DNA of 64,000 nucleotides from Ruminococcus sp. Its GTDB lineage: Bacteria; Bacillota; Clostridia; Oscillospirales; Ruminococcaceae. Numbering within the stretch: the stretch's first letter is position 1; each line of letters begins with the position of its first letter. Positions 1 to 64,000 of the stretch are shown piece after piece. The DNA lies in assembly GCA_029062165.1 (NCBI GenBank), contig JAIDQQ010000023.1:543889-607888 (forward strand), in the 5' to 3' direction. The notes beneath the pieces are model-generated. The model did not search any database. It had not been told where the DNA came from and worked only from the letters and a program-made list of their open reading frames with translations. A program made the position numbers and the translations under genes.

Positions 1-72
1 TCACGGTCAGGGTTTTCGCCGATAGCTTCTAACAATCCTCTTATGTGGTACTTAATTTTTTCCCTGTCCATA
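1..72 (-). CDS. folE: GTP cyclohydrolase I, N-terminal start only (partial, runs off window)
   Basis: Reverse complement reads ATG GAC AGG GAA AAA ATT AAG TAC CAC = MDREKIKYHIRGLLEAIGENPDR, typical FolE N-terminus, directly downstream of queE. Confidence 0.7.
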
Positions 73-74
73 AA

Positions 75-734
75 TTATACTCCTCTCTCGTCCGGATTCC
101 ATATAAATTTATGTAACTGCAATTGCAGACGGACTTTATTTAAATTTTTAAGTTTCATGAAATCGACTATTTCCGTCGGATTTATTCTGTCAAATACCGG
201 ACTTACATAAACATGACACTTTTCTGTAAGCGAAAATTTTTCTATAATTTCAGTAGCTTTTTCGAGGTCTGCAACACTTCCTGCAACAAATTTTATGACG
301 TCTTTTTCCGTAAGATACGCATAATTTCCGGTATTCATGAAACTTTCCATATCACTCGACGGCAATTTATAATCTATCGTGAAATCCGGTCTGTAAAGTT
401 TTCCGGAAAATTTTTCAATGGAAATGCTTCCGTTAGTTTCGATTTCCACATTATGACCGCTTTTAATGAGACTTTCAACCAGTATATCAATATTTTCCTG
501 TAGTAATGGTTCGCCACCGGTCAGTGTGACGTTCTTTACGCCCTCTTCGTTGACGTATGAAACTATATCTTCAACAGACATCATTTCCGCCGGACAGTCT
601 CCGGTATTTGCCCACGTTGTATCGCAATAGGAGCATTTCAGGTTACAACCTCGGAAACGTATAAATACAGCGAGTTCACCGGCACATTTTCCCTCACCGT
701 TTATGCTGACGAATTTTTCAGCTACCGGAAACAT
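75..734 (-). CDS. queE: 7-carboxy-7-deazaguanine synthase (radical SAM)
   Basis: FSINGEGKCAGELAVFIRFRGCNLKCSYCDTTWA; CxxxCxxC radical SAM motif; start moved to MFPVAEKF. Confidence 0.92.
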   Translation of the reverse strand: MFPVAEKFVSINGEGKCAGELAVFIRFRGCNLKCSYCDTTWANTGDCPAEMMSVEDIVSYVNEEGVKNVTLTGGEPLLQENIDILVESLIKSGHNVEIETNGSISIEKFSGKLYRPDFTIDYKLPSSDMESFMNTGNYAYLTEKDVIKFVAGSVADLEKATEIIEKFSLTEKCHVYVSPVFDRINPTEIVDFMKLKNLNKVRLQLQLHKFIWNPDERGV

Positions 735-735
735 T

Positions 736-1161
736 TCAACAAGCCCCCTCGTATACCGCACAATTATCGGGTGTTTCGTATACTGTAACATCTGCTAACT
801 CGAAACCCTCACCGGAAAGAATATCATAAAAATAATGTGCAAAATTTTCGGCAGTAGGTCTGAACGGTACTTCTATAAGCCGGAAATCCTCGTCGTTGAG
901 TGCCTGTATCGTCGACGGTTTAAGAGTGTTCTTTTCGTATATAAATGAATGGTCAAAACTTTCCGCAAGGTCTCGGACGGTCTTTTTCAGATTGCCGAAA
1001 TCGGTCAGCATACCCTTTTCGTTACCGGTTTTCTGTAGTTCCTGACCTTTTATTTTTACTTCTATTACCCATCTGTGTCCGTGTATATTTTTACATTTGC
1101 CGTCGTATCCGGACAGAAAATGTGCGGAATCGAATGCCGACGAAGTTTTAAGATAATACAT
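736..1161 (-). CDS. queD: 6-carboxytetrahydropterin synthase
   Basis: FDSAHFLSGYDGKCKNIHGHRW, DFGNLK, DHSFI motifs. Confidence 0.92.
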   Translation of the reverse strand: MYYLKTSSAFDSAHFLSGYDGKCKNIHGHRWVIEVKIKGQELQKTGNEKGMLTDFGNLKKTVRDLAESFDHSFIYEKNTLKPSTIQALNDEDFRLIEVPFRPTAENFAHYFYDILSGEGFELADVTVYETPDNCAVYEGAC

Positions 1162-1173
1162 ATATACTCCCCT

Positions 1174-1209
1174 TAAAGAAAATACAGCCGTAAAAATAAC
1201 CGGCTGTAT
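1174..1209 (-). terminator. Intrinsic terminator in queD 5' leader (attenuator)
   Basis: Minus strand ATACAGCCG-GTTATTTTTA-CGGCTGTAT followed by TTTTCTTT, located before the queD RBS. Confidence 0.75.
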
Positions 1210-1242
1210 CGTATAATCAGAATAGTTAAAAAATATAATACA

Positions 1243-1295
1243 ATGCCCATAGTTTTATTTAATGACAGGATTGGTGCAAACGAACTGTCCTGAAT
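1243..1295 (-). ncRNA. Candidate preQ1-type riboswitch aptamer in queD leader
   Basis: 5-bp stem CAGGA/TCCTG followed by A-rich tail ATTAAATAAAACTATGGG, about 10 nt after a perfect promoter and upstream of a terminator-like hairpin in front of queD. Confidence 0.5.
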
Positions 1296-1298
1296 GAC

Positions 1299-1327
1299 AT
1301 TATATCATATACCGCAAAAAAAGTCAA
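1299..1327 (-). promoter_or_regulatory. Sigma-A promoter for queD operon
   Basis: Minus strand TTGACT-17 nt-TATAAT. Confidence 0.8.
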
Positions 1328-1382
1328 TTAATAAATGATTACAATTTAATTCATAATTCATAATTATTAATTAAATTAATTC

Positions 1383-2597
1383 TTAATTATGCATTCTTAA
1401 TTCTGAATTATTATTTTCGTCTGATTTGTAAAGGAATTTCAGTATAATCGGAGTAGCTACCGAAGATACTATTATAAGCAGTATCACACACGCAAAGTAT
1501 TTTGAATCCAACATACCTACTGACAGTCCTTTCTGTGCTACTATCAATGCGACTTCACCACGGGTCATCATGCCGACGCCTACTTTAAGACTGTCACGGA
1601 GATTATATTTCATTAATTTTGCAGTAAGTCCGCATCCGATTACTTTCGTAAGTAATGCAACAAGTACGAATCCTACCGAAAATAATACAAGTTCCTTATT
1701 GAATCCGCTTAACTCCGTTTTAAGTCCGATACTTGCGAAGAATACAGGTCCGAAAATCATATAGGAATTTATATCTACTTTCCGTGCTATGTAGTCGGAA
1801 TCCTTAAGACTACACAGAATAAGTCCGGCTACGTATGCACCGGTAATATCGGCTATACCGAAAAATTCTTCCGCCGAAAACGCCATGAACATACACATTG
1901 CAAGGCTTAATATCGGTATACGCTGATGATGTTCGTATCTCTTGTCAATCAGTTTGAAGATGTAGTACATAGCGAATCCTATACCAAACGCAAACAGTAT
2001 GAAAAGTCCGGTACTGATTAAAACATCTGACGGCTTTGAATCCGGATTCTTGAAACCGATTACAAACGTCAGGACTATTATTCCTATAACGTCGTCTATA
2101 ATCGCACTGCTTAAAATAAGCGTTCCGATACTTTCCTTTATGTGTCCTAACTCCTTTAAGGTCTGTACCGTTATTCCGACGGAAGTAGCGGTCATGATAG
2201 TGCCTATGAACACCGCACGGAAAAATTCTTCACTTCCTACCGCTCCGAAGCCATAGAAACAACTGTACAATAAAGTACCGCCAGCCAGTGGCACGAATAC
2301 CCCGACAAGTGCTATTATCAGTGCTTTCCAACCAGTCCGGAGCAGGTCTTTCATATTCGTTTCCAGACCGGCAGAAAACATAAGCATTACTACACCTATT
2401 TCCGATAGCAATGAAAGATAATCCGTACCGGCATAATCTGAACCGCCCATTAGTCCTAAACAACTCGGTCCTATAATTAATCCGGCTATTATCTCCCCGA
2501 CTACCTGCGGTGCTTTGAGTTTCTGTGCGATAAGTCCGAACAGTTTGGCACTGACTATTATTATCGCCAAATCCTTGAAAAATGCTATTCTGTCCAT
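1383..2597 (-). CDS. Cation:proton antiporter (Kef/NhaS, CPA2 family)
   Basis: Multi-TM protein with LKAPQVVGEIIAGLIIGPSCLG, SAIIDDVIGI; start moved to MDRIAFF. Confidence 0.88.
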   Translation of the reverse strand: MDRIAFFKDLAIIIVSAKLFGLIAQKLKAPQVVGEIIAGLIIGPSCLGLMGGSDYAGTDYLSLLSEIGVVMLMFSAGLETNMKDLLRTGWKALIIALVGVFVPLAGGTLLYSCFYGFGAVGSEEFFRAVFIGTIMTATSVGITVQTLKELGHIKESIGTLILSSAIIDDVIGIIVLTFVIGFKNPDSKPSDVLISTGLFILFAFGIGFAMYYIFKLIDKRYEHHQRIPILSLAMCMFMAFSAEEFFGIADITGAYVAGLILCSLKDSDYIARKVDINSYMIFGPVFFASIGLKTELSGFNKELVLFSVGFVLVALLTKVIGCGLTAKLMKYNLRDSLKVGVGMMTRGEVALIVAQKGLSVGMLDSKYFACVILLIIVSSVATPIILKFLYKSDENNNSELRMHN

Positions 2598-2668
2598 AAA
2601 AAAACCTCCTGTAAATTTTATACCGGAAATTATTCTATCACTTTTCCGGTAAAATTGCAAGTATTTTT

Positions 2669-4444
2669 TTAAATATACGCCTGTTTTTTGAGTATCGCTG
2701 TTAAAGTCCGTCCCATAATGGTCAGATAGTTTATATCATTGACTGACCACTTCTTGAAACGTCCCACGTAACAGAAAGATATAAGACCTTTGATAATATT
2801 ATTTTCTGTCATGAGATACTGTATAGTACCGCCTATATTCTGTTCGTTCAGACGGTTAAGGGCGTTATCGTCTCTGCCCTCTAACTCGTTGACGTTATCT
2901 ATTACAAGTACGCTGTCACCGGAAAATCTTTCTGTATAGTTGTTACTGAAAATGTAGTCTGCATTTTTGGCGGAGGAATTTCCGCAACTAAGTATTAAAT
3001 GCATATCGTTTCCGGCAAATACGCATATATCGTCAAGGTGAAACTGTATTCTTGTCTGCTCCAACAGTACGGAAATATCCGGAATCTGTCCGAAGACGAT
3101 ATTTTCCGAAAGCTGTCCTATAAAAGCAAGTCTGTGTGAACTTTCTTTCTTGTCGCTCAGGAATGCTATTTTGTTTTCCATATCTTTTTCTACTGCTCCG
3201 TGTTTTTCTACGTCGTATATTACGTATCTGTTCTGACCTTTCTGCTGTGCTATGTATAAAGCCTTGTCCGCCTGCATGAAAAGTTCGTCATATTCCTGAC
3301 TGTCAACAGGATACGTCGATATGCCCATTGAACACGTTATATTAAGATTCTCGGAACGTCCATTAAATGCCCACTCGGTTTTTGTACGTATCGCACGTAA
3401 AATACCCCTTAAATCTGTTTCGTCCTTGGTATCTTCAAGGACTATCAGAAATCCTGCTCCGCTTATACGTCCTACTATGCCCCTCTTGCCTATTTCAGTC
3501 TTTATTATTCCGGCTATTGTAAAAATAACCTCGTCGCCGAAAAGATGACCGTATGTATTTACCGTCTCATTGAAGTTATCAATATCAAGGAGTACTATAT
3601 TTACCCTGTATGAAGGTTTTTCGGAAATAAGTTCCATAGCATAGGAAGTTACCGCCTGTTTGTTGAGTACGCCGGATAATGAATCCCTGTTTGCTTCAAG
3701 TGCAAGGTTAATGTCTTTCGATTTCTGTCGGGAACTCACTACCGATATTATACCGGTTACTTTTCGTGTATCAGGGTCATTGTAACGTGTCATGCCCCTG
3801 AACAAACACATTTCACGGTTTTTACCACCGGTGAGTATGGAAGATTCAAATTCATAGTCAAAACGATAGACACCATTTTTAATATCACTACATAGTTTTA
3901 TGAAAGTCTCCGTATATCTTGACAGAATATATCCCGATTCTATGGAATCATTCTGCCATGTATCAATATCGCAGTCGGTGATGACTATTTCCCGATAACA
4001 ATCGAACATATATATTTTTATTTTCCGTGTCAGAAAACTGTACTCAAAGGCGAGGTCACTTGTGAGACTTAAAATATGTCTGTATTCGGACGCCTTGTTT
4101 TCACGTGAATATGCAAGCGTTTCGAGGGAAAAAATATCGCTGAACGATATACTGAAAAGTTTTTCCGGAGTATCTGAAATCATTCTTACGGAAGCAAGCG
4201 TCCACCGGAGCGAATTATTTATACCTTTCATTCTTATGACGGTCTTTGCCGGTACTCCGGAAGATGCCGTTTCAAGACTTTCTTCTATATACCGGAAGTC
4301 TGTTTCCTCTATGGTACGTTTTATAGAGTATACAACATCATTTCCGAAATACCGGAAGAAAGTTTCGTCAGCCCTCTGTGTATGGAAACTTCCGTCAATA
4401 ATTACGTTACCTAATGTATAAATTTCATTGTTTATAAAATCCAT
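2669..4444 (-). CDS. GGDEF-family protein with degenerate active site plus C-terminal GAF-like region
   Basis: DIDNFNETVNTYGHLFGDEVIFTIAGII... core, but signature is RISGAGF rather than GGDEF. Confidence 0.8.
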   Translation of the reverse strand: MDFINNEIYTLGNVIIDGSFHTQRADETFFRYFGNDVVYSIKRTIEETDFRYIEESLETASSGVPAKTVIRMKGINNSLRWTLASVRMISDTPEKLFSISFSDIFSLETLAYSRENKASEYRHILSLTSDLAFEYSFLTRKIKIYMFDCYREIVITDCDIDTWQNDSIESGYILSRYTETFIKLCSDIKNGVYRFDYEFESSILTGGKNREMCLFRGMTRYNDPDTRKVTGIISVVSSRQKSKDINLALEANRDSLSGVLNKQAVTSYAMELISEKPSYRVNIVLLDIDNFNETVNTYGHLFGDEVIFTIAGIIKTEIGKRGIVGRISGAGFLIVLEDTKDETDLRGILRAIRTKTEWAFNGRSENLNITCSMGISTYPVDSQEYDELFMQADKALYIAQQKGQNRYVIYDVEKHGAVEKDMENKIAFLSDKKESSHRLAFIGQLSENIVFGQIPDISVLLEQTRIQFHLDDICVFAGNDMHLILSCGNSSAKNADYIFSNNYTERFSGDSVLVIDNVNELEGRDDNALNRLNEQNIGGTIQYLMTENNIIKGLISFCYVGRFKKWSVNDINYLTIMGRTLTAILKKQAYI

Positions 4445-4447
4445 AAA

Positions 4448-5566
4448 TCAATCCTCTTTTTTAATGGAATTTTCACGGTATTCAAGCAGTTCTGAAGCCA
4501 GTCTGTAAACCGTTGCAGTGACAGGTACACTTAACAGCATACCTTTCACGCCGAAAAGAGTTCCGCCAGCCGTTACAGAAGCAAGTACCCATATCGCCGG
4601 AAGTCCTGTAGATGTCCCGACTATTGCCGGATAAATTATATTGTCTTCAAGTTGCTGGAGTATAAGCAGAAATATCACGAATACAAGAGCTTTTACAGGG
4701 TCTACAGTGAAGATTATAAAGGCACTTATCAGCATACCGGTAATAGCTCCGGCAATGGGTACGAGAGCCGTTACGCCTACTACAGTCCCTGCCATGACCG
4801 CATACGGCAGATGCAGAAAAGTCATACCGGTGAAACACAGTACACCGATAATAATTCCCTCCGTGAACTGTCCTACAAAAAAATTACGGAAAATATTATC
4901 TGCCGTTTCAAGTACGTGATTTAAATATCTTCGTGTTTTTTTGTTGAGAAGTACTTTTTCCAGACGGTGCAGACTGTGGGAAAGTTTATCCTTGCGCATA
5001 AGTATATACAGGGCAAACATTACGGCTATTATAATATCGGCAACAAAAGATATTGCTGACCCTATGAAAGACAATAGCGTATCGAATATATTATATGCAC
5101 CATTACCGAAAGTATCTGAAATTCTCATAATATCGGGTTCTATACTGCTGAAAAAATGCTGTATTTCCGGAAATTCTTTCAGTTTAGTACCGGCGTACCG
5201 CTGTAGCTGTGAGAATATTTCAGGAATTTCACCGCATATTATCCGGAATGCCTTTTCAATTTCCGGATATACTATACTTACAACAAGTACTATTATCAGT
5301 AAGGCACTCGCAAATGAGAGTATCAGGCAGACAGGTCTTCTTGACCTTTTTATTAAATCGTTATCTGTTTCCGGAAAATAATGTTTTTCATAGAAGTTCA
5401 TTATTATATTGAGTATGTAAGCCATAGCACAGCCCGTAACAAGAGGCGTTACCGCTGTGAAAAACTTCCGGAAAAGTTCAGATATAACATGAAAATTCTT
5501 CACGGCAATGCAGACTGTCAGTAAAAGTACTGCAATGATGATATAATTCAGATATTTTCTGTGCAT
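4448..5566 (-). CDS. AI-2E family transporter (PerM-like)
   Basis: Hydrophobic protein with GVTALVPIAGAITG and QQLEDNIIYPAIVG family motifs. Confidence 0.88.
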   Translation of the reverse strand: MHRKYLNYIIIAVLLLTVCIAVKNFHVISELFRKFFTAVTPLVTGCAMAYILNIIMNFYEKHYFPETDNDLIKRSRRPVCLILSFASALLIIVLVVSIVYPEIEKAFRIICGEIPEIFSQLQRYAGTKLKEFPEIQHFFSSIEPDIMRISDTFGNGAYNIFDTLLSFIGSAISFVADIIIAVMFALYILMRKDKLSHSLHRLEKVLLNKKTRRYLNHVLETADNIFRNFFVGQFTEGIIIGVLCFTGMTFLHLPYAVMAGTVVGVTALVPIAGAITGMLISAFIIFTVDPVKALVFVIFLLILQQLEDNIIYPAIVGTSTGLPAIWVLASVTAGGTLFGVKGMLLSVPVTATVYRLASELLEYRENSIKKED

Positions 5567-5780
5567 CTGAAAGCCTCCTCTATTATAGCACATTTCTTTA
5601 CAATTCACAATGCATAATTCATAATTATTAATTGATTTAATTCTTAATTATGCATTCTTAATTCTTAATTATAAACCGGTTGACTATTTCTGGACAGTAT
5701 GATATAATCAATTCATAATTCATAATTATTAATTCATAATTAATAAGCCGTCGACGATTCGTGGACGAATGGTTGACGCA

Positions 5781-5820
5781 GGTAAGGTAAGATAAGATTA
5801 GGTTAGGTTAGATTAGATAA
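5781..5820. repeat. Period-5 tandem array (GGTAA/GGTTA/GATTA), 8 units
   Basis: ggtaa ggtaa gataa gatta ggtta ggtta gatta gataa. Confidence 0.9.
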
Positions 5821-5875
5821 ATTCATAATTATGCATTATTAATTATCAATTAAATAAAGGGAGTGTTTTTTTTTT

Positions 5876-6829
5876 ATGATAGTTACTGTCACACTGAATC
5901 CGGCTGTTGACTGTTCAATGAATGTTACCGGCTATACGGAAAATGCCGTCAACCGTGCGGATTTCCAGCACCTTACGGCAGGTGGCAAAGGTATAAATAT
6001 TTCAGTTATTCTTAAAAGACTGGGCATTCAGACTTCCGCCTACAGTTTCTGTGGTGGCGAAACAGGCAGGCTTTTCTGTAATCTTCTTGACAATACAGGT
6101 CTTGACTACTCTGTGATATGGCTTGAAAATCAGCGTACACGCATAAATTTCAAGCTGAAACATGGTAAGTACGAAACTGAAATAAATGGTACAGGTACGG
6201 AAATTTCGTCGGAAATTCTTGACGATTTCATTTCAGACCTTGACAAAAAGCTCAGTAATAATGATATTCTCGTACTCGCCGGAAGTATTCCGCCGTCCTC
6301 ACCGCCTGATACTTATGCTTACATAATGAAAAGACTTTCGCACCGGAATATCCGTATAGTTGCCGATACTTCCGGAAAACCTCTCCTTGAAATTCTTCCG
6401 TACAGACCTTTTCTTATAAAACCGAACAATCACGAACTCGCCGACATTCTCGGCAGACCTGTGAACACTCCCGACGAAGCATCGGCAGGTGCAAGGGAAT
6501 TACAGAAAATGGGAGCAGGTAATATAATAGTATCTCTTGCGGAAAAAGGTTCAGTACTCCTTACCGCTGACGGTACGGAATACCGGATAAAAGCCCCGAA
6601 AGGTACGGTAAAAAATTCAGTCGGTGCAGGGGATTCAATGCTTGCCGGATTCCTTGCGGGTCTCGAAAAAACCGGTAACTTCGTACTCGCTCACGTACTC
6701 GGGACGGCTTGCGGTAGTGCTACTGCTTTTTCCGACGGTCTTGCGGAAAAATCTGAAATAATACGTGTTCTGAATGAAATGTTTCCCGATACTCAACTTG
6801 TGCAGAATTTCTTTGGTATAGAATTTTAA
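5876..6829 (+). CDS. fruK: 1-phosphofructokinase family hexose kinase (PfkB)
   Basis: MIVTVTLNPAVDCSM, GGKGINIS, VGAGDSMLAGFLAG. Confidence 0.85.
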   Translation: MIVTVTLNPAVDCSMNVTGYTENAVNRADFQHLTAGGKGINISVILKRLGIQTSAYSFCGGETGRLFCNLLDNTGLDYSVIWLENQRTRINFKLKHGKYETEINGTGTEISSEILDDFISDLDKKLSNNDILVLAGSIPPSSPPDTYAYIMKRLSHRNIRIVADTSGKPLLEILPYRPFLIKPNNHELADILGRPVNTPDEASAGARELQKMGAGNIIVSLAEKGSVLLTADGTEYRIKAPKGTVKNSVGAGDSMLAGFLAGLEKTGNFVLAHVLGTACGSATAFSDGLAEKSEIIRVLNEMFPDTQLVQNFFGIEF

Positions 6830-6968
6830 ATGAAATTTTTGTGAAAAATATACAATAAAAATTATAAAATTATTTAATAAAGTCTGTATTAAATCGGGTT
6901 TGTGGCTGTCATGCGAAGTTTCTGAAAAAATTTCTTGATTATATTTTTTATTAATTAAAATGATTCCC

Positions 6969-6986
6969 TGTTAACCACGGTTAACA
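6969..6986. promoter_or_regulatory. Perfect inverted repeat operator upstream of pflB (TGTTAACC-AC-GGTTAACA), Rex-like
   Basis: 8-bp arms read directly; lies 6 bp upstream of the -35 box. Confidence 0.65.
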
Positions 6987-6992
6987 AAATCA

Positions 6993-7021
6993 TTGACATT
7001 TCATAACGATTGTGTTAATAT
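6993..7021 (+). promoter_or_regulatory. Sigma-A promoter for pflB
   Basis: TTGACA-17 nt-TAATAT. Confidence 0.8.
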
Positions 7022-7096
7022 GATTTAAGACAAATTTTTCTTTAATTACGTTTCCCGAAAGGACGTAAATTTAAACAAAAGGAGTTATCAGTAACT

Positions 7097-9151
7097 ATGG
7101 AATTTGCTAAAGAATGGGACGGCTTTAAAGCCGGTAAATGGAGTTCTGATATCAATGTCAGCGACTTCATAAAGAAAAACTATACACCTTACGACGGCGA
7201 CGAGAGTTTCCTTGCCGGTCCTACAGAAGCTACTACTAAGCTCTGGGAACAGGTCATGGACCTCACCAAACAGGAACGTGAAGCCGGTGGTGTTCTCGAT
7301 ATGGATACAAAAATCGTTTCCACTATCACCTCACACAATGCAGGCTATCTCAATAAAGACCTCGAAAAAATCGTCGGCGTACAGACAGATAAGCCTTTCA
7401 AACGTTCGCTCCAGCCTTTCGGCGGTATAAGAATGGCTATCAATGCTTGTGAACAGAATGGTTACAAGGTTGATGACGAAGTTGTAAAGATTTTCACTGA
7501 ATACCGCAAAACTCACAATCAGGGTGTTTTCGACGCTTATACACCTGAAATGCGTATGGCTCGTAAATCCGCTATTATCACAGGTCTTCCGGACGCTTAC
7601 GGCAGAGGACGTATCATAGGCGACTACAGAAGAGTTGCCCTCTACGGTATTGACAGACTTGTTGCAGATAAAAAACATCAGATTGAAACTTCTCTCGTGA
7701 GAATGACTTCTAAAAATATCCGTCTCCGTGAAGAACTCGCTGAACAGGTACGTGCATTAGGCGAACTCAAAAAACTCGGCGAAATCTACGGTTTTGACAT
7801 CTCACAGCCTGCTAAGAACGCTAAGGAAGCTGTACAGTGGTTATACTTCGGCTATCTCGCAGCAGTCAAGGAACAGAACGGTGCAGCTATGTCTCTCGGA
7901 CGTACTTCAACATTCCTTGATATCTACATTCAGCGTGACCTTGATAACGGCGTTCTCACTGAAGAAGAGGCACAGGAAATCATTGACCACTTCATTATGA
8001 AACTCCGTATTGTCAAGTTCGCAAGAACTCCGGAATATAACGCACTCTTCTCCGGTGACCCGACTTGGGTTACTGAATCTATCGGCGGTGTTGATATAGA
8101 CGGTCACCACCTTGTAACTAAGAACAGTTTCCGTTATCTCCATACACTCGAAAATCTCGGCACTGCTCCCGAACCGAACATGACTGTACTTTGGTCACAG
8201 AAACTTCCTCGCAAATTCAAGGAATACTGTGCTAAAATTTCTATCATGACTTCTTCTATCCAGTACGAAAACGACGATATGATGAGAGTTATCCACGGCG
8301 ACGACTATGCTATAGCTTGTTGCGTATCTTCAATGGTAGTCGGCAAGGAAATGCAGTTCTTCGGCGCACGTGCAAACCTCGCTAAATGTCTCCTCTACGC
8401 TATAAACGGCGGTGTCGACGAAAGAATGAAAGTTCAGGTAGGTCCTAAGTACAGACCAGTTGAGGGCGATTATCTCGACTTCGACGACGTTTGGGCTAAG
8501 TACCTCGATATGATGGAATGGCTTGCAGGTCTTTATGTCAATACTCTTAACATTATCCACTATATGCACGATAAGTACAGCTATGAAAGAATCCAGATGG
8601 CTCTTCATGACAGAGACGTTAAGCGTTATTTCGCTACCGGTATTGCAGGTCTTTCAGTCGTTGCAGACTCTCTTTCAGCTATAAAGTATGCAAAAGTTAA
8701 GTGCATTCGTGACGAAGACGGCGTTGTTACTGACTACGAAGTTGAAGGAGATTTCCCGAAATATGGTAACAATGATGACCGTGTTGACGATATCGCAGTT
8801 AAAGTTGTTCGTACATTCATGGATATGATTAGAAAACATCATACCTATCGTGACGGCGTGCCGACAATGTCAATTCTTACTATTACTTCAAACGTTGTTT
8901 ACGGTAAGAAAACCGGTAACACTCCCGACGGCAGAAAAGCTGGTATTCCGCTTGCTCCTGGTGCAAATCCAATGCATGGCAGAGATACACACGGTGCAGC
9001 AGCTTCACTTTCTTCTGTTGCTAAACTTCCGTTCAAACACGCACAGGACGGCATTTCAAATACATTCTCAATTATTCCTAACGCACTCGGTAAGGATATG
9101 GAAGTATTTGTCGGCGATATCGACATTGACAAACTTAGTCAGGGTGAATAA
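7097..9151 (+). CDS. pflB: Formate C-acetyltransferase catalytic chain lacking the glycyl radical domain
   Basis: [26 protein letters not shown] (catalytic Cys-Cys), terminates at ...[23 protein letters not shown], before the RVSGYA loop. Confidence 0.93.
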
Positions 9152-9154
9152 TCC

Positions 9155-9382
9155 ATGATTACCCCTAATATGCTCGGCAAAAACGGTACTCCCGAAGAAC
9201 TCGCCGATTTTATCGACAAGTTAATGGCGGAAGGTAGCGGTCATGTAAATATCGAATCCAGTGACGACGGTGAAGGGCTGAAAGTCGATACCGTCAACAG
9301 TACCGACTGCGGTACAGGTAAAGGTGCTTGTATGCAACCTACTGAACTCGATATTGACCCCGACGAAGAAGAAGACGACTGA
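9155..9382 (+). CDS. Small acidic protein between PFL chain and glycyl radical domain
   Basis: 75-aa ORF starting 3 nt after the pflB stop, CGTGKGAC motif and DPDEEEDD tail. Confidence 0.65.
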   Translation: MITPNMLGKNGTPEELADFIDKLMAEGSGHVNIESSDDGEGLKVDTVNSTDCGTGKGACMQPTELDIDPDEEEDD

Positions 9383-9462
9383 TTTAATTTATGCTATCGG
9401 CGTGGACGGCTTTCGGGTTGTTCACGTCTATATAAAAAATCTTTAAAGGAGGATTTTTAACA

Positions 9463-9705
9463 ATGGAAAGTAATGCTACACAGGTTAATAACCTTATTGA
9501 ACTTCTTGACGGTTATGTTGAAAAAGGTGGTCATCACCTCAATGTAAACGTGTTCACAAGAGAAACACTTCTCGACGCTCAGGCACATCCTGAAAAGTAT
9601 CCTCAACTTACCGTAAGAGTTTCCGGTTATGCCGTAAACTTCGTTAAGCTCACAAAGGAACAGCAGGACGACGTTATTTCAAGAACATTCCACGCTGCAC
9701 TCTAA
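9463..9705 (+). CDS. Free-standing glycyl radical domain of PFL (GrcA/YfiD-like)
   Basis: [20 protein letters not shown]...[25 protein letters not shown]; strong RBS AAAGGAGG. Confidence 0.93.
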
Positions 9706-9713
9706 TCAAAACA

Positions 9714-9743
9714 GAAAGTCCGGAGAAATCCGGACTTTTTTTA
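9714..9743. terminator. Bidirectional terminator
   Basis: aaagtccgg-agaaat-ccggactttttt. Confidence 0.85.
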
Positions 9744-10724
9744 TTATAACATTTTTGCCCTCAACTCTTCCGGACTTAGTCTTGAAAGATATACCGGTGC
9801 TATATCGAAAACAGTTTTACAACCTGTCACGCCCTCTTGTCTAAGACGGTACAAAGCCCTTGCATAGCAGATTAAAACACTGGCGGTAAATTCCGGATTG
9901 GATTCGAGTTTCAGGGAATACTCAATCATCTGATGTGTATTTTCACCGGTGATACCGCTTCTCATTACAAATCCGCCATGTGGCATCTTATTATGAACGG
10001 CGTCAAATTCCTCTTCGGAAATAAAATTAACGATTGTGTCGTATTCGTCAAAATAGTTCTTCATGGATTTTATAGCCTGCTCAATTTTCGAGAGGTCAGC
10101 GTTTTCTTCCGGTACTATCCAGCATTCACGAGTATGTTTCTGACGTGTAGTCAGTTCAGGCATACTTCCGGAACGTACAGCGTCCATAGCCTCTTCAACC
10201 GGTACGGTGTACTGTATGCCTTTCTTTACGCCCTCAACACGACGGATAGCGTCGGAATGTCCCTGACTTACGCCTTTACCCCAGAATGTATAAGTTTTTC
10301 CGTCGGGCAGAATGGATTCCGCATAAAGTCTGTTAAGTGAAAATAAACCAGGGTCCCAGCCGAGTGATATAAGTGCGAGATGTCCGCTGTCTTTCGCCGA
10401 TTTATCGACGTTTGCAAAGTGTTCCGGTATTCTTGCGTGTGTGTCGAAACTGTCAATAACGTTGAAAATTTCTGCAAGTGCGGGTGTCTGTTCGGGTAAA
10501 TCGGTAGCACTTCCGCCACAGATTATCATGACATCTATTTTGTCCTGATAATTTTTTATGTCGTTCATACTGTAAACGTTACAGCCGGAAACAGTCTTTA
10601 CCGTTTCGGGATTACGACGTGTGAAAACTCCGAAAAGTTCCATATCGTCATTCTGATTAACGGCGAGTTCTACGCCTTTTCCGAGATTGCCATAACCGGC
10701 AATGCCTATTTTTATTTTGTCCAT
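9744..10724 (-). CDS. ddh: meso-diaminopimelate dehydrogenase
   Basis: MDKIKIGIAGYGNLGKGVELA, SLGWDPGLFSLNR, MPHGGFVMRSG. Confidence 0.9.
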   Translation of the reverse strand: MDKIKIGIAGYGNLGKGVELAVNQNDDMELFGVFTRRNPETVKTVSGCNVYSMNDIKNYQDKIDVMIICGGSATDLPEQTPALAEIFNVIDSFDTHARIPEHFANVDKSAKDSGHLALISLGWDPGLFSLNRLYAESILPDGKTYTFWGKGVSQGHSDAIRRVEGVKKGIQYTVPVEEAMDAVRSGSMPELTTRQKHTRECWIVPEENADLSKIEQAIKSMKNYFDEYDTIVNFISEEEFDAVHNKMPHGGFVMRSGITGENTHQMIEYSLKLESNPEFTASVLICYARALYRLRQEGVTGCKTVFDIAPVYLSRLSPEELRAKML

Positions 10725-10787
10725 AGGGTTGACCTCCTTGAAAAAATCTGTAATTATATTATATCACATAATTTTCCGGTTGTAAAG

Positions 10788-12470
10788 TCATTTCTTTTCG
10801 GATTTACGGAGAGTTTTATTAATCTCGTCGATAAGATGTGTTATTTCGGCGACGGATTTATTTATAATTTCCGTACTTTCGTTTGTTGTATTTACATTGT
10901 CGTCAAGTACGCTGAATGCCTTTATAGTCATCTGAAGTATAGAGGTCATCTGCTGTACGCCCTCGGAATCCATACTTTCATTTGCGTTACAGAACATCAC
11001 GATATTATTCAGCAGACTGTTCACCTGACCGGCTTTCTGACTGGTTTTGGAAGTCGAAACACCGATATTATTTACATTTTCGGTAATCCTGTTTATATCT
11101 TCTTTGAGACGTTCAGAGAGTTCGAGACATTCGTTAGTAATTTCCGCAAGTCTTTCGTGTTGTTCAGCGAGTTCACTGTGTCGGGCTATGAGTACAGATT
11201 TTGCATGGACTATACAGTTTTCCGGCGTATTAAGTCCCCGACATATTGCTACTGCCATTTCGTGACACGAACGGTATCCGCACGCATGACAATTATAATT
11301 ACGGTCAGCCTCGGTGTGTTTACCCATCATTTCATAGACCGCTTCAAGCTGTTTTCCGGTGGGAATCGGTGACGGATTCATAGGAGTATAATTTCTGCGG
11401 AAGTCTGACGGGTCAAGTTTTTCGTTGAATTGTTTAAATAATTTATCTTCTCCGAAACGGAATGGTCCTGTAGTCTTCCGACGTTTTTTGGCTTCTTTTT
11501 CTACTTCACGCATAGTAGCCATGACGTCAAAAACCGTCTGGGTAGTTCCTGAGGCAGGACCTACATTACAACCAAATTCACAGGAAAGAACGTCAAAAAC
11601 TTCGGGGTGTTTGTATTCCGGCATATTTGCGTACATATCAAGTTCCGGATAGACCTTGTGTACGCCCTCGGACGTGGTTATATTTATATCCGGATTATGT
11701 AACCACAGATTATCACGTAATCCCCCTGGGCGTGGATATACTGCCCCTACCTGTCCCTGCTGATTTTCAAACGGATATGAAAAGTCATGTGAAGAATCAG
11801 TCGGGATTTTTATATCATTCTTTTCAAAATATTCCATTAGTTTACGGAAAGTTATACTGTAATTTACAAGTCCTGTTTCCATGAACTCCGTTTTTTTGGC
11901 TATACATGGCGAAAGTACAGCTATAGGGTTATCCTGTCGCATATATTTCCGGATATACGTTGCGGCACAGGCTATAGGACTATGTATCGGCGAAAGATTC
12001 CGGAGAAGTCGGGGCTGATAGATTTCGATATATTTGACTATCGCCGCACATGGTTGAGTTATTACGTTCCCGACGCTTCTTTCCTCTATGGCACGCAGGT
12101 GCGCCCACGTACATATGTCAGCACCTAATGAGACATCATATATTTTACAGCCGTTTTTTCTGAACCAGTCAAGAATACCTTTCCATTTATCCGGCAGTAC
12201 AGATTTTATAGCCGGTGCTACAAGTATAATAACTTCTTCCTTGCCCAGACGTGATATACAGGTTTCAGTGTCGTCTATGTAGTCTCTCGCACCGTGGTTA
12301 CACGTTCTTACGCATTCACCGCACGTTATACATCTTTCGGGGTTGACGGTAGTTACAAAACGTCCCTCTTCAAGCATTTTCGTGATATTCGCTTCCGGAG
12401 CAGGACAGTTTCTTACGCAGGCGTTACAACCGACGCATTTTTCAGGTTTTACAATAATAATTTCATTCAT
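10788..12470 (-). CDS. [FeFe]-hydrogenase-like protein, sensory type (2x4Fe4S, H-cluster-like domain, extra Fe-S domain, C-terminal MCP-like coiled coil)
   Basis: CVGCNACVRNCP and CITCGECVRTC ferredoxin motifs; TQPCAAIVKYIE, LSPCIAKKTEF, SCEFGCNVGPA; CHACGYRSCHEMAVAIC. Confidence 0.8.
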   Translation of the reverse strand: MNEIIIVKPEKCVGCNACVRNCPAPEANITKMLEEGRFVTTVNPERCITCGECVRTCNHGARDYIDDTETCISRLGKEEVIILVAPAIKSVLPDKWKGILDWFRKNGCKIYDVSLGADICTWAHLRAIEERSVGNVITQPCAAIVKYIEIYQPRLLRNLSPIHSPIACAATYIRKYMRQDNPIAVLSPCIAKKTEFMETGLVNYSITFRKLMEYFEKNDIKIPTDSSHDFSYPFENQQGQVGAVYPRPGGLRDNLWLHNPDINITTSEGVHKVYPELDMYANMPEYKHPEVFDVLSCEFGCNVGPASGTTQTVFDVMATMREVEKEAKKRRKTTGPFRFGEDKLFKQFNEKLDPSDFRRNYTPMNPSPIPTGKQLEAVYEMMGKHTEADRNYNCHACGYRSCHEMAVAICRGLNTPENCIVHAKSVLIARHSELAEQHERLAEITNECLELSERLKEDINRITENVNNIGVSTSKTSQKAGQVNSLLNNIVMFCNANESMDSEGVQQMTSILQMTIKAFSVLDDNVNTTNESTEIINKSVAEITHLIDEINKTLRKSEKK

Positions 12471-12493
12471 TTATCTATATATACTCCTTTTTA

Positions 12494-13756
12494 TCAGTCG
12501 TCGAGGGCTTCCGCCTGTGCCATAAGCGTTGCGAGGTCTATACTTCCGGAACTTTTCTTTTCAGGCGGTGGGACGTCATCTTTAAGTGCCTCTGCCTGTG
12601 CGGTGAGGTCATCGAGGTTTATTCCGGAAGTTTTTTCGGTATTATCTTCCGATTTAAGAGTGTTCATAAACTCCTCTGCCTGACGGTCTAACGCACGGAA
12701 ATTTATTCCGCCTGTTCCACGTGGAACATTCTGCACCAGTCCGGATAAATCATCATATGTACTGTAATGACGGTCAATGTCTTCAAAATCCGGTGAATTT
12801 TCGTCGTAATTGTAATCGTAGTCGTAACTGTCAAAATCGTTGACGTGCTGAACGGTATAATCCTGATTGTTATAATATTCGGCTACAGGGTCATATTTTT
12901 TTTCAGGTTTTGCAGATTTTTCGGGAATTTTTCTGTCTGTAGTGTAGGAATAGTCGACAGGTTCACGGACAGGTTTTTCAGGTAAATCAACTTCTATATT
13001 ACGGAAGACCGGCACACCGCCTTTTGTGACGGTCTTTTTTGTTTCCGTGAGAATGTTTCCGGATTCTTCAAGGATTCTGTTTCCGGTTGACAAAAATTCA
13101 GTAAAGGATTTCCGGAAATTATCCATACATTCAGACAGCGTATTCACTTCACTTAAAATAACCGCCCTTATGTTTTCGGGTATAGCCGAAAGGTTTTCTT
13201 CTTCGATTTCAGCGGTCATTTCAGTGGCATAAAGTTCTGCGTCATAGATTATTTCAGATGCCTGATTATTTGCTTCGGCTATGATGTTTCCGGCGAGTTT
13301 TTCGGAATCTGATTTAAGATTTTCAGCTTTTTTACGTGCTTTTTCGATGATTTCTTCTGCCGATTTCTTTGCAGAAGCGAATACTGCCCCGAAAACTGCC
13401 GTATCGTCTTTCTGCGACATTGAAAGAATTTTCATATCGGCATCAGAGAGATTGTGTTCAAGTTCGGAAACGGAGTATTTCAGGTTTTTGATTTCATTTT
13501 CAAGAGCCTGTTTTTCTGCTGTAACGGTCTGTAAGCTGAATGAAAGTTTTTCGTTTTCTGCTTGAGATTCAGCTAATTTTTCACGTAATTCAGCGATTAC
13601 AGTATTATTTTCAGCATTTCCGAGTAAAAGACGTGTTGTACCGAGTTCAGTTTCAAGTGCGGATATTCTGGTATAGAGATTTTTTATATGTTCTTCGGTA
13701 TCGGTTTTATCGTAACCACCGAATGTAACTGTTTTTATGAATCTGGTTTCGTTCAT
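12494..13756 (-). CDS. DivIVA-like coiled-coil protein
   Basis: Long heptad-rich region following FGGYDKTDTEEHIKNL N-terminus. Confidence 0.55.
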   Translation of the reverse strand: MNETRFIKTVTFGGYDKTDTEEHIKNLYTRISALETELGTTRLLLGNAENNTVIAELREKLAESQAENEKLSFSLQTVTAEKQALENEIKNLKYSVSELEHNLSDADMKILSMSQKDDTAVFGAVFASAKKSAEEIIEKARKKAENLKSDSEKLAGNIIAEANNQASEIIYDAELYATEMTAEIEEENLSAIPENIRAVILSEVNTLSECMDNFRKSFTEFLSTGNRILEESGNILTETKKTVTKGGVPVFRNIEVDLPEKPVREPVDYSYTTDRKIPEKSAKPEKKYDPVAEYYNNQDYTVQHVNDFDSYDYDYNYDENSPDFEDIDRHYSTYDDLSGLVQNVPRGTGGINFRALDRQAEEFMNTLKSEDNTEKTSGINLDDLTAQAEALKDDVPPPEKKSSGSIDLATLMAQAEALDD

Positions 13757-13886
13757 TGTGGAATCCTCCTGTGTTGTTTCACGGACGGAAAAAATTTCAA
13801 TCCACGATATATGTTAAATATATTTTACACTGTTTTCAGCGTTTTGTCAATAGCAATGTATATAATTAATAATTTACAATTCATAA

Positions 13887-14453
13887 TTATGAATTATCAA
13901 TTATTAATTGTTTCACTTCCGGATTATCGTATAAACCGAGGTCAAAAAGCGTATTTATCTGACTTTCCGTAATTTTACCGGTCATGGAATACACAAACTG
14001 TCCGTGCTGACGTTCCGTACCGTCCCACGAATCTATTACTTTCAGCCAACCTGCTCTACCTAAAGTTCGTTCCGGATATTTTGTATCAGGAAAAAATTCC
14101 CTTGCTATCATGACCGCACATTTTCTGTGACCTGTATAGTCGCATGAATATGTATCGCCATCCGGTGAAATCCACCCTAACCGGAAATTTCTGTGATTCC
14201 TGAAAAACATCTTTTCAAGTGCAAGCGGATAATCACTGTCAGTTTCAATCAGTTCCGAAAAATTATAGTCTTCCGGACTGAAACGGAAAAATCCGCCTTT
14301 ATCGTCGGCAACTACCGGCAGTTTGTCCGCTGTGACTATATTCTCCAACGGACTTCCCGAAAGTTCTTCCATATTGTCAAAATATCTGTAACAGTAAAAG
14401 CCTGTCTCTGATTTATATACAGCAAATTTTTTCATATCATAACCGCCAGTCAA
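13887..14453 (-). CDS. Hypothetical protein
   Basis: ORF with coding-like composition; no family recognised. Confidence 0.6.
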   Translation of the reverse strand: MTGGYDMKKFAVYKSETGFYCYRYFDNMEELSGSPLENIVTADKLPVVADDKGGFFRFSPEDYNFSELIETDSDYPLALEKMFFRNHRNFRLGWISPDGDTYSCDYTGHRKCAVMIAREFFPDTKYPERTLGRAGWLKVIDSWDGTERQHGQFVYSMTGKITESQINTLFDLGLYDNPEVKQLIIDNS

Positions 14454-14593
14454 TTCATAATTCTTAATTATGCATTCTTAATTCTTAATTAATAATTATA
14501 TCACTTTTCCGACGTTTTTACAAGTATAAATTTAATTGTCTGTTGCATGAAAGTCAAATATGTGTTATAATTATCCGGAACGGAGGTGACATT

Positions 14594-15310
14594 ATGTCTG
14601 AAGAAAATCATAATATTCTTATCGCACATAAAGACGGTTTCCGGCATACGTCTTTCGACAGGGAAATTGCTTTCTATGAAAGTATATGCTCCGGAAATAT
14701 TGAACTTGTCCGCATATTCATGAAACCTCTTTTTTTTGACGGCTGTGGCGTTCTCAGTGAAGACCCTATCCGCAATCTTAAGTATCATATGGTGGTACTC
14801 GCTACCATGATAGCACGCTATTGTATAAAGGGTGGTATGTCGCCGGAAGAATCCTACAGTATGAGCGATTTCTATATCATGAAAACCGATAAAAGTACTA
14901 CCGAAGAAGAAATACGTACGATACATCTCGAAATGATAGAGGGCTATACTAAAAAAATGCATCGTATAAAAATGGACGGTATCTTCTCGAAACAGATTGT
15001 CAGGGCTGTAAATTATATCATATGTCACATAAATAACCGGATTTTGCTTCATGATGTGGCGGAAAATCTGAAATTAAGTCCGGCGTATCTTTCGAGGCTC
15101 TTCCGCAAGGAAACCGGTATTACTTTCAGCGAATACGTCAACAAGCTGAAAATCGAAGAAGCAACTGCTTTACTTATTCATACGGAATACACTGACCTTG
15201 AAATAAGTAATATGCTTGCATACAGTTCGCAAAGCTATTTTATTAAGGTCTTCCGGAAGTTTATCGGTACTACCCCGAAGAAATACCGGTCAGGCTATAA
15301 AATACTATAA
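14594..15310 (+). CDS. AraC-family transcriptional regulator
   Basis: C-terminal HTH: LHDVAENLKLSPAYLSRLFRKETGITFSEYVNKLKIEEA...SYFIKVFRKFIGTTPKKYR; RBS CGGAGGTG before ATG. Confidence 0.9.
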   Translation: MSEENHNILIAHKDGFRHTSFDREIAFYESICSGNIELVRIFMKPLFFDGCGVLSEDPIRNLKYHMVVLATMIARYCIKGGMSPEESYSMSDFYIMKTDKSTTEEEIRTIHLEMIEGYTKKMHRIKMDGIFSKQIVRAVNYIICHINNRILLHDVAENLKLSPAYLSRLFRKETGITFSEYVNKLKIEEATALLIHTEYTDLEISNMLAYSSQSYFIKVFRKFIGTTPKKYRSGYKIL

Positions 15311-15606
15311 TGTCATAATTTTGTTATGAGTATCGCAAAACCTCGGGGTGAGACAATAAAACAGTACATATTTTTACTATAATTACAACCGGAGATGTCT
15401 GTCAAAAGGATAAATTTTACTGTAGACAGTACCGTTTTACGCTGAAACTGATAATATTATTGAAAAAGTCACTTTTTAAAAGATAATATGTACTATAAAT
15501 CACGTGATTGAATGTCATAATTTTATTATAAGTATCGTAAAATCCCGAGGTCAGACAAAAAACAGTACATATTTCTACTATAATTATAATCCGGAAGTTT
15601 CCGTCC
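15309..15606. repeat. Pair of ~90-bp imperfect direct repeats upstream of GH9 gene (about 15309-15402 and 15511-15606)
   Basis: aatgtcataattttRttatRagtatcgYaaaa...aaaacagtacatatttYtactataattaYaa in both copies. Confidence 0.88.
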
Positions 15607-15732
15607 GGACAAAGCATATCATATGATTTAATGTCATCATTTTACTATTTTTGTCATAAAATTTATATACTTTCTTTAAAATGTATAGTATAATTTCAAC
15701 ATAGTTTACGAATTTTATGGAGGATTAACAAT

Positions 15733-18700
15733 ATGAAGAAAAATCTCTTTAAACGCTGTACAGCTTTACTTGCTATGTGTGGCGTTATGATATCTGCTAT
15801 GCCATTGGCTTCAATACCGGTTTATGCCGAATCAAATCTTATAGATAATTCTACTTTTGACAGTGGTGTTTCCGGCTGGAGTACGTACAAGGAATCCGGT
15901 GGTAGCTGTTCGCTCTCTACAGATAACGGCAGACTGGCTCTTAAAGTAAGCAGTACCGGCAAGGTAAATTACGCCGTACAGGTATGTTACGACATCATAC
16001 CGCTTTATCAGAATGGTGTATACCGTCTTAAATACGACATCTCTTCAAGCGTCGACAGATACGTTGAAGGCATGATTCAACAGAACGGCGGTACTTATCA
16101 GGCTTACACATGGAAAGGTCTTAATCTTACTTCCGAACCGCAGACCGTCGATTATGAATTTACTATGGAAGCCGATACTGACATAATGGCAAAAATGGTT
16201 TTCAACTGTGGCTTACAGGAAAAGGACGGCGTGGAACTTCCGGAGCATACAATATATCTTGATAACGTATCTCTCGAATTAATCGACGATTCCGAAGTTG
16301 ACTACAGTGCAACACGTCCTTACGAACCCGATATTATGACAAATCAGGTAGGTTACAAGCCTGACAGCCGTAAAATTGCGGTAATCAGAAATGCAGACGC
16401 TGTAAATACAAATGAATTTGCAGTTGTTAATGCTGATACAAAAGAAGTTGTTTACACCGGTGTTGTTTCCGAGGCAATGCATAATGCTCTGGCTGATGAA
16501 ACAAACTACAAGGCTGATTTTTCGGCAGTTACAACCTCCGGAAGATATTACATATCATATGGCGGACTTGATGATTCATACGTTTTTGAAATCGGTGATA
16601 ATGTCTATAATAACCTGCTCGATGACAGCATTAAAATGTTATATCTACAGCGTTGTGGCGTGGAAGTAAATGATGATACTTTCGGTCATAAGGCTTGTCA
16701 CGATACCCTCGCTACCGTATACGGTACAGACCAGAAAATAGATGTATCAGGCGGTTGGCATGATGCCGGTGACTACGGACGTTATGTAGTACCGGCAGCC
16801 AAGGCAGTAGCCGATTTACTTTATGCATACGGTGCTAATCCGTCACTCTACAGCGACAATATAGGCATTCCCGAAAGTAACAACGGTGTTCCGGATATTC
16901 TCGATGAAGTACGTTTTGAACTTGAATGGATGATTAAAATGCAGGATTCCAATGGTGGCGTACATCATAAAGTTTCATGCGAATCTTTCCCAGGTTACGT
17001 TATGCCCGAAAAAGAAACTCAACCTCTTATTGTTACGGAAATTTCAACTACTGCTACTGCTGATTTCTGTGCGTCTATGGCACTCGCCTACGAGTACTAC
17101 AAGGACGTTGACAGCGATTTTGCGGAAAAATGTCTTGACTGTGCAAAGAAAGCATGGAGTTTTCTTAAAGAACATCCGGAATTTATCTTCAAAAATCCGG
17201 AAGATATTGTCACCGGCGATTACGGTGACAGATACGACACAGACGAACGTTACTGGGCTGCCACACAGATGTACAGGGCTACCGGCGATATAAGTTACAT
17301 GGACGGCGTTTCAGCTTTTACCGGTCTTGACTGGTCAACAGTAGGCGATTACGGTAATATAGCTATCCTTACCATGAAAGACGTTGACAAGGAATCCGAT
17401 ATCTATAACAAGGCAAAGAAAAATATTATAAGTCAGGCTGATAAGTTCGTGAACACCTCTCAAAATACAGCCTACGGGGTCTCACAGACGAAATTCAACT
17501 GGGGTAGTAATATGACCATAGCTAACTCCGGTATCGTTTTAGGGCTTGCGTATCAGCTTACAGGAGAAGAAAAATATATCAACGGTGCAAACAGTCAGCT
17601 TGATTACTTGCTTGGCGTAAATCCAATCGGCGAATGTTTCGTGACCGGTTATGGTACGGTATCGCCGGAGAATCCACACCACAGACCGTCAATGGCACAG
17701 AATCAGGCTATGAAAGGTATGTTAGTAGGCGGTGTAAACTCCGCTCTCGAAGACAGTGCCGCAAAAGCATACTGTAAAGGACTTCCACCGGCAAAATGTT
17801 ATATTGATAACTCCGAAAGCTATTCGACTAATGAAATTACTATCTACTGGAATTCACCGTTGACTTATCTTATTTCGCTTACGGAAGAATCCGGAAATAC
17901 AGGCGATATTCTCTGGGGTGACGCCAACTGCGACAAGGAAGTTTCACTTGCTGACGCCGTACTTATTATGCAGTCGCTTTCCAATCCGGACATATACACA
18001 CTCACGGAGCAGGGTAAAATAAATGCTGACGTATACAACAACGGCGACGGTATAACTTCAAATGATGCCCTTACTATTCAGAAAGTAATGATAAATCTGC
18101 TTAAACAAAGCGATTTGCCGTTATCGGATACGGATAAACCTGTTCAGACTACTACTACCACTACTACCAAACCTACAACAACTACTACAACTACTGCAAC
18201 TACTGTTCCGGACAGCAGTTCCGGTATAAAGGATTACGGTACGCCTATGAACGATAAGGCAACAGTTGTAGCGGATTTCCGTAAGGGTGAAACGCCTGTA
18301 TTCTTCGCCTCGGACGGCTGGACGAACGGAAGCTGTTTCGATTGTGGCTGGTATAAGGAAAATACTTCTTTCGACGGTGGTGTACTTAATCTCACTATAG
18401 ACAAGGATAAATCCGGAAAATATAACTACTCCGGTGCAGAGTACAGAACGACTGATTTCTATAGTTACGGCTATTACGAGACCTCTATGCAGGCTATCAA
18501 GAATGACGGCGTTGTATCATCTTTCTTTACTTATACAGGACCGTCAGATGATAACCCTTGGGACGAGATAGACATTGAAATTCTCGGTAAGGATACTACC
18601 AAAGTACAGTTCAATTACTATACAAACGGTACAGGTAATCACGAATTTATGTATGACCTCGGTTTTGACGCTTCGGAAGGCTTCCATACATACGGCTTCG

Positions 18701-18894
18701 ACTGGCAGAAAGACCACATAACATGGTACGTCGACGGAAAAGAAGTATATACCGCTAAGGATAATATACCGTCTACTTCCGGCAAGATTATGATGAATGC
18801 TTGGAACGGTATAGGCGTTGACGAATGGCTTAATCCTTTCAATGGCAATACACCTCTTACAGCACGCTATCAGTGGGTGACATATAATAAGTAA
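15733..18894 (+). CDS. Secreted multimodular cellulosomal enzyme: signal peptide, CBM4-like, Ig-like/GH9, type I dockerin, Thr linker, GH16
   Basis: Signal peptide; [13 protein letters not shown] and [10 protein letters not shown] (GH9); [19 protein letters not shown]...[21 protein letters not shown] (dockerin); [11 protein letters not shown] (GH16). Confidence 0.92.
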
Positions 18895-18941
18895 TTAATA
18901 ATTCATAATTAATAATTTTTAACACGCAAAATACAAAAAAA

Positions 18942-18978
18942 TCGGTGGGGAGCAGGTATAAACTCTTCACCGGTTTTT
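18942..18978 (+). terminator. Intrinsic terminator after GH9-GH16 gene
   Basis: CGGTGGGGAG...CTCTTCACCG then TTTTT. Confidence 0.8.
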
Positions 18979-19088
18979 AATTATTGTACGGAATCTACAA
19001 AAATAATATATCCGATTTGTTTAATTATACAAAAAAATTTTAACCGTAAACTTTTTGACGGTCTTAAATCACTTGTTTATAAAAAGCA

Positions 19089-21287
19089 ATGAAAGGTTGT
19101 GTTTTTATGAAAGGTAAAAAATTAATTATCGGACTTCTTGCGGTGTTATGTGCATTTACGTCATGCGAAAACAAAAAACAAAAACCTGCTCCGGAAGTTC
19201 CGGAAGTAGATGTCATGGGCTACAGACCTACTGAAATACGTCTCACTGACAACTTCGACAAGGTTATATCCCTTGATACAAATGTAGGCGACGTCTATAT
19301 TTTCGGACAGCTGAAAAGCGGTGGTTATACCGGATATACTACCGACAGTTCTTTCAGTGAGTACGAAAGTTTCAGTTTCATACCGCAGGAAAATGAATCC
19401 GTTATGACATCTGCCTTACTGCCGTTCGGTCAGAAGGCCGTACTCACGTATCTCGACGGCGAAAACTTTCTTTACGTCTACGGCAAGGACGGTTTACAGC
19501 TACAGTCAATTGGATTAGGTAGCATAACTGACAGTCCGGAAGTAAGAGTTTCTGTTCTTCCGTATGGCAGAAATAATTATATTATCAACGTCGATAACAA
19601 ACGTCTGATAATTGCCGACAAAACCGGTTATTTATCTGATATTTCCACCGACGGCAATATTACAGGCTTTTCAAGAGGTGCGGAAAATACCGTAAACTGT
19701 CTGATAAGCGACGGCAGTTCAGAATTTATTGCCGGTATAGATATTGATTCCGCTACTCTCACCGACAAGAAAAAAATTGTTACAGATTCCAGTGCATACG
19801 CTTCCTGTATGAGCGAAAAATATTCCTGTATAAGCGTCATGGACGGCGGTATTTACGGTATCAGCGACAGTACCGTAAAGAAGATTACCGACTTCGCAAA
19901 CATGAATTTCAAGCCCTCTGAAGTCTCCGGTATTATAGAAACTTCCGACGGTAATTACGCTGTCAACGTCGGCGGAACGGTTTATTTTGTCACGGAAGAC
20001 AATATCAAAGAAGTTTCCGCTAAAAAAATAATATGGTTAGGTGCATACCAATATTATATCCCGTCAAGAATTGAAAGGTATGTGAACTTGTTTAACGAAT
20101 CTCAAGACGAATATGAAATTAAAGTCAGAACATACAAAGGACAAGACCCTGATGCTCTCTATAAGGACGTTATCAGCGGAAACGCTCCGGATATTATACC
20201 GTTCAATTTAGGTACACCGCTTGCAAGTTACGGTAAAAATGACGTTCTTTTCGCCGATTTATACCCTTTCCTCGATAATGACCCCGATTTATCCCGTGAT
20301 GATTTTTTACCAAACATTCTCACCGGTCTGGAGCGTGACGGAAAATTATATCAGATTGGTACGGAGTTCACATTAAGTACGGTTACTGTAAGTAAAGATG
20401 ACGGTATTCCGGAAAACTGGACTATCGACGATATGATTAGAATTTATGAAAATCCACCGGAAAATAAAACTCTTTTCCCGATACTTAATATGGATAAGAT
20501 AAGATTACATATTTTTACAAATTATTTTGACGAATCAATGTATATAGATTACAATAATGCGGAATGTCATTTTGATTCTCCGGATTTTATAAAGGCTCTC
20601 GAATTTTTTCAGAATAATAAAATAGGTCTCACGTATGCGGAATATGACGAGTTATCCCGACAGGAATTATTTATGATTCCGGAAGAAGAAATCGCAATAA
20701 GTTCTATTCTGTCTACGTATCCTACCAGCATAAATAATGCTGAAATGCTTTTCGATAATGCAAGGATAAATGATTCTGAAACATGGGCTGGCTATGTCGG
20801 CGACGGTACAAAAAGCGGTACTCATATTAACATGGATATTATGTATGGTATAAGTGCTACTTCGCCACATACTGACGGTGCGTGGGAGTTCTTAAAGACT
20901 ATCTTTTCAGATTATACTTCTACTTTTAAAGAAAACGGTAGTACCTATATGTTTTCAGTTGATTTTCCGGTAATTGAAAAGTATTTTGACGAATCACTTG
21001 AAGCATTTACCCATGATAACGTATACGTCGACTACGAAACCGGAAAGACTGTAGTAGAAAAACGCAAGACTTTTGACGGCAAGGAAGTTGAAAACTTTAC
21101 GCCGGAAGAAGTACAGTACTACAAAGACAAGATAACATCCGCAAGCATAGTACCGGACGATATTAATATAAGTACAATGGTATGGGACGAATTAAACGAT
21201 TATTTTGAAAATGACGGTTCAGCTAAGAAAACAGCGGAAAATATTCAGAAAAAAGTTTCGGAATATCTCAACGAAAGATACACTTAA
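19089..21287 (+). CDS. Lipoprotein: N-terminal propeller-like region fused to extracellular solute-binding domain (family 1)
   Basis: Lipobox LCAFTSC; C-terminal half YVNLFNESQDEYEIKVRTYKGQ..DVISGNAPDIIPF typical SBP_bac_1; N-terminal ~300 aa repetitive beta-rich. Confidence 0.75.
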   Translation: MKGCVFMKGKKLIIGLLAVLCAFTSCENKKQKPAPEVPEVDVMGYRPTEIRLTDNFDKVISLDTNVGDVYIFGQLKSGGYTGYTTDSSFSEYESFSFIPQENESVMTSALLPFGQKAVLTYLDGENFLYVYGKDGLQLQSIGLGSITDSPEVRVSVLPYGRNNYIINVDNKRLIIADKTGYLSDISTDGNITGFSRGAENTVNCLISDGSSEFIAGIDIDSATLTDKKKIVTDSSAYASCMSEKYSCISVMDGGIYGISDSTVKKITDFANMNFKPSEVSGIIETSDGNYAVNVGGTVYFVTEDNIKEVSAKKIIWLGAYQYYIPSRIERYVNLFNESQDEYEIKVRTYKGQDPDALYKDVISGNAPDIIPFNLGTPLASYGKNDVLFADLYPFLDNDPDLSRDDFLPNILTGLERDGKLYQIGTEFTLSTVTVSKDDGIPENWTIDDMIRIYENPPENKTLFPILNMDKIRLHIFTNYFDESMYIDYNNAECHFDSPDFIKALEFFQNNKIGLTYAEYDELSRQELFMIPEEEIAISSILSTYPTSINNAEMLFDNARINDSETWAGYVGDGTKSGTHINMDIMYGISATSPHTDGAWEFLKTIFSDYTSTFKENGSTYMFSVDFPVIEKYFDESLEAFTHDNVYVDYETGKTVVEKRKTFDGKEVENFTPEEVQYYKDKITSASIVPDDINISTMVWDELNDYFENDGSAKKTAENIQKKVSEYLNERYT

Positions 21288-21320
21288 TAATTCATAATGC
21301 ATAATTCATAATTATAAAAA

Positions 21321-21352
21321 AAGCGGTGAAGATTTTTTCCTCACCGTTTTTT
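21321..21352. terminator. Intrinsic terminator
   Basis: aagcggtgaagattttttcctcaccgtttttt. Confidence 0.75.
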
Positions 21353-21375
21353 GCGTTATGCGTGTTAAAAAATTC

Positions 21376-22143
21376 TTAATTATGAATTATTATGACCTGA
21401 CTTGAAAGGGCATAGCTTTGTGTAAAGTCTACAACTTCTTCTCTTTCGGGGGTTATAGATATTCCGGCAACACCTATGTCCGCTTCCTCGAATCCGATAG
21501 CCGTTATTATTGAACTGAAATCCATGTCTGTTATTTTCAGCTCCATGCCTAAAATATCGCAGATAGCGTTTGCCATATCGACATCAAAACCGACTATTTC
21601 ACCGTTTACTTCGTCTTCATAGGGTGGGAAGTCCGCATTGGTAGCCATAACAAGAGTACCGTTTCTTGCGACGTCTTCCGGCTGATAAGGCTTATTATCG
21701 GGATTTTCACCAATCCAGTGTTTAGAAATTTCCGTAATAGTGCCGTCACGTTTGAGTTGATTTATAGCGTCGTCGAGTTTCTGACCTAATTCTTGATTGC
21801 CTTTTTTGTAGGCTATAGCGTATTCCTCTTCGCTGAACGGTTCGGGAAGTATTTTCAGATTTTCGTAACCGCTTATGATTTCCTCTGCGGTGAGTTCGTC
21901 AATAATTACGGCATCTATTTTTTTTTCGTCGAGAGCCTTTACAGCTTCGGAAGCGTTCTTGTATTTTTCCACAGTTGCACCGGAAATATCCTTAGCGAGT
22001 TTATAACCGGTAGTACCGATTTGTGTTCCGATAACTTTTCCGGATAGGTCATCAGCACCGGAAATTGTCTGATTTTCTTTTTTTCCGCAACCACCGGACA
22101 ATATAACCGATATTACTGCAAATATACTCAAAAATTTTTTCAT
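21376..22143 (-). CDS. Amino-acid ABC transporter substrate-binding lipoprotein (SBP family 3)
   Basis: Lipobox LSGGCGKK; GTLVMATNADFPPYEDEVNGEIVGFDVDMANAI. Confidence 0.88.
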   Translation of the reverse strand: MKKFLSIFAVISVILSGGCGKKENQTISGADDLSGKVIGTQIGTTGYKLAKDISGATVEKYKNASEAVKALDEKKIDAVIIDELTAEEIISGYENLKILPEPFSEEEYAIAYKKGNQELGQKLDDAINQLKRDGTITEISKHWIGENPDNKPYQPEDVARNGTLVMATNADFPPYEDEVNGEIVGFDVDMANAICDILGMELKITDMDFSSIITAIGFEEADIGVAGISITPEREEVVDFTQSYALSSQVIIIHN

Positions 22144-22174
22144 AAAAACCACTCTTTTCTTATAATTTAAAAAA

Positions 22175-22390
22175 TCAGTCCCATGAAATATCAATTTTCC
22201 GGTTTTTGTTCATGCAGTCGGCAAGATAGAGATTGATAAGTGTCTGATATGGAATACCGGAATCCGCTGACATCTGCCTGAAAAAATCAATTACTTTGCA
22301 GTCTATATTTATAGTAATCTGTTGCCTTAGTTTTTTTGCATACGGATTTTTACGTGGGTTAAGTTCTTCAATGTTATATTCGTCTCTCAT
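22175..22390 (-). CDS. BrnA-like antitoxin
   Basis: RQQITINIDCKVIDFFRQMSADSGIPYQTLINLYL; paired with BrnT-like ORF. Confidence 0.8.
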   Translation of the reverse strand: MRDEYNIEELNPRKNPYAKKLRQQITINIDCKVIDFFRQMSADSGIPYQTLINLYLADCMNKNRKIDISWD

Positions 22391-22394
22391 GAAA

Positions 22395-22685
22395 TCACCA
22401 GCCTTTCAGATAAGTTTTCTTTTCATTTTTTGTTGCTTTTCGGGCGGAAATAATCCAGATAATGTTATCATTATCCCTGTAACAATGGCTTACAATACAT
22501 ATTTTTTGAGATACTGTCATTCCTATAATCAGAAATCTTTCTTCACCTATGGAATGTTCAGGGTCATCAAAAAGAATAGCATTATCGTCTTCAAAAACCT
22601 CCTTTGCCTCCTCAAATGATAAGCCATGTTTACTTTTATTAATTGTATTTTTATTTTCGTCCCATTCAAATATAAGATTTTCCAT
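22395..22685 (-). CDS. BrnT-family toxin
   Basis: FEWDENKNTINKSKHGLSFEEAKEVFED...ISARKATKNEKKTY. Confidence 0.87.
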   Translation of the reverse strand: MENLIFEWDENKNTINKSKHGLSFEEAKEVFEDDNAILFDDPEHSIGEERFLIIGMTVSQKICIVSHCYRDNDNIIWIISARKATKNEKKTYLKGW

Positions 22686-22846
22686 AATTATATTATAATT
22701 AAAAAATAATTATCTGTCAAGAGGTTTTTAAAAATTTCTGCAATTAATAATTATTAATTTCACAAAATTATCATATCATTAACGTATGTTTTACACATGA
22801 CAGTATTAATATTATCTAACCCCGTTAAATAAAAGGAGGAATTTTT

Positions 22847-23293
22847 ATGGCAGACCGTGAATATGTTTTGAACGTCATTCAAAGGCTACATCCTAAACCG
22901 CCTAATGACGTTTCACGGCGATTCAGCGACGATAACGCCGGTATCGCCTGTATGCTGAAATATCTCTATGACGCCGAAAAACCAGTTTCGGCAGGCGAGA
23001 TAAGTCGGTTTATGAGGGTCAGTACCGCAAGGGTTTCCGTACTGCTGAAAAAAATGTACGAAAAAGATTACATTATCCGTGACAGTTGTTCCGAAGATGC
23101 ACGTCGGCTTATGATTTCGCTTTCCGGAGCAGGTAAGGCGGAATTTATCAGACGTCAGGAAAAAATGATTGAAACATTCAGTCTTATTATTGACCGTATC
23201 GGCACGGAACGCATGGAAGAATTTATTTCCGTCAGCAATGAAATAAGAGATATTGTTTCGGCGGAAATAAAAAAAGAAATCAATAATTCTTAA
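22847..23293 (+). CDS. MarR-family transcriptional regulator
   Basis: wHTH: VSAGEISRFMRVSTARVSVLLKKMYEKDYIIRDSCSEDARRLMISLS. Confidence 0.88.
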   Translation: MADREYVLNVIQRLHPKPPNDVSRRFSDDNAGIACMLKYLYDAEKPVSAGEISRFMRVSTARVSVLLKKMYEKDYIIRDSCSEDARRLMISLSGAGKAEFIRRQEKMIETFSLIIDRIGTERMEEFISVSNEIRDIVSAEIKKEINNS

Positions 23294-23313
23294 AGAAAGG
23301 TGGTAATTTTTTA

Positions 23314-25080
23314 ATGCTTAAGATTTTCAGAAACCTCAAAAAGCGTGATGTCTGTTTCATGCTTGTATGCGTACTGCTTGTTATAGCACAGGTATGGCTT
23401 GACCTCACTATGCCGGACTATACACAGAAATTAACGGAATCCGTTTCAGCCGGTTCTATAGAAATGAACGAAGTACTTAAAAACGGCGGTATGATGCTTT
23501 TATGTGCCGTCGGAAGTATGGTATCGGCTATGTTATGCGGATTCTTTGCCTCACAGGTTGCGGCGAATTTTGCTAAAACCTTACGTGAAAAACTTTTCGG
23601 ACATATACTTAAATTCTCAAATGCCGAGATAAACAGATTTTCCACACCAAGCCTTATAACACGTACTACCAACGACGTTGTACAGTTACAGATGTTAATT
23701 GCTATGGGTATGCAGATGATGATAAAAGCACCTGTTACGGCTATATGGGCTATCATAAAAATATCTGATTCCAGCGTGGAATGGACTACAGCCGTATTCG
23801 TATGCGTTGCTGTGGTAATCGTGACCATATCGCTTCTGGTAGGTCTTGCATATCCTAAATTCAGACAGATTCAGAAACTCACTGACAATCTCAACGATGT
23901 CACACGTGAAAATATCAGCGGTGTAAGAGTTGTACGTGCATTCAATGCCGAAAAGTATCAGGAAAAGAAATTCGATAAGGTCAACGACGATATTACTAAA
24001 AATCATCTGTTTACCAGTCGTATAATGGGCGTAATGATGCCTGTCATGATGATGGCTATGAACGGTCTGACCCTTGCTATCTACTGGATTGGTGCGTACC
24101 TGATAAACAATGCGGAAATAGCCGGAAGAGCCGAAGTTATCGGTAATATGACCGCTTTCACACAGTATGCGTTGCAGATTATGGGTGCGTTTATGATGTT
24201 GGTAATGATTTTCATAATTATGCCTCGTACTATGGTATCGGCAAAACGTATAAACGAAGTCCTTGAAACTCAACCTACTATAGACTACAAATCACAGGAA
24301 GTCAAGACCATAGGTCACGGAAAAATTGAGTTTAAAAACGTATCGTTTGCCTACTCCGATTCCGGTAAACCATGTCTTAAAAATCTAAGTTTCGAGATTA
24401 ACGAGGGCGAGACTTTCGCTATAATAGGTGCTACCGGTACTGGTAAATCAACGCTTGTCAATCTGATACCACGTTATTATGATACAACCGCCGGTGAAGT
24501 ACTTATCGACGGCGTTAATATCAAGGAATATCCCGAAGAACAGCTTGAAAAAATGGTATCCGTCGCACCACAGAAAGCTACTTTGTTTTCCGGTGACATA
24601 AAATCAAATATCACATACGGCTGTAAGGAAGAAGTCCCAGATAATGACGTAAGAATTACTAAAGCCCTTGAGGTTTCCAAATCCGATTTTGTCGGAAATC
24701 TCGCTGACGGTATTCACTCTAAAGTAGCACAGGGCGGTACTAACTATTCCGGCGGTCAGAAACAACGACTTTCTATAGCAAGAGCAGTTTTCAAGAACTC
24801 TGAAATCATGATTTTTGACGATACTTTTTCCGCTCTTGACTACAAAACCGATATGCTTGTAAGAAAGTCCATACGTGAGGAACTTACAGGAACTACTGTA
24901 ATAATAGTAGCACAGCGAATAGGTACTATCAGAAATGCCGATAAAATTCTTGTACTCCATGACGGTGAAATAGCAGGTATCGGCAGACATGAAGAACTTA
25001 TGGAAAACTGTTCCATATACAAGGAAATAGCACTTTCACAGTTATCAGAAGAAGAATTATCCGGAAAGGAGCGTGTATAA
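23314..25080 (+). CDS. ABC exporter, ATP-binding/permease subunit 1
   Basis: GATGTGKSTL Walker A, GGTNYSGGQKQRLSIARA. Confidence 0.93.
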   Translation: MLKIFRNLKKRDVCFMLVCVLLVIAQVWLDLTMPDYTQKLTESVSAGSIEMNEVLKNGGMMLLCAVGSMVSAMLCGFFASQVAANFAKTLREKLFGHILKFSNAEINRFSTPSLITRTTNDVVQLQMLIAMGMQMMIKAPVTAIWAIIKISDSSVEWTTAVFVCVAVVIVTISLLVGLAYPKFRQIQKLTDNLNDVTRENISGVRVVRAFNAEKYQEKKFDKVNDDITKNHLFTSRIMGVMMPVMMMAMNGLTLAIYWIGAYLINNAEIAGRAEVIGNMTAFTQYALQIMGAFMMLVMIFIIMPRTMVSAKRINEVLETQPTIDYKSQEVKTIGHGKIEFKNVSFAYSDSGKPCLKNLSFEINEGETFAIIGATGTGKSTLVNLIPRYYDTTAGEVLIDGVNIKEYPEEQLEKMVSVAPQKATLFSGDIKSNITYGCKEEVPDNDVRITKALEVSKSDFVGNLADGIHSKVAQGGTNYSGGQKQRLSIARAVFKNSEIMIFDDTFSALDYKTDMLVRKSIREELTGTTVIIVAQRIGTIRNADKILVLHDGEIAGIGRHEELMENCSIYKEIALSQLSEEELSGKERV

Positions 25081-26872
25081 TATGCCCCCTATGAGACCTA
25101 TGACTGTTACAAATCCCGACGAAAAAGCCGATTTAGGTTCAATAAAGAAAATACTCGTCTACTGCAAACAGTATCTTCCGGCGGTAATCGTCGCCGTTAT
25201 ATTCGCTATAGGCGGTGCATTGACTACCATTATCGGACCTGAAAAAATAAGTGACCTCATGAACGAAATAACTTCCGGTATAATGACCGGCGTTGACATG
25301 GATAATATTAAAAAAATTTGCTTTACACTGGTAGCCATATATGCCGGTGGTGCGATACTGAATTACAGTCAGCAGTTTATAACGGCTACAATAACACAGA
25401 AAACTTCAAAGCGACTTCGTACCGATATTGACGAAAAAATAAACCGTCTGCCCCTGAAGTACTTCGATACCACCACTAAGGGCGATATACTTTCACGTGT
25501 AACCAACGACGTCGACACCATAAGCCAGACACTTTCAAGCAGTTCGGCGAATTTAATAAGTTCGTTGGCGTTGTTCGTGGGAGTTATATATAAGATGTTC
25601 TCTACTAACTGGATTCTTGCCCTTGTAACAATCGGCTCTTCGCTTTTCGGATTCGTAATGATGGGCGTTATCATGAAAAATTCGCAGAAATTCTTCAACC
25701 GTAAGCAAGCCGATTTAGGTGTAATGAATGGTCAGATAGAGGAAGTCTATACCAATCATAATATAGTACACGCATTCGGAGCGAAAAATCAGGAAAAAAT
25801 CAAATTTGATGAGGTAAATGACCGTCTTTACGATTCAAACTGGAAATCGCAATGGTTATCCGGTATGATGCACCCGATTATGCAGTTTGTCGGAAATCTC
25901 GACTATGCACTTGTATTTATAGTAGGTGTTATTTTCATAATCAATGACAATTCCGCCGTGACACTCGGTACTATTATGGCATTCGTTATATATTCGAGAC
26001 TTTTTTCGCAACCGTTAGGAACTTTCGCACAGTCAATGACTTCCATACAACAGGCATCAGCGGCATCTAAGCGAGTTTTTGAAATGCTTGAATCCGAAGA
26101 ACAGGCTGACGAATCCGCTAAGAACGGTACTATAAGCAACGTCGCCGGAAACGTCGAGTTTAAACACGTTAAATTCGGCTACTCACCGGATAAAACTATC
26201 ATACACGATTTTTCAGCAGACCTGAAAGCCGGTCAGAAAGTAGCGATAGTAGGACCTACCGGAGCAGGCAAGACGACTATGGTCAATCTGCTTATGCGTT
26301 TCTACGAGATTGACAGCGGTGACATTCTTATTGATGGCGTTTCCACTAAAACCCTTAAACGTGAACAGGTACACGATTTATTTGACATGATTCTTCAGGA
26401 TACGTGGCTTTTTGACGGTACTATACGTGAAAATCTGGTCTATAACAAGGAGGGCGTAACAGACAGTCAGCTTGACGAAGCGTGCGAGGCGGTAGGTCTG
26501 AAACACTTCATATCGACGTTACCGCAAGGCTACGATACAAGGCTTAATGAGGCTCTGAATCTTTCGGACGGTCAGAAACAACAGCTTACAATCGCAAGGG
26601 CAATGATTAAAGACGCTCCTATGCTGATACTCGATGAAGCTACTTCCTCTATCGACACGAGAACGGAACTCGTCATACAGCGTGCTATGGATAAGCTTAC
26701 TATCGGACGCACTTCATTTGTAATAGCACACAGACTATCCACTATCAAAAATGCAGATGTCATACTTGTCATGAAAGACGGCGACATTATAGAGCAGGGC
26801 AATCACGAAAAACTCATTGCAGACGGCGGTTTCTATTCGGAATTATATAACAGTCAGTTTGTAGTAGCATAA
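25073..26872 (+). CDS. ABC exporter, ATP-binding/permease subunit 2
   Basis: GPTGAGKTTM, LILDEATSSID; signature in the partner subunit is canonical and here degenerate (LNLSDGQKQQLTIARA). Confidence 0.93.
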   Translation: MYNMPPMRPMTVTNPDEKADLGSIKKILVYCKQYLPAVIVAVIFAIGGALTTIIGPEKISDLMNEITSGIMTGVDMDNIKKICFTLVAIYAGGAILNYSQQFITATITQKTSKRLRTDIDEKINRLPLKYFDTTTKGDILSRVTNDVDTISQTLSSSSANLISSLALFVGVIYKMFSTNWILALVTIGSSLFGFVMMGVIMKNSQKFFNRKQADLGVMNGQIEEVYTNHNIVHAFGAKNQEKIKFDEVNDRLYDSNWKSQWLSGMMHPIMQFVGNLDYALVFIVGVIFIINDNSAVTLGTIMAFVIYSRLFSQPLGTFAQSMTSIQQASAASKRVFEMLESEEQADESAKNGTISNVAGNVEFKHVKFGYSPDKTIIHDFSADLKAGQKVAIVGPTGAGKTTMVNLLMRFYEIDSGDILIDGVSTKTLKREQVHDLFDMILQDTWLFDGTIRENLVYNKEGVTDSQLDEACEAVGLKHFISTLPQGYDTRLNEALNLSDGQKQQLTIARAMIKDAPMLILDEATSSIDTRTELVIQRAMDKLTIGRTSFVIAHRLSTIKNADVILVMKDGDIIEQGNHEKLIADGGFYSELYNSQFVVA

Positions 26873-26873
26873 A

Positions 26874-26907
26874 CAAAAAACCGTATCTGAAAAGATACGG
26901 TTTTTTG
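26874..26907. terminator. Intrinsic terminator
   Basis: aaaaaaccgtatctgaaaagatacggtttttt. Confidence 0.88.
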
Positions 26908-26926
26908 CGTTTCGGGTGTTAAATTC

Positions 26927-26966
26927 TGAAAAAACGTTCTCCCGAAAGAGAGAACATTTTTTCAGT
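26927..26966. terminator. Second, long symmetrical hairpin
   Basis: CTGAAAAAAcGTTCTC-CCGAAA-GAGAGAACaTTTTTTCAG. Confidence 0.75.
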
Positions 26967-27058
26967 GTAGGAAATTATTGTATTTCGGTTTCCCGATATA
27001 TGAATTATATCATATTATTGTGAAAAAGTCAATAATATATTTTGTCGAAAAGTATTAG

Positions 27059-27379
27059 TTATTCAATTAATTTGTCTGACTGGTAATTAAGAAAATCTTC
27101 GGCAGTATTTCTTATATCTTCGTCAACGGAAGCATTTTTACAGATATTTTTCAGTATCTCCATGTATTCCGGAAGTTCGTTCAATGTTCTGCCGTTGTAA
27201 AGTCTGTTAAGCATAATCAGAGTATGTATAGCCGGACGTTTTTTTATAGATTCTTACGGTATATATTTTTCCTTGTCGTCTGCTGTTTCGAGTAAATCCC
27301 ATATCTGATACTCATTGTATAAAATGTCATCATCATACGCATATTCAGACAGTTCTTTTATTTTTTTAATTATTTCCAT
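27059..27379 (-). pseudogene. Small ORF interrupted by in-frame TAA (MEIIKKIKELSEYAYDDD...KEKYIP*ESIKKRPAIHTLIMLNRLYNGRT...)
   Basis: Reading frame continues in phase across stop at 27254-27256 to a natural stop at 27059. Confidence 0.7.
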
Positions 27380-27767
27380 AGTTCACCTCCGGAATCTTGA
27401 GATAGTCTATACTTTGATTGATAAGTTTTGTTTCTTTTCCCATAAACTCCAAAGCACGTGAATATGTAATATATTCGTCCCATAGATATTCAAGTAAAGT
27501 GACCTGTAGAAGATTTTTAGTTTCTGTATCGCCGTATTCTGCCAGTTCCTCGTACATACGGAAAATTCTTTCAAGCAGATTATTATTTCTGTAGTCTTTT
27601 TGTTTAAGAAGTCCGGTAACAAGCGGATTCAGAATATTTCCGAAAAGACAGTGTGGGAGTTTTTCGCCTAACCAGTCATTTTCAGCGATTATTTTTTCCC
27701 TTAATTCCGGAAAACGTCCGCACAGGAAATCGCAGTCAAGGGAGTTATATTTTATAGTCGTCAACAT
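27366..27767 (-). CDS. Hypothetical protein (immunity-like/DUF7674-like)
   Basis: FRMYEELAEYGDTETKNLLQVTLLEYLWDEY...FMGKETKLI; overlaps neighbours by a few nt. Confidence 0.6.
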   Translation of the reverse strand: MLTTIKYNSLDCDFLCGRFPELREKIIAENDWLGEKLPHCLFGNILNPLVTGLLKQKDYRNNNLLERIFRMYEELAEYGDTETKNLLQVTLLEYLWDEYITYSRALEFMGKETKLINQSIDYLKIPEVNYGNN

Positions 27768-28230
27768 TGTTCATTACCGGTATTTCCATTATCATTGTGG
27801 ACTGGTCTGTATCACCGTCGAAAGTAGTCCCGAATGCTCCGAACTCATTGTTGACGTTGTCAACTTTTTTCCGTACCGGTACAGTCACACGTACCATTTT
27901 CGGCGGTGGAGTTTCTGTGCGTTCCTCGACGAATTTTGAGGGGTCAGGCTTTACAGGTTCGGGCGGATGTGGCGGTACAGGCGGAGCAGGTTTGTTATAC
28001 AGATTTTCATTTTTCGGCGATACGTAGACACTTTGCGGTGTCTGTATGTGCCGGACGTCCGGTAACGGCATACTCTGATAACGACTTGCCGGAATTAACT
28101 GTTTTTCCGGAAGTGCTTCTGATTCTTCCGGAATTTTTTCAACCGGACGGAAATTTATGTCACGGAGTGTACCTGCTCCGGAATATGTACGTGTTTTTAT
28201 ATTTTTCGCATTCATGTCACGTAAAGTCAA
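27745..28230 (-). CDS. Proline-rich hypothetical protein
   Basis: KPAPPVPPHPPEPVKPDPSKF; translationally overlapped with next ORF. Confidence 0.6.
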   Translation of the reverse strand: MTLRDMNAKNIKTRTYSGAGTLRDINFRPVEKIPEESEALPEKQLIPASRYQSMPLPDVRHIQTPQSVYVSPKNENLYNKPAPPVPPHPPEPVKPDPSKFVEERTETPPPKMVRVTVPVRKKVDNVNNEFGAFGTTFDGDTDQSTMIMEIPVMNNVDDYKI

Positions 28231-28316
28231 AATATCACCCCATTATCAATTAAGAATTAAGAATGCATAATGCATAATTATTTCAATTCTTAATTATGAA
28301 TTATTAATTATGAATT

Positions 28317-30881
28317 TCAAAGTCGTGGGTCAACAGGTTCGCTCTCGAATGCAAGTACACCGAATGAACATTCATGTACTTTATAAAGCGGTTCACGGTT
28401 TACGAAACGTTTCAGCGATTCCATACCTAACGAAAATTCTTTCAGGGCGAGGGTACGTTTTCTTGAAAGCGAACGTTTTTTCAGTCTCCGGAGGTGTTCC
28501 GGCAGAAGATAATCCGCACCATAAATAATCCTTAAATACTCACGTCCACGGCATTTGACAGCCGGTTGAAGAAGTTTGCTTCCGGTAATAGCCGTATAGT
28601 ATTCCGGTTTTACTACCATTCCTTCACCGCCCGATTCCGTCATTTCAGACCACCATTTCACAGCATTTTCAATGCTTGTTACGTCGTCGGTATCTACGCA
28701 TATATACGGCGTTGCCATGAAAATTTTATCCGTACAGATATACTTTCTTATATTCTCCATATGCCATATGTGTTTCTGCTTGTCGAAAACTTTTCCCTCA
28801 ACCGCAAGTATATGAAACGGTGCTATTCTGAAATCGTCGATATTATTGACCGTCCAGCAGTATTCACGATAGGCGGATACATATTTTTCAATGGCATCTT
28901 TCCGGAAACGGAATTTTTCAAGGACTTCTTTCAGATTGGTATTCTGTCCGGACGTAAGAGCGGAAACTTCCGGCGATACACTGGTAAGGGAGCAGGCTTT
29001 TTCAAGCAATTTTACCGCAGTATCAAGCGAATTTTTTCCGGCGTTTCCTACCGGTGCATACTGTGTTTTAATAAGTCCCTGTGCCTTTTCTGACCACGGC
29101 ATTAACTCTGTATCGAGGCATACCCATTCCGTATTGAAGTCTTTCCAGAAATTATTGTCTGTAAGTACCCTGTCAAGATGTTTAAGTAATTCCGTTTCAG
29201 TTTCCGGATTATCAAAGAAACGCCGTCCGGTACGGGTGTATATTATGCCGGAAGTGCCGTCATCTATGCCGAAACGTTTTACAGCAGTTTCCGGCGTATG
29301 ACATAATATTATAACCGCTCTCGAACCCATATGTTTCTTTTCGCATACGACGTTTTTTATACCGTTCTTACGATAATATTCAAAGGCTTCGGGTGGGTAT
29401 TCAAGATAACCGTCAGTCTGACTTGTCTCGCACGGCGACATTGTAGGCGGAAGATATATCAGCCAGTGAGGGTCAGCGGAATATCTCGACATTATTTCCA
29501 GTGCGGAATTTGCATTGTTTTCGTCGATATTTATTGACGGTATCAAATCTGTACGGATATTCATTTTCCCCTGAAAATCGCCTATTGTAAGCATATCGCC
29601 AATATCTTCGGATTTTTCAGTTGCAAGAGGTTTTACAGGTTCACAGTATTTTTCGTATGCCTCAACGCTTACGAACTCTTTTTCAGGGTATCGCATTGCC
29701 GTAAGTTTTCCGCCAAATACGCAACCGTTATCAATACAGTATGTGTTGTTTATCGCTGTCACGTCGGTACAGGGCGTATGACCGTATACTATAGTAGCAC
29801 GTCCTCTGTAGTCGGCTGACCAGTCAAGGCGTACTGGTAAACCGAACTCGTCGACTTCACCGGTAGTATCTCCGTATATACAGAACTCACGGACACGTCC
29901 TGAACCACGTCCGATATAATTTTCCTTTATTCCGGCGTGCGAAACAACAAGTTTTCCGTCGTCGAATACATAATGACTTATCAGACCGTCAAGAAATTTC
30001 CGGAGTTCCTCTTTAAATTCCGGAGTTTCTTTGTTTATTTCCTCAACGGTCTTGTCAAGTCCGTATGTGAGATTGACATTTTTTCCGTTAAGATATTTAA
30101 GTAATCTGACCTCATGATTTCCGACTACCGAAAATGCATTACCATTTTTAATCATACTCATAGCAAGTTTAAGTACACCGGTATTATTATAACCTCTGTC
30201 ACAGAAATCTCCCAAGAAAATAACACGTCTGCCGTCGGGGTGTACCGGTATACCGTCGGCGTTATCGATATAGCCTAATTTTTCAAGAAGTTCACGTAAT
30301 TCGCCGTAACAGCCGTGTATATCGCCTATAATATCGAATTTTCCGTGAACGTCTTTTTTGTCGTTCCAAAGTTTAGTACGGACTATTTCGGCATTGTCGA
30401 TATCTTCCTGATTGTTCAGGACGTACACAAACCGGAAACCTTCACGCTTTAATTTTTTAATACAGCGTCGTAACTGGTTTGAATGATTCCGGATTACACT
30501 TTCCGGAAGCCGTCTGTTTTCACGTGCGGAATTTCTTTCGAGTAAAGTTTTTTCCGGAACGTCGAGGACTATAGCTACACTATGTACGTTATTTTCCCTT
30601 GCATAATCAAGAATTTTTTTCCGTGCAGACTGCTGTACGTTTGTAGCGTCTATAACGGTCAGTTTCATTAAGTCGAGACGTTTTTTCAATGCATAGAAAA
30701 GTAAGTCGAAAGCCTCACCGGAAACACTCTGATTATTTTCGTCGTCGGAAACCATTGCCCTGAAAAAGTCGGAAGATAAAACTTCCGTAGGCTTGAATTT
30801 ACTGTTAGCAAATGTAGTTTTTCCGCTTGAAGTAGCACCAATCATGGCGACAAGTGAAAATTCCGGTATTTCTATACGCAT
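28317..30881 (-). CDS. pnkp: Polynucleotide kinase-phosphatase-ligase (bacterial Pnkp)
   Basis: GATSSGKTTFA kinase; GDIHGCYGEL, GDFCDRG, GNHE phosphatase; CEKKHMGSRA ligase motif. Confidence 0.93.
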   Translation of the reverse strand: MRIEIPEFSLVAMIGATSSGKTTFANSKFKPTEVLSSDFFRAMVSDDENNQSVSGEAFDLLFYALKKRLDLMKLTVIDATNVQQSARKKILDYARENNVHSVAIVLDVPEKTLLERNSARENRRLPESVIRNHSNQLRRCIKKLKREGFRFVYVLNNQEDIDNAEIVRTKLWNDKKDVHGKFDIIGDIHGCYGELRELLEKLGYIDNADGIPVHPDGRRVIFLGDFCDRGYNNTGVLKLAMSMIKNGNAFSVVGNHEVRLLKYLNGKNVNLTYGLDKTVEEINKETPEFKEELRKFLDGLISHYVFDDGKLVVSHAGIKENYIGRGSGRVREFCIYGDTTGEVDEFGLPVRLDWSADYRGRATIVYGHTPCTDVTAINNTYCIDNGCVFGGKLTAMRYPEKEFVSVEAYEKYCEPVKPLATEKSEDIGDMLTIGDFQGKMNIRTDLIPSINIDENNANSALEIMSRYSADPHWLIYLPPTMSPCETSQTDGYLEYPPEAFEYYRKNGIKNVVCEKKHMGSRAVIILCHTPETAVKRFGIDDGTSGIIYTRTGRRFFDNPETETELLKHLDRVLTDNNFWKDFNTEWVCLDTELMPWSEKAQGLIKTQYAPVGNAGKNSLDTAVKLLEKACSLTSVSPEVSALTSGQNTNLKEVLEKFRFRKDAIEKYVSAYREYCWTVNNIDDFRIAPFHILAVEGKVFDKQKHIWHMENIRKYICTDKIFMATPYICVDTDDVTSIENAVKWWSEMTESGGEGMVVKPEYYTAITGSKLLQPAVKCRGREYLRIIYGADYLLPEHLRRLKKRSLSRKRTLALKEFSLGMESLKRFVNREPLYKVHECSFGVLAFESEPVDPRL

Positions 30882-32281
30882 TTCTTAAACACTCCCATCT
30901 GTGTAGGCGTACCGTGTAAGCCATCGTCATCGCCGATACCCGATATTGTCACGGTATAGCCGTATTTCTGACAGATATAATCCGTCCATTTCCTGAAATC
31001 CTCACGAGACCATTCAAAACGGTGGTCATTATGACGTAACTGCCCGTCCGGAATAAATTCGTAATTAATGTTATACTCCGTGTTAGGAGTGGTCAGGATT
31101 ACTGTAGCCGGTTTTGCAAACTCGAAAATATTTCTTTCAAATGCCGGAAGCCTTAAAGGTTCAATGTGTTCGATTACCTCAATCACGCAGGCACAGTCAT
31201 AACCGGAAAAACGTTTGTCTTTGTAGGTCAGCGACGACTGCATAAGTGTAAGTTTATTACGTCTGTGTTCGTTCATGGTATCGTAATGCAGACGGTTTTT
31301 AGCTTTTTCGAGTTCATGGGCGGAGACGTCAACAGCAGTTACTTTTTTAATCTGTTGTTGTTCGAGAAGAATTTTAGTCAGCCTACATTCTCCGCAACCT
31401 AAATCTATAACGCTTTCCGCACCGCTTGCGAGTACCGCATTTTTTACGGTCTCGAGACGTAACGCATTAAGGGATATTTTTCTTTCGTCAGCCGGTCTGT
31501 CAACCTGTTCTGATTCCTGTGTTTCGTCTGATTCCTGTGTTTCCGGTATTTCTTCTGTGAGCAGGTCAATAGTTCTGTGTGCGTAACTTCTTTTCATAAG
31601 GAAGTAACGGTAAATAATGTCATTTTTTGCGGGGTGTTCAGCTAACCACTCTCCGCCATGCGAAAGAAGTTTATCAATTTCCGCTTCGTCTATGTAGTAG
31701 TGTTTCTGCTTATCGAAAACCGGTATAAGCACGTATATATGATTGAGTAAATCGGATAATCTTACTTTACCGGAAATTTCAAGGTTTATATACGGACTTT
31801 CACCCCATTCAGTGAAATTATCATCGAGGATATTTTTTGAAGTCTTTACGGTATAGCCAAGCGGTTCAAAAATCTTACGTGCGAAACTATCTGTACCGTG
31901 AATAGAATATATATTCGCTGTAAGGTCAAGAGGTGTGCCGACAAGTTCCGGTTTCCTGTCGCATTTACCGTTCATGGCGGTATTGAAGATTCTTGTTATA
32001 GCGGTACTAAGAAAAGAACTCGCTGTATAAGGTCTGTCGTTGACGTAATCGAACAGTCCGCCGGTATTTGTACCCTGTTTGCCTTTTACGAGGTCAATAG
32101 GGTTTATGTCAAGAAGTAATGCCATAGTTGTCTTTTCGTCGGAAACTTCCGGATAGAACACATAAGCCATACCGGAATTTAATTCAAATTCCTGTGGTCT
32201 GTACGGATTCTTATGCAGAAGATAGCCTAAATCCTGTGTATTTCGTCCGGTGTAGGTGATTGTGAGAATCAAATAATTCAC
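30872..32281 (-). CDS. hen1: 3' terminal RNA ribose 2'-O-methyltransferase Hen1
   Basis: VIDLGCGECRL, CVIEVIEHIEPLRLPAFE, TTPNTEYN, RHNDHRFEW. Confidence 0.92.
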   Translation of the reverse strand: MNYLILTITYTGRNTQDLGYLLHKNPYRPQEFELNSGMAYVFYPEVSDEKTTMALLLDINPIDLVKGKQGTNTGGLFDYVNDRPYTASSFLSTAITRIFNTAMNGKCDRKPELVGTPLDLTANIYSIHGTDSFARKIFEPLGYTVKTSKNILDDNFTEWGESPYINLEISGKVRLSDLLNHIYVLIPVFDKQKHYYIDEAEIDKLLSHGGEWLAEHPAKNDIIYRYFLMKRSYAHRTIDLLTEEIPETQESDETQESEQVDRPADERKISLNALRLETVKNAVLASGAESVIDLGCGECRLTKILLEQQQIKKVTAVDVSAHELEKAKNRLHYDTMNEHRRNKLTLMQSSLTYKDKRFSGYDCACVIEVIEHIEPLRLPAFERNIFEFAKPATVILTTPNTEYNINYEFIPDGQLRHNDHRFEWSREDFRKWTDYICQKYGYTVTISGIGDDDGLHGTPTQMGVFKKCV

Positions 32282-32318
32282 TCCTTAAATAAAAAATTTC
32301 CTCCGTAGCTCATGTATC

Positions 32319-32347
32319 ATTATACCACATATTTCAGCGTATTTCAA
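32319..32347 (-). promoter_or_regulatory. Promoter for hen1-pnkp operon
   Basis: Minus strand TTGAAA-17 nt-TATAAT. Confidence 0.75.
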
Positions 32348-32387
32348 GCCCTTAATGTGAAATTTTACTGTAAAATTCAAAAGTATC

Positions 32388-32416
32388 TTGACAAACCATG
32401 AAATAAGTGCTAAAAT
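32388..32416 (+). promoter_or_regulatory. Divergent promoter for kinase/PP2C operon
   Basis: TTGACA-17 nt-TAAAAT. Confidence 0.75.
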
Positions 32417-32449
32417 ATATTTAAATAATTTATAAAGGGGTGAATTTGT

Positions 32450-33793
32450 ATGGCGGAGTATCTGACAAGAAAGAGAATTGAAACGGAGTTCGGAGGCATC
32501 GCCCAGATTAACGGCGTTATCGGCAAGGGCAGGCAAAGTATCGTTTACAGGGTTGAAACCAACACTCAGAAAAAAGCTCTCAAGTGGTACGATACCGACA
32601 AAATAAAAAATATTGAACAGATTCACGAAAATATCCGCCGGAACATCGTGGACGGCAAACCCGACAGGCGTTTTCTGTGGCCTGAATATACTACCATAAC
32701 TGACAATTCAACCGGTGCTTTCGGGTATTTCATGGAACTCCGGACAGATGATTTTGAATATTTTGCCGACGTGGTAAGGGGTTATAAATTCGTGATAAAT
32801 TCCGAAACTGGTAATCCGATTAAGAAAAAAGTACGTTTTTCAAGTCTCTATGCCATGATTACGACGGTCATAAATATTATTGATTCTTTCAGACAGATTA
32901 ACGCCTTAGGAAAAAGTTTTCAGGGACTTAGTGAGGGTAGTTTTTTCATAAATACAGATACTGGTGAAATACTCGTCAGCGACTGCGACACCATAGCACC
33001 ATACGGTACAGACCTTGATATAAAAATACGTTCAGAGTATAAAGCACCGGAAGTTATTATGGGAAAACTTCCTGACGAAAAATCCGATATGTATTCACTT
33101 GCACTGATACTTTTCAGACTTCTTTTCCGTGGTGACGCTTTTGAGGGTGAAAAGACTGTCATGGACGTTTGCCTTAATGAAAAGGAAATCGCAAAGCATT
33201 ACAGTACGGATGCGGTATTCATATATGACCCCGATAATAATTCCAACCGTGCTTTAAACGGTATTCACGATAATGTAATTAAATTCTGGAATGAATATCC
33301 GGAATATATTAAAGAGGCTTTTACATATTCTTTTACTGTAGGGATAAATAATCCCGAAAAGAGAATCCGTTTTGAAGAATGGCTTAATCTTTTTGTGCGT
33401 CTCCGTACCGAAATACTATGTTGTATGTGCGGAAAAAGCAGTTTTATTTCAATGAATGCAAGTCCGGAAGATGAGGTTTTTGTATGCCCTGTATGTAATC
33501 TGAAATACGCTTCCATGAAGTTCACAGACAGATTATACCGTATGCCCCTGTGTATAGGCGGTAAGATATTCGCCTGTGACCTTGACCCCTCAACAGATGA
33601 TTTACTTACAGTCGACGGTGAAATAGTGGAAAATAAAATACGTAAAGGTCTTATGGGTATAAAGAATCATTCACGAAAAAAATGGAGCGTTTTTCTGCCG
33701 GACGGTATGTATCATGATGTTGAATATAGTAAAGGTTTTCCTGTATGGCAGGGTTTAAAGATAGACTTCGGCAAGATAAAGGCAGAATTATAA
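32450..33793 (+). CDS. Protein-kinase-like protein with degenerate catalytic loop and zinc ribbon
   Basis: GKGRQSIVYRV glycine loop, LSEGSFFINTDTGEILVSDCD, CCMCGK...CPVC. Confidence 0.8.
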   Translation: MAEYLTRKRIETEFGGIAQINGVIGKGRQSIVYRVETNTQKKALKWYDTDKIKNIEQIHENIRRNIVDGKPDRRFLWPEYTTITDNSTGAFGYFMELRTDDFEYFADVVRGYKFVINSETGNPIKKKVRFSSLYAMITTVINIIDSFRQINALGKSFQGLSEGSFFINTDTGEILVSDCDTIAPYGTDLDIKIRSEYKAPEVIMGKLPDEKSDMYSLALILFRLLFRGDAFEGEKTVMDVCLNEKEIAKHYSTDAVFIYDPDNNSNRALNGIHDNVIKFWNEYPEYIKEAFTYSFTVGINNPEKRIRFEEWLNLFVRLRTEILCCMCGKSSFISMNASPEDEVFVCPVCNLKYASMKFTDRLYRMPLCIGGKIFACDLDPSTDDLLTVDGEIVENKIRKGLMGIKNHSRKKWSVFLPDGMYHDVEYSKGFPVWQGLKIDFGKIKAEL

Positions 33794-33819
33794 ATTTCAG
33801 GTCTGAAAGAGGTGTATAT

Positions 33820-34722
33820 ATGTTCAGTGGATTCAGCCGTTCGGTAATCGGTGCAAGCCATATCAAAAAAAATATAGTATGTCAGGACAGTTCCGGCTAT
33901 GAAGTACATGAAAAATATGCGGTAGCCGTTGTGGCGGACGGTCACGGCAGTAAGAAACATTTCCGTAGCAATATCGGTTCAGCCCTTGCAGTTGAATCGG
34001 CTATAGAAACTGTAAGGAATTTTTTCGCCGACTACGAAAGAATATTACGTGAACTTCCTGAAAATCACGAACTTATTCTTAAAAATATAGAAAAACAGGT
34101 AATAGCACGCTGGCACAGGAAAATAACGGAACATTTTTCTGAAAACCCTGTAACCGACGACGAAAAAAAACCTTTCACAGAAGAGGAGTTCAGTAAAATT
34201 CCTGTGGCTTCGTATTATGGTACTACTCTTGTTACGGCTGTGATAAGTGAGGATTTTTCATTAGGTTTCCAGATAGGCGACGGAACACTTGTCGCAGTAT
34301 TCGGTGACGGCGAAACGGTCATGATTATGGACTATGAAGAATCCAATCCGGCGAATATTACCGCATCTGTATGTAACAAAAACGCACAGTTACTTTTCAA
34401 TCATTTCTACAAGAACAAAAAGAAAATTCTTGCAATGTTCGTTTCCACGGATGGTTTATATACGTCTTTCGGAAGTGACTGTGATTTCCTTGACTATCAT
34501 ACTATAATTGCCGGTCAGCTTTACGATATTCAGGCTTTTGAATCTTCCGTAGTGAAGAATATTACCCGAAGAACTCATTTCGGTACTGAAGACGATATTT
34601 CACTTTCGTGTGTATATAATAAAGAACTCGCCTCGGAAAATATTGAAATTATCCGTCAGAAAATAGAGGAAAACAAAATTAATGCTTCTGCACGTAAAGT
34701 CCGTAAGTGTCCGGACTTATAA
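33820..34722 (+). CDS. PP2C-family protein phosphatase
   Basis: CQDSSGY...AVAVVADGHGSKKHFRSNIGS. Confidence 0.87.
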   Translation: MFSGFSRSVIGASHIKKNIVCQDSSGYEVHEKYAVAVVADGHGSKKHFRSNIGSALAVESAIETVRNFFADYERILRELPENHELILKNIEKQVIARWHRKITEHFSENPVTDDEKKPFTEEEFSKIPVASYYGTTLVTAVISEDFSLGFQIGDGTLVAVFGDGETVMIMDYEESNPANITASVCNKNAQLLFNHFYKNKKKILAMFVSTDGLYTSFGSDCDFLDYHTIIAGQLYDIQAFESSVVKNITRRTHFGTEDDISLSCVYNKELASENIEIIRQKIEENKINASARKVRKCPDL

Positions 34723-34749
34723 TAAAAAATTCCTGAAAGGCGTTTTTTT

Positions 34750-35652
34750 ATGTATATAATGAAACTGATACCCTCTGTGAAGTCATATCTGTGGGGCGGT
34801 ACACGTCTTATACGTGATTACGGAAAAACCGGTGCGGAAATGATTTCTGAAACGTGGGAATGTTCCGTACACCCCGACGGTCTAAGCATAGTGGCAAACG
34901 GAAAATTTTCCGGAAAAACTCTTGCGGAAGTCCTGAAAGTACATCCGGAATATACCGGCACTGAAAATACTGGTACATTTCCGGTACTCGTCAAGCTGAT
35001 TGACGCTGAAAAAGATTTGTCCGTACAGGTACACCCTGATGACTTATACGCCGGTATTCACGAAAATCAGAAAGGCAAGTCGGAAATGTGGTACGTCCTC
35101 GACGCTGACGAAAATTCAGAAATAATATACGGTTTTGAGGAAAAAATATCTACCGAAACTGCACGTCATTCGGCTTACGACGGTAATATTACAAGTCTGC
35201 TACACAGGGAGCAGGTACACAAAGGCGATATTTTTTACATACCGGCAGGAACTGTCCACGCACTCGGTAAGGGAATAGTCGTTGCGGAAATTCAGGAAAA
35301 TTCCAATGTAACGTATCGTCTTGACGACTACGGTAGAACCGACGAGAACGGCAGATTACGTGAACTTCATATAGAAAAGGCTCTTGATGTCATGAATCTT
35401 TCACCGGTTGGGAAGTCCGGAACTGATTTAAATTTACCGTTTACGACGGAAATTGTAAACACTCATGAAAAATACGTCTTTCATATAAATAAAAAGTCAT
35501 TTGTCATACTGCTTTTCACTGACGGTACAGGAACTGTAAGAAATTTGTATAATTCCGTCGACGTGAAAAAAGGCGACTGTATTTTTATTCCGGCGGATTC
35601 CGGTATAACTGAAATATCCGGAAAAACCGACTTCCTTAAAATATCTACCTGA
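34750..35652 (+). CDS. manA: Mannose-6-phosphate isomerase, class I
   Basis: SVKSYLWGGTRLIRDYGK, LSVQVHPDD, GTVHALGKGIVVAEIQENSNVTYRLDDYGR. Confidence 0.92.
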   Translation: MYIMKLIPSVKSYLWGGTRLIRDYGKTGAEMISETWECSVHPDGLSIVANGKFSGKTLAEVLKVHPEYTGTENTGTFPVLVKLIDAEKDLSVQVHPDDLYAGIHENQKGKSEMWYVLDADENSEIIYGFEEKISTETARHSAYDGNITSLLHREQVHKGDIFYIPAGTVHALGKGIVVAEIQENSNVTYRLDDYGRTDENGRLRELHIEKALDVMNLSPVGKSGTDLNLPFTTEIVNTHEKYVFHINKKSFVILLFTDGTGTVRNLYNSVDVKKGDCIFIPADSGITEISGKTDFLKIST

Positions 35653-35666
35653 AAATATCTGTTATT

Positions 35667-35699
35667 ACTGCAAAAATATTTGTTTTTTGCAGTTTTTTG
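35667..35699 (+). terminator. Intrinsic terminator after manA
   Basis: ACTGCAAAAA...TTTTTTGCAGTTTTTT. Confidence 0.75.
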
Positions 35700-35706
35700 T
35701 GTCTGA

Positions 35707-35735
35707 TTGACATTTCCGGTACATTATGATATAAT
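35707..35735 (+). promoter_or_regulatory. Promoter for TerD/AIM24 unit
   Basis: TTGACA-17 nt-TATAAT. Confidence 0.8.
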
Positions 35736-35762
35736 CAGTTTAATATTACAGGAGGTGTAAGA

Positions 35763-36497
35763 ATGGGTTTTGATATACCAGTAAGAAAAGCTCCGCCGGT
35801 TGACAGGCAGTCACTTGCCGGAAAACAAGGTTTTATGAATATCCGGCAGAGTATCGACAGAAATAATCTTGATAATAAATGTTTCAGTAAGAAGCCTGTA
35901 CCGGTAAATGTACCTGCTCCGGTACAGGTACAGAAAAAACAACGTAATCTTCCGTCGGGAAAAGTTTTTCTGCAAAAAGGGCAGAAAATTCCGGTAGATT
36001 CTTCTTCAACTATAAAAATCGCTCTTGGCTGGGATATTCTCGATAACCGTTGCGAACTTGACGGCTCGGCTTTTATGTTGGGTGCGGACGGTAAAGTTTT
36101 AGGCGACGAATGGTTTATATTTTACGGTCAGAATGTAAGCCCCGATAAAAGTCTGAAATATAATTCCGGTGGGAATCCGGATAACGCCGTAATTGATATT
36201 GATTTCCGGAAAATAAATCCGGCTGTTGAAAAGATAGTCTTTTCCGTGACTATCTATGAAGCATACGAAAAAGGTCTTAATTTCGGCATGACCGAAAACG
36301 TATATTCACGTATCACAGACGGTACGGACAATGAATTATTCCGTTTTCAGCTTGACGAATGTTACAGTAACGTCACAGCTATGGTACTCGGTGAATTATA
36401 TCGTTATAAAGGCAACTGGAAATTCAATGCGGTAGGTTCAGGAGTGGCGAGGGATTTGGCTGGATTCTGTGCAATGTACGGTGTAAATCTCATATGA
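35763..36497 (+). CDS. TerD-family protein
   Basis: STIKIALGWDI...DGSAFMLGADGKV...DEWFIFYGQ...DGTDNELFRFQLDE. Confidence 0.88.
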   Translation: MGFDIPVRKAPPVDRQSLAGKQGFMNIRQSIDRNNLDNKCFSKKPVPVNVPAPVQVQKKQRNLPSGKVFLQKGQKIPVDSSSTIKIALGWDILDNRCELDGSAFMLGADGKVLGDEWFIFYGQNVSPDKSLKYNSGGNPDNAVIDIDFRKINPAVEKIVFSVTIYEAYEKGLNFGMTENVYSRITDGTDNELFRFQLDECYSNVTAMVLGELYRYKGNWKFNAVGSGVARDLAGFCAMYGVNLI

Positions 36498-36510
36498 AAG
36501 GATTTTTTTT

Positions 36511-37257
36511 ATGATAAAATTTGAAACTCTCAACGAATTAAGTTTAATGGTTACGTGCGAAAACGGAGCAGGTGAATATATTTTCACAAAAGCCGGTGCA
36601 TTTATCGGTGGCGAATGTTTCGGGGCGAAAAATTTCAAGTTCACTAAGGTTATGTTAGGTCCGCAGGAAAATGTAGGACGTGCTATACTCGGACAGATTG
36701 CAAGACGTTTTACCGGTGAAAATTTACCGCTTATGAAAGTGGAATTTAGTGGTGACAGTATAACATACTATGCCAACGAACAACAACACGTTGTTGTGTA
36801 TAAACTTGACTATGGCGAAACTATTTCCGTAGAAAGCGAAAATATACTTGCTTTCACACGTAGTTGCGATTACGGCGTGCGTTTCCTCGGACAAGGTGTC
36901 ATATCGCAGAAAGGTGTAGCTACTTCCACGCTTACCGGCAGGGGCAATGACGCCTATGTTGCGGTACTCGTCGACGGCAACCCGCTTGTATTGAGTAACG
37001 TACATAACGGCTCTACCCTTGAGGCTGACCCCGACGCTGTTGTATGCTGGGTAGGTGCTGACCCCTCCATAACTCTTGACGTTTCATGGCGTAACTTTAT
37101 CGGACAGAGTTCCGGAGAATCATATATGTTTGAATGGCATTCCGGAGCGACGGCGACTGTAATAATACAGCCTACCGAAAGAACTTCCGGTATTGATATT
37201 TCTATGGACGGTTCACGTTCCGGAAATAAACCGTCCAGACAGAGAAGACTTTATTAA
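36511..37257 (+). CDS. AIM24-family protein
   Basis: GAFIGGECFGAKNFKFTK...GEGYFLG-like SGESYMFEWHSGATATVIIQPTERTSGIDI. Confidence 0.72.
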   Translation: MIKFETLNELSLMVTCENGAGEYIFTKAGAFIGGECFGAKNFKFTKVMLGPQENVGRAILGQIARRFTGENLPLMKVEFSGDSITYYANEQQHVVVYKLDYGETISVESENILAFTRSCDYGVRFLGQGVISQKGVATSTLTGRGNDAYVAVLVDGNPLVLSNVHNGSTLEADPDAVVCWVGADPSITLDVSWRNFIGQSSGESYMFEWHSGATATVIIQPTERTSGIDISMDGSRSGNKPSRQRRLY

Positions 37258-37350
37258 AAAATAAAAATAAACCGGTTAAGTGAGAGAAAAAAACATTTCC
37301 TACGTCATATATATAGTGGGAATACTGTTTTTTTCGGAAAGGGGGAATTT

Positions 37351-37905
37351 ATGGATAATGGTGCAGTCAGTTACCGACGCTTCCTTGACGGCGACGACGA
37401 AGGAATGGTTGAAATTATCCGTGATTATAAAGACGGTCTTATACTTTATCTCAACGGCATAACCGGAAACATACTGCTTGCGGAAGAAATCATGGAAGAT
37501 ACTTTTTTTAAACTCGTTGTCAGGAAACCTAAATTTTCCGGAAGAAGTTCTTTCAAGACGTGGCTTTATGCTATCGGAAGAAATTCCGCTATTGAAAGTC
37601 TCCGGAAGAGGTCACGTTTTTCGGACAAGTCTTTTGACGAATATACAGACCTCGCTGACGAACTTTCCATAGAAAAGGAATATCTTATAGAAGAACAGAA
37701 AATAGCACTCCACAGGGCTTTACAGAAACTCAACCCTGATTACAGGCAGGTACTTTATCTTGTCTTCTTTGAGAATTTCAGTAACGCCGAAACGGCAAAA
37801 ATCATGCACAGAACAAGGCGACAGGTGGAAAATCTTCTTTACAGAGCAAAACAGTCACTTAAATCAGAGCTTGAAAAGGAGGGTTTTGAATATGAAGTCA
37901 TATAA
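37351..37905 (+). CDS. ECF-type RNA polymerase sigma factor
   Basis: Region 2 FKTWLYAIGRNSAIESLRKR; region 4 LNPDYRQVLYLVFFENFSNAETAKIMHRTRRQVENLLYRAKQSLK. Confidence 0.88.
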   Translation: MDNGAVSYRRFLDGDDEGMVEIIRDYKDGLILYLNGITGNILLAEEIMEDTFFKLVVRKPKFSGRSSFKTWLYAIGRNSAIESLRKRSRFSDKSFDEYTDLADELSIEKEYLIEEQKIALHRALQKLNPDYRQVLYLVFFENFSNAETAKIMHRTRRQVENLLYRAKQSLKSELEKEGFEYEVI

Positions 37906-39034
37906 AGAAGTCGCAGACAGCATTTTTGAACGTCGTGACAGGTATCTTGCTGAAAAGAAACGTAAGCAGACTATTATACGCCGGAATGTTACCATAGGTT
38001 TGAGTTTCTGTTTTGCCATACTCGCCTTTATAGGTGTATGGAAAAATGAAGAAATACGAGAAGCATTTCGGTCATACAGTCAGAAACCGTCGACTGAAAT
38101 AATTATCGACACTCCTGAACCTGCAACTACTGATATTATCACAACTTCCTTACATACTACCGTACCGGTTACTACCGCCGGAAAAAATAATACAGTCACT
38201 AAGGTTACGGAAATAACGTCGGATGATATTCAGACCGATATTACTGAAACAGTATTGGTAACAACTTTACAGGATTTACCGGAAATCATTACGGAAAGTA
38301 CTGTTTCTTCCGCCATTTATACGGAAAGTTCCGTATATAATCCGCCGGAAACAACCATACCAACGGTCATCACAACTGATACAGTACCGATTACTACGGT
38401 AAACAATACGGAAGTTTTTACCGCTACCACTACCACAGGTAATTTAATCACCGCAACCGCAACACATCATACTTCGGATACGGTTACAAGGACTACCACC
38501 ACCACCACTACAACACGACGTACTATAGCTACAAGACCAACTACTAATATAACAACTACTACAACTACTACTTCGGAAAAGATTGATACTACTGTAACAA
38601 CACGTATCACACACATTACCACCACAACACCACCCTTACGGACTACTACCACTACTACACGCCGTCCTATATGGACTACAACTACAACTACAACTACAGT
38701 TTTATGGACTACTACAACTACAACTACTGCTTTATTGACTGATACAACAACATCAGACTATATTATATGGACGTCAACGACTACTGACTTTCCTTTCTGG
38801 ACGACTACTACAACAACTACCACAGATGACACTACTTCTGAAACAACAGCTACAACTACATCTGACTTTACAATTATAGAAACGTCCACCACCGCTACAA
38901 CCACTACTACTACCACCACGGAAGAAGAAACTACAACTACTATAACAATCAGTACGGATTACGAAGAATATGAAATTACTACAACTACTACTGCAATGCC
39001 TTTACCGCCGGAAGAAGATTCAGATTTTTCTTGA
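37892..39034 (+). CDS. Single-pass membrane protein, probable anti-sigma-like partner, with ~280-aa Thr-rich ectodomain
   Basis: Overlaps sigma stop; one TM segment VTIGLSFCFAILAFIGVW; then TTTTTT-rich tail. Confidence 0.7.
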   Translation: MKSYKEVADSIFERRDRYLAEKKRKQTIIRRNVTIGLSFCFAILAFIGVWKNEEIREAFRSYSQKPSTEIIIDTPEPATTDIITTSLHTTVPVTTAGKNNTVTKVTEITSDDIQTDITETVLVTTLQDLPEIITESTVSSAIYTESSVYNPPETTIPTVITTDTVPITTVNNTEVFTATTTTGNLITATATHHTSDTVTRTTTTTTTTRRTIATRPTTNITTTTTTTSEKIDTTVTTRITHITTTTPPLRTTTTTTRRPIWTTTTTTTTVLWTTTTTTTALLTDTTTSDYIIWTSTTTDFPFWTTTTTTTTDDTTSETTATTTSDFTIIETSTTATTTTTTTTEEETTTTITISTDYEEYEITTTTTAMPLPPEEDSDFS

Positions 39035-39092
39035 CTTATCCGGAAAAATATGATACAATGGATTACAATATTTTTTTAAAGGAGTATTATTA

Positions 39093-39611
39093 ATGAATTT
39101 TTCAGAACTCGCTGAAAGCCGTTATTCCGTCCGTAAATTCGACGGAAGAACAATCGAATCCGATACCATGCAGAAAATCTTACAGACAGGCAATATCGCC
39201 CCGACAGGTTGTAACTATCAGCCACACAGAATCTATGTTATAGAAAATCCGGAAAAAATCGGATTATTGAACAAGTTGAGTAAATGTATATTCGGTGCTA
39301 AGACGGTACTATTATTCACTCTTAATACCGACGAGGACTGGAAAAACCCTCTTGAAAAGGGTGTACACTCCGGTGTACAGGACGTAAGCATAGTTGCGAC
39401 GCATATAATGTTACAGGCATGGGAGTTGGGTGTAGGTACGTGCTGGGTAAATTATTTTTCACCGTCTGCACTGGAAGAGGCGTTAAGACTTCCGGCAAAT
39501 GAAAAAGCGATACTGTTAATGCCTATGGGCTATCCTGCTCCGGATTCTGAACCTCTTAAACTTCATTCTGAATGCAAGGATATTTCAGAAACAGTAACAT
39601 TTATCAATTAA
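39093..39611 (+). CDS. Nitroreductase family protein
   Basis: SRYSVRKFDGRTIE, APTGCNYQPHRIYVI, MPMGYPAPDSEP. Confidence 0.87.
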   Translation: MNFSELAESRYSVRKFDGRTIESDTMQKILQTGNIAPTGCNYQPHRIYVIENPEKIGLLNKLSKCIFGAKTVLLFTLNTDEDWKNPLEKGVHSGVQDVSIVATHIMLQAWELGVGTCWVNYFSPSALEEALRLPANEKAILLMPMGYPAPDSEPLKLHSECKDISETVTFIN

Positions 39612-39672
39612 GAATTTATAATTCATAATTAATAATTGTTAATTAATTTAATTCTCAATTATGCATTCTTAA

Positions 39673-40611
39673 TTATGAATTATTGTAAAGCCTTCCCTGA
39701 AAAGTATCGAGTTCCGCAAGATGTTTGTCAATTCCGCCGAGTACGGAAATTTTATCGGCACTCCATAGCGGTGCGACAAGTTTTGATTTATCGCCGTCAC
39801 CGGTTATGCGTTCTATGACGGTTTCCGGCGGTAACAATTCAAGCTGACGTACAGTTATGTCTATGTACTCTTCTTTGGTCAGCGGAACAAATTTCCCCGA
39901 TTTACAGAGTTTTTCAAGCGGTGTACCTCTTATGACGTGCAACATCTGTATCTTGACGGAATCGGGCTTCATGACGGCTATCTGACGTGCAGTTTCAAGC
40001 ATCATTTCCGGTGATTCTTCCGGAAGTCCGTTTATTATATGCAGACAAGTCCGGATATTCATATTTTTTAATTTCCGGAAACCGTCAAGAAATTCCTCAT
40101 GACTGTAACAACGGTTAATTTTTTCAAGGGTACAGTCGTGGACGGTCTGTAAACCTAACTCCACTGTGAGACCGGTTTTTTCATTGATTTCACCGAGAAG
40201 TGAAAGAACGTCATCCGGCAGACAGTCCGCCCTTGTACCGACTGATATTCCGCATACTTCGGGGAAATCCAGTACGGAAAAGAATATCTCACGGAGTTTT
40301 TCAACCGGTGCATATGTGTTTGTGTTCGCCTGAAAATAAGCCGTCACCGGTACATCTCCGTGACGTTCCCTGATACGTCTTATTTCTTTTTCAAGCTGTC
40401 CGGTAACTGATAGCGTACTGTCAGTGAAGTAACCGCTACCGCCGTCACAGAATATGCACCCACCTGTACCTCTTGTGCCGTCGATGTTCGGACACGTGAA
40501 GCCACAGTCAAGCACAGCTTTATATATTTTTCTGCCATATACTGTACTGTTATGATAGTTCAGTGTGTGGTATCTTTTATTATCCGAGGAAAATTCAAAC
40601 GGATTACTCAT
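39673..40611 (-). CDS. Radical SAM protein (TIGR01212/YtqA-like)
   Basis: DCGFTCPNIDGTRGTGGCIFCDGGSGYF; LELGLQTVHDCTLEKINR. Confidence 0.87.
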   Translation of the reverse strand: MSNPFEFSSDNKRYHTLNYHNSTVYGRKIYKAVLDCGFTCPNIDGTRGTGGCIFCDGGSGYFTDSTLSVTGQLEKEIRRIRERHGDVPVTAYFQANTNTYAPVEKLREIFFSVLDFPEVCGISVGTRADCLPDDVLSLLGEINEKTGLTVELGLQTVHDCTLEKINRCYSHEEFLDGFRKLKNMNIRTCLHIINGLPEESPEMMLETARQIAVMKPDSVKIQMLHVIRGTPLEKLCKSGKFVPLTKEEYIDITVRQLELLPPETVIERITGDGDKSKLVAPLWSADKISVLGGIDKHLAELDTFQGRLYNNS

Positions 40612-40898
40612 AAAAACAGCTCCTTATAATTCATAATTAAGAATGCATAATTAAGAATTATTATATCATATTGTAAGTATTTTGTCAAAAAATTATAAAT
40701 TATGAATTATGCATTATGAATTGTTAAAAGTTATGAATAATTATTTGTATAATTTGCACAATAAGTAACGTTATAATGCGTTATATTGCACAATCTTATG
40801 ATTTCCGTTAAAAACTTCTTTGACATTCCCTGTTTTTTATGTTATAATTAATGAAAAACAATTTTTAAGATTCTTGGTGAATCGGAAAGGAATCCAGA

Positions 40899-41645
40899 AT
40901 GATTGAAAATTCAAAAATTATCGCCGTGACGTCCGGTAAGGGCGGTACCGGTAAATCTACTATATGTTCCGGATTAGGCTATACTCTCGCTAAACAGGGT
41001 CAGAGAACCCTTATTATTGAACTTGATTTCGGTCTCCGCTGTATTGATATAATGTTTGGTCTTCAGGACCATATAGAACACGATTTAAGTGACGTCCTTA
41101 ACGGTAACATGAACGTCCTTGACGCCTGTGCGAAAGTGCCTATGGCTTCAAATCTTGAAATACTCTGCGCCCCGAAAACTCTCACACCTGTCACCGCTGA
41201 ACAGATTTATAATATCTGCCGTTCCGTGAAGAAATACTATGACTACATAATAATTGATACCGGAGCAGGTATAAATTCGCACGTCTTTGACATTGTGGAG
41301 CAGGCAAATTTAATTCTCGTCGTCTCTACGCCTGACCAGGTCTGTATACGTGACGCCTCACTTATGTCCGACGAGTTCTATAACAGAGGAAACAAAAGTC
41401 AGCGACTTATTATAAACAAAGTCAGCAAGAAGATTATAGGCAATTCCCTTGTAAAGAATCTCGACGAGATTATTGACAAGGTAGGTGTACAGTTGATAGG
41501 CGTTATTCCGGAAGACTTCAAACTTACGGTTGCTACTGCCAAGGGTGACCCTATCCCGACAGAATCAGATGCCCTGCTTGCTTTCGACGCTATTTCAAAA
41601 AGACTAAGGGGCGATTTTGTAAAGCTTACTATAAAGGGTGCGTAA
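40899..41645 (+). CDS. MinD/ParA-family ATPase
   Basis: VTSGKGGTGKSTICSGLGYTLA deviant Walker A; ELDFGLRCIDIMFGL. Confidence 0.87.
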   Translation: MIENSKIIAVTSGKGGTGKSTICSGLGYTLAKQGQRTLIIELDFGLRCIDIMFGLQDHIEHDLSDVLNGNMNVLDACAKVPMASNLEILCAPKTLTPVTAEQIYNICRSVKKYYDYIIIDTGAGINSHVFDIVEQANLILVVSTPDQVCIRDASLMSDEFYNRGNKSQRLIINKVSKKIIGNSLVKNLDEIIDKVGVQLIGVIPEDFKLTVATAKGDPIPTESDALLAFDAISKRLRGDFVKLTIKGA

Positions 41646-41772
41646 TTATTAATTAAGAATTAAGAATGCATAATGCATAATTAAATTAATTAAGAATTAA
41701 TAATTATGAATTATGAATTATAAATTATGAATTAAATTAAATTCCGTTTGTACGGGGAAAGGACATAAATAT

Positions 41773-42174
41773 ATGAATATTGCAATTATTGCACATGATT
41801 CAAAAAAAGAACTCATGGTACAATTCTGTAGTGCATACTGTGGGATTCTATCAAAACATTCGCTCATAGCAACGAATACTACCGGAAAACAGGTCGGCGA
41901 GGCAACAGGGCTTCCCATAAAGAAATGTCTTAGCGGTCAGGGTGGTGCGGAACAGATTGTTTCCTTGCTTTCATGCAATCAGGTTGACATTCTGCTTTTC
42001 TTCCGAGACCCTAACAACCCACGTACTACCGATATACACGACATGAATCTTCTTCGCCTGTGCGACGTGCATAATGTACCGGTTGCAACGAATATAGCCA
42101 CCGCCGAGGCTCTTATACTCGCCCTCGAACGTGGTGACTTAGACTGGCGGAAAATGGGAACGCTTAGTATATAA
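41773..42174 (+). CDS. mgsA: Methylglyoxal synthase
   Basis: IAHDSKKELMVQF, TNTTGK, LSGQGGAEQIV, FFRDP, DVHNVPVATNIATAE. Confidence 0.92.
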   Translation: MNIAIIAHDSKKELMVQFCSAYCGILSKHSLIATNTTGKQVGEATGLPIKKCLSGQGGAEQIVSLLSCNQVDILLFFRDPNNPRTTDIHDMNLLRLCDVHNVPVATNIATAEALILALERGDLDWRKMGTLSI

Positions 42175-42187
42175 TTAAGAATTTTTT

Positions 42188-42238
42188 CAAGGCAGAGGAT
42201 AAAATTTATTCTTTGCCTTGACTTTTTTTCAGAAATGT
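42188..42238 (+). terminator. Intrinsic terminator after mgsA
   Basis: CAAGGCAGAGGATAAA...TATTCTTTGCCTTG then acTTTTTTT. Confidence 0.75.
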
Positions 42239-42282
42239 TATATACTGTTAATGTTAAAAAATCAGGAAAGGATTTGAAAAAA

Positions 42283-43605
42283 ATGTCACTTAACATAAAA
42301 AGACCTAACGGTACAGAAGATATTCTGCCTTCTGACGTACACAAATGGCATACTGTCGAAAAGATAGCACGTGAAACTGCTGAAAGTTTCGGCTTTTCGG
42401 AAATAAGGATTCCTACGTTTGAAAATACTGAATTATTTCAGCGTTCTGTCGGCGAAACTACTGACGTCGTTCAGAAAGAAATGTATACCGTAATCGCAAA
42501 GGAAACTAAATTTACATTACGTCCGGAGGGTACAGCCGGAACTATCCGTGCAATGCTCCAGAACGGCTTACTCAATGAAGCACTTCCGCAGAGAGTGTAC
42601 TATATACTTTCGTGTTTCCGCCATGAACGTCCGCAAGCCGGAAGATTACGTGAATTTCACCAGTTCGGACTTGAAATGGCAGGAAGTGCTGAACCGTCAG
42701 CAGATGCGGAAGTTATTTCCCTTGCAAAGAATATTCTTGACCGTCTCGGACTGAAAAATATAGAGTTATATATAAATTCAATAGGCTGTCCGAAATGCCG
42801 TTCTGAATATCACAAGGCTTTAAGAAGTTATTTCAGTGAACGTAAGGAAAATTTATGCGATACCTGTATTGAACGTCTCGAAAAAAATCCTATGCGTATT
42901 CTCGACTGCAAAAGTCCTGTATGTCAGGAAATTGCCAAAAATGCTCCGGTTATTCTCGACTATCTCTGCGAAGACTGTAGCGGACATTTTGAAAAACTAA
43001 AAAAATACCTCGCAAACCTTAAGATAGATTTCAAAGTAAATCCTAAAATAGTCCGTGGTCTCGACTACTACACCAAAACGGTCTTTGAATTTGTCACTAC
43101 TGAAATAGGCGCACAGGGTACTGTATGCGGTGGCGGACGTTATGACGGTCTGATAGAACAGTTAGGCGGTAAATCTACTTCTGCACTCGGTTTCGCTATG
43201 GGTATCGAAAGATTACTGATAGTCATGGATAAGCAGAAATGCGATTTTATGACCCCTAAAAAATGCGACATCTATTTTGCGACTATGGGTGAAAATGCCC
43301 TCGAAAAAGCTATGAATATATCCCACGAATTAAGAGATTTCGGCTATCGTGCGGAATTTGATTTAATCGGACGTGGTATCAAGGCACAAATGAAGTACGC
43401 TAACAAAATAGGTGCTGTTTTCACTGTCGTTATAGGCGACAACGAACTTGAAACAGGTAAAGTAAAAATAAAGGACATGGAAAAAGGTACTGAAATTGAA
43501 ATAGCACTTGACGATAAATTCAGAATCAATTTTGAATCGCTTTACTTTAATAAGATGATGGATTCTATAGACGATACGGAAATCGGAGGTAATGAAAATG
43601 GCTGA
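42283..43605 (+). CDS. hisS: Histidyl-tRNA synthetase
   Basis: RPNGTEDILPSD, RPEGTAGTIRAM, CFRHERPQAGRLREFHQFG, VRGLDYYTKTVFE; start moved to MSLNIK. Confidence 0.95.
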   Translation: MSLNIKRPNGTEDILPSDVHKWHTVEKIARETAESFGFSEIRIPTFENTELFQRSVGETTDVVQKEMYTVIAKETKFTLRPEGTAGTIRAMLQNGLLNEALPQRVYYILSCFRHERPQAGRLREFHQFGLEMAGSAEPSADAEVISLAKNILDRLGLKNIELYINSIGCPKCRSEYHKALRSYFSERKENLCDTCIERLEKNPMRILDCKSPVCQEIAKNAPVILDYLCEDCSGHFEKLKKYLANLKIDFKVNPKIVRGLDYYTKTVFEFVTTEIGAQGTVCGGGRYDGLIEQLGGKSTSALGFAMGIERLLIVMDKQKCDFMTPKKCDIYFATMGENALEKAMNISHELRDFGYRAEFDLIGRGIKAQMKYANKIGAVFTVVIGDNELETGKVKIKDMEKGTEIEIALDDKFRINFESLYFNKMMDSIDDTEIGGNENG

Positions 43606-45373
43606 TAATATGAAAGGTCTTAAACGTACACACTATTGCGGTGACGTTACTGAAACAGGTCAGGAAGTTGTTGTAGGCGGATTCGTCGACAGGATAAGAA
43701 ACAAAGGCGGAGTTATTTTCATAGTCCTCCGTGACAGAACCGGTATAGTCCAGTTGCTTTTCAATGATAAGTCTGACCCTGAAATTTTTGAAAAAGCTTC
43801 GTCATGTAGGGGTGAGTACGTCCTTATGGCGAAAGGTAAGGTAGTAGAGCGTGAAAGCAAGAACTACAAGATAAAAACCGGTCTCGTCGAGATTTTCGTT
43901 GACGATTTACGCATACTCGCAAAGGCTCAGACACCACCGTTTGAAATAGTAAGCGATTCCAACGTAAACGAAGAATTACGCCTGAAATATCGCTATCTTG
44001 ATTTACGTCGAGAACCTTTACAGAAAAATATCATAATGCGTCACGAGATAGCGAAAGTCACAAGAGAGTACTTCTATGAAAACGGCTTCCTTGAAATAGA
44101 AACTCCCATGATGATGAAATCCACTCCGGAGGGTGCAAGGGATTATCTCGTACCGTCAAGAGTACATCAGGGAAAATTTTACGCATTACCGCAGTCACCG
44201 CAGATATATAAGCAGTTGCTTATGATTTCCGGTTATGACAGGTATATACAACTTGCAAGATGTTTCCGTGACGAAGACTTACGAGCCGACAGACAGCCGG
44301 AATTTACGCAGATAGACCTTGAGATGTCATTTGTAGACGCCGAAGACATTCAGGAATGTGTTGAAGGTTTCGTACAGCGTGTATTTAAAGAGGTCATGGG
44401 CGTTGAAGTCCCAACACCATTGCCACGCCTTACTTTCGCCGACGCTATGAACCTTTACGGCACTGATAAGCCTGATACAAGATTTGGTTTTGAAATTCAG
44501 GATATTTCTGAAACAGTAAAAGATACCGATTTTGTAGTATTCCGTAACGCTCTCGACAATGGCGGTACAGTCCGTGCGATAAACGTCAAAAACGGAGCAG
44601 GTATTTATACCCGCAAGGAAATTGACAAACTCATTGAACACGCTAAGGGAATCGGTGCAAAAGGTCTCGCATACGTCCGTTGGGCTGACGAGCCGAACTG
44701 TTCGTTTAAGAAGTTCCTGAAAGACGGTGAACTTGAAACAATCTGTAATGCCGTCGGAGCTGAAAAGGGCGATTTAATCCTGATATGTGCCGATAAAAAT
44801 AAGACAGTCCTTTCAACGTTAGGTGCGATACGTCTTATATGTGCGAAGAGACTGAATGTTATTCCGGAAGATAAGTACAATTTCCTGTGGATTACGGAAA
44901 TGCCGTTCTTTGAGTACGACGAAGAAAGTAATACATGGGTTGCGTCTCATCACCCATTCACAATGCCTATGGAAGAATGCCTTGAATACCTCGATACTGA
45001 CCCTGCAAACGTACGTGCTAAGGCGTGGGATTTGGTACTGAACGGTACGGAACTTTCAAGCGGTTCAATGCGTATAACCGATTTCGAGTTACAACAGAAA
45101 ATGTTTTCTGCCCTCGGCATGACCGACGAAGAAATTAAAGCTAAATTCGGCTTCCTCGTCGACGCCTATCGTTACGGCGCACCGCCACATGGTGGAATGG
45201 GTATCGGTCTTGACCGTCTCGCAATGATTATGTGTAAAGCCGATAGTTTACGAGATGTTACGGCATTCCCGAAAGTCCAGAATGCAAGCGAATTAATGTC
45301 TGAATGTCCGTCCACCGTGGACACCGAAAGCCTTGACGTACTCGGAATAAAAGTCGATATTCCGGAAGACTGA
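43598..45373 (+). CDS. aspS: Aspartyl-tRNA synthetase
   Basis: RTHYCGDVTE, FLEIETPMMMKSTPEGARDYLVPSR, CFRDEDLRADRQPEFTQID. Confidence 0.96.
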   Translation: MADNMKGLKRTHYCGDVTETGQEVVVGGFVDRIRNKGGVIFIVLRDRTGIVQLLFNDKSDPEIFEKASSCRGEYVLMAKGKVVERESKNYKIKTGLVEIFVDDLRILAKAQTPPFEIVSDSNVNEELRLKYRYLDLRREPLQKNIIMRHEIAKVTREYFYENGFLEIETPMMMKSTPEGARDYLVPSRVHQGKFYALPQSPQIYKQLLMISGYDRYIQLARCFRDEDLRADRQPEFTQIDLEMSFVDAEDIQECVEGFVQRVFKEVMGVEVPTPLPRLTFADAMNLYGTDKPDTRFGFEIQDISETVKDTDFVVFRNALDNGGTVRAINVKNGAGIYTRKEIDKLIEHAKGIGAKGLAYVRWADEPNCSFKKFLKDGELETICNAVGAEKGDLILICADKNKTVLSTLGAIRLICAKRLNVIPEDKYNFLWITEMPFFEYDEESNTWVASHHPFTMPMEECLEYLDTDPANVRAKAWDLVLNGTELSSGSMRITDFELQQKMFSALGMTDEEIKAKFGFLVDAYRYGAPPHGGMGIGLDRLAMIMCKADSLRDVTAFPKVQNASELMSECPSTVDTESLDVLGIKVDIPED

Positions 45374-45403
45374 TTGTTAATAAAATTAAATTTCTGAAAA
45401 CTC

Positions 45404-45432
45404 TTGACAAAATGGAAATTACAGTATATAAT
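45404..45432 (+). promoter_or_regulatory. Promoter upstream of tandem-hairpin leader
   Basis: TTGACA-17 nt-TATAAT. Confidence 0.8.
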
Positions 45433-45467
45433 ATAAATATAATTAAACTTCATTCATAATTCGTAGT

Positions 45468-45570
45468 GGGAGCTGTCTGTAGGGATGGCTCCTGTTGTGT
45501 TTTGTTGCATAATTCTTGTAAAAATATCAATAATGTTCAATGGGGAGCTGTCTGTAGAAGTATGCTCCCC
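45468..45570 (+). ncRNA. Tandem hairpins with conserved loop (candidate regulatory leader of V-ATPase operon)
   Basis: gGGAGC-TGTCTGTAGGGATG-GCTCC and GGGGAGC-TGTCTGTAGAAGTAT-GCTCCCC, identical GGGAGCTGTCTGTAG core. Confidence 0.6.
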
Positions 45571-45693
45571 TTATATTTTCCGGAAAAAATGAATGAAAGT
45601 CATTTTTTTGTTAAAAAACTATTGACAAATAAAATTTTTTATGTTATAATAACAAAAATGACCGTCAGTCATTTTGTAAAAGGGGGTGAAACT

Positions 45694-46002
45694 ATGGCAT
45701 CTGAAGCAGTAAACAAAATTCTGACCGCTGAAAAACAATCGGCAGAAAAGACGGTACAGGCACGGCAGACCGCTGAAAACATCATCACGGAAGCGGAAAG
45801 ATATTCCGCTATAGCCGTACAGAAAAAAATCAGTCAGGCAATTTCTGAAATGGAAAAAATCCGCTCCGATTACGCTAAAAGACTTGAAGTCCATTCCAGA
45901 CAGTCCGATAGCAAATATGCCGGAAAATCGGCTGAAATACGTCTTAATGCTGAAAAAAATATGGAAAAAGCTGTCACGGCGGTGATTGAAGAATTTTTCT
46001 GA
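45694..46002 (+). CDS. V/A-type ATPase subunit G/H
   Basis: Alanine/Glu-rich coiled coil at head of V-ATPase operon; RBS AGGGGGTG. Confidence 0.72.
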   Translation: MASEAVNKILTAEKQSAEKTVQARQTAENIITEAERYSAIAVQKKISQAISEMEKIRSDYAKRLEVHSRQSDSKYAGKSAEIRLNAEKNMEKAVTAVIEEFF

Positions 46003-46017
46003 AAGGGGTGATATAAA

Positions 46018-47970
46018 TTGTCAAAACTTAAAATGAAAAAAATTGAACTCATTGCACTTCTCACCGATAGCAAGAAAATTATCGAACTGTTACAGCGTCG
46101 GGGAGTAGTGGAAATATCCCGAAATAACGACGGTCTCAACGGTATGAACGTTACGGCGGTAATCGGTGAGTTTGAAAAATTCCGGAGCATATCCGCACAG
46201 GCACTCCACATACTCGACAGGTATTCTCCGGAAAAAAAATCGGTAACTGAAATTTTCGGGAGTAAGTCGGAAATTGAAGTCGATAACTTCGGAAGAGGTG
46301 CTATGCAACTCGAAAAAATTATGACCGTCGCCAATGAGATAGTAAAAAGCAGTCAGGAAATTGAGGAATCCGGAAAGAAAATCTCACAGCTTGACCTGAA
46401 ATGCGATATACTGAATCAGTGGGAAAATCTCGATATACCGCTGAATTTCAAGGGGACGGCTTCTACAACCGCTTTCATAGGGTCTGTACCGTCGGCAGTG
46501 GAAATCGGTGAAATTCTTCCGGAAAATACGTACACTGAAATAATATTCCGGTCAAAAGAAATAACCGATATTTTCGTACTAAGTCATAAGGAATCGGCTG
46601 ACGAAACAGAAGATATTCTCCGGAAAAACGGCTTTATTCCTCTTTCCGAAACGGAAAATAATACGCCTTCGGAAATAATAAAGTCCTGTATGGACGAACG
46701 GAATTTTTTAAGTAATCGCATTACGGAACTTGAAAAGCATATCGCCGGATTTTCCGAAAAGCGAAAAAGTCTTGAATTTGCCGTTGACTATCTTAGTATG
46801 CGCAAGGACAAATACAACGCCCTTAGCCTGCTCGGATTTACGGAAAATACTTTCGTACTGAATGGCTATATTCCGGAAAAATATACCGGAAAACTTAAAA
46901 AAGAACTCGAAAATAAATTCACGGTATATGTTGATTTTTCTGAACCGTCGGAAGATGATGACGTACCTGTACTTCTCGAAAACGGAAATTTTTCCGCACC
47001 TGTGGAGAGTATCACGAAAATGTACGCCATGCCCTCGGAATCGGACGTTGACCCTACACCGATAATGTCATTTTTTTACTATCTGTTTTTCGGTATGATG
47101 CTTTCTGATGCCGGTTACGGTCTTGTAATGCTTATCGCTACAACGATAATATTAAACAAATTCCGGCTTGACAGTACCATGAAAAAAACTATGACTATGT
47201 TCAGAAACTGCGGTATTTCTACGATAATATGGGGTGCGTTATTCGGAAGCTGGTTCGGCGATATAGTACAGGTAATCGGACGTGAATATTTCAACAGGGA
47301 AATCGGCAGTATAGCGTTATGGTTTCAACCGCTTGATGACCCTATCAAATTATTGCTGTATTCTTTCGGATTAGGTATACTTCACCTGTTCGTAGGCGTG
47401 GGAGTGTCGTTTAAGATGTCGTGGGATTCCGGAAAAAAACTCGACGCATTTCTTGATACCGTACCGGTATATCTGACAATTTTAGGCGTTGCACCGTTGG
47501 CAAGCAGTATACTTGTAAGTGTTCCGGCGATACTGAAAACCATAGGCACTTACATGATGATAGTCGGAGTAGTTTTAATAATTCTGACTTCCGGACGGTC
47601 TTCAAAGACAGTTTTCGGAAAATTTTTCGGCGGACTTTATGCCCTCTACAATACGGCTACCGGCTGGCTTAGCGATATTCTTTCATATTCCAGACTTCTT
47701 GCGTTAGGTCTCGCAACAGGAAGTATAGCCGGAGTTATTAATCTGATAGGTACTATGCCCGAAAATATGATAGTCAAGACGATACTTCTTGTGGTGGTCT
47801 TCATAATCGGACACACAGCGAATCTCGCTATAAATCTTTTAGGGGCGTATGTCCATACAGACAGGTTACAGTTTGTGGAATTGTTTTCAAAATTCTATAC
47901 AGGTGGCGGACGTGAGTTTAGACCGTTCACCGCAGATACAAAATACATTACTTTCAGGGAGGATAATTAA
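46018..47970 (+). CDS. ntpI: V-type ATPase subunit I (TTG start)
   Basis: DPTPIMSFFYYLFFGMMLSDAGYGLVM, LSYSRLLALGLATG. Confidence 0.93.
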   Translation: MSKLKMKKIELIALLTDSKKIIELLQRRGVVEISRNNDGLNGMNVTAVIGEFEKFRSISAQALHILDRYSPEKKSVTEIFGSKSEIEVDNFGRGAMQLEKIMTVANEIVKSSQEIEESGKKISQLDLKCDILNQWENLDIPLNFKGTASTTAFIGSVPSAVEIGEILPENTYTEIIFRSKEITDIFVLSHKESADETEDILRKNGFIPLSETENNTPSEIIKSCMDERNFLSNRITELEKHIAGFSEKRKSLEFAVDYLSMRKDKYNALSLLGFTENTFVLNGYIPEKYTGKLKKELENKFTVYVDFSEPSEDDDVPVLLENGNFSAPVESITKMYAMPSESDVDPTPIMSFFYYLFFGMMLSDAGYGLVMLIATTIILNKFRLDSTMKKTMTMFRNCGISTIIWGALFGSWFGDIVQVIGREYFNREIGSIALWFQPLDDPIKLLLYSFGLGILHLFVGVGVSFKMSWDSGKKLDAFLDTVPVYLTILGVAPLASSILVSVPAILKTIGTYMMIVGVVLIILTSGRSSKTVFGKFFGGLYALYNTATGWLSDILSYSRLLALGLATGSIAGVINLIGTMPENMIVKTILLVVVFIIGHTANLAINLLGAYVHTDRLQFVELFSKFYTGGGREFRPFTADTKYITFREDN

Positions 47971-47972
47971 TT

Positions 47973-48449
47973 ATGAACAGTATGGGTTTAGCACTGGCAA
48001 TCATAGGAGCATCTATTTCAGCACTTCTTGCCGGAATAGGTTCGGCAAAAGGCGTAGGATTAGTCGGAGAGGCTGCCGCAGGTGTGGTCTCCGTTGACCC
48101 CGATAAATTCAGTAAGGTACTTGTTCTTCAACTCCTGCCAGGTACACAGGGTCTTTATGGACTTCTTACGGCAATTTTAATGTTAAGTCGCATAGGAGTT
48201 ATAGGTGGTAATGCCGTGGAACTCTCAACGGCACAGGGATTAATGTTCTTAGGGGCTTCGCTTCCGATAGCTATAGTAGGTTTGTTTTCTGGCATAGCAC
48301 AGGGACGTTCCGCCGCTGCCGGTGTAGGCATTACGGCACGTAAACCTGAACACAACGGAAAAGCAATCATAATGGCGGCAATGGTTGAAACTTATGCAAT
48401 TTTAGCATTACTTGTATCAATACTTCTGATTTATAATATAGCAATCTGA
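47973..48449 (+). CDS. ntpK: V-type ATPase proteolipid subunit K
   Basis: LLPGTQGLYG...GIAQGRSAAAG...AAMVETYAILALLVS. Confidence 0.93.
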   Translation: MNSMGLALAIIGASISALLAGIGSAKGVGLVGEAAAGVVSVDPDKFSKVLVLQLLPGTQGLYGLLTAILMLSRIGVIGGNAVELSTAQGLMFLGASLPIAIVGLFSGIAQGRSAAAGVGITARKPEHNGKAIIMAAMVETYAILALLVSILLIYNIAI

Positions 48450-48461
48450 GGGGGTGCGGAG

Positions 48462-49049
48462 ATGTCAGGAATTGACAGTATTCTGAATGTAATTGAAAGT
48501 CAGCAGAAACAGACGGAAATAAATATTATCCGTACCGCACAGGAAAAAGCGTCAGCTATCGAAGCCGACGGAGACCAGAAAGCCGAAACAGCTTACAACG
48601 ATTATATGAAAAAATCCCTCATTAAAGCCGAAACTGATTTCCGGAATGCCTGTAACTCCGTAGACGCCGGAAACCGTCGTAAGATACTTGAATGTAAGGT
48701 TGAAATAATAAATAATACAATAGAAAATATTATAACCCGTCTTGAAAGTCTTCCGGACGGAGAATACTTCAACATGATTTTAAGACTTGTACGGAAAAAA
48801 CTTCACGACGGAGCAGGCGAAATGTTTTTCAGTAAAAAAGACCTTGAAAGACTTCCGGACGATTTTCAGGGAAAAATTTCTGAAATTTCATGTAATAAAG
48901 TAAGAATATCGGATATTCCGGTGGATATTGATAACGGCTTCATACTGAAATACGGTCTTGTATCCGAAAACTGTACGTTCAGGGAGATAATAGAATCCGG
49001 AAACGACAGAATCAGGGATATTCTCGCCGGTATACTGTTTGGTGGGTGA
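48462..49049 (+). CDS. ntpE: V-type ATPase subunit E
   Basis: Position and AKxExxxR-type coiled coil followed by IENIITRLESLPDGEYF. Confidence 0.82.
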   Translation: MSGIDSILNVIESQQKQTEINIIRTAQEKASAIEADGDQKAETAYNDYMKKSLIKAETDFRNACNSVDAGNRRKILECKVEIINNTIENIITRLESLPDGEYFNMILRLVRKKLHDGAGEMFFSKKDLERLPDDFQGKISEISCNKVRISDIPVDIDNGFILKYGLVSENCTFREIIESGNDRIRDILAGILFGG

Positions 49050-49053
49050 TGTT

Positions 49054-49980
49054 ATGGGTATAGATTATGCAAGTGCCGTGGCGGTAGTCAGGACTTTGGA
49101 AAATTCGCTTTTCACAAAGAACGATTTGGAACAGCTTATTAACGCCCATGACAGTAATGAATCTGAAACGCTTATAAACTCGAAAAATGCCGGTACTCTT
49201 TTGGAAGTATGGGAGATGCTCCGGACTTTCGCCCCCGACAGTAAAGAACTTGAAATACTTCTTTACAGAAACGATTTCCATAATCTGAAGGCTGTCCTGA
49301 AAGCAATGGTTTCCGGACGTGAACCTGAAAATTATTTAATTGAACCGTCGAATATAAAAGCCGGTATTTTAAAGGAAGCGTTCCGGACTAAAGATTTCGA
49401 CTTACTGCCGGAATATATCCGTGAGACCGCCACAAACGCTTACGGAATTATAACTACTTCCCTTGATGGTCAGCTTGTCGATTCGTTTATTGATACGGAC
49501 TGTCTTAAAGCTATGCGGAAATCGGCTGACAGTACCGGTAATGATTTCATGCGGAAATACGTTGATTTAATTACGGTCTGTGCCGATATTAAAACGGCTT
49601 ACCGGTGCAGTAAAATGAATAAACAAAGAGATTTCCTTGAAACTGCCATATGCGGAAGTCCGGAACTTGATAAGGAATCAATTATAAGAGCAACTCTCGG
49701 CGGTACGGAAAATTTACTGTCTTTTCTTGACAGTACGTCATATGCGGAACTCTCCGGACTGCTGAAAGAAAATCCGGCAAAGTTTGAAAAACGTTGCGAC
49801 GACTTAATTACGGAACAGGCACAGACAGCACGTTTCAAGGCTTTCGGGATAGAACCCCTTATAGCCTACTATATCGCAAAAGAGGCGGAAATTAAAAATA
49901 TCCGGATAATAACGGTCTGTCGGGAATGCGGTGCGGACAGGGAAACTATTACGGAAAGGCTTAGGGATTTATATGTATAA
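49054..49980 (+). CDS. ntpC: V-type ATPase subunit C
   Basis: MGIDYASAVAVVRTLENSLF; FGIEPLIAYYIAKEAEIKNIRII. Confidence 0.88.
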   Translation: MGIDYASAVAVVRTLENSLFTKNDLEQLINAHDSNESETLINSKNAGTLLEVWEMLRTFAPDSKELEILLYRNDFHNLKAVLKAMVSGREPENYLIEPSNIKAGILKEAFRTKDFDLLPEYIRETATNAYGIITTSLDGQLVDSFIDTDCLKAMRKSADSTGNDFMRKYVDLITVCADIKTAYRCSKMNKQRDFLETAICGSPELDKESIIRATLGGTENLLSFLDSTSYAELSGLLKENPAKFEKRCDDLITEQAQTARFKAFGIEPLIAYYIAKEAEIKNIRIITVCRECGADRETITERLRDLYV

Positions 49981-50287
49981 AGTAGCAGTAATCGGCGACA
50001 GTGCCAGTGTATCGGGTTTTGCGTCGTTAGGACTTTCGGTTTTCTGTGAGACAGAACCGGATAAAGTTTCGGGAATAATAAAACGTCTTGCGGAAAACGA
50101 TTTTGCCGTGATATACGTCACTGAACCGGTGGCTGTCACGGTCAGCGGGACGATAGAAAAATATAAAAAAAATCAGTTGCCGTCAATAGTACTTATTCCG
50201 GCTATACGTGGCAATACCGGAGAGGGTATGCGGTCACTTCATGAGGCTGTAGAAAAAGCAGTCGGCACTGATATTCTTAAGAATTGA
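49973..50287 (+). CDS. ntpF: V-type ATPase subunit F
   Basis: [19 protein letters not shown]...[10 protein letters not shown]...[11 protein letters not shown]. Confidence 0.88.
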
Positions 50288-50298
50288 GGCGTTTTTTT

Positions 50299-52056
50299 AT
50301 GGGAAAAATAGTTAAAATTTCAGGACCTCTTGTGGTTGCGGACGGTATGCGGGATTCAAATATGTTCGATGTCGTAAGGGTGAGTAATCAGAAACTTATC
50401 GGCGAGATTATCGAAATGCACGGCGACAGGGCTTCCATACAGGTTTACGAGGAAACCGCCGGACTTGGTACAGGTGAACCGGTTATTTCGACAGGCGAAC
50501 CTATGAGTGTTGAATTAGGACCGGGGCTGATAGGCAGTATTTTTGACGGCATACAGCGTCCGCTTGACGATATTAAAAAAATATGCGGTAATTCCCTGAA
50601 ACGTGGTGTAGATGTACCGTCTCTTAAACGTGACAGATTATGGAATTTCACCCCGACTGTCAGTGTCGGCGATACCGTAATCAGTGGCGATATTATCGGG
50701 ACTGTACCGGAAACTGATATTGTACTTCACAAAATACTTGTACCAAATGGAATAAGCGGAACGGTTAAAAAAATTACCGCCGGTGAATTTCATGTAGATG
50801 ACGTTGTATGCGTAATTGATACCGGTAAAGGCGAATATAATCTGACGTTGTTTCAGAAATGGGCGGTACGTCGTGGCAGACCCTACAGGAAAAAACTTTC
50901 GCCGGATATGCCACTTGTGACAGGTCAGCGAGTTGTTGACTGTCTTTTCCCGATTGCCAAAGGCGGTGTTGCGTCTATACCAGGACCTTTCGGAAGCGGA
51001 AAGACCGTCACACAACATCAGCTTGCGAAGTGGGCATCTGCGGATATAATTGTGTATATCGGTTGCGGTGAACGTGGTAACGAAATGACCGACGTTCTGA
51101 ACGAATTTCCGGAACTCATTGACCCACGTACAAATAAATCACTCATGGAAAGAACTGTTTTAATAGCAAATACTTCCGATATGCCGGTTTCAGCACGTGA
51201 AGCGTCTGTATATACCGGTATAACCATAGCCGAATATTATCGTGATATGGGCTATTCCGTGGCACTTATGGCGGATTCTACTTCACGGTGGGCGGAGGCT
51301 CTCCGTGAGATGTCCGGACGTCTCGAAGAAATGCCAGGTGATGAGGGTTATCCGGCGTATTTAGGGAGCAGGCTGGCACAGTTTTACGAACGTGCCGGAC
51401 GTGTCATTTCAAACGGTACGGACGGAAGAGAAGGTACATTATCGGTAATAGGTGCGGTATCGCCAGCCGGTGGCGACATTTCTGAACCGGTCACACAGGC
51501 GACGTTGAGAATTGTTAAAGTTTTCTGGGGACTTGATTCAAACCTCGCATATCAGAGACATTTTCCGGCTATAAACTGGCTTACGAGTTATTCGCTTTAC
51601 GTCGATTCTCTTGCGGACTGGTATAATAATAACGTCTCGACGGACTGGAATAAATTACGTTCAAGATTTATGGAGATACTTCACGAAGAAGAAGAACTAA
51701 AGGAAATAGTGAAATTAATCGGTATGGACGCACTTTCTGCCGGTGACCGTATCAAAATGGAAACAGCACGTTCCATACGTGAGGACTTCTTACACCAGCT
51801 TGCATTCCACGAAGTCGACACTTATACAAGCCTTACAAAGCAGTTGTATATGATGAGATTAATACTGACGTTTCACGACAAGGCAACGGAAGCTGTCATT
51901 AAGGGTGCGGACGTAGAGGAAATTTCCGTACTGCCTGTGCGTGAAAAAATAGGACGTTTCAAGTACGTACCGGAAGAAAAGACCGCCGAAGAATATGAAA
52001 AAATTTTACTTGAAATATCGGCAGAAATCAATCAGCTTGTGAGCAGGGGGAATTAA
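50299..52056 (+). CDS. ntpA: V-type ATPase catalytic subunit A
   Basis: [30 protein letters not shown]. Confidence 0.96.
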
Positions 52057-52059
52057 TTA

Positions 52060-53424
52060 ATGTCAAGAGAATACAGAACTATCGAGGAAGTAACAGGACC
52101 TTTACTTCTTGTAAAGGACGTCGAGGGGGCAAAATATGGCGAACTCGCTGAAATACGTCTGAAAAACGGCGAAAAAAGACGTTGCCGTGTACTTGAAGTA
52201 GACGGAACTAATGTACTCGTACAGCTTTTTGAGAACTCCGCCGGAATAAATCTACAGGAAAGCAGTGTTGTATTTTCGGGTCACCAGATGGAACTGGGCG
52301 TTTCCGAAGATATGTTAGGAAGAGTTTTTGACGGTCTCGGCAGACCTATTGACGACGGTGCGGAAATAATTCCGGAAATGCGTATGGACGTAAACGGACT
52401 TCCAATGAATCCGGTGGCAAGACGTTATCCGCAGGAATTTATTCAGACAGGTGTTTCCGCTATAGACGGTCTGAACACTCTCGTAAGAGGTCAGAAATTA
52501 CCGATATTTTCGGCAAGCGGTCTGCCTCATGCACAGTTTGCCTCACAGATAGCCCGACAAGCTAAAGTACGTGGTACTGACGAGCCGTTTGCGGTAGTTT
52601 TCGGGGCTATGGGAATAACTTTCGAGGAATCTGAATATTTCATTGAAAGTTTCCGGAGTACTGGTGCTATCGACAGGACGGTACTTTTCATAAATCTTGC
52701 AAGCGATTCGGCAATAGAACGTATTGCCACACCTAAAATGGCTCTCACGACGGCGGAATACCTTGCATTTGAAAAGGGTATGCACGTACTTGTAATCCTG
52801 ACCGACATCACCAATTATGCAGATGCACTCCGTGAAATATCGTCGGCACGTAAGGAAGTACCAGGACGTAGAGGTTACCCTGGATATATGTATACTGACC
52901 TCGCAACCATTTACGAGAGAGCAGGCAGACAGGCTGACAAAGACGGTAGTATAACTATGATACCCATTCTGACCATGCCCGAAGACGATAAAACACATCC
53001 TATCCCCGATTTGACCGGCTATATTACCGAAGGTCAGATTATACTTTCAAGAGAACTGTATCGAAAGGGTATAACTCCGCCTGTAGATGTTCTGCCATCG
53101 CTGTCGAGACTTAAGGACAAGGGCATAGGTAAAGGACGTACCCGTGAAGACCATTCCGACACTATGAATCAGTTATTTTCGGCGTACGCTCGTGGAAAAG
53201 ATGCTAAGGAATTAATGGTAGTACTCGGAGAATCCGCCCTCACTCCTACGGACTTATTATACGCTAAATTCGCTGAAGAGTTTGAAAAACGTTACGTATC
53301 GCAGGGTTTCGATAATGACCGTACTATTGAAGATACACTTTCAGTAGGGTGGGAACTTCTAAGAATGTTGCCGAAAAGTGAACTCCGGAGAATCAGGGAA
53401 GAATATATCGAAAAGTACTATTAA
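52060..53424 (+). CDS. ntpB: V-type ATPase subunit B
   Basis: [52 protein letters not shown]. Confidence 0.96.
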
Positions 53425-53449
53425 TTCATAATAATTATGAATTGTTATG

Positions 53450-53570
53450 TGACAGTCAGATGACATTAAGAATACCGCATTATTACGGCATAAACTGACA
53501 TCAGGTATCATTCAGGTGACAGGCATATGACATTCAACCGACAGTCAGATGACAGTCAGGTGACAACAAT
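53450..53570. repeat. Period-11 degenerate array (TGACAGTCAGA-type units)
   Basis: tgacaggcata tgacattcaac cgacagtcaga tgacagtcagg tgacaacaatg plus outlying copies at 53450-53475. Confidence 0.8.
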
Positions 53571-53638
53571 GAAACAAAGATAAACAAAGCAACAATATAT
53601 ATATACCTGCTATTTTGCGTATCGCCTGTGAGATTAGC

Positions 53639-53708
53639 ACGAACGTGAACGAACGTACACGAACGTTAACGAACGCTAACGAATGCTAACAAACGTTTAC
53701 GTTGGCTA
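53639..53708. repeat. Period-10 tandem array (ACGAACGTNA)
   Basis: acgaacgtga acgaacgtac acgaacgtta acgaacgcta acgaatgcta acaaacgttt acgttggcta. Confidence 0.9.
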
Positions 53709-53713
53709 CTAAT

Positions 53714-53779
53714 ACAAATACAAATATAAATACAAGTACAAATATAAATACAAGTACAAATATAAATACAAATACAATT
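53714..53779. repeat. Period-6 array with 18-bp higher-order unit (ACAAAT ATAAAT ACAAGT)
   Basis: 11 hexamers read directly. Confidence 0.92.
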
Positions 53780-53832
53780 TATAATTCTTAATTCATAATT
53801 TTCAATTATGAATTGAAAGTGTGGTGATTTTT

Positions 53833-54477
53833 TTGTCAAGACTTAACGTCAACCCTACACGTATGGAGTTAAACAAACTCAAAAAGAAACTACAGTCCGC
53901 ACGACGTGGACATAAACTCCTGAAAGACAAACGTGACGAACTTATGCGACAGTTCATGATTCTGATAAGGGAAAACAACCAGCTCCGTAAGGACGTGGAG
54001 CAGGCTATTACAGAAGCTGACAGATATATGTCAGTAGCGGGTTCTGTAATGCAGAGGGAAATTCTCGAAACTGCTTTACTGTTACCGAAACAGGAAGTTG
54101 AAATAGAAGTCCTTACAAAAAACGTAATGAGTGTAAATGTTCCGGAGTTCCGCACCTTTTACAAATCGGATGATAAAAACTTCTTTTCATACGGTACGGC
54201 TTTCACGTCGACTGACCTTGACGGTGCTGTATGTGCATTAAGTGAGGTTTTCCCGAAAATGATACGTCTTGCGGAAGTCGAGAAGACCTGTCAGCTTATG
54301 GCGGACGAGATTGAAAAAACACGTCGTCGTGTGAACGCACTTGAATATATCATGATTCCCGATTACGAGGAGACTATCAGATACATTACCATGAAACTTT
54401 CCGAAAATGAACGGAATACAATAACATCCCTCATGAAAGTGAAAGACATGGTACTGAAACAGAAGTACAATTATTAA
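53833..54477 (+). CDS. ntpD: V-type ATPase subunit D (TTG start)
   Basis: SRLNVNPTRMELNKLKKKLQSARRGHKLLKDKRDELMRQF. Confidence 0.93.
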   Translation: MSRLNVNPTRMELNKLKKKLQSARRGHKLLKDKRDELMRQFMILIRENNQLRKDVEQAITEADRYMSVAGSVMQREILETALLLPKQEVEIEVLTKNVMSVNVPEFRTFYKSDDKNFFSYGTAFTSTDLDGAVCALSEVFPKMIRLAEVEKTCQLMADEIEKTRRRVNALEYIMIPDYEETIRYITMKLSENERNTITSLMKVKDMVLKQKYNY

Positions 54478-54483
54478 TGAAAA

Positions 54484-54525
54484 AAAATGTACCCTATGTA
54501 TATTTATACATAAGGTACATTTTTA
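54484..54525. terminator. Bidirectional terminator between V-ATPase operon and pnp
   Basis: AAAAATGTACCcTATGTATA...TATACATAaGGTACATTTTT. Confidence 0.88.
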
Positions 54526-54529
54526 ATTA

Positions 54530-56650
54530 TTATTTTTTGTTTTTCTTTTTGGCTTCGATATCGGCGAGGGCGTCTTTACGTGAGAGATTTATTCTGCCTT
54601 GCCTGTCAATTTCAAGGACTTTCACAACGATTTCGTCACCTATGGAAACTACATCTTCCACTCTTTCAACTCTTTGCCTGTCGAGTTTGGAAATGTGTAC
54701 GAGACCGTCTTTACCAGGGGCGATTTCAACAAATGCACCGAAATCCATAATTCTTACGACTTTTCCCTTATAGATAGCACCTACTTCAGGGTCATTGGCG
54801 ATAGTATTGACAATCTGTAAAGCCTTTTCAGCCTTATCGCCGTCGATACCGCTGATAAATACGTTACCGTCGTCACTGATATCGATTTTAACTTCACAGT
54901 CAGCGGAAATTTTCTGAATGACCTTACCACCCTGACCGATAACTTCACGGATTTTGTCAACCGGAATTTTAGTCTGTAACATTTTCGGAGCGTATTTGCT
55001 TACGGTCTTGCGAGGTTCAGAAATAGCCTTTAACATAATCTCGTCGAGAATATATATACGTGCCTTGCGTGTCTTCTCGAAAGCCTCTTTAATAATCGCC
55101 GGTGTGAGACCGTCAACTTTGATATCAACCTGTATGGCAGTAATGCCCTTGTGAGTACCGCCTACTTTGAAATCCATATCGCCGAAGAAGTCTTCAAGAC
55201 CTTGTATGTCAACCATAGTCATGAAGTCGTCGCTGTCTGGAAGCGTGATAAGTCCGCACGATATTCCGGCAACAGGGGCTTTAATAGGTACACCAGCGTC
55301 CATGAGGGCGAGTGTAGAACCGCATATTGAACCCTGTGAAGTAGAACCGTTTGAAGACAGTACTTCCGAAACAAGTCTGAATGCATACGGGAACTCTTCA
55401 ACGGACGGAATAACCGGTACTAAAGCTCTTTCAGCGAGTGCTCCGTGACCTATTTCACGTCTGCCAGGACCACGGCTGGGCTTGGTTTCGCCGACTGAAT
55501 ATGACGGAAAGTTATACTGGTGCATATAACGTTTGGACTCTTCTTCGTCGAGACCGTCTATTTTCTGTGAATCGCTTACAGAACCTAACGTTGCAACGGT
55601 AAGCACCTGTGTCTGACCTCTTGTGAAAAGTCCCGAACCGTGTACACGTGGTAACAGACCTACTTCAGCAGACAGCGGACGTATTTCGTCGATACCTCTT
55701 CCGTCGACACGTTTTCCGTTATAGAGCCATTCACGGACGATTTTTTTCTGTAATTTATAGATACACTCATCAATCATGGAAATCTGTTCGGGATATACCT
55801 CATCAAATTTAGCGTGAATATCGTCGACAATGGGAGCAAGTCGCTCATCACGTACTGTCTTGTCGTCGGTATCGAGAGCGATTTTAACACGGTCTGAAGC
55901 GAAAGTTTCTATTGCGTCGAACATATCGTGGTCAACTTCCTGCGATTCAAACTTAAATTTAGGTTTGCCTATTTCCTGACGGATACCGTCTATGAACGCA
56001 ACCATTTTTTTGATTTCCTCATGACCGGTCATAATAGCTTCAAGCATGGTATCTTCCGGAACTTCATTCGCACCGGCTTCAATCATGACTATTTTTTCAG
56101 CAGTACCGGCTACTGTAAGAGTGAGGTCAGTTTTGGCACGCTGTTCGAGTGTGGGATTGAGGACTATTTCGCCGTCCACGAGACCGACGTTAATTCCGGC
56201 AATCGGACCATTCCACGGAATATCGGAAATAGAGATAGCTATTGAAGTAGCAATCATACCGGCGATTTCAGGGGAATTGTCCGGCTCTACGGCGAGGACG
56301 GTCATTACTACTGAAACATCATTACGCATATCTTTCGGGAAGAGCGGTCTTATAGGTCTGTCGACGCAACGTGAAGTGAGGATAGCTTTTTCAGAGGGTT
56401 TGCCCTCTCTTTTGGTGAAAGACCCTGGAATTTTTCCGACGGAATAAAGACGTTCTTCGTAGTCTACGGAAAGCGGGAAGAAGTCTATACCCTCACGAGG
56501 TTTTGCACTTGCGGTAACGTTAGCCATTACGACTGTTTCGCCGTAACGTACCCAACACGAACCGTTTGAAAGTCCGCAGGTTTTGCCGGTTTCGACAATG
56601 AGAGGTCTTCCGGCGTAAGTTGTTTCAAATTTTCTGTAATTTTCAAACAT
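54530..56650 (-). CDS. pnp: Polyribonucleotide nucleotidyltransferase
   Basis: YRKFETTYAGRPLIVETGKT, GRGIDEIRPLSAEVG, KH and S1 domains; start moved to MFENYRKF. Confidence 0.95.
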   Translation of the reverse strand: MFENYRKFETTYAGRPLIVETGKTCGLSNGSCWVRYGETVVMANVTASAKPREGIDFFPLSVDYEERLYSVGKIPGSFTKREGKPSEKAILTSRCVDRPIRPLFPKDMRNDVSVVMTVLAVEPDNSPEIAGMIATSIAISISDIPWNGPIAGINVGLVDGEIVLNPTLEQRAKTDLTLTVAGTAEKIVMIEAGANEVPEDTMLEAIMTGHEEIKKMVAFIDGIRQEIGKPKFKFESQEVDHDMFDAIETFASDRVKIALDTDDKTVRDERLAPIVDDIHAKFDEVYPEQISMIDECIYKLQKKIVREWLYNGKRVDGRGIDEIRPLSAEVGLLPRVHGSGLFTRGQTQVLTVATLGSVSDSQKIDGLDEEESKRYMHQYNFPSYSVGETKPSRGPGRREIGHGALAERALVPVIPSVEEFPYAFRLVSEVLSSNGSTSQGSICGSTLALMDAGVPIKAPVAGISCGLITLPDSDDFMTMVDIQGLEDFFGDMDFKVGGTHKGITAIQVDIKVDGLTPAIIKEAFEKTRKARIYILDEIMLKAISEPRKTVSKYAPKMLQTKIPVDKIREVIGQGGKVIQKISADCEVKIDISDDGNVFISGIDGDKAEKALQIVNTIANDPEVGAIYKGKVVRIMDFGAFVEIAPGKDGLVHISKLDRQRVERVEDVVSIGDEIVVKVLEIDRQGRINLSRKDALADIEAKKKNKK

Positions 56651-56769
56651 AAAAAAATGCCTCCGAATAAGTAATTTAACTCCGGCTTTAGCAAAAAATT
56701 CTGATACAGCGGTGGACTGTATCACAGTTTAATGCTAAAAGCCGATTTATTTTTGTGTAAAGAGGGAAA

Positions 56770-56801
56770 GGCAGAAAGGGGAGGAATAGCCCCGTTCTGC
56801 C
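56770..56801 (-). terminator. Hairpin after rpsO (rpsO-pnp intergenic)
   Basis: GGCAGAAcGGGG-CTATTCCT-CCCCtTTCTGCC-type stem on minus strand. Confidence 0.6.
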
Positions 56802-56812
56802 AATGTAGGAAA

Positions 56813-57079
56813 TTATTTGCGGAGACCGAGTTTTTCGATAACCGCACGATAACGGCTGATGTCCTTCTTCTTGAGATAAGCAAGAAGATTACGTCTGTGA
56901 CCAACCATTTTAAGAAGACCTCTTCTTGAATGGTGGTCATTTTTGTGTTCCTTGAGATGTGCAGTAAGGTCATTTATTCTTCTTGTGAGAATAGCAATCT
57001 GCACTTCCGGAGAACCGGTGTCAGTTTCGTGAGTTCTGTTAGCTTCGATAACAGCTGTCTTTTCTTCTTTCAGTAACAT
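56813..57079 (-). CDS. rpsO: 30S ribosomal protein S15
   Basis: [56 protein letters not shown]. Confidence 0.97.
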
Positions 57080-57112
57080 GAAAGCACCTCATTTTCATAA
57101 TATTCCGGTATC

Positions 57113-57150
57113 TCTGATGAGGGTGAAACTGAGGAACACGCCCTCATCTG
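57113..57150 (-). promoter_or_regulatory. Leader hairpin of rpsO (candidate S15 autoregulatory structure)
   Basis: GATGAGGGcgTG ... CACCCTCATC, in a short leader downstream of TTTACA-17-TATAAT. Confidence 0.5.
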
Positions 57151-57309
57151 AGACACGGTAAATATATTATAACATATCCTACACTGATTGTAAAGAGGTT
57201 TTTCAAAAAAATTTTCAGAAATTTTTCAGAAATTTCAATCTCCTGAAGAAGATATATGTATTATAGCATATGTTTTCCGGTTTGTAAATATGTTTTTTTG
57301 AATAATTTC

Positions 57310-57367
57310 AGTGAAACGTGTCGAATTTTATCTAAAAAATTTTTTAGTGAAATGCGTCGAATTTTAT
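57310..57367. promoter_or_regulatory. Two 22-bp direct repeats AGTGAAAYGYGTCGAATTTTAT upstream of rpe promoter
   Basis: Copies at 57310-57331 and 57346-57367. Confidence 0.8.
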
Positions 57368-57376
57368 ACAAACATA

Positions 57377-57405
57377 TTGACAAAAGGCAGGCAATATTAT
57401 ATAAT
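57377..57405 (+). promoter_or_regulatory. Promoter for rpe operon
   Basis: TTGACA-17 nt-TATAAT. Confidence 0.8.
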
Positions 57406-57443
57406 CAGAATATAAAATAAATTGAAAAAGGAATGGTGTAATT

Positions 57444-58142
57444 TTGGAAAAACATATTTCTATTGGTGCTTCTATATTAAGTGCTGATTTACTGAATCTT
57501 GAATCAGAAATCAGAAAACTTAAAAGAAATGACATTAACATGATACACTTCGACGTAATGGACGGCGTTTTTGTCCCGAACATAACATTCGGTATGCCTG
57601 TTTTTGAAAGCATAAACAGGATTGACGATGATGACCTTTCCATGCTTCTTGACGTACATCTCATGATTGCAGACCCTCTGAAATATATAGATGCTTTCGG
57701 TACATCCGGTGCAGACTATATAACATTTCACCTCGAAAGCGAAAGCGATACTGTTGAAACGATAAGAGCCATCCATAACAACGGCAGTAAGGCAGGTATC
57801 GCTATAAAACCCGACACACCGGCGGAAGCTGTATTTCCGTATATCAATTCTAAGGAACATAAATATCCGTATCTCAATAGTTTTGCAGATATAGTTCTTG
57901 TTATGACCGTTGAACCTGGTTTCAGTGGACAGAAATTCATGGATATGTCGGAAAAAATACGTAAAATCCGTGAATATGCTGATAACAATTCTGCCCATGA
58001 AGTTCTTATAGCAGTTGACGGCGGTATTGACGACCAGACAGCCCCGATAGTAAAGAGTGCCGGTGCGGATATACTTGTATCGGGTAGCTATCTTTTCAAG
58101 GCGGACGATATGAAAAAAGCAGGCGAGATGTTGGAAGCATAA
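57444..58142 (+). CDS. rpe: Ribulose-phosphate 3-epimerase (TTG start)
   Basis: IGASILSADLLNLESEI, IHFDVMDGVFVPNITFG, MTVEPGFSGQKF, VDGGID. Confidence 0.93.
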   Translation: MEKHISIGASILSADLLNLESEIRKLKRNDINMIHFDVMDGVFVPNITFGMPVFESINRIDDDDLSMLLDVHLMIADPLKYIDAFGTSGADYITFHLESESDTVETIRAIHNNGSKAGIAIKPDTPAEAVFPYINSKEHKYPYLNSFADIVLVMTVEPGFSGQKFMDMSEKIRKIREYADNNSAHEVLIAVDGGIDDQTAPIVKSAGADILVSGSYLFKADDMKKAGEMLEA

Positions 58143-58154
58143 GGAGCTTTTTTC

Positions 58155-59315
58155 ATGAAATTCAGAAACAAAGGAAGAAAGATTTACAAGACAAAAGAAA
58201 AAAATTATTACGGCAAAACACCGTTAGGGAAATTCTTTTCAGCAATACTGACAATAATTCTTATAGGTGGTGTAGGTGTTCTGGGATATAGTGTAGCCGG
58301 TCCTATGATTGACTATTCTCACCGGCAGGGCGACGAAGAACCGATAGAAAAAACCGTCGCTGAACCGGCAGAAGACGTTACTACAGAACCGGTTGTAATG
58401 CTACACGAAAAAACCCCCGAAACTGATGCCTACAGAGGTGTACGCCTAAGCGAGTACGAAATATCAACTCCGGAGGCTATTAAGACCGCTATAGGCAGAA
58501 TACCACAGGAACAGAATATAGAATATATTGAAGTACCGTTGAAACTCTCTGACGGCAGAATTATGTACGCTACTGAATGGACTGAATTTCCGGAACTCGT
58601 TACCGCCGGAATAACACTCAATGAAATAACCCGTACCATAAAGAAAGAGGGTTATAAACCTGTAGCATATATGGATATTTTCGCAGATAATATAATACCG
58701 TCGGTTTACTCGAATTACGGCTACATGGATACCGAAACGCTTACGGCATGGAAAGACGGCAATTCAAAGACATGGGCTTCACCGTATTCGGAAACTTATA
58801 TGAATTACGTGAACTTCATAGCACAGGAAATTTCCGGAGCGGGTTTCGATAAGATAATATGTGGTGACATTAAATTTCCGGACTTCACAGAAAGAGATTT
58901 GATACTTCTTAACGATAACCGTCTTGAAAATCATTTACCGGCACTGTCTTCAACTGCCGATATGCTTTACAGTACCGTAACCGGAAACAATTCCGATATG
59001 CTTATTGAAGTGGATTCCGCTGATATTCTTTCTGGTAAGGCTGATATACTTGACGTTACAGGGAATACACATACAATAGTCCTCGACATAAATCTTGATG
59101 GTATAATTTCCGGCGTGAATACTGGTAGGACAGTATACGAATTTACCGGTACGCCTACGGAAAACATATCAAAAATGCTGTACCTTGTCAGCGGAGATAT
59201 TTCCGGATTTGATGTCATTGTACGTATATCGGGAAATTCATATAATACTTCTGACCTGCTCCGTGCCGTCTGGGATATGGCGGAAACAGGTTACAATTCG
59301 TTTATTTTGGGATAA
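58155..59315 (+). CDS. Membrane-anchored protein with putative glycoside-hydrolase-like (TIM-barrel) ectodomain
   Basis: N-terminal TM segment; RGVRLSEYEI...PVAYMDIFADNIIPS...DKIICGDIKFPDF. Confidence 0.5.
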   Translation: MKFRNKGRKIYKTKEKNYYGKTPLGKFFSAILTIILIGGVGVLGYSVAGPMIDYSHRQGDEEPIEKTVAEPAEDVTTEPVVMLHEKTPETDAYRGVRLSEYEISTPEAIKTAIGRIPQEQNIEYIEVPLKLSDGRIMYATEWTEFPELVTAGITLNEITRTIKKEGYKPVAYMDIFADNIIPSVYSNYGYMDTETLTAWKDGNSKTWASPYSETYMNYVNFIAQEISGAGFDKIICGDIKFPDFTERDLILLNDNRLENHLPALSSTADMLYSTVTGNNSDMLIEVDSADILSGKADILDVTGNTHTIVLDINLDGIISGVNTGRTVYEFTGTPTENISKMLYLVSGDISGFDVIVRISGNSYNTSDLLRAVWDMAETGYNSFILG

Positions 59316-59346
59316 TATTTTTTTACAGAAACGGAGAATTTTTTAA

Positions 59347-60306
59347 ATGGCTGAAAATTTTAAGGTATCACTACAGAAAGTGATTGACGAGTTTAAACTT
59401 GAAACAATCTTCATACACAAGGACGCTAAGGAAGTCATGATTGACGAAAACGACGTAAACAGACCAGGTTTACAGCTTATGGGATTCTATGAGTACTTCA
59501 ATCCGGAGCGTATACAGATTATAGGTAAAATGGAATTTGCCTACCTCTCTACCATAGACGAAAAAACACGTCGTGAACGTCTGCAACTGCTTTTTGCACA
59601 GAGAATACCGGCACTTATAATTACGAGAGAACTTCCGTACTTTGCGGAAATGTTAGAGTTGGCAAAAGAATACGAAGTGCCACTCCTAAGAAGCAAGGAA
59701 AGTACTTCAAACTTCATGTCCGGACTTATAGCGTTTTTAAATCTGAATCTTGCACCGAGAATAACCCGTCACGGCGTACTGATTGAGATTTACGGCGAAG
59801 GTGTTTTCATAACCGGTGAAAGCGGTGTCGGAAAGAGTGAGACAGCTATCGAACTTGTAAAGAGAGGTCACAGACTGGTTGCAGATGATGCCGTTGAAAT
59901 ACGTAAGGTATCTAACATAAGCCTGATAGGCAGTTCACCGGATAATATCCGTCACTTCCTCGAATTAAGAGGTATAGGCATTATCAATGCACGTCGGTTG
60001 TTTGGTATCGGTGCGGTAAAGATGACCGAAGAATTAGACCTCGTTGTAGAGTTGGAACAGTGGGATTCCGGTAAGATGTACGACAGAATGGGTGTAGATA
60101 CGGAATATGTTTCGATACTGGGAGTAAAAGTACCGTCGCTGACGATACCGGTAAAGCCTGGGCGTAATTTAGCGGTAATACTCGAAGTCGCCGCCATGAA
60201 CAACAGACAGAAAAAAATGGGTTATAACGCTGCAACGGAATTACTTCATAAACTCGGTATGCAGTCGGAATCAAAGGAAGTAATACACGATTACGAAACT
60301 TTCTGA
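59347..60306 (+). CDS. hprK: HPr kinase/phosphorylase
   Basis: GVFITGESGVGKSETAIELVKRGHRLVADDAVEI, LELRGIGIINARRLFG. Confidence 0.96.
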   Translation: MAENFKVSLQKVIDEFKLETIFIHKDAKEVMIDENDVNRPGLQLMGFYEYFNPERIQIIGKMEFAYLSTIDEKTRRERLQLLFAQRIPALIITRELPYFAEMLELAKEYEVPLLRSKESTSNFMSGLIAFLNLNLAPRITRHGVLIEIYGEGVFITGESGVGKSETAIELVKRGHRLVADDAVEIRKVSNISLIGSSPDNIRHFLELRGIGIINARRLFGIGAVKMTEELDLVVELEQWDSGKMYDRMGVDTEYVSILGVKVPSLTIPVKPGRNLAVILEVAAMNNRQKKMGYNAATELLHKLGMQSESKEVIHDYETF

Positions 60307-60330
60307 TAAAGAATCAAAAGAGGAGACAAT

Positions 60331-61236
60331 ATGTTAGATATAAATGAACTCACTGAACTATGTTCCGGACTTGACTGTAAAATCATTCCGGAATGTCCGC
60401 TGAATAACTACGTTACTTTCCGGACAGGCGGAAACTGTCGGGCATTGATAAGCATTAACTCACCGGAATCCGCTGTGGAGATTTTAAAATATCTCCGGAG
60501 CAGGAATATAAAATATTTCGTACTCGGTAACGGCAGTAACGTGATACCAGCTGATGAGGGTTTCGACGGCGTTATAATTCTTATGAAAAGCGATTTTTCA
60601 GGAATAGAAGTCACCGGAAATAAAATAGCCTGTCAGTCGGGAGCGTTGCTTTCGACGGTCTGTACGTACGCACAGAAAGCAGGATTATCGGGTATGGAAA
60701 ATCTTTACGGCATACCAGGGACTGTCGGGGGAGCGTTGTACATGAATGCCGGTGCATACGGTACGGAAATATCAGATGTAATAGTTTCCGCCGGATATAT
60801 AGACGATACCGGCAATATACGTACAATAGACCGTAATGACATGGATTTATCATACAGACACAGTATTTTTTCCGGAAAAAATTTACTTATAACTTCTGTA
60901 ACTTTCGGACTTTCAGAGGGTGAACCGGAAGAAATACGCCGTAAGATGTCGGAATGTCTGAATAAGAGACAGTCTAAACAACCGCTTGAATTTGCCAGTG
61001 CCGGAAGTACATTCAAGAGACCGCAAGGCAGTTACGCATCTTTACTGATAGAACAGTGCGGACTTAAAGGACTTACTTACGGTGGCGCACAGGTCAGCGA
61101 AAAACACAGCGGATTTGTCATAAATAAAGGCGGTGCTACCTGTTCAGACGTTCTTACACTCTGCCGGAAAATTCAGGAGACCGTCAGGGAAAAAACAGGT
61201 TATATACTTGAATTAGAGCCAATTATACTTAAATAA
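60331..61236 (+). CDS. murB: UDP-N-acetylenolpyruvoylglucosamine reductase
   Basis: VTFRTGGNC, LGNGSNVI, GIPGTVGGALYMNAGAYGTE, SAGSTFKRP. Confidence 0.95.
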   Translation: MLDINELTELCSGLDCKIIPECPLNNYVTFRTGGNCRALISINSPESAVEILKYLRSRNIKYFVLGNGSNVIPADEGFDGVIILMKSDFSGIEVTGNKIACQSGALLSTVCTYAQKAGLSGMENLYGIPGTVGGALYMNAGAYGTEISDVIVSAGYIDDTGNIRTIDRNDMDLSYRHSIFSGKNLLITSVTFGLSEGEPEEIRRKMSECLNKRQSKQPLEFASAGSTFKRPQGSYASLLIEQCGLKGLTYGGAQVSEKHSGFVINKGGATCSDVLTLCRKIQETVREKTGYILELEPIILK

Positions 61237-61271
61237 TTCTTAATTGTTTTAAAAATCAGGGAGGTAAAAAA

Positions 61272-62138
61272 ATGAATCTGCTGATTATTACCGGAATGTC
61301 CGGTTCAGGAAAATCATGCGTCATGGACGTAATGGAAGATATAGGCTATTACTGCATTGACAATATACCACCTAAATTAATATCACGTTTTGTTGATATA
61401 TGCAGAAAATCAGATATTGACAAGATAGCCGTTGCGGTAGATATACGTACAGGCGATATGTTTACGGAAATATACCGTTCATGGCAGTCGCTGAAAGAAA
61501 ACGAATACCTTGATATAAAAGTACTGTTTCTTGAAGCCGGTGACGAAACATTGATAAAACGTTACAAGGAAACACGTCGCCGACACCCTCTTGACGAAAA
61601 ATTCAATGGTAATCTCCACGACGCTATAAATTACGAAAGAATGCAGTTATCACAGCTCCGTGAAATTGCGGACTATTATATTGACACTTCGGAAATCTCC
61701 ACAGCACAGTTAAAAGAACAGATTAAGGAAACGTTTCTTAACAGTTCGTCGGATTCGCTTATAATAAAAATAATGTCATTCGGATTCAAGTACGGTGTTT
61801 CCACGGAATCAGACCTTGTTTTTGACGTACGTTGTTTACCTAATCCGTATTATATAGAAAGTCTCCGTAATCATACCGGTTGTGATGAGTGCGTAAGGGA
61901 TTACGTAATGAGTTTTGAACAGTCAAGAATATTATTCGACAAGCTGAAAGATTTAATAGACTATCTCATACCGCTGTACGTCCACGAGGGAAAAAGTCAG
62001 TTAGTAATAGCATTCGGGTGTACTGGCGGTAAACACAGGTCAATAACTTTCGCCGAACTCATGGCGAAACATCTTTCAGGTAACTATAAAGTACAGAAAT
62101 ATCACCGTGATATAACCAAAGATAAAAAATTCAGCTGA
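61272..62138 (+). CDS. rapZ: RNase adapter / nucleotide-binding protein RapZ (YvcJ)
   Basis: ITGMSGSGKSCVMDVMEDIGYYCIDNIPP, FGCTGGKHRSI. Confidence 0.95.
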   Translation: MNLLIITGMSGSGKSCVMDVMEDIGYYCIDNIPPKLISRFVDICRKSDIDKIAVAVDIRTGDMFTEIYRSWQSLKENEYLDIKVLFLEAGDETLIKRYKETRRRHPLDEKFNGNLHDAINYERMQLSQLREIADYYIDTSEISTAQLKEQIKETFLNSSSDSLIIKIMSFGFKYGVSTESDLVFDVRCLPNPYYIESLRNHTGCDECVRDYVMSFEQSRILFDKLKDLIDYLIPLYVHEGKSQLVIAFGCTGGKHRSITFAELMAKHLSGNYKVQKYHRDITKDKKFS

Positions 62139-62154
62139 TTCGGGAGGAAAATTT

Positions 62155-63042
62155 ATGTCATTTGCCGAAGATGTCCGTCGGGAAATATGTTCTTCCATAA
62201 GCGACAACAATAAACGTTTTTCGTGTCTGTACGGTATGTTACTTTTCGGACGTGAACTTACACCGGAAAGAATATGTTTTCAGACGGAAAGTAAAATCAC
62301 AGCAGATTTTTTCAGCAGAATTTTCCGTAATGTTTTCCGTATAACACCACCGTGTCGGAAATCGGGAGTACTTTTCAGTTTCGATATATCAGACCGCACC
62401 ATAACTGACGAAGTTTTCCGGACTTATAAATTTATAAACGTCCGTACGATAAATTCTGAGATGATTTTAACCGACAGCATAAGTGCATTGACTGCCGGTA
62501 TATTTCTTGCGTGCGGAAGCGTAAATGACCCTGAAAAAGAATATCACCTTGAATTTTCCGTACCTGAAGAGATTCTCACGGAAGAATTGATAATACTTCT
62601 CAGCGATATAGGCGTAAATGCACGTGCATCACTCCGGAGGGGTCAGCACGTTGTGTACGTCAAGGACAGCGAGGCTATAGAAGATACCTTGACTTTCATA
62701 GGCGCACAGAACTGTACTCTTGAAATAATGAACGTTAAAATATGGAAAGATGTACGTAATAAAGCAAACCGCATAGCTAACTGTGATTCCGCTAATATCG
62801 ACAAAACCGTAAAAGCCTCCGCCCGACAGACCGCCGATATTGAAATTATCCGGAAACATAACGGTCTTGAAAGTCTTTCGCCTGAACTCCGTGAAGTAGC
62901 TGAAATGCGTCTTGAAAATCCGGATATGAGTTTACAGGAAATAGGTGTCAGTCTAAGCAGACCGGTAAGCCGTTCCGGAGTAAATCACCGGTTTAAGAAA
63001 ATAGCTCTTATTGCCGATACCATAAGAAACAATCCGGATTGA
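62155..63042 (+). CDS. whiA: Sporulation/division regulator WhiA
   Basis: MSFAEDVRREIC, RIANCDSANIDKTVKAS, RLENPDMSLQEIGVSLSRPVSRSGVNHRFKKI. Confidence 0.95.
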   Translation: MSFAEDVRREICSSISDNNKRFSCLYGMLLFGRELTPERICFQTESKITADFFSRIFRNVFRITPPCRKSGVLFSFDISDRTITDEVFRTYKFINVRTINSEMILTDSISALTAGIFLACGSVNDPEKEYHLEFSVPEEILTEELIILLSDIGVNARASLRRGQHVVYVKDSEAIEDTLTFIGAQNCTLEIMNVKIWKDVRNKANRIANCDSANIDKTVKASARQTADIEIIRKHNGLESLSPELREVAEMRLENPDMSLQEIGVSLSRPVSRSGVNHRFKKIALIADTIRNNPD

Positions 63043-63059
63043 AAGTGTGGTGATTTTTT

Positions 63060-64000
63060 CTGAAAAACAACGATTTTGTACATCTCCATGTGCATACGGA
63101 GTACAGCTTGCTTGACGGTGCGTGCCGGATAAAAAATTTAATGAAAAGAGTTAAGGAAATAGGACAGGAAGCTGTTGCCATTACTGACCACGGTACAATG
63201 TACGGCGTTATAGATTTCTTCAACGAAGCAAGGAAACACGGTATCAAGGCGATAATAGGTTGTGAAGTTTACGTAGCACCCCGACGGCATACCGATAAGA
63301 ACGGCAGAATAGATTTATCGCCGTATCATCTGATACTGCTGTGCCGTAATAATCAGGGCTATAAAAATCTTGTAAGACTTGTATCAATAGCCGGTACGGA
63401 CGGTTTCTATAACAGACCTCGTGTTGATACTGACCTGCTCCGGAAGTATCATGACGGACTTATATGTTTATCGGGTTGTCTGTATGGTGAGGTGTCAAGA
63501 CTGCTGACCGCCGGAAATTACGACGGTGCAAAGGCAAAAGCCCTTGAATACAGGGAAATTTTCGGAGAGGACAGTTATTTCATAGAGATACAGAATCACC
63601 ATACAGACGAGGAAATACGCATACTACCGCAACTTTACAGGATTTCAGCGGAAACAGGTATACCGCTTGTTGCAACGAATGATGCCCACTATATCGCCGG
63701 AAATGATGCCGAAATGCATGAAATACTATGGTGCATACAGACAGGTCAGCGATATACCGGCGAAGTACGTTCCGGAGAGGCGTATATAAAATCGGCGGAC
63801 GAAATGTCCGGACTTTTTCCGAATCATACCGAAGCGGTCACAAATACTGTGCGTATCGCTGAAATGTGTGACGTTGATTTTCAGACAGGTGGTTTACTTC
63901 TTCCGGAGTTCAGACAGTCCGGCGTTACCGATAACAACGCTTATTTCAGACAGATATGCTATGACGGTATGCACGTAAAATACGGTGATAATCCGGCAAA
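63060..64000 (+). CDS. dnaE: DNA polymerase III alpha subunit, N-terminal part (partial; probable CTG start)
   Basis: KNNDFVHLHVHTEYSLLDGACRIKNLMKRVKEIGQEAVAITDHGTMYGVIDFF PHP domain; frame open to window end. Confidence 0.93.
   Translation, partial: MKNNDFVHLHVHTEYSLLDGACRIKNLMKRVKEIGQEAVAITDHGTMYGVIDFFNEARKHGIKAIIGCEVYVAPRRHTDKNGRIDLSPYHLILLCRNNQGYKNLVRLVSIAGTDGFYNRPRVDTDLLRKYHDGLICLSGCLYGEVSRLLTAGNYDGAKAKALEYREIFGEDSYFIEIQNHHTDEEIRILPQLYRISAETGIPLVATNDAHYIAGNDAEMHEILWCIQTGQRYTGEVRSGEAYIKSADEMSGLFPNHTEAVTNTVRIAEMCDVDFQTGGLLLPEFRQSGVTDNNAYFRQICYDGMHVKYGDNPA

Follow-up and report, generated by a model that had tools for sequence, protein, structure and literature searches.

A conserved gene between the two parts of a split pyruvate formate-lyase in Ruminococcus is a candidate accessory subunit with a paired-cysteine motif

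A small gene that lies between the two parts of a split pyruvate formate-lyase (PFL) in Ruminococcus is real and conserved, and the best explanation we have for it, one that we hold tentatively, is that it encodes an unrecognized accessory subunit of the enzyme. Textbook PFL, a fermentation enzyme, is a homodimer of one polypeptide. The window analyzed here, a 64,000-nucleotide stretch of Ruminococcus DNA, carries a pfl operon with the gene order pflB', mid, and grcA3 (Table 1), in which mid, the small gene, is an open reading frame (ORF) of 75 amino acids.

Table 1. Features of the pfl operon and its flanks, in positions of the window
Feature	Coordinates	Strand	Remarks
Promoter-like site before the operon	6993..7021	+	TTGACA-17-TAATAT, with TG preceding the second hexamer; consensus match only, count no higher than in shuffles
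Truncated pflB (pflB'), 684 aa, catalytic chain	7097..9151	+	ends at E. coli residue ~680, then a short tail
mid, 75-aa candidate accessory protein	9155..9382	+	ATG start
mid segment copying the lead-in helix and beta10 strand of the radical domain (residues 13-33, PEELADFIDKLMAEGSGHVNI)	9191..9253	+	
mid residues 52-63, CGTGKGACMQPT: conserved C-x(4-6)-[A]C-x-x-P-T motif	9308..9343	+	
mid acidic C-terminal tail, ELDIDPDEEEDD	9344..9379	+	
Hairpin in the mid-grcA3 spacer	9399..9428	+	covaries in close relatives; without U-tract
grcA3, 80 aa, glycyl-radical subunit (RVSGYA)	9463..9705	+	NF038360, 164 bits against a cut-off of 158
Terminator-like hairpin 3' of grcA3	9713..9740	+	consensus scan

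The locus is a split PFL, with a Pfl chain that lacks the radical domain adjoining a GrcA3 that scores above the family cut-off. Pfl' matches TIGR01255 only up to position 667 of 744, and its residues 3 to 670 align with residues 7 to 680 of E. coli PFL; the active-site pair C408/C409 corresponds to C418/C419 of the E. coli enzyme. GrcA3 residues 7 to 77 align with E. coli PFL 681 to 756, which puts the split at about 680/681. pflB' is the sole PFL-like gene in the genome of the window, and the PFL activase (PFL-AE) is encoded on a different contig. Related loci come from genomes labeled Ruminococcus sp. or R. flavefaciens. One contig labeled as an Alistipes senegalensis metagenome-assembled genome also carries a Ruminococcus pfl locus, almost identical, and probably reflects mis-binning or a mislabeled genome.

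A consensus scan found no terminator between pflB', mid, and grcA3. The spacer hairpin between mid and grcA3 has a folding z-score of -3.8 and sits just 5' of the grcA3 ribosome site. Across six close relatives, pairing is kept in 97% of stem cells, and both sides have changed in 7 of the 12 pairs. This hairpin may have a role in subunit ratio via mRNA processing or stability.

Two solved chains in the PDB named "Formate acetyltransferase," 38la_A and 38lb_A, look split, judging from where the matches end; 38lb extends about 40 residues beyond ...GECDMCEM. With GrcA3 named in NCBIfam and these two split-type Pfl chains in the PDB, the PFL split itself is already known. The literature searched contained no paper about split PFL or GrcA3.

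A sequence-only reading of the window had placed the ORF 3 nt after the pflB stop, between two PFL pieces, and had noted its acidic end and the absence of RVSGYA. The coordinates agree, with the 684-aa Pfl chain on one side and the 80-aa GrcA3 on the other, and both sequence features are seen. mid shares the reading frame of pflB, whose TAA it follows by 3 nt. In most species the start of mid and the stop of pflB' overlap or adjoin (-8, -4, -1, +1, or +3 nt), suggesting that mid is translationally coupled to pflB, which we count as evidence for an accessory subunit. Among 36 genomes of the same genus, 34 have mid beside grcA3; the other two have neither gene. Judging from pairwise dN/dS values of 0.02 to 0.23, mid is under purifying selection.

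Profile comparisons indicate that the N-terminal half of mid is homologous to the lead-in helix and beta10 strand of the radical domain. hhalign aligns 32 mids with 20 GrcA3s over 29 columns without gaps (30.1 bits; E value, 2e-5), and the maximum score in 400 column shuffles of this comparison was 18.9 bits. Residues D21, H30, and N32 of mid match D16, H25, and N27 of GrcA3, and N32 corresponds to N706 of E. coli PFL. Further, a mid profile built without any PFL sequence, run in six frames against 378 whole Clostridia genomes, returned 10 true mids (E value below 1e-19), every one beside grcA3, and in these genomes conservation of mid extends over several families. About 84 of the 87 weaker matches fell on GrcA3 or unsplit PFLs, in their lead-in, at profile positions 4 to 37, as judged by reading the table (frame lengths, and coordinates agreeing with those of a separate survey wherever an entry occurs in both) rather than by a scripted count. 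Mids of other families resemble their own GrcA3 neighbors more than the window mid does, with identities of 10/24 in L079 and L088 versus 5/24 in the window. Two weak matches to mid lie in other families, G036:C4:28698-28757 (E value, 0.03) and G044:C11:17226-17363 (E value, 0.02), one of them a 78-aa frame matching in the Cys region only. In a wider phylum sample, mid was found only in the window genome and in one Clostridia genome already represented here.

By its sequence, mid is not a GrcA, as it has no radical loop and scores below the family cut-off. The RVSGYA glycyl-radical loop is absent from all 32 mid homologs. NF038360 is weakly matched by 5 of the 32 (best homolog, E value of 2.5e-4), and the window mid matches neither it nor PF01228 and falls below the curated family cut-off. 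Searched against Pfam and NCBIfam, the window mid matches no known family. Matches of the mid profile in the PDB (BMP-2, troponin) were set aside as chance, leaving no credible PDB relative, and a phage origin for mid was considered with no match found.

The sequence-only reading had lined the ORF up by eye with a PFL segment and suggested that it may be a degenerate duplicate of the radical-domain lead-in. The profile match bears out that alignment for the helix and the GxGHxN part. "LGK" does not hold as part of the shared segment, since an ALGK is still present in the Pfl chain itself, and most homologs of the ORF lack LGK. Homology to the lead-in is upheld by both hhalign and the genome search, but the low dN/dS values do not fit a degenerate sequence, and the Cys-Pro-Thr motif is a conserved gain rather than decay. 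That reading was to stand or fall with profile similarity to the radical domain in an HMM-HMM comparison and with conservation of the ORF next to split PFLs, and both were found. It had also proposed that the ORF might guard the docking surface on the catalytic chain or act as a redox-sensitive regulator; either may be so, and the comparative data agree with a dithiol element in the service of the split enzyme.

All 32 mids contain two cysteines in the motif C-x(4-6)-[A]C-x-x-P-[T/N] (C52 and C59 in the window mid), and the usual number of cysteines in a mid is two or three. In all but 3 of the 32, the invariant Cys lies 24 to 28 residues after the beta10 Asn (27 in the window mid, from N32 to C59), and the radical Gly lies 28 residues after the same Asn. 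By chain length, the Cys motif would take the place of the glycyl-radical loop at its entry to the barrel. A profile of the tail, run across 23 genomes, found the motif only on mid or on the Pfl tail, once per genome and not in genomes with neither element, with other occurrences at chance level. The same profile had no match to NrdA.

The motif is found either on mid or on the catalytic chain. Our class sample holds 22 split-PFL genomes besides that of the window. Nine have mid, which in G205 sits after grcA3; seven have the Cys motif fused to the Pfl C terminus (six like DCSNGACSTPTLFEGLD, with G411 atypical); two have a short, diverged Cys-Cys tail on Pfl; and four have neither mid nor tail. 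Two more families, those of G046 and G055, are of the tail type. No surveyed genome has both mid and a Pfl Cys tail. Three split Pfl chains (L077, L080, and L078) end in the atypical short Cys tails DEGCCEGTVE, DQGCCEDNID, and DSCGGDCGITPVEAL, respectively, which are perhaps reduced versions of the Cys element. The four genomes with neither form and the two with only a CC tail indicate that split PFLs do not strictly require the element. In the Cys-tail Pfls the motif occurs with no beta10 mimic, so the motif and the docking part can be separated. Neither mid nor the Pfl Cys tail had a family, a structure, or a paper in the sources searched.

In a tree of the catalytic chains, the split PFLs form one supported group, with mid on several branches; eight of the tail forms cluster and one stands apart. 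Two unsplit PFLs, L094 and L095 (from G383 and G379), nest within the split group, and both lack mid and tail. From their placement in this one tree, several of whose inner branches are weak, they seem to be re-fusions of Pfl and GrcA3 with loss of the Cys element.

AlphaFold models were too poor for docking, both for a read-through Pfl-mid chain with the TAA read as Gln (mean pLDDT, 48.5) and for a tail-fused Pfl (mean pLDDT, 64.9); both had shallow alignments. A Foldseek search with the tail-fused model found again only PFL and other glycyl radical enzymes.

Our preferred but still tentative explanation is that mid serves the split PFL as a placeholder in the beta10 slot and as a dithiol guard, also easing the loading of GrcA3. 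The E. coli enzyme offers a precedent. YfiD repeats the beta10 strand of PFL, and O2-cleaved PFL retains its own copy within residues 696 to 733 (Andorfer et al. 2021, PMC8683613). This residual stub is a recognition element needed for YfiD binding and activation; tPFL, a form without residues 696 to 759, shows no detectable YfiD binding and has a radical content 32-fold below that of the stub-keeping cPFL, and catalysis is little affected by stub removal (PMC8683613). As judged from the alignments, the split chain amounts to a natural tPFL, for which mid would supply the beta10 copy as a separate protein. The beta10-like strand of mid would occupy the slot used by GrcA3, docking on beta9 at the open barrel mouth of the truncated catalytic chain. 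Such docking would place the mid Cys pair near C408/C409, where the radical loop would sit. There, mid would keep the emptied active site closed and reduced while GrcA3 is absent or O2-damaged, and it would help a fresh GrcA3 to load and become activated, comparable to the stub of O2-cleaved E. coli PFL. For cysteines supplied in trans, the precedent is split class II ribonucleotide reductase (RNR), to which the separate subunit NrdJb contributes a Cys pair at its C terminus (PMC4520616). Taken together, the two precedents and the position of the arm lead us to favor, by analogy, the placeholder and dithiol guard. The PFL of some Clostridia might then consist of three parts, namely, a catalytic chain, an exchangeable GrcA3, and a dithiol placeholder keeping the active-site cysteines reduced, with the arm in trans (mid) or in cis (Pfl tail).

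Several other roles for mid can be weighed against these data. It could act as a loading or activation factor only, a stand-alone stub that recruits GrcA3 and licenses activation by PFL-AE while its cysteines only stabilize mid itself. The behavior of tPFL relative to cPFL fits such a role, as do the likeness of the split chain to tPFL and the copying by mid of the beta10 part of the stub. However, the Cys-tail Pfls retain the cysteines and not the beta10 copy, suggesting that the Cys motif, not the stub, is conserved across the split clade, and we regard a pure loading factor as unlikely. We give somewhat less credence to an oxygen or redox switch or inhibitor, in which oxidized (or metal-bound) mid would block the GrcA3 docking site and shut the enzyme down without radical damage. 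The two universal cysteines and the mimicry of a docking surface would suit a switch, but tail-fused forms could not compete via beta10 mimicry, and a 4Fe-4S or Zn site could be filled only if shared between two chains, as each chain offers two cysteines. Equally doubtful is a structural or solubility subunit that caps the exposed beta9 edge of the truncated chain. mid directly follows that chain, with coupled start codons, and BSSgamma, which is needed for soluble BSSalpha (PMC12590467), provides a precedent; yet split chains without any cap exist, two such chains have been solved in the PDB, and the invariant cysteines would go unexplained. Finally, a functionless relic of the gene split, which the homology to the radical-domain lead-in might suggest, is already disfavored and highly improbable given the low dN/dS, the retention of mid with an invariant motif in several families, and the recovery of that motif on the Pfl chain in tail lineages.

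The candidate accessory subunit shares features with several known proteins. Like GrcA, YfiD, and GrcA3, mid has a lead-in helix and a beta10 (HxN[VI]) segment and is a small protein encoded beside PFL, which it would likewise serve; unlike them, it lacks the RVSGYA loop and the C-terminal helix and has a Cys-x(4-6)-Cys-x-x-Pro-Thr arm and an acidic tail. As with the 696-733 stub of E. coli PFL, mid would add a second beta10 copy to the complex that holds the spare radical domain, but it is a separate gene in which cysteines replace the N-terminal half of the radical loop. Similarly, BSSbeta, BSSgamma, and HPAD gamma are proteins of 7 to 10 kDa, and mid matches their type as a small subunit gene encoded with the catalytic chain of a glycyl radical enzyme. 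BSSbeta contacts the radical domain (PMC12590467), and an influence on the radical domain is possible for mid as well. Each of those subunits binds a 4Fe-4S cluster, within a HiPIP-like fold in BSSbeta and BSSgamma, whereas mid resembles the radical domain. NrdJb and the NrdA arm (CESGACKI) also carry a Cys pair near a flexible C terminus, in NrdJb on a separate small subunit, and we propose an analogy with mid in mechanism; the likeness in spacing to the NrdA tail is at the motif level only, and no homology of mid to NrdJb or NrdA was detected.

According to a 2025 paper on benzylsuccinate synthase, other glycyl radical enzymes may have accessory subunits that are yet to be identified (PMC12590467). 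The mid family would be such an accessory subunit for PFL, in Ruminococcus and other gut and rumen Clostridia. The split system separates catalysis, the radical carrier, and the stub or guard, all of which are fused in E. coli, so that a natural system is at hand in which to test the need for a second beta10 copy in loading a spare radical domain. More broadly, the mid system suggests that an O2-labile radical enzyme may be serviced by the swapping of parts.
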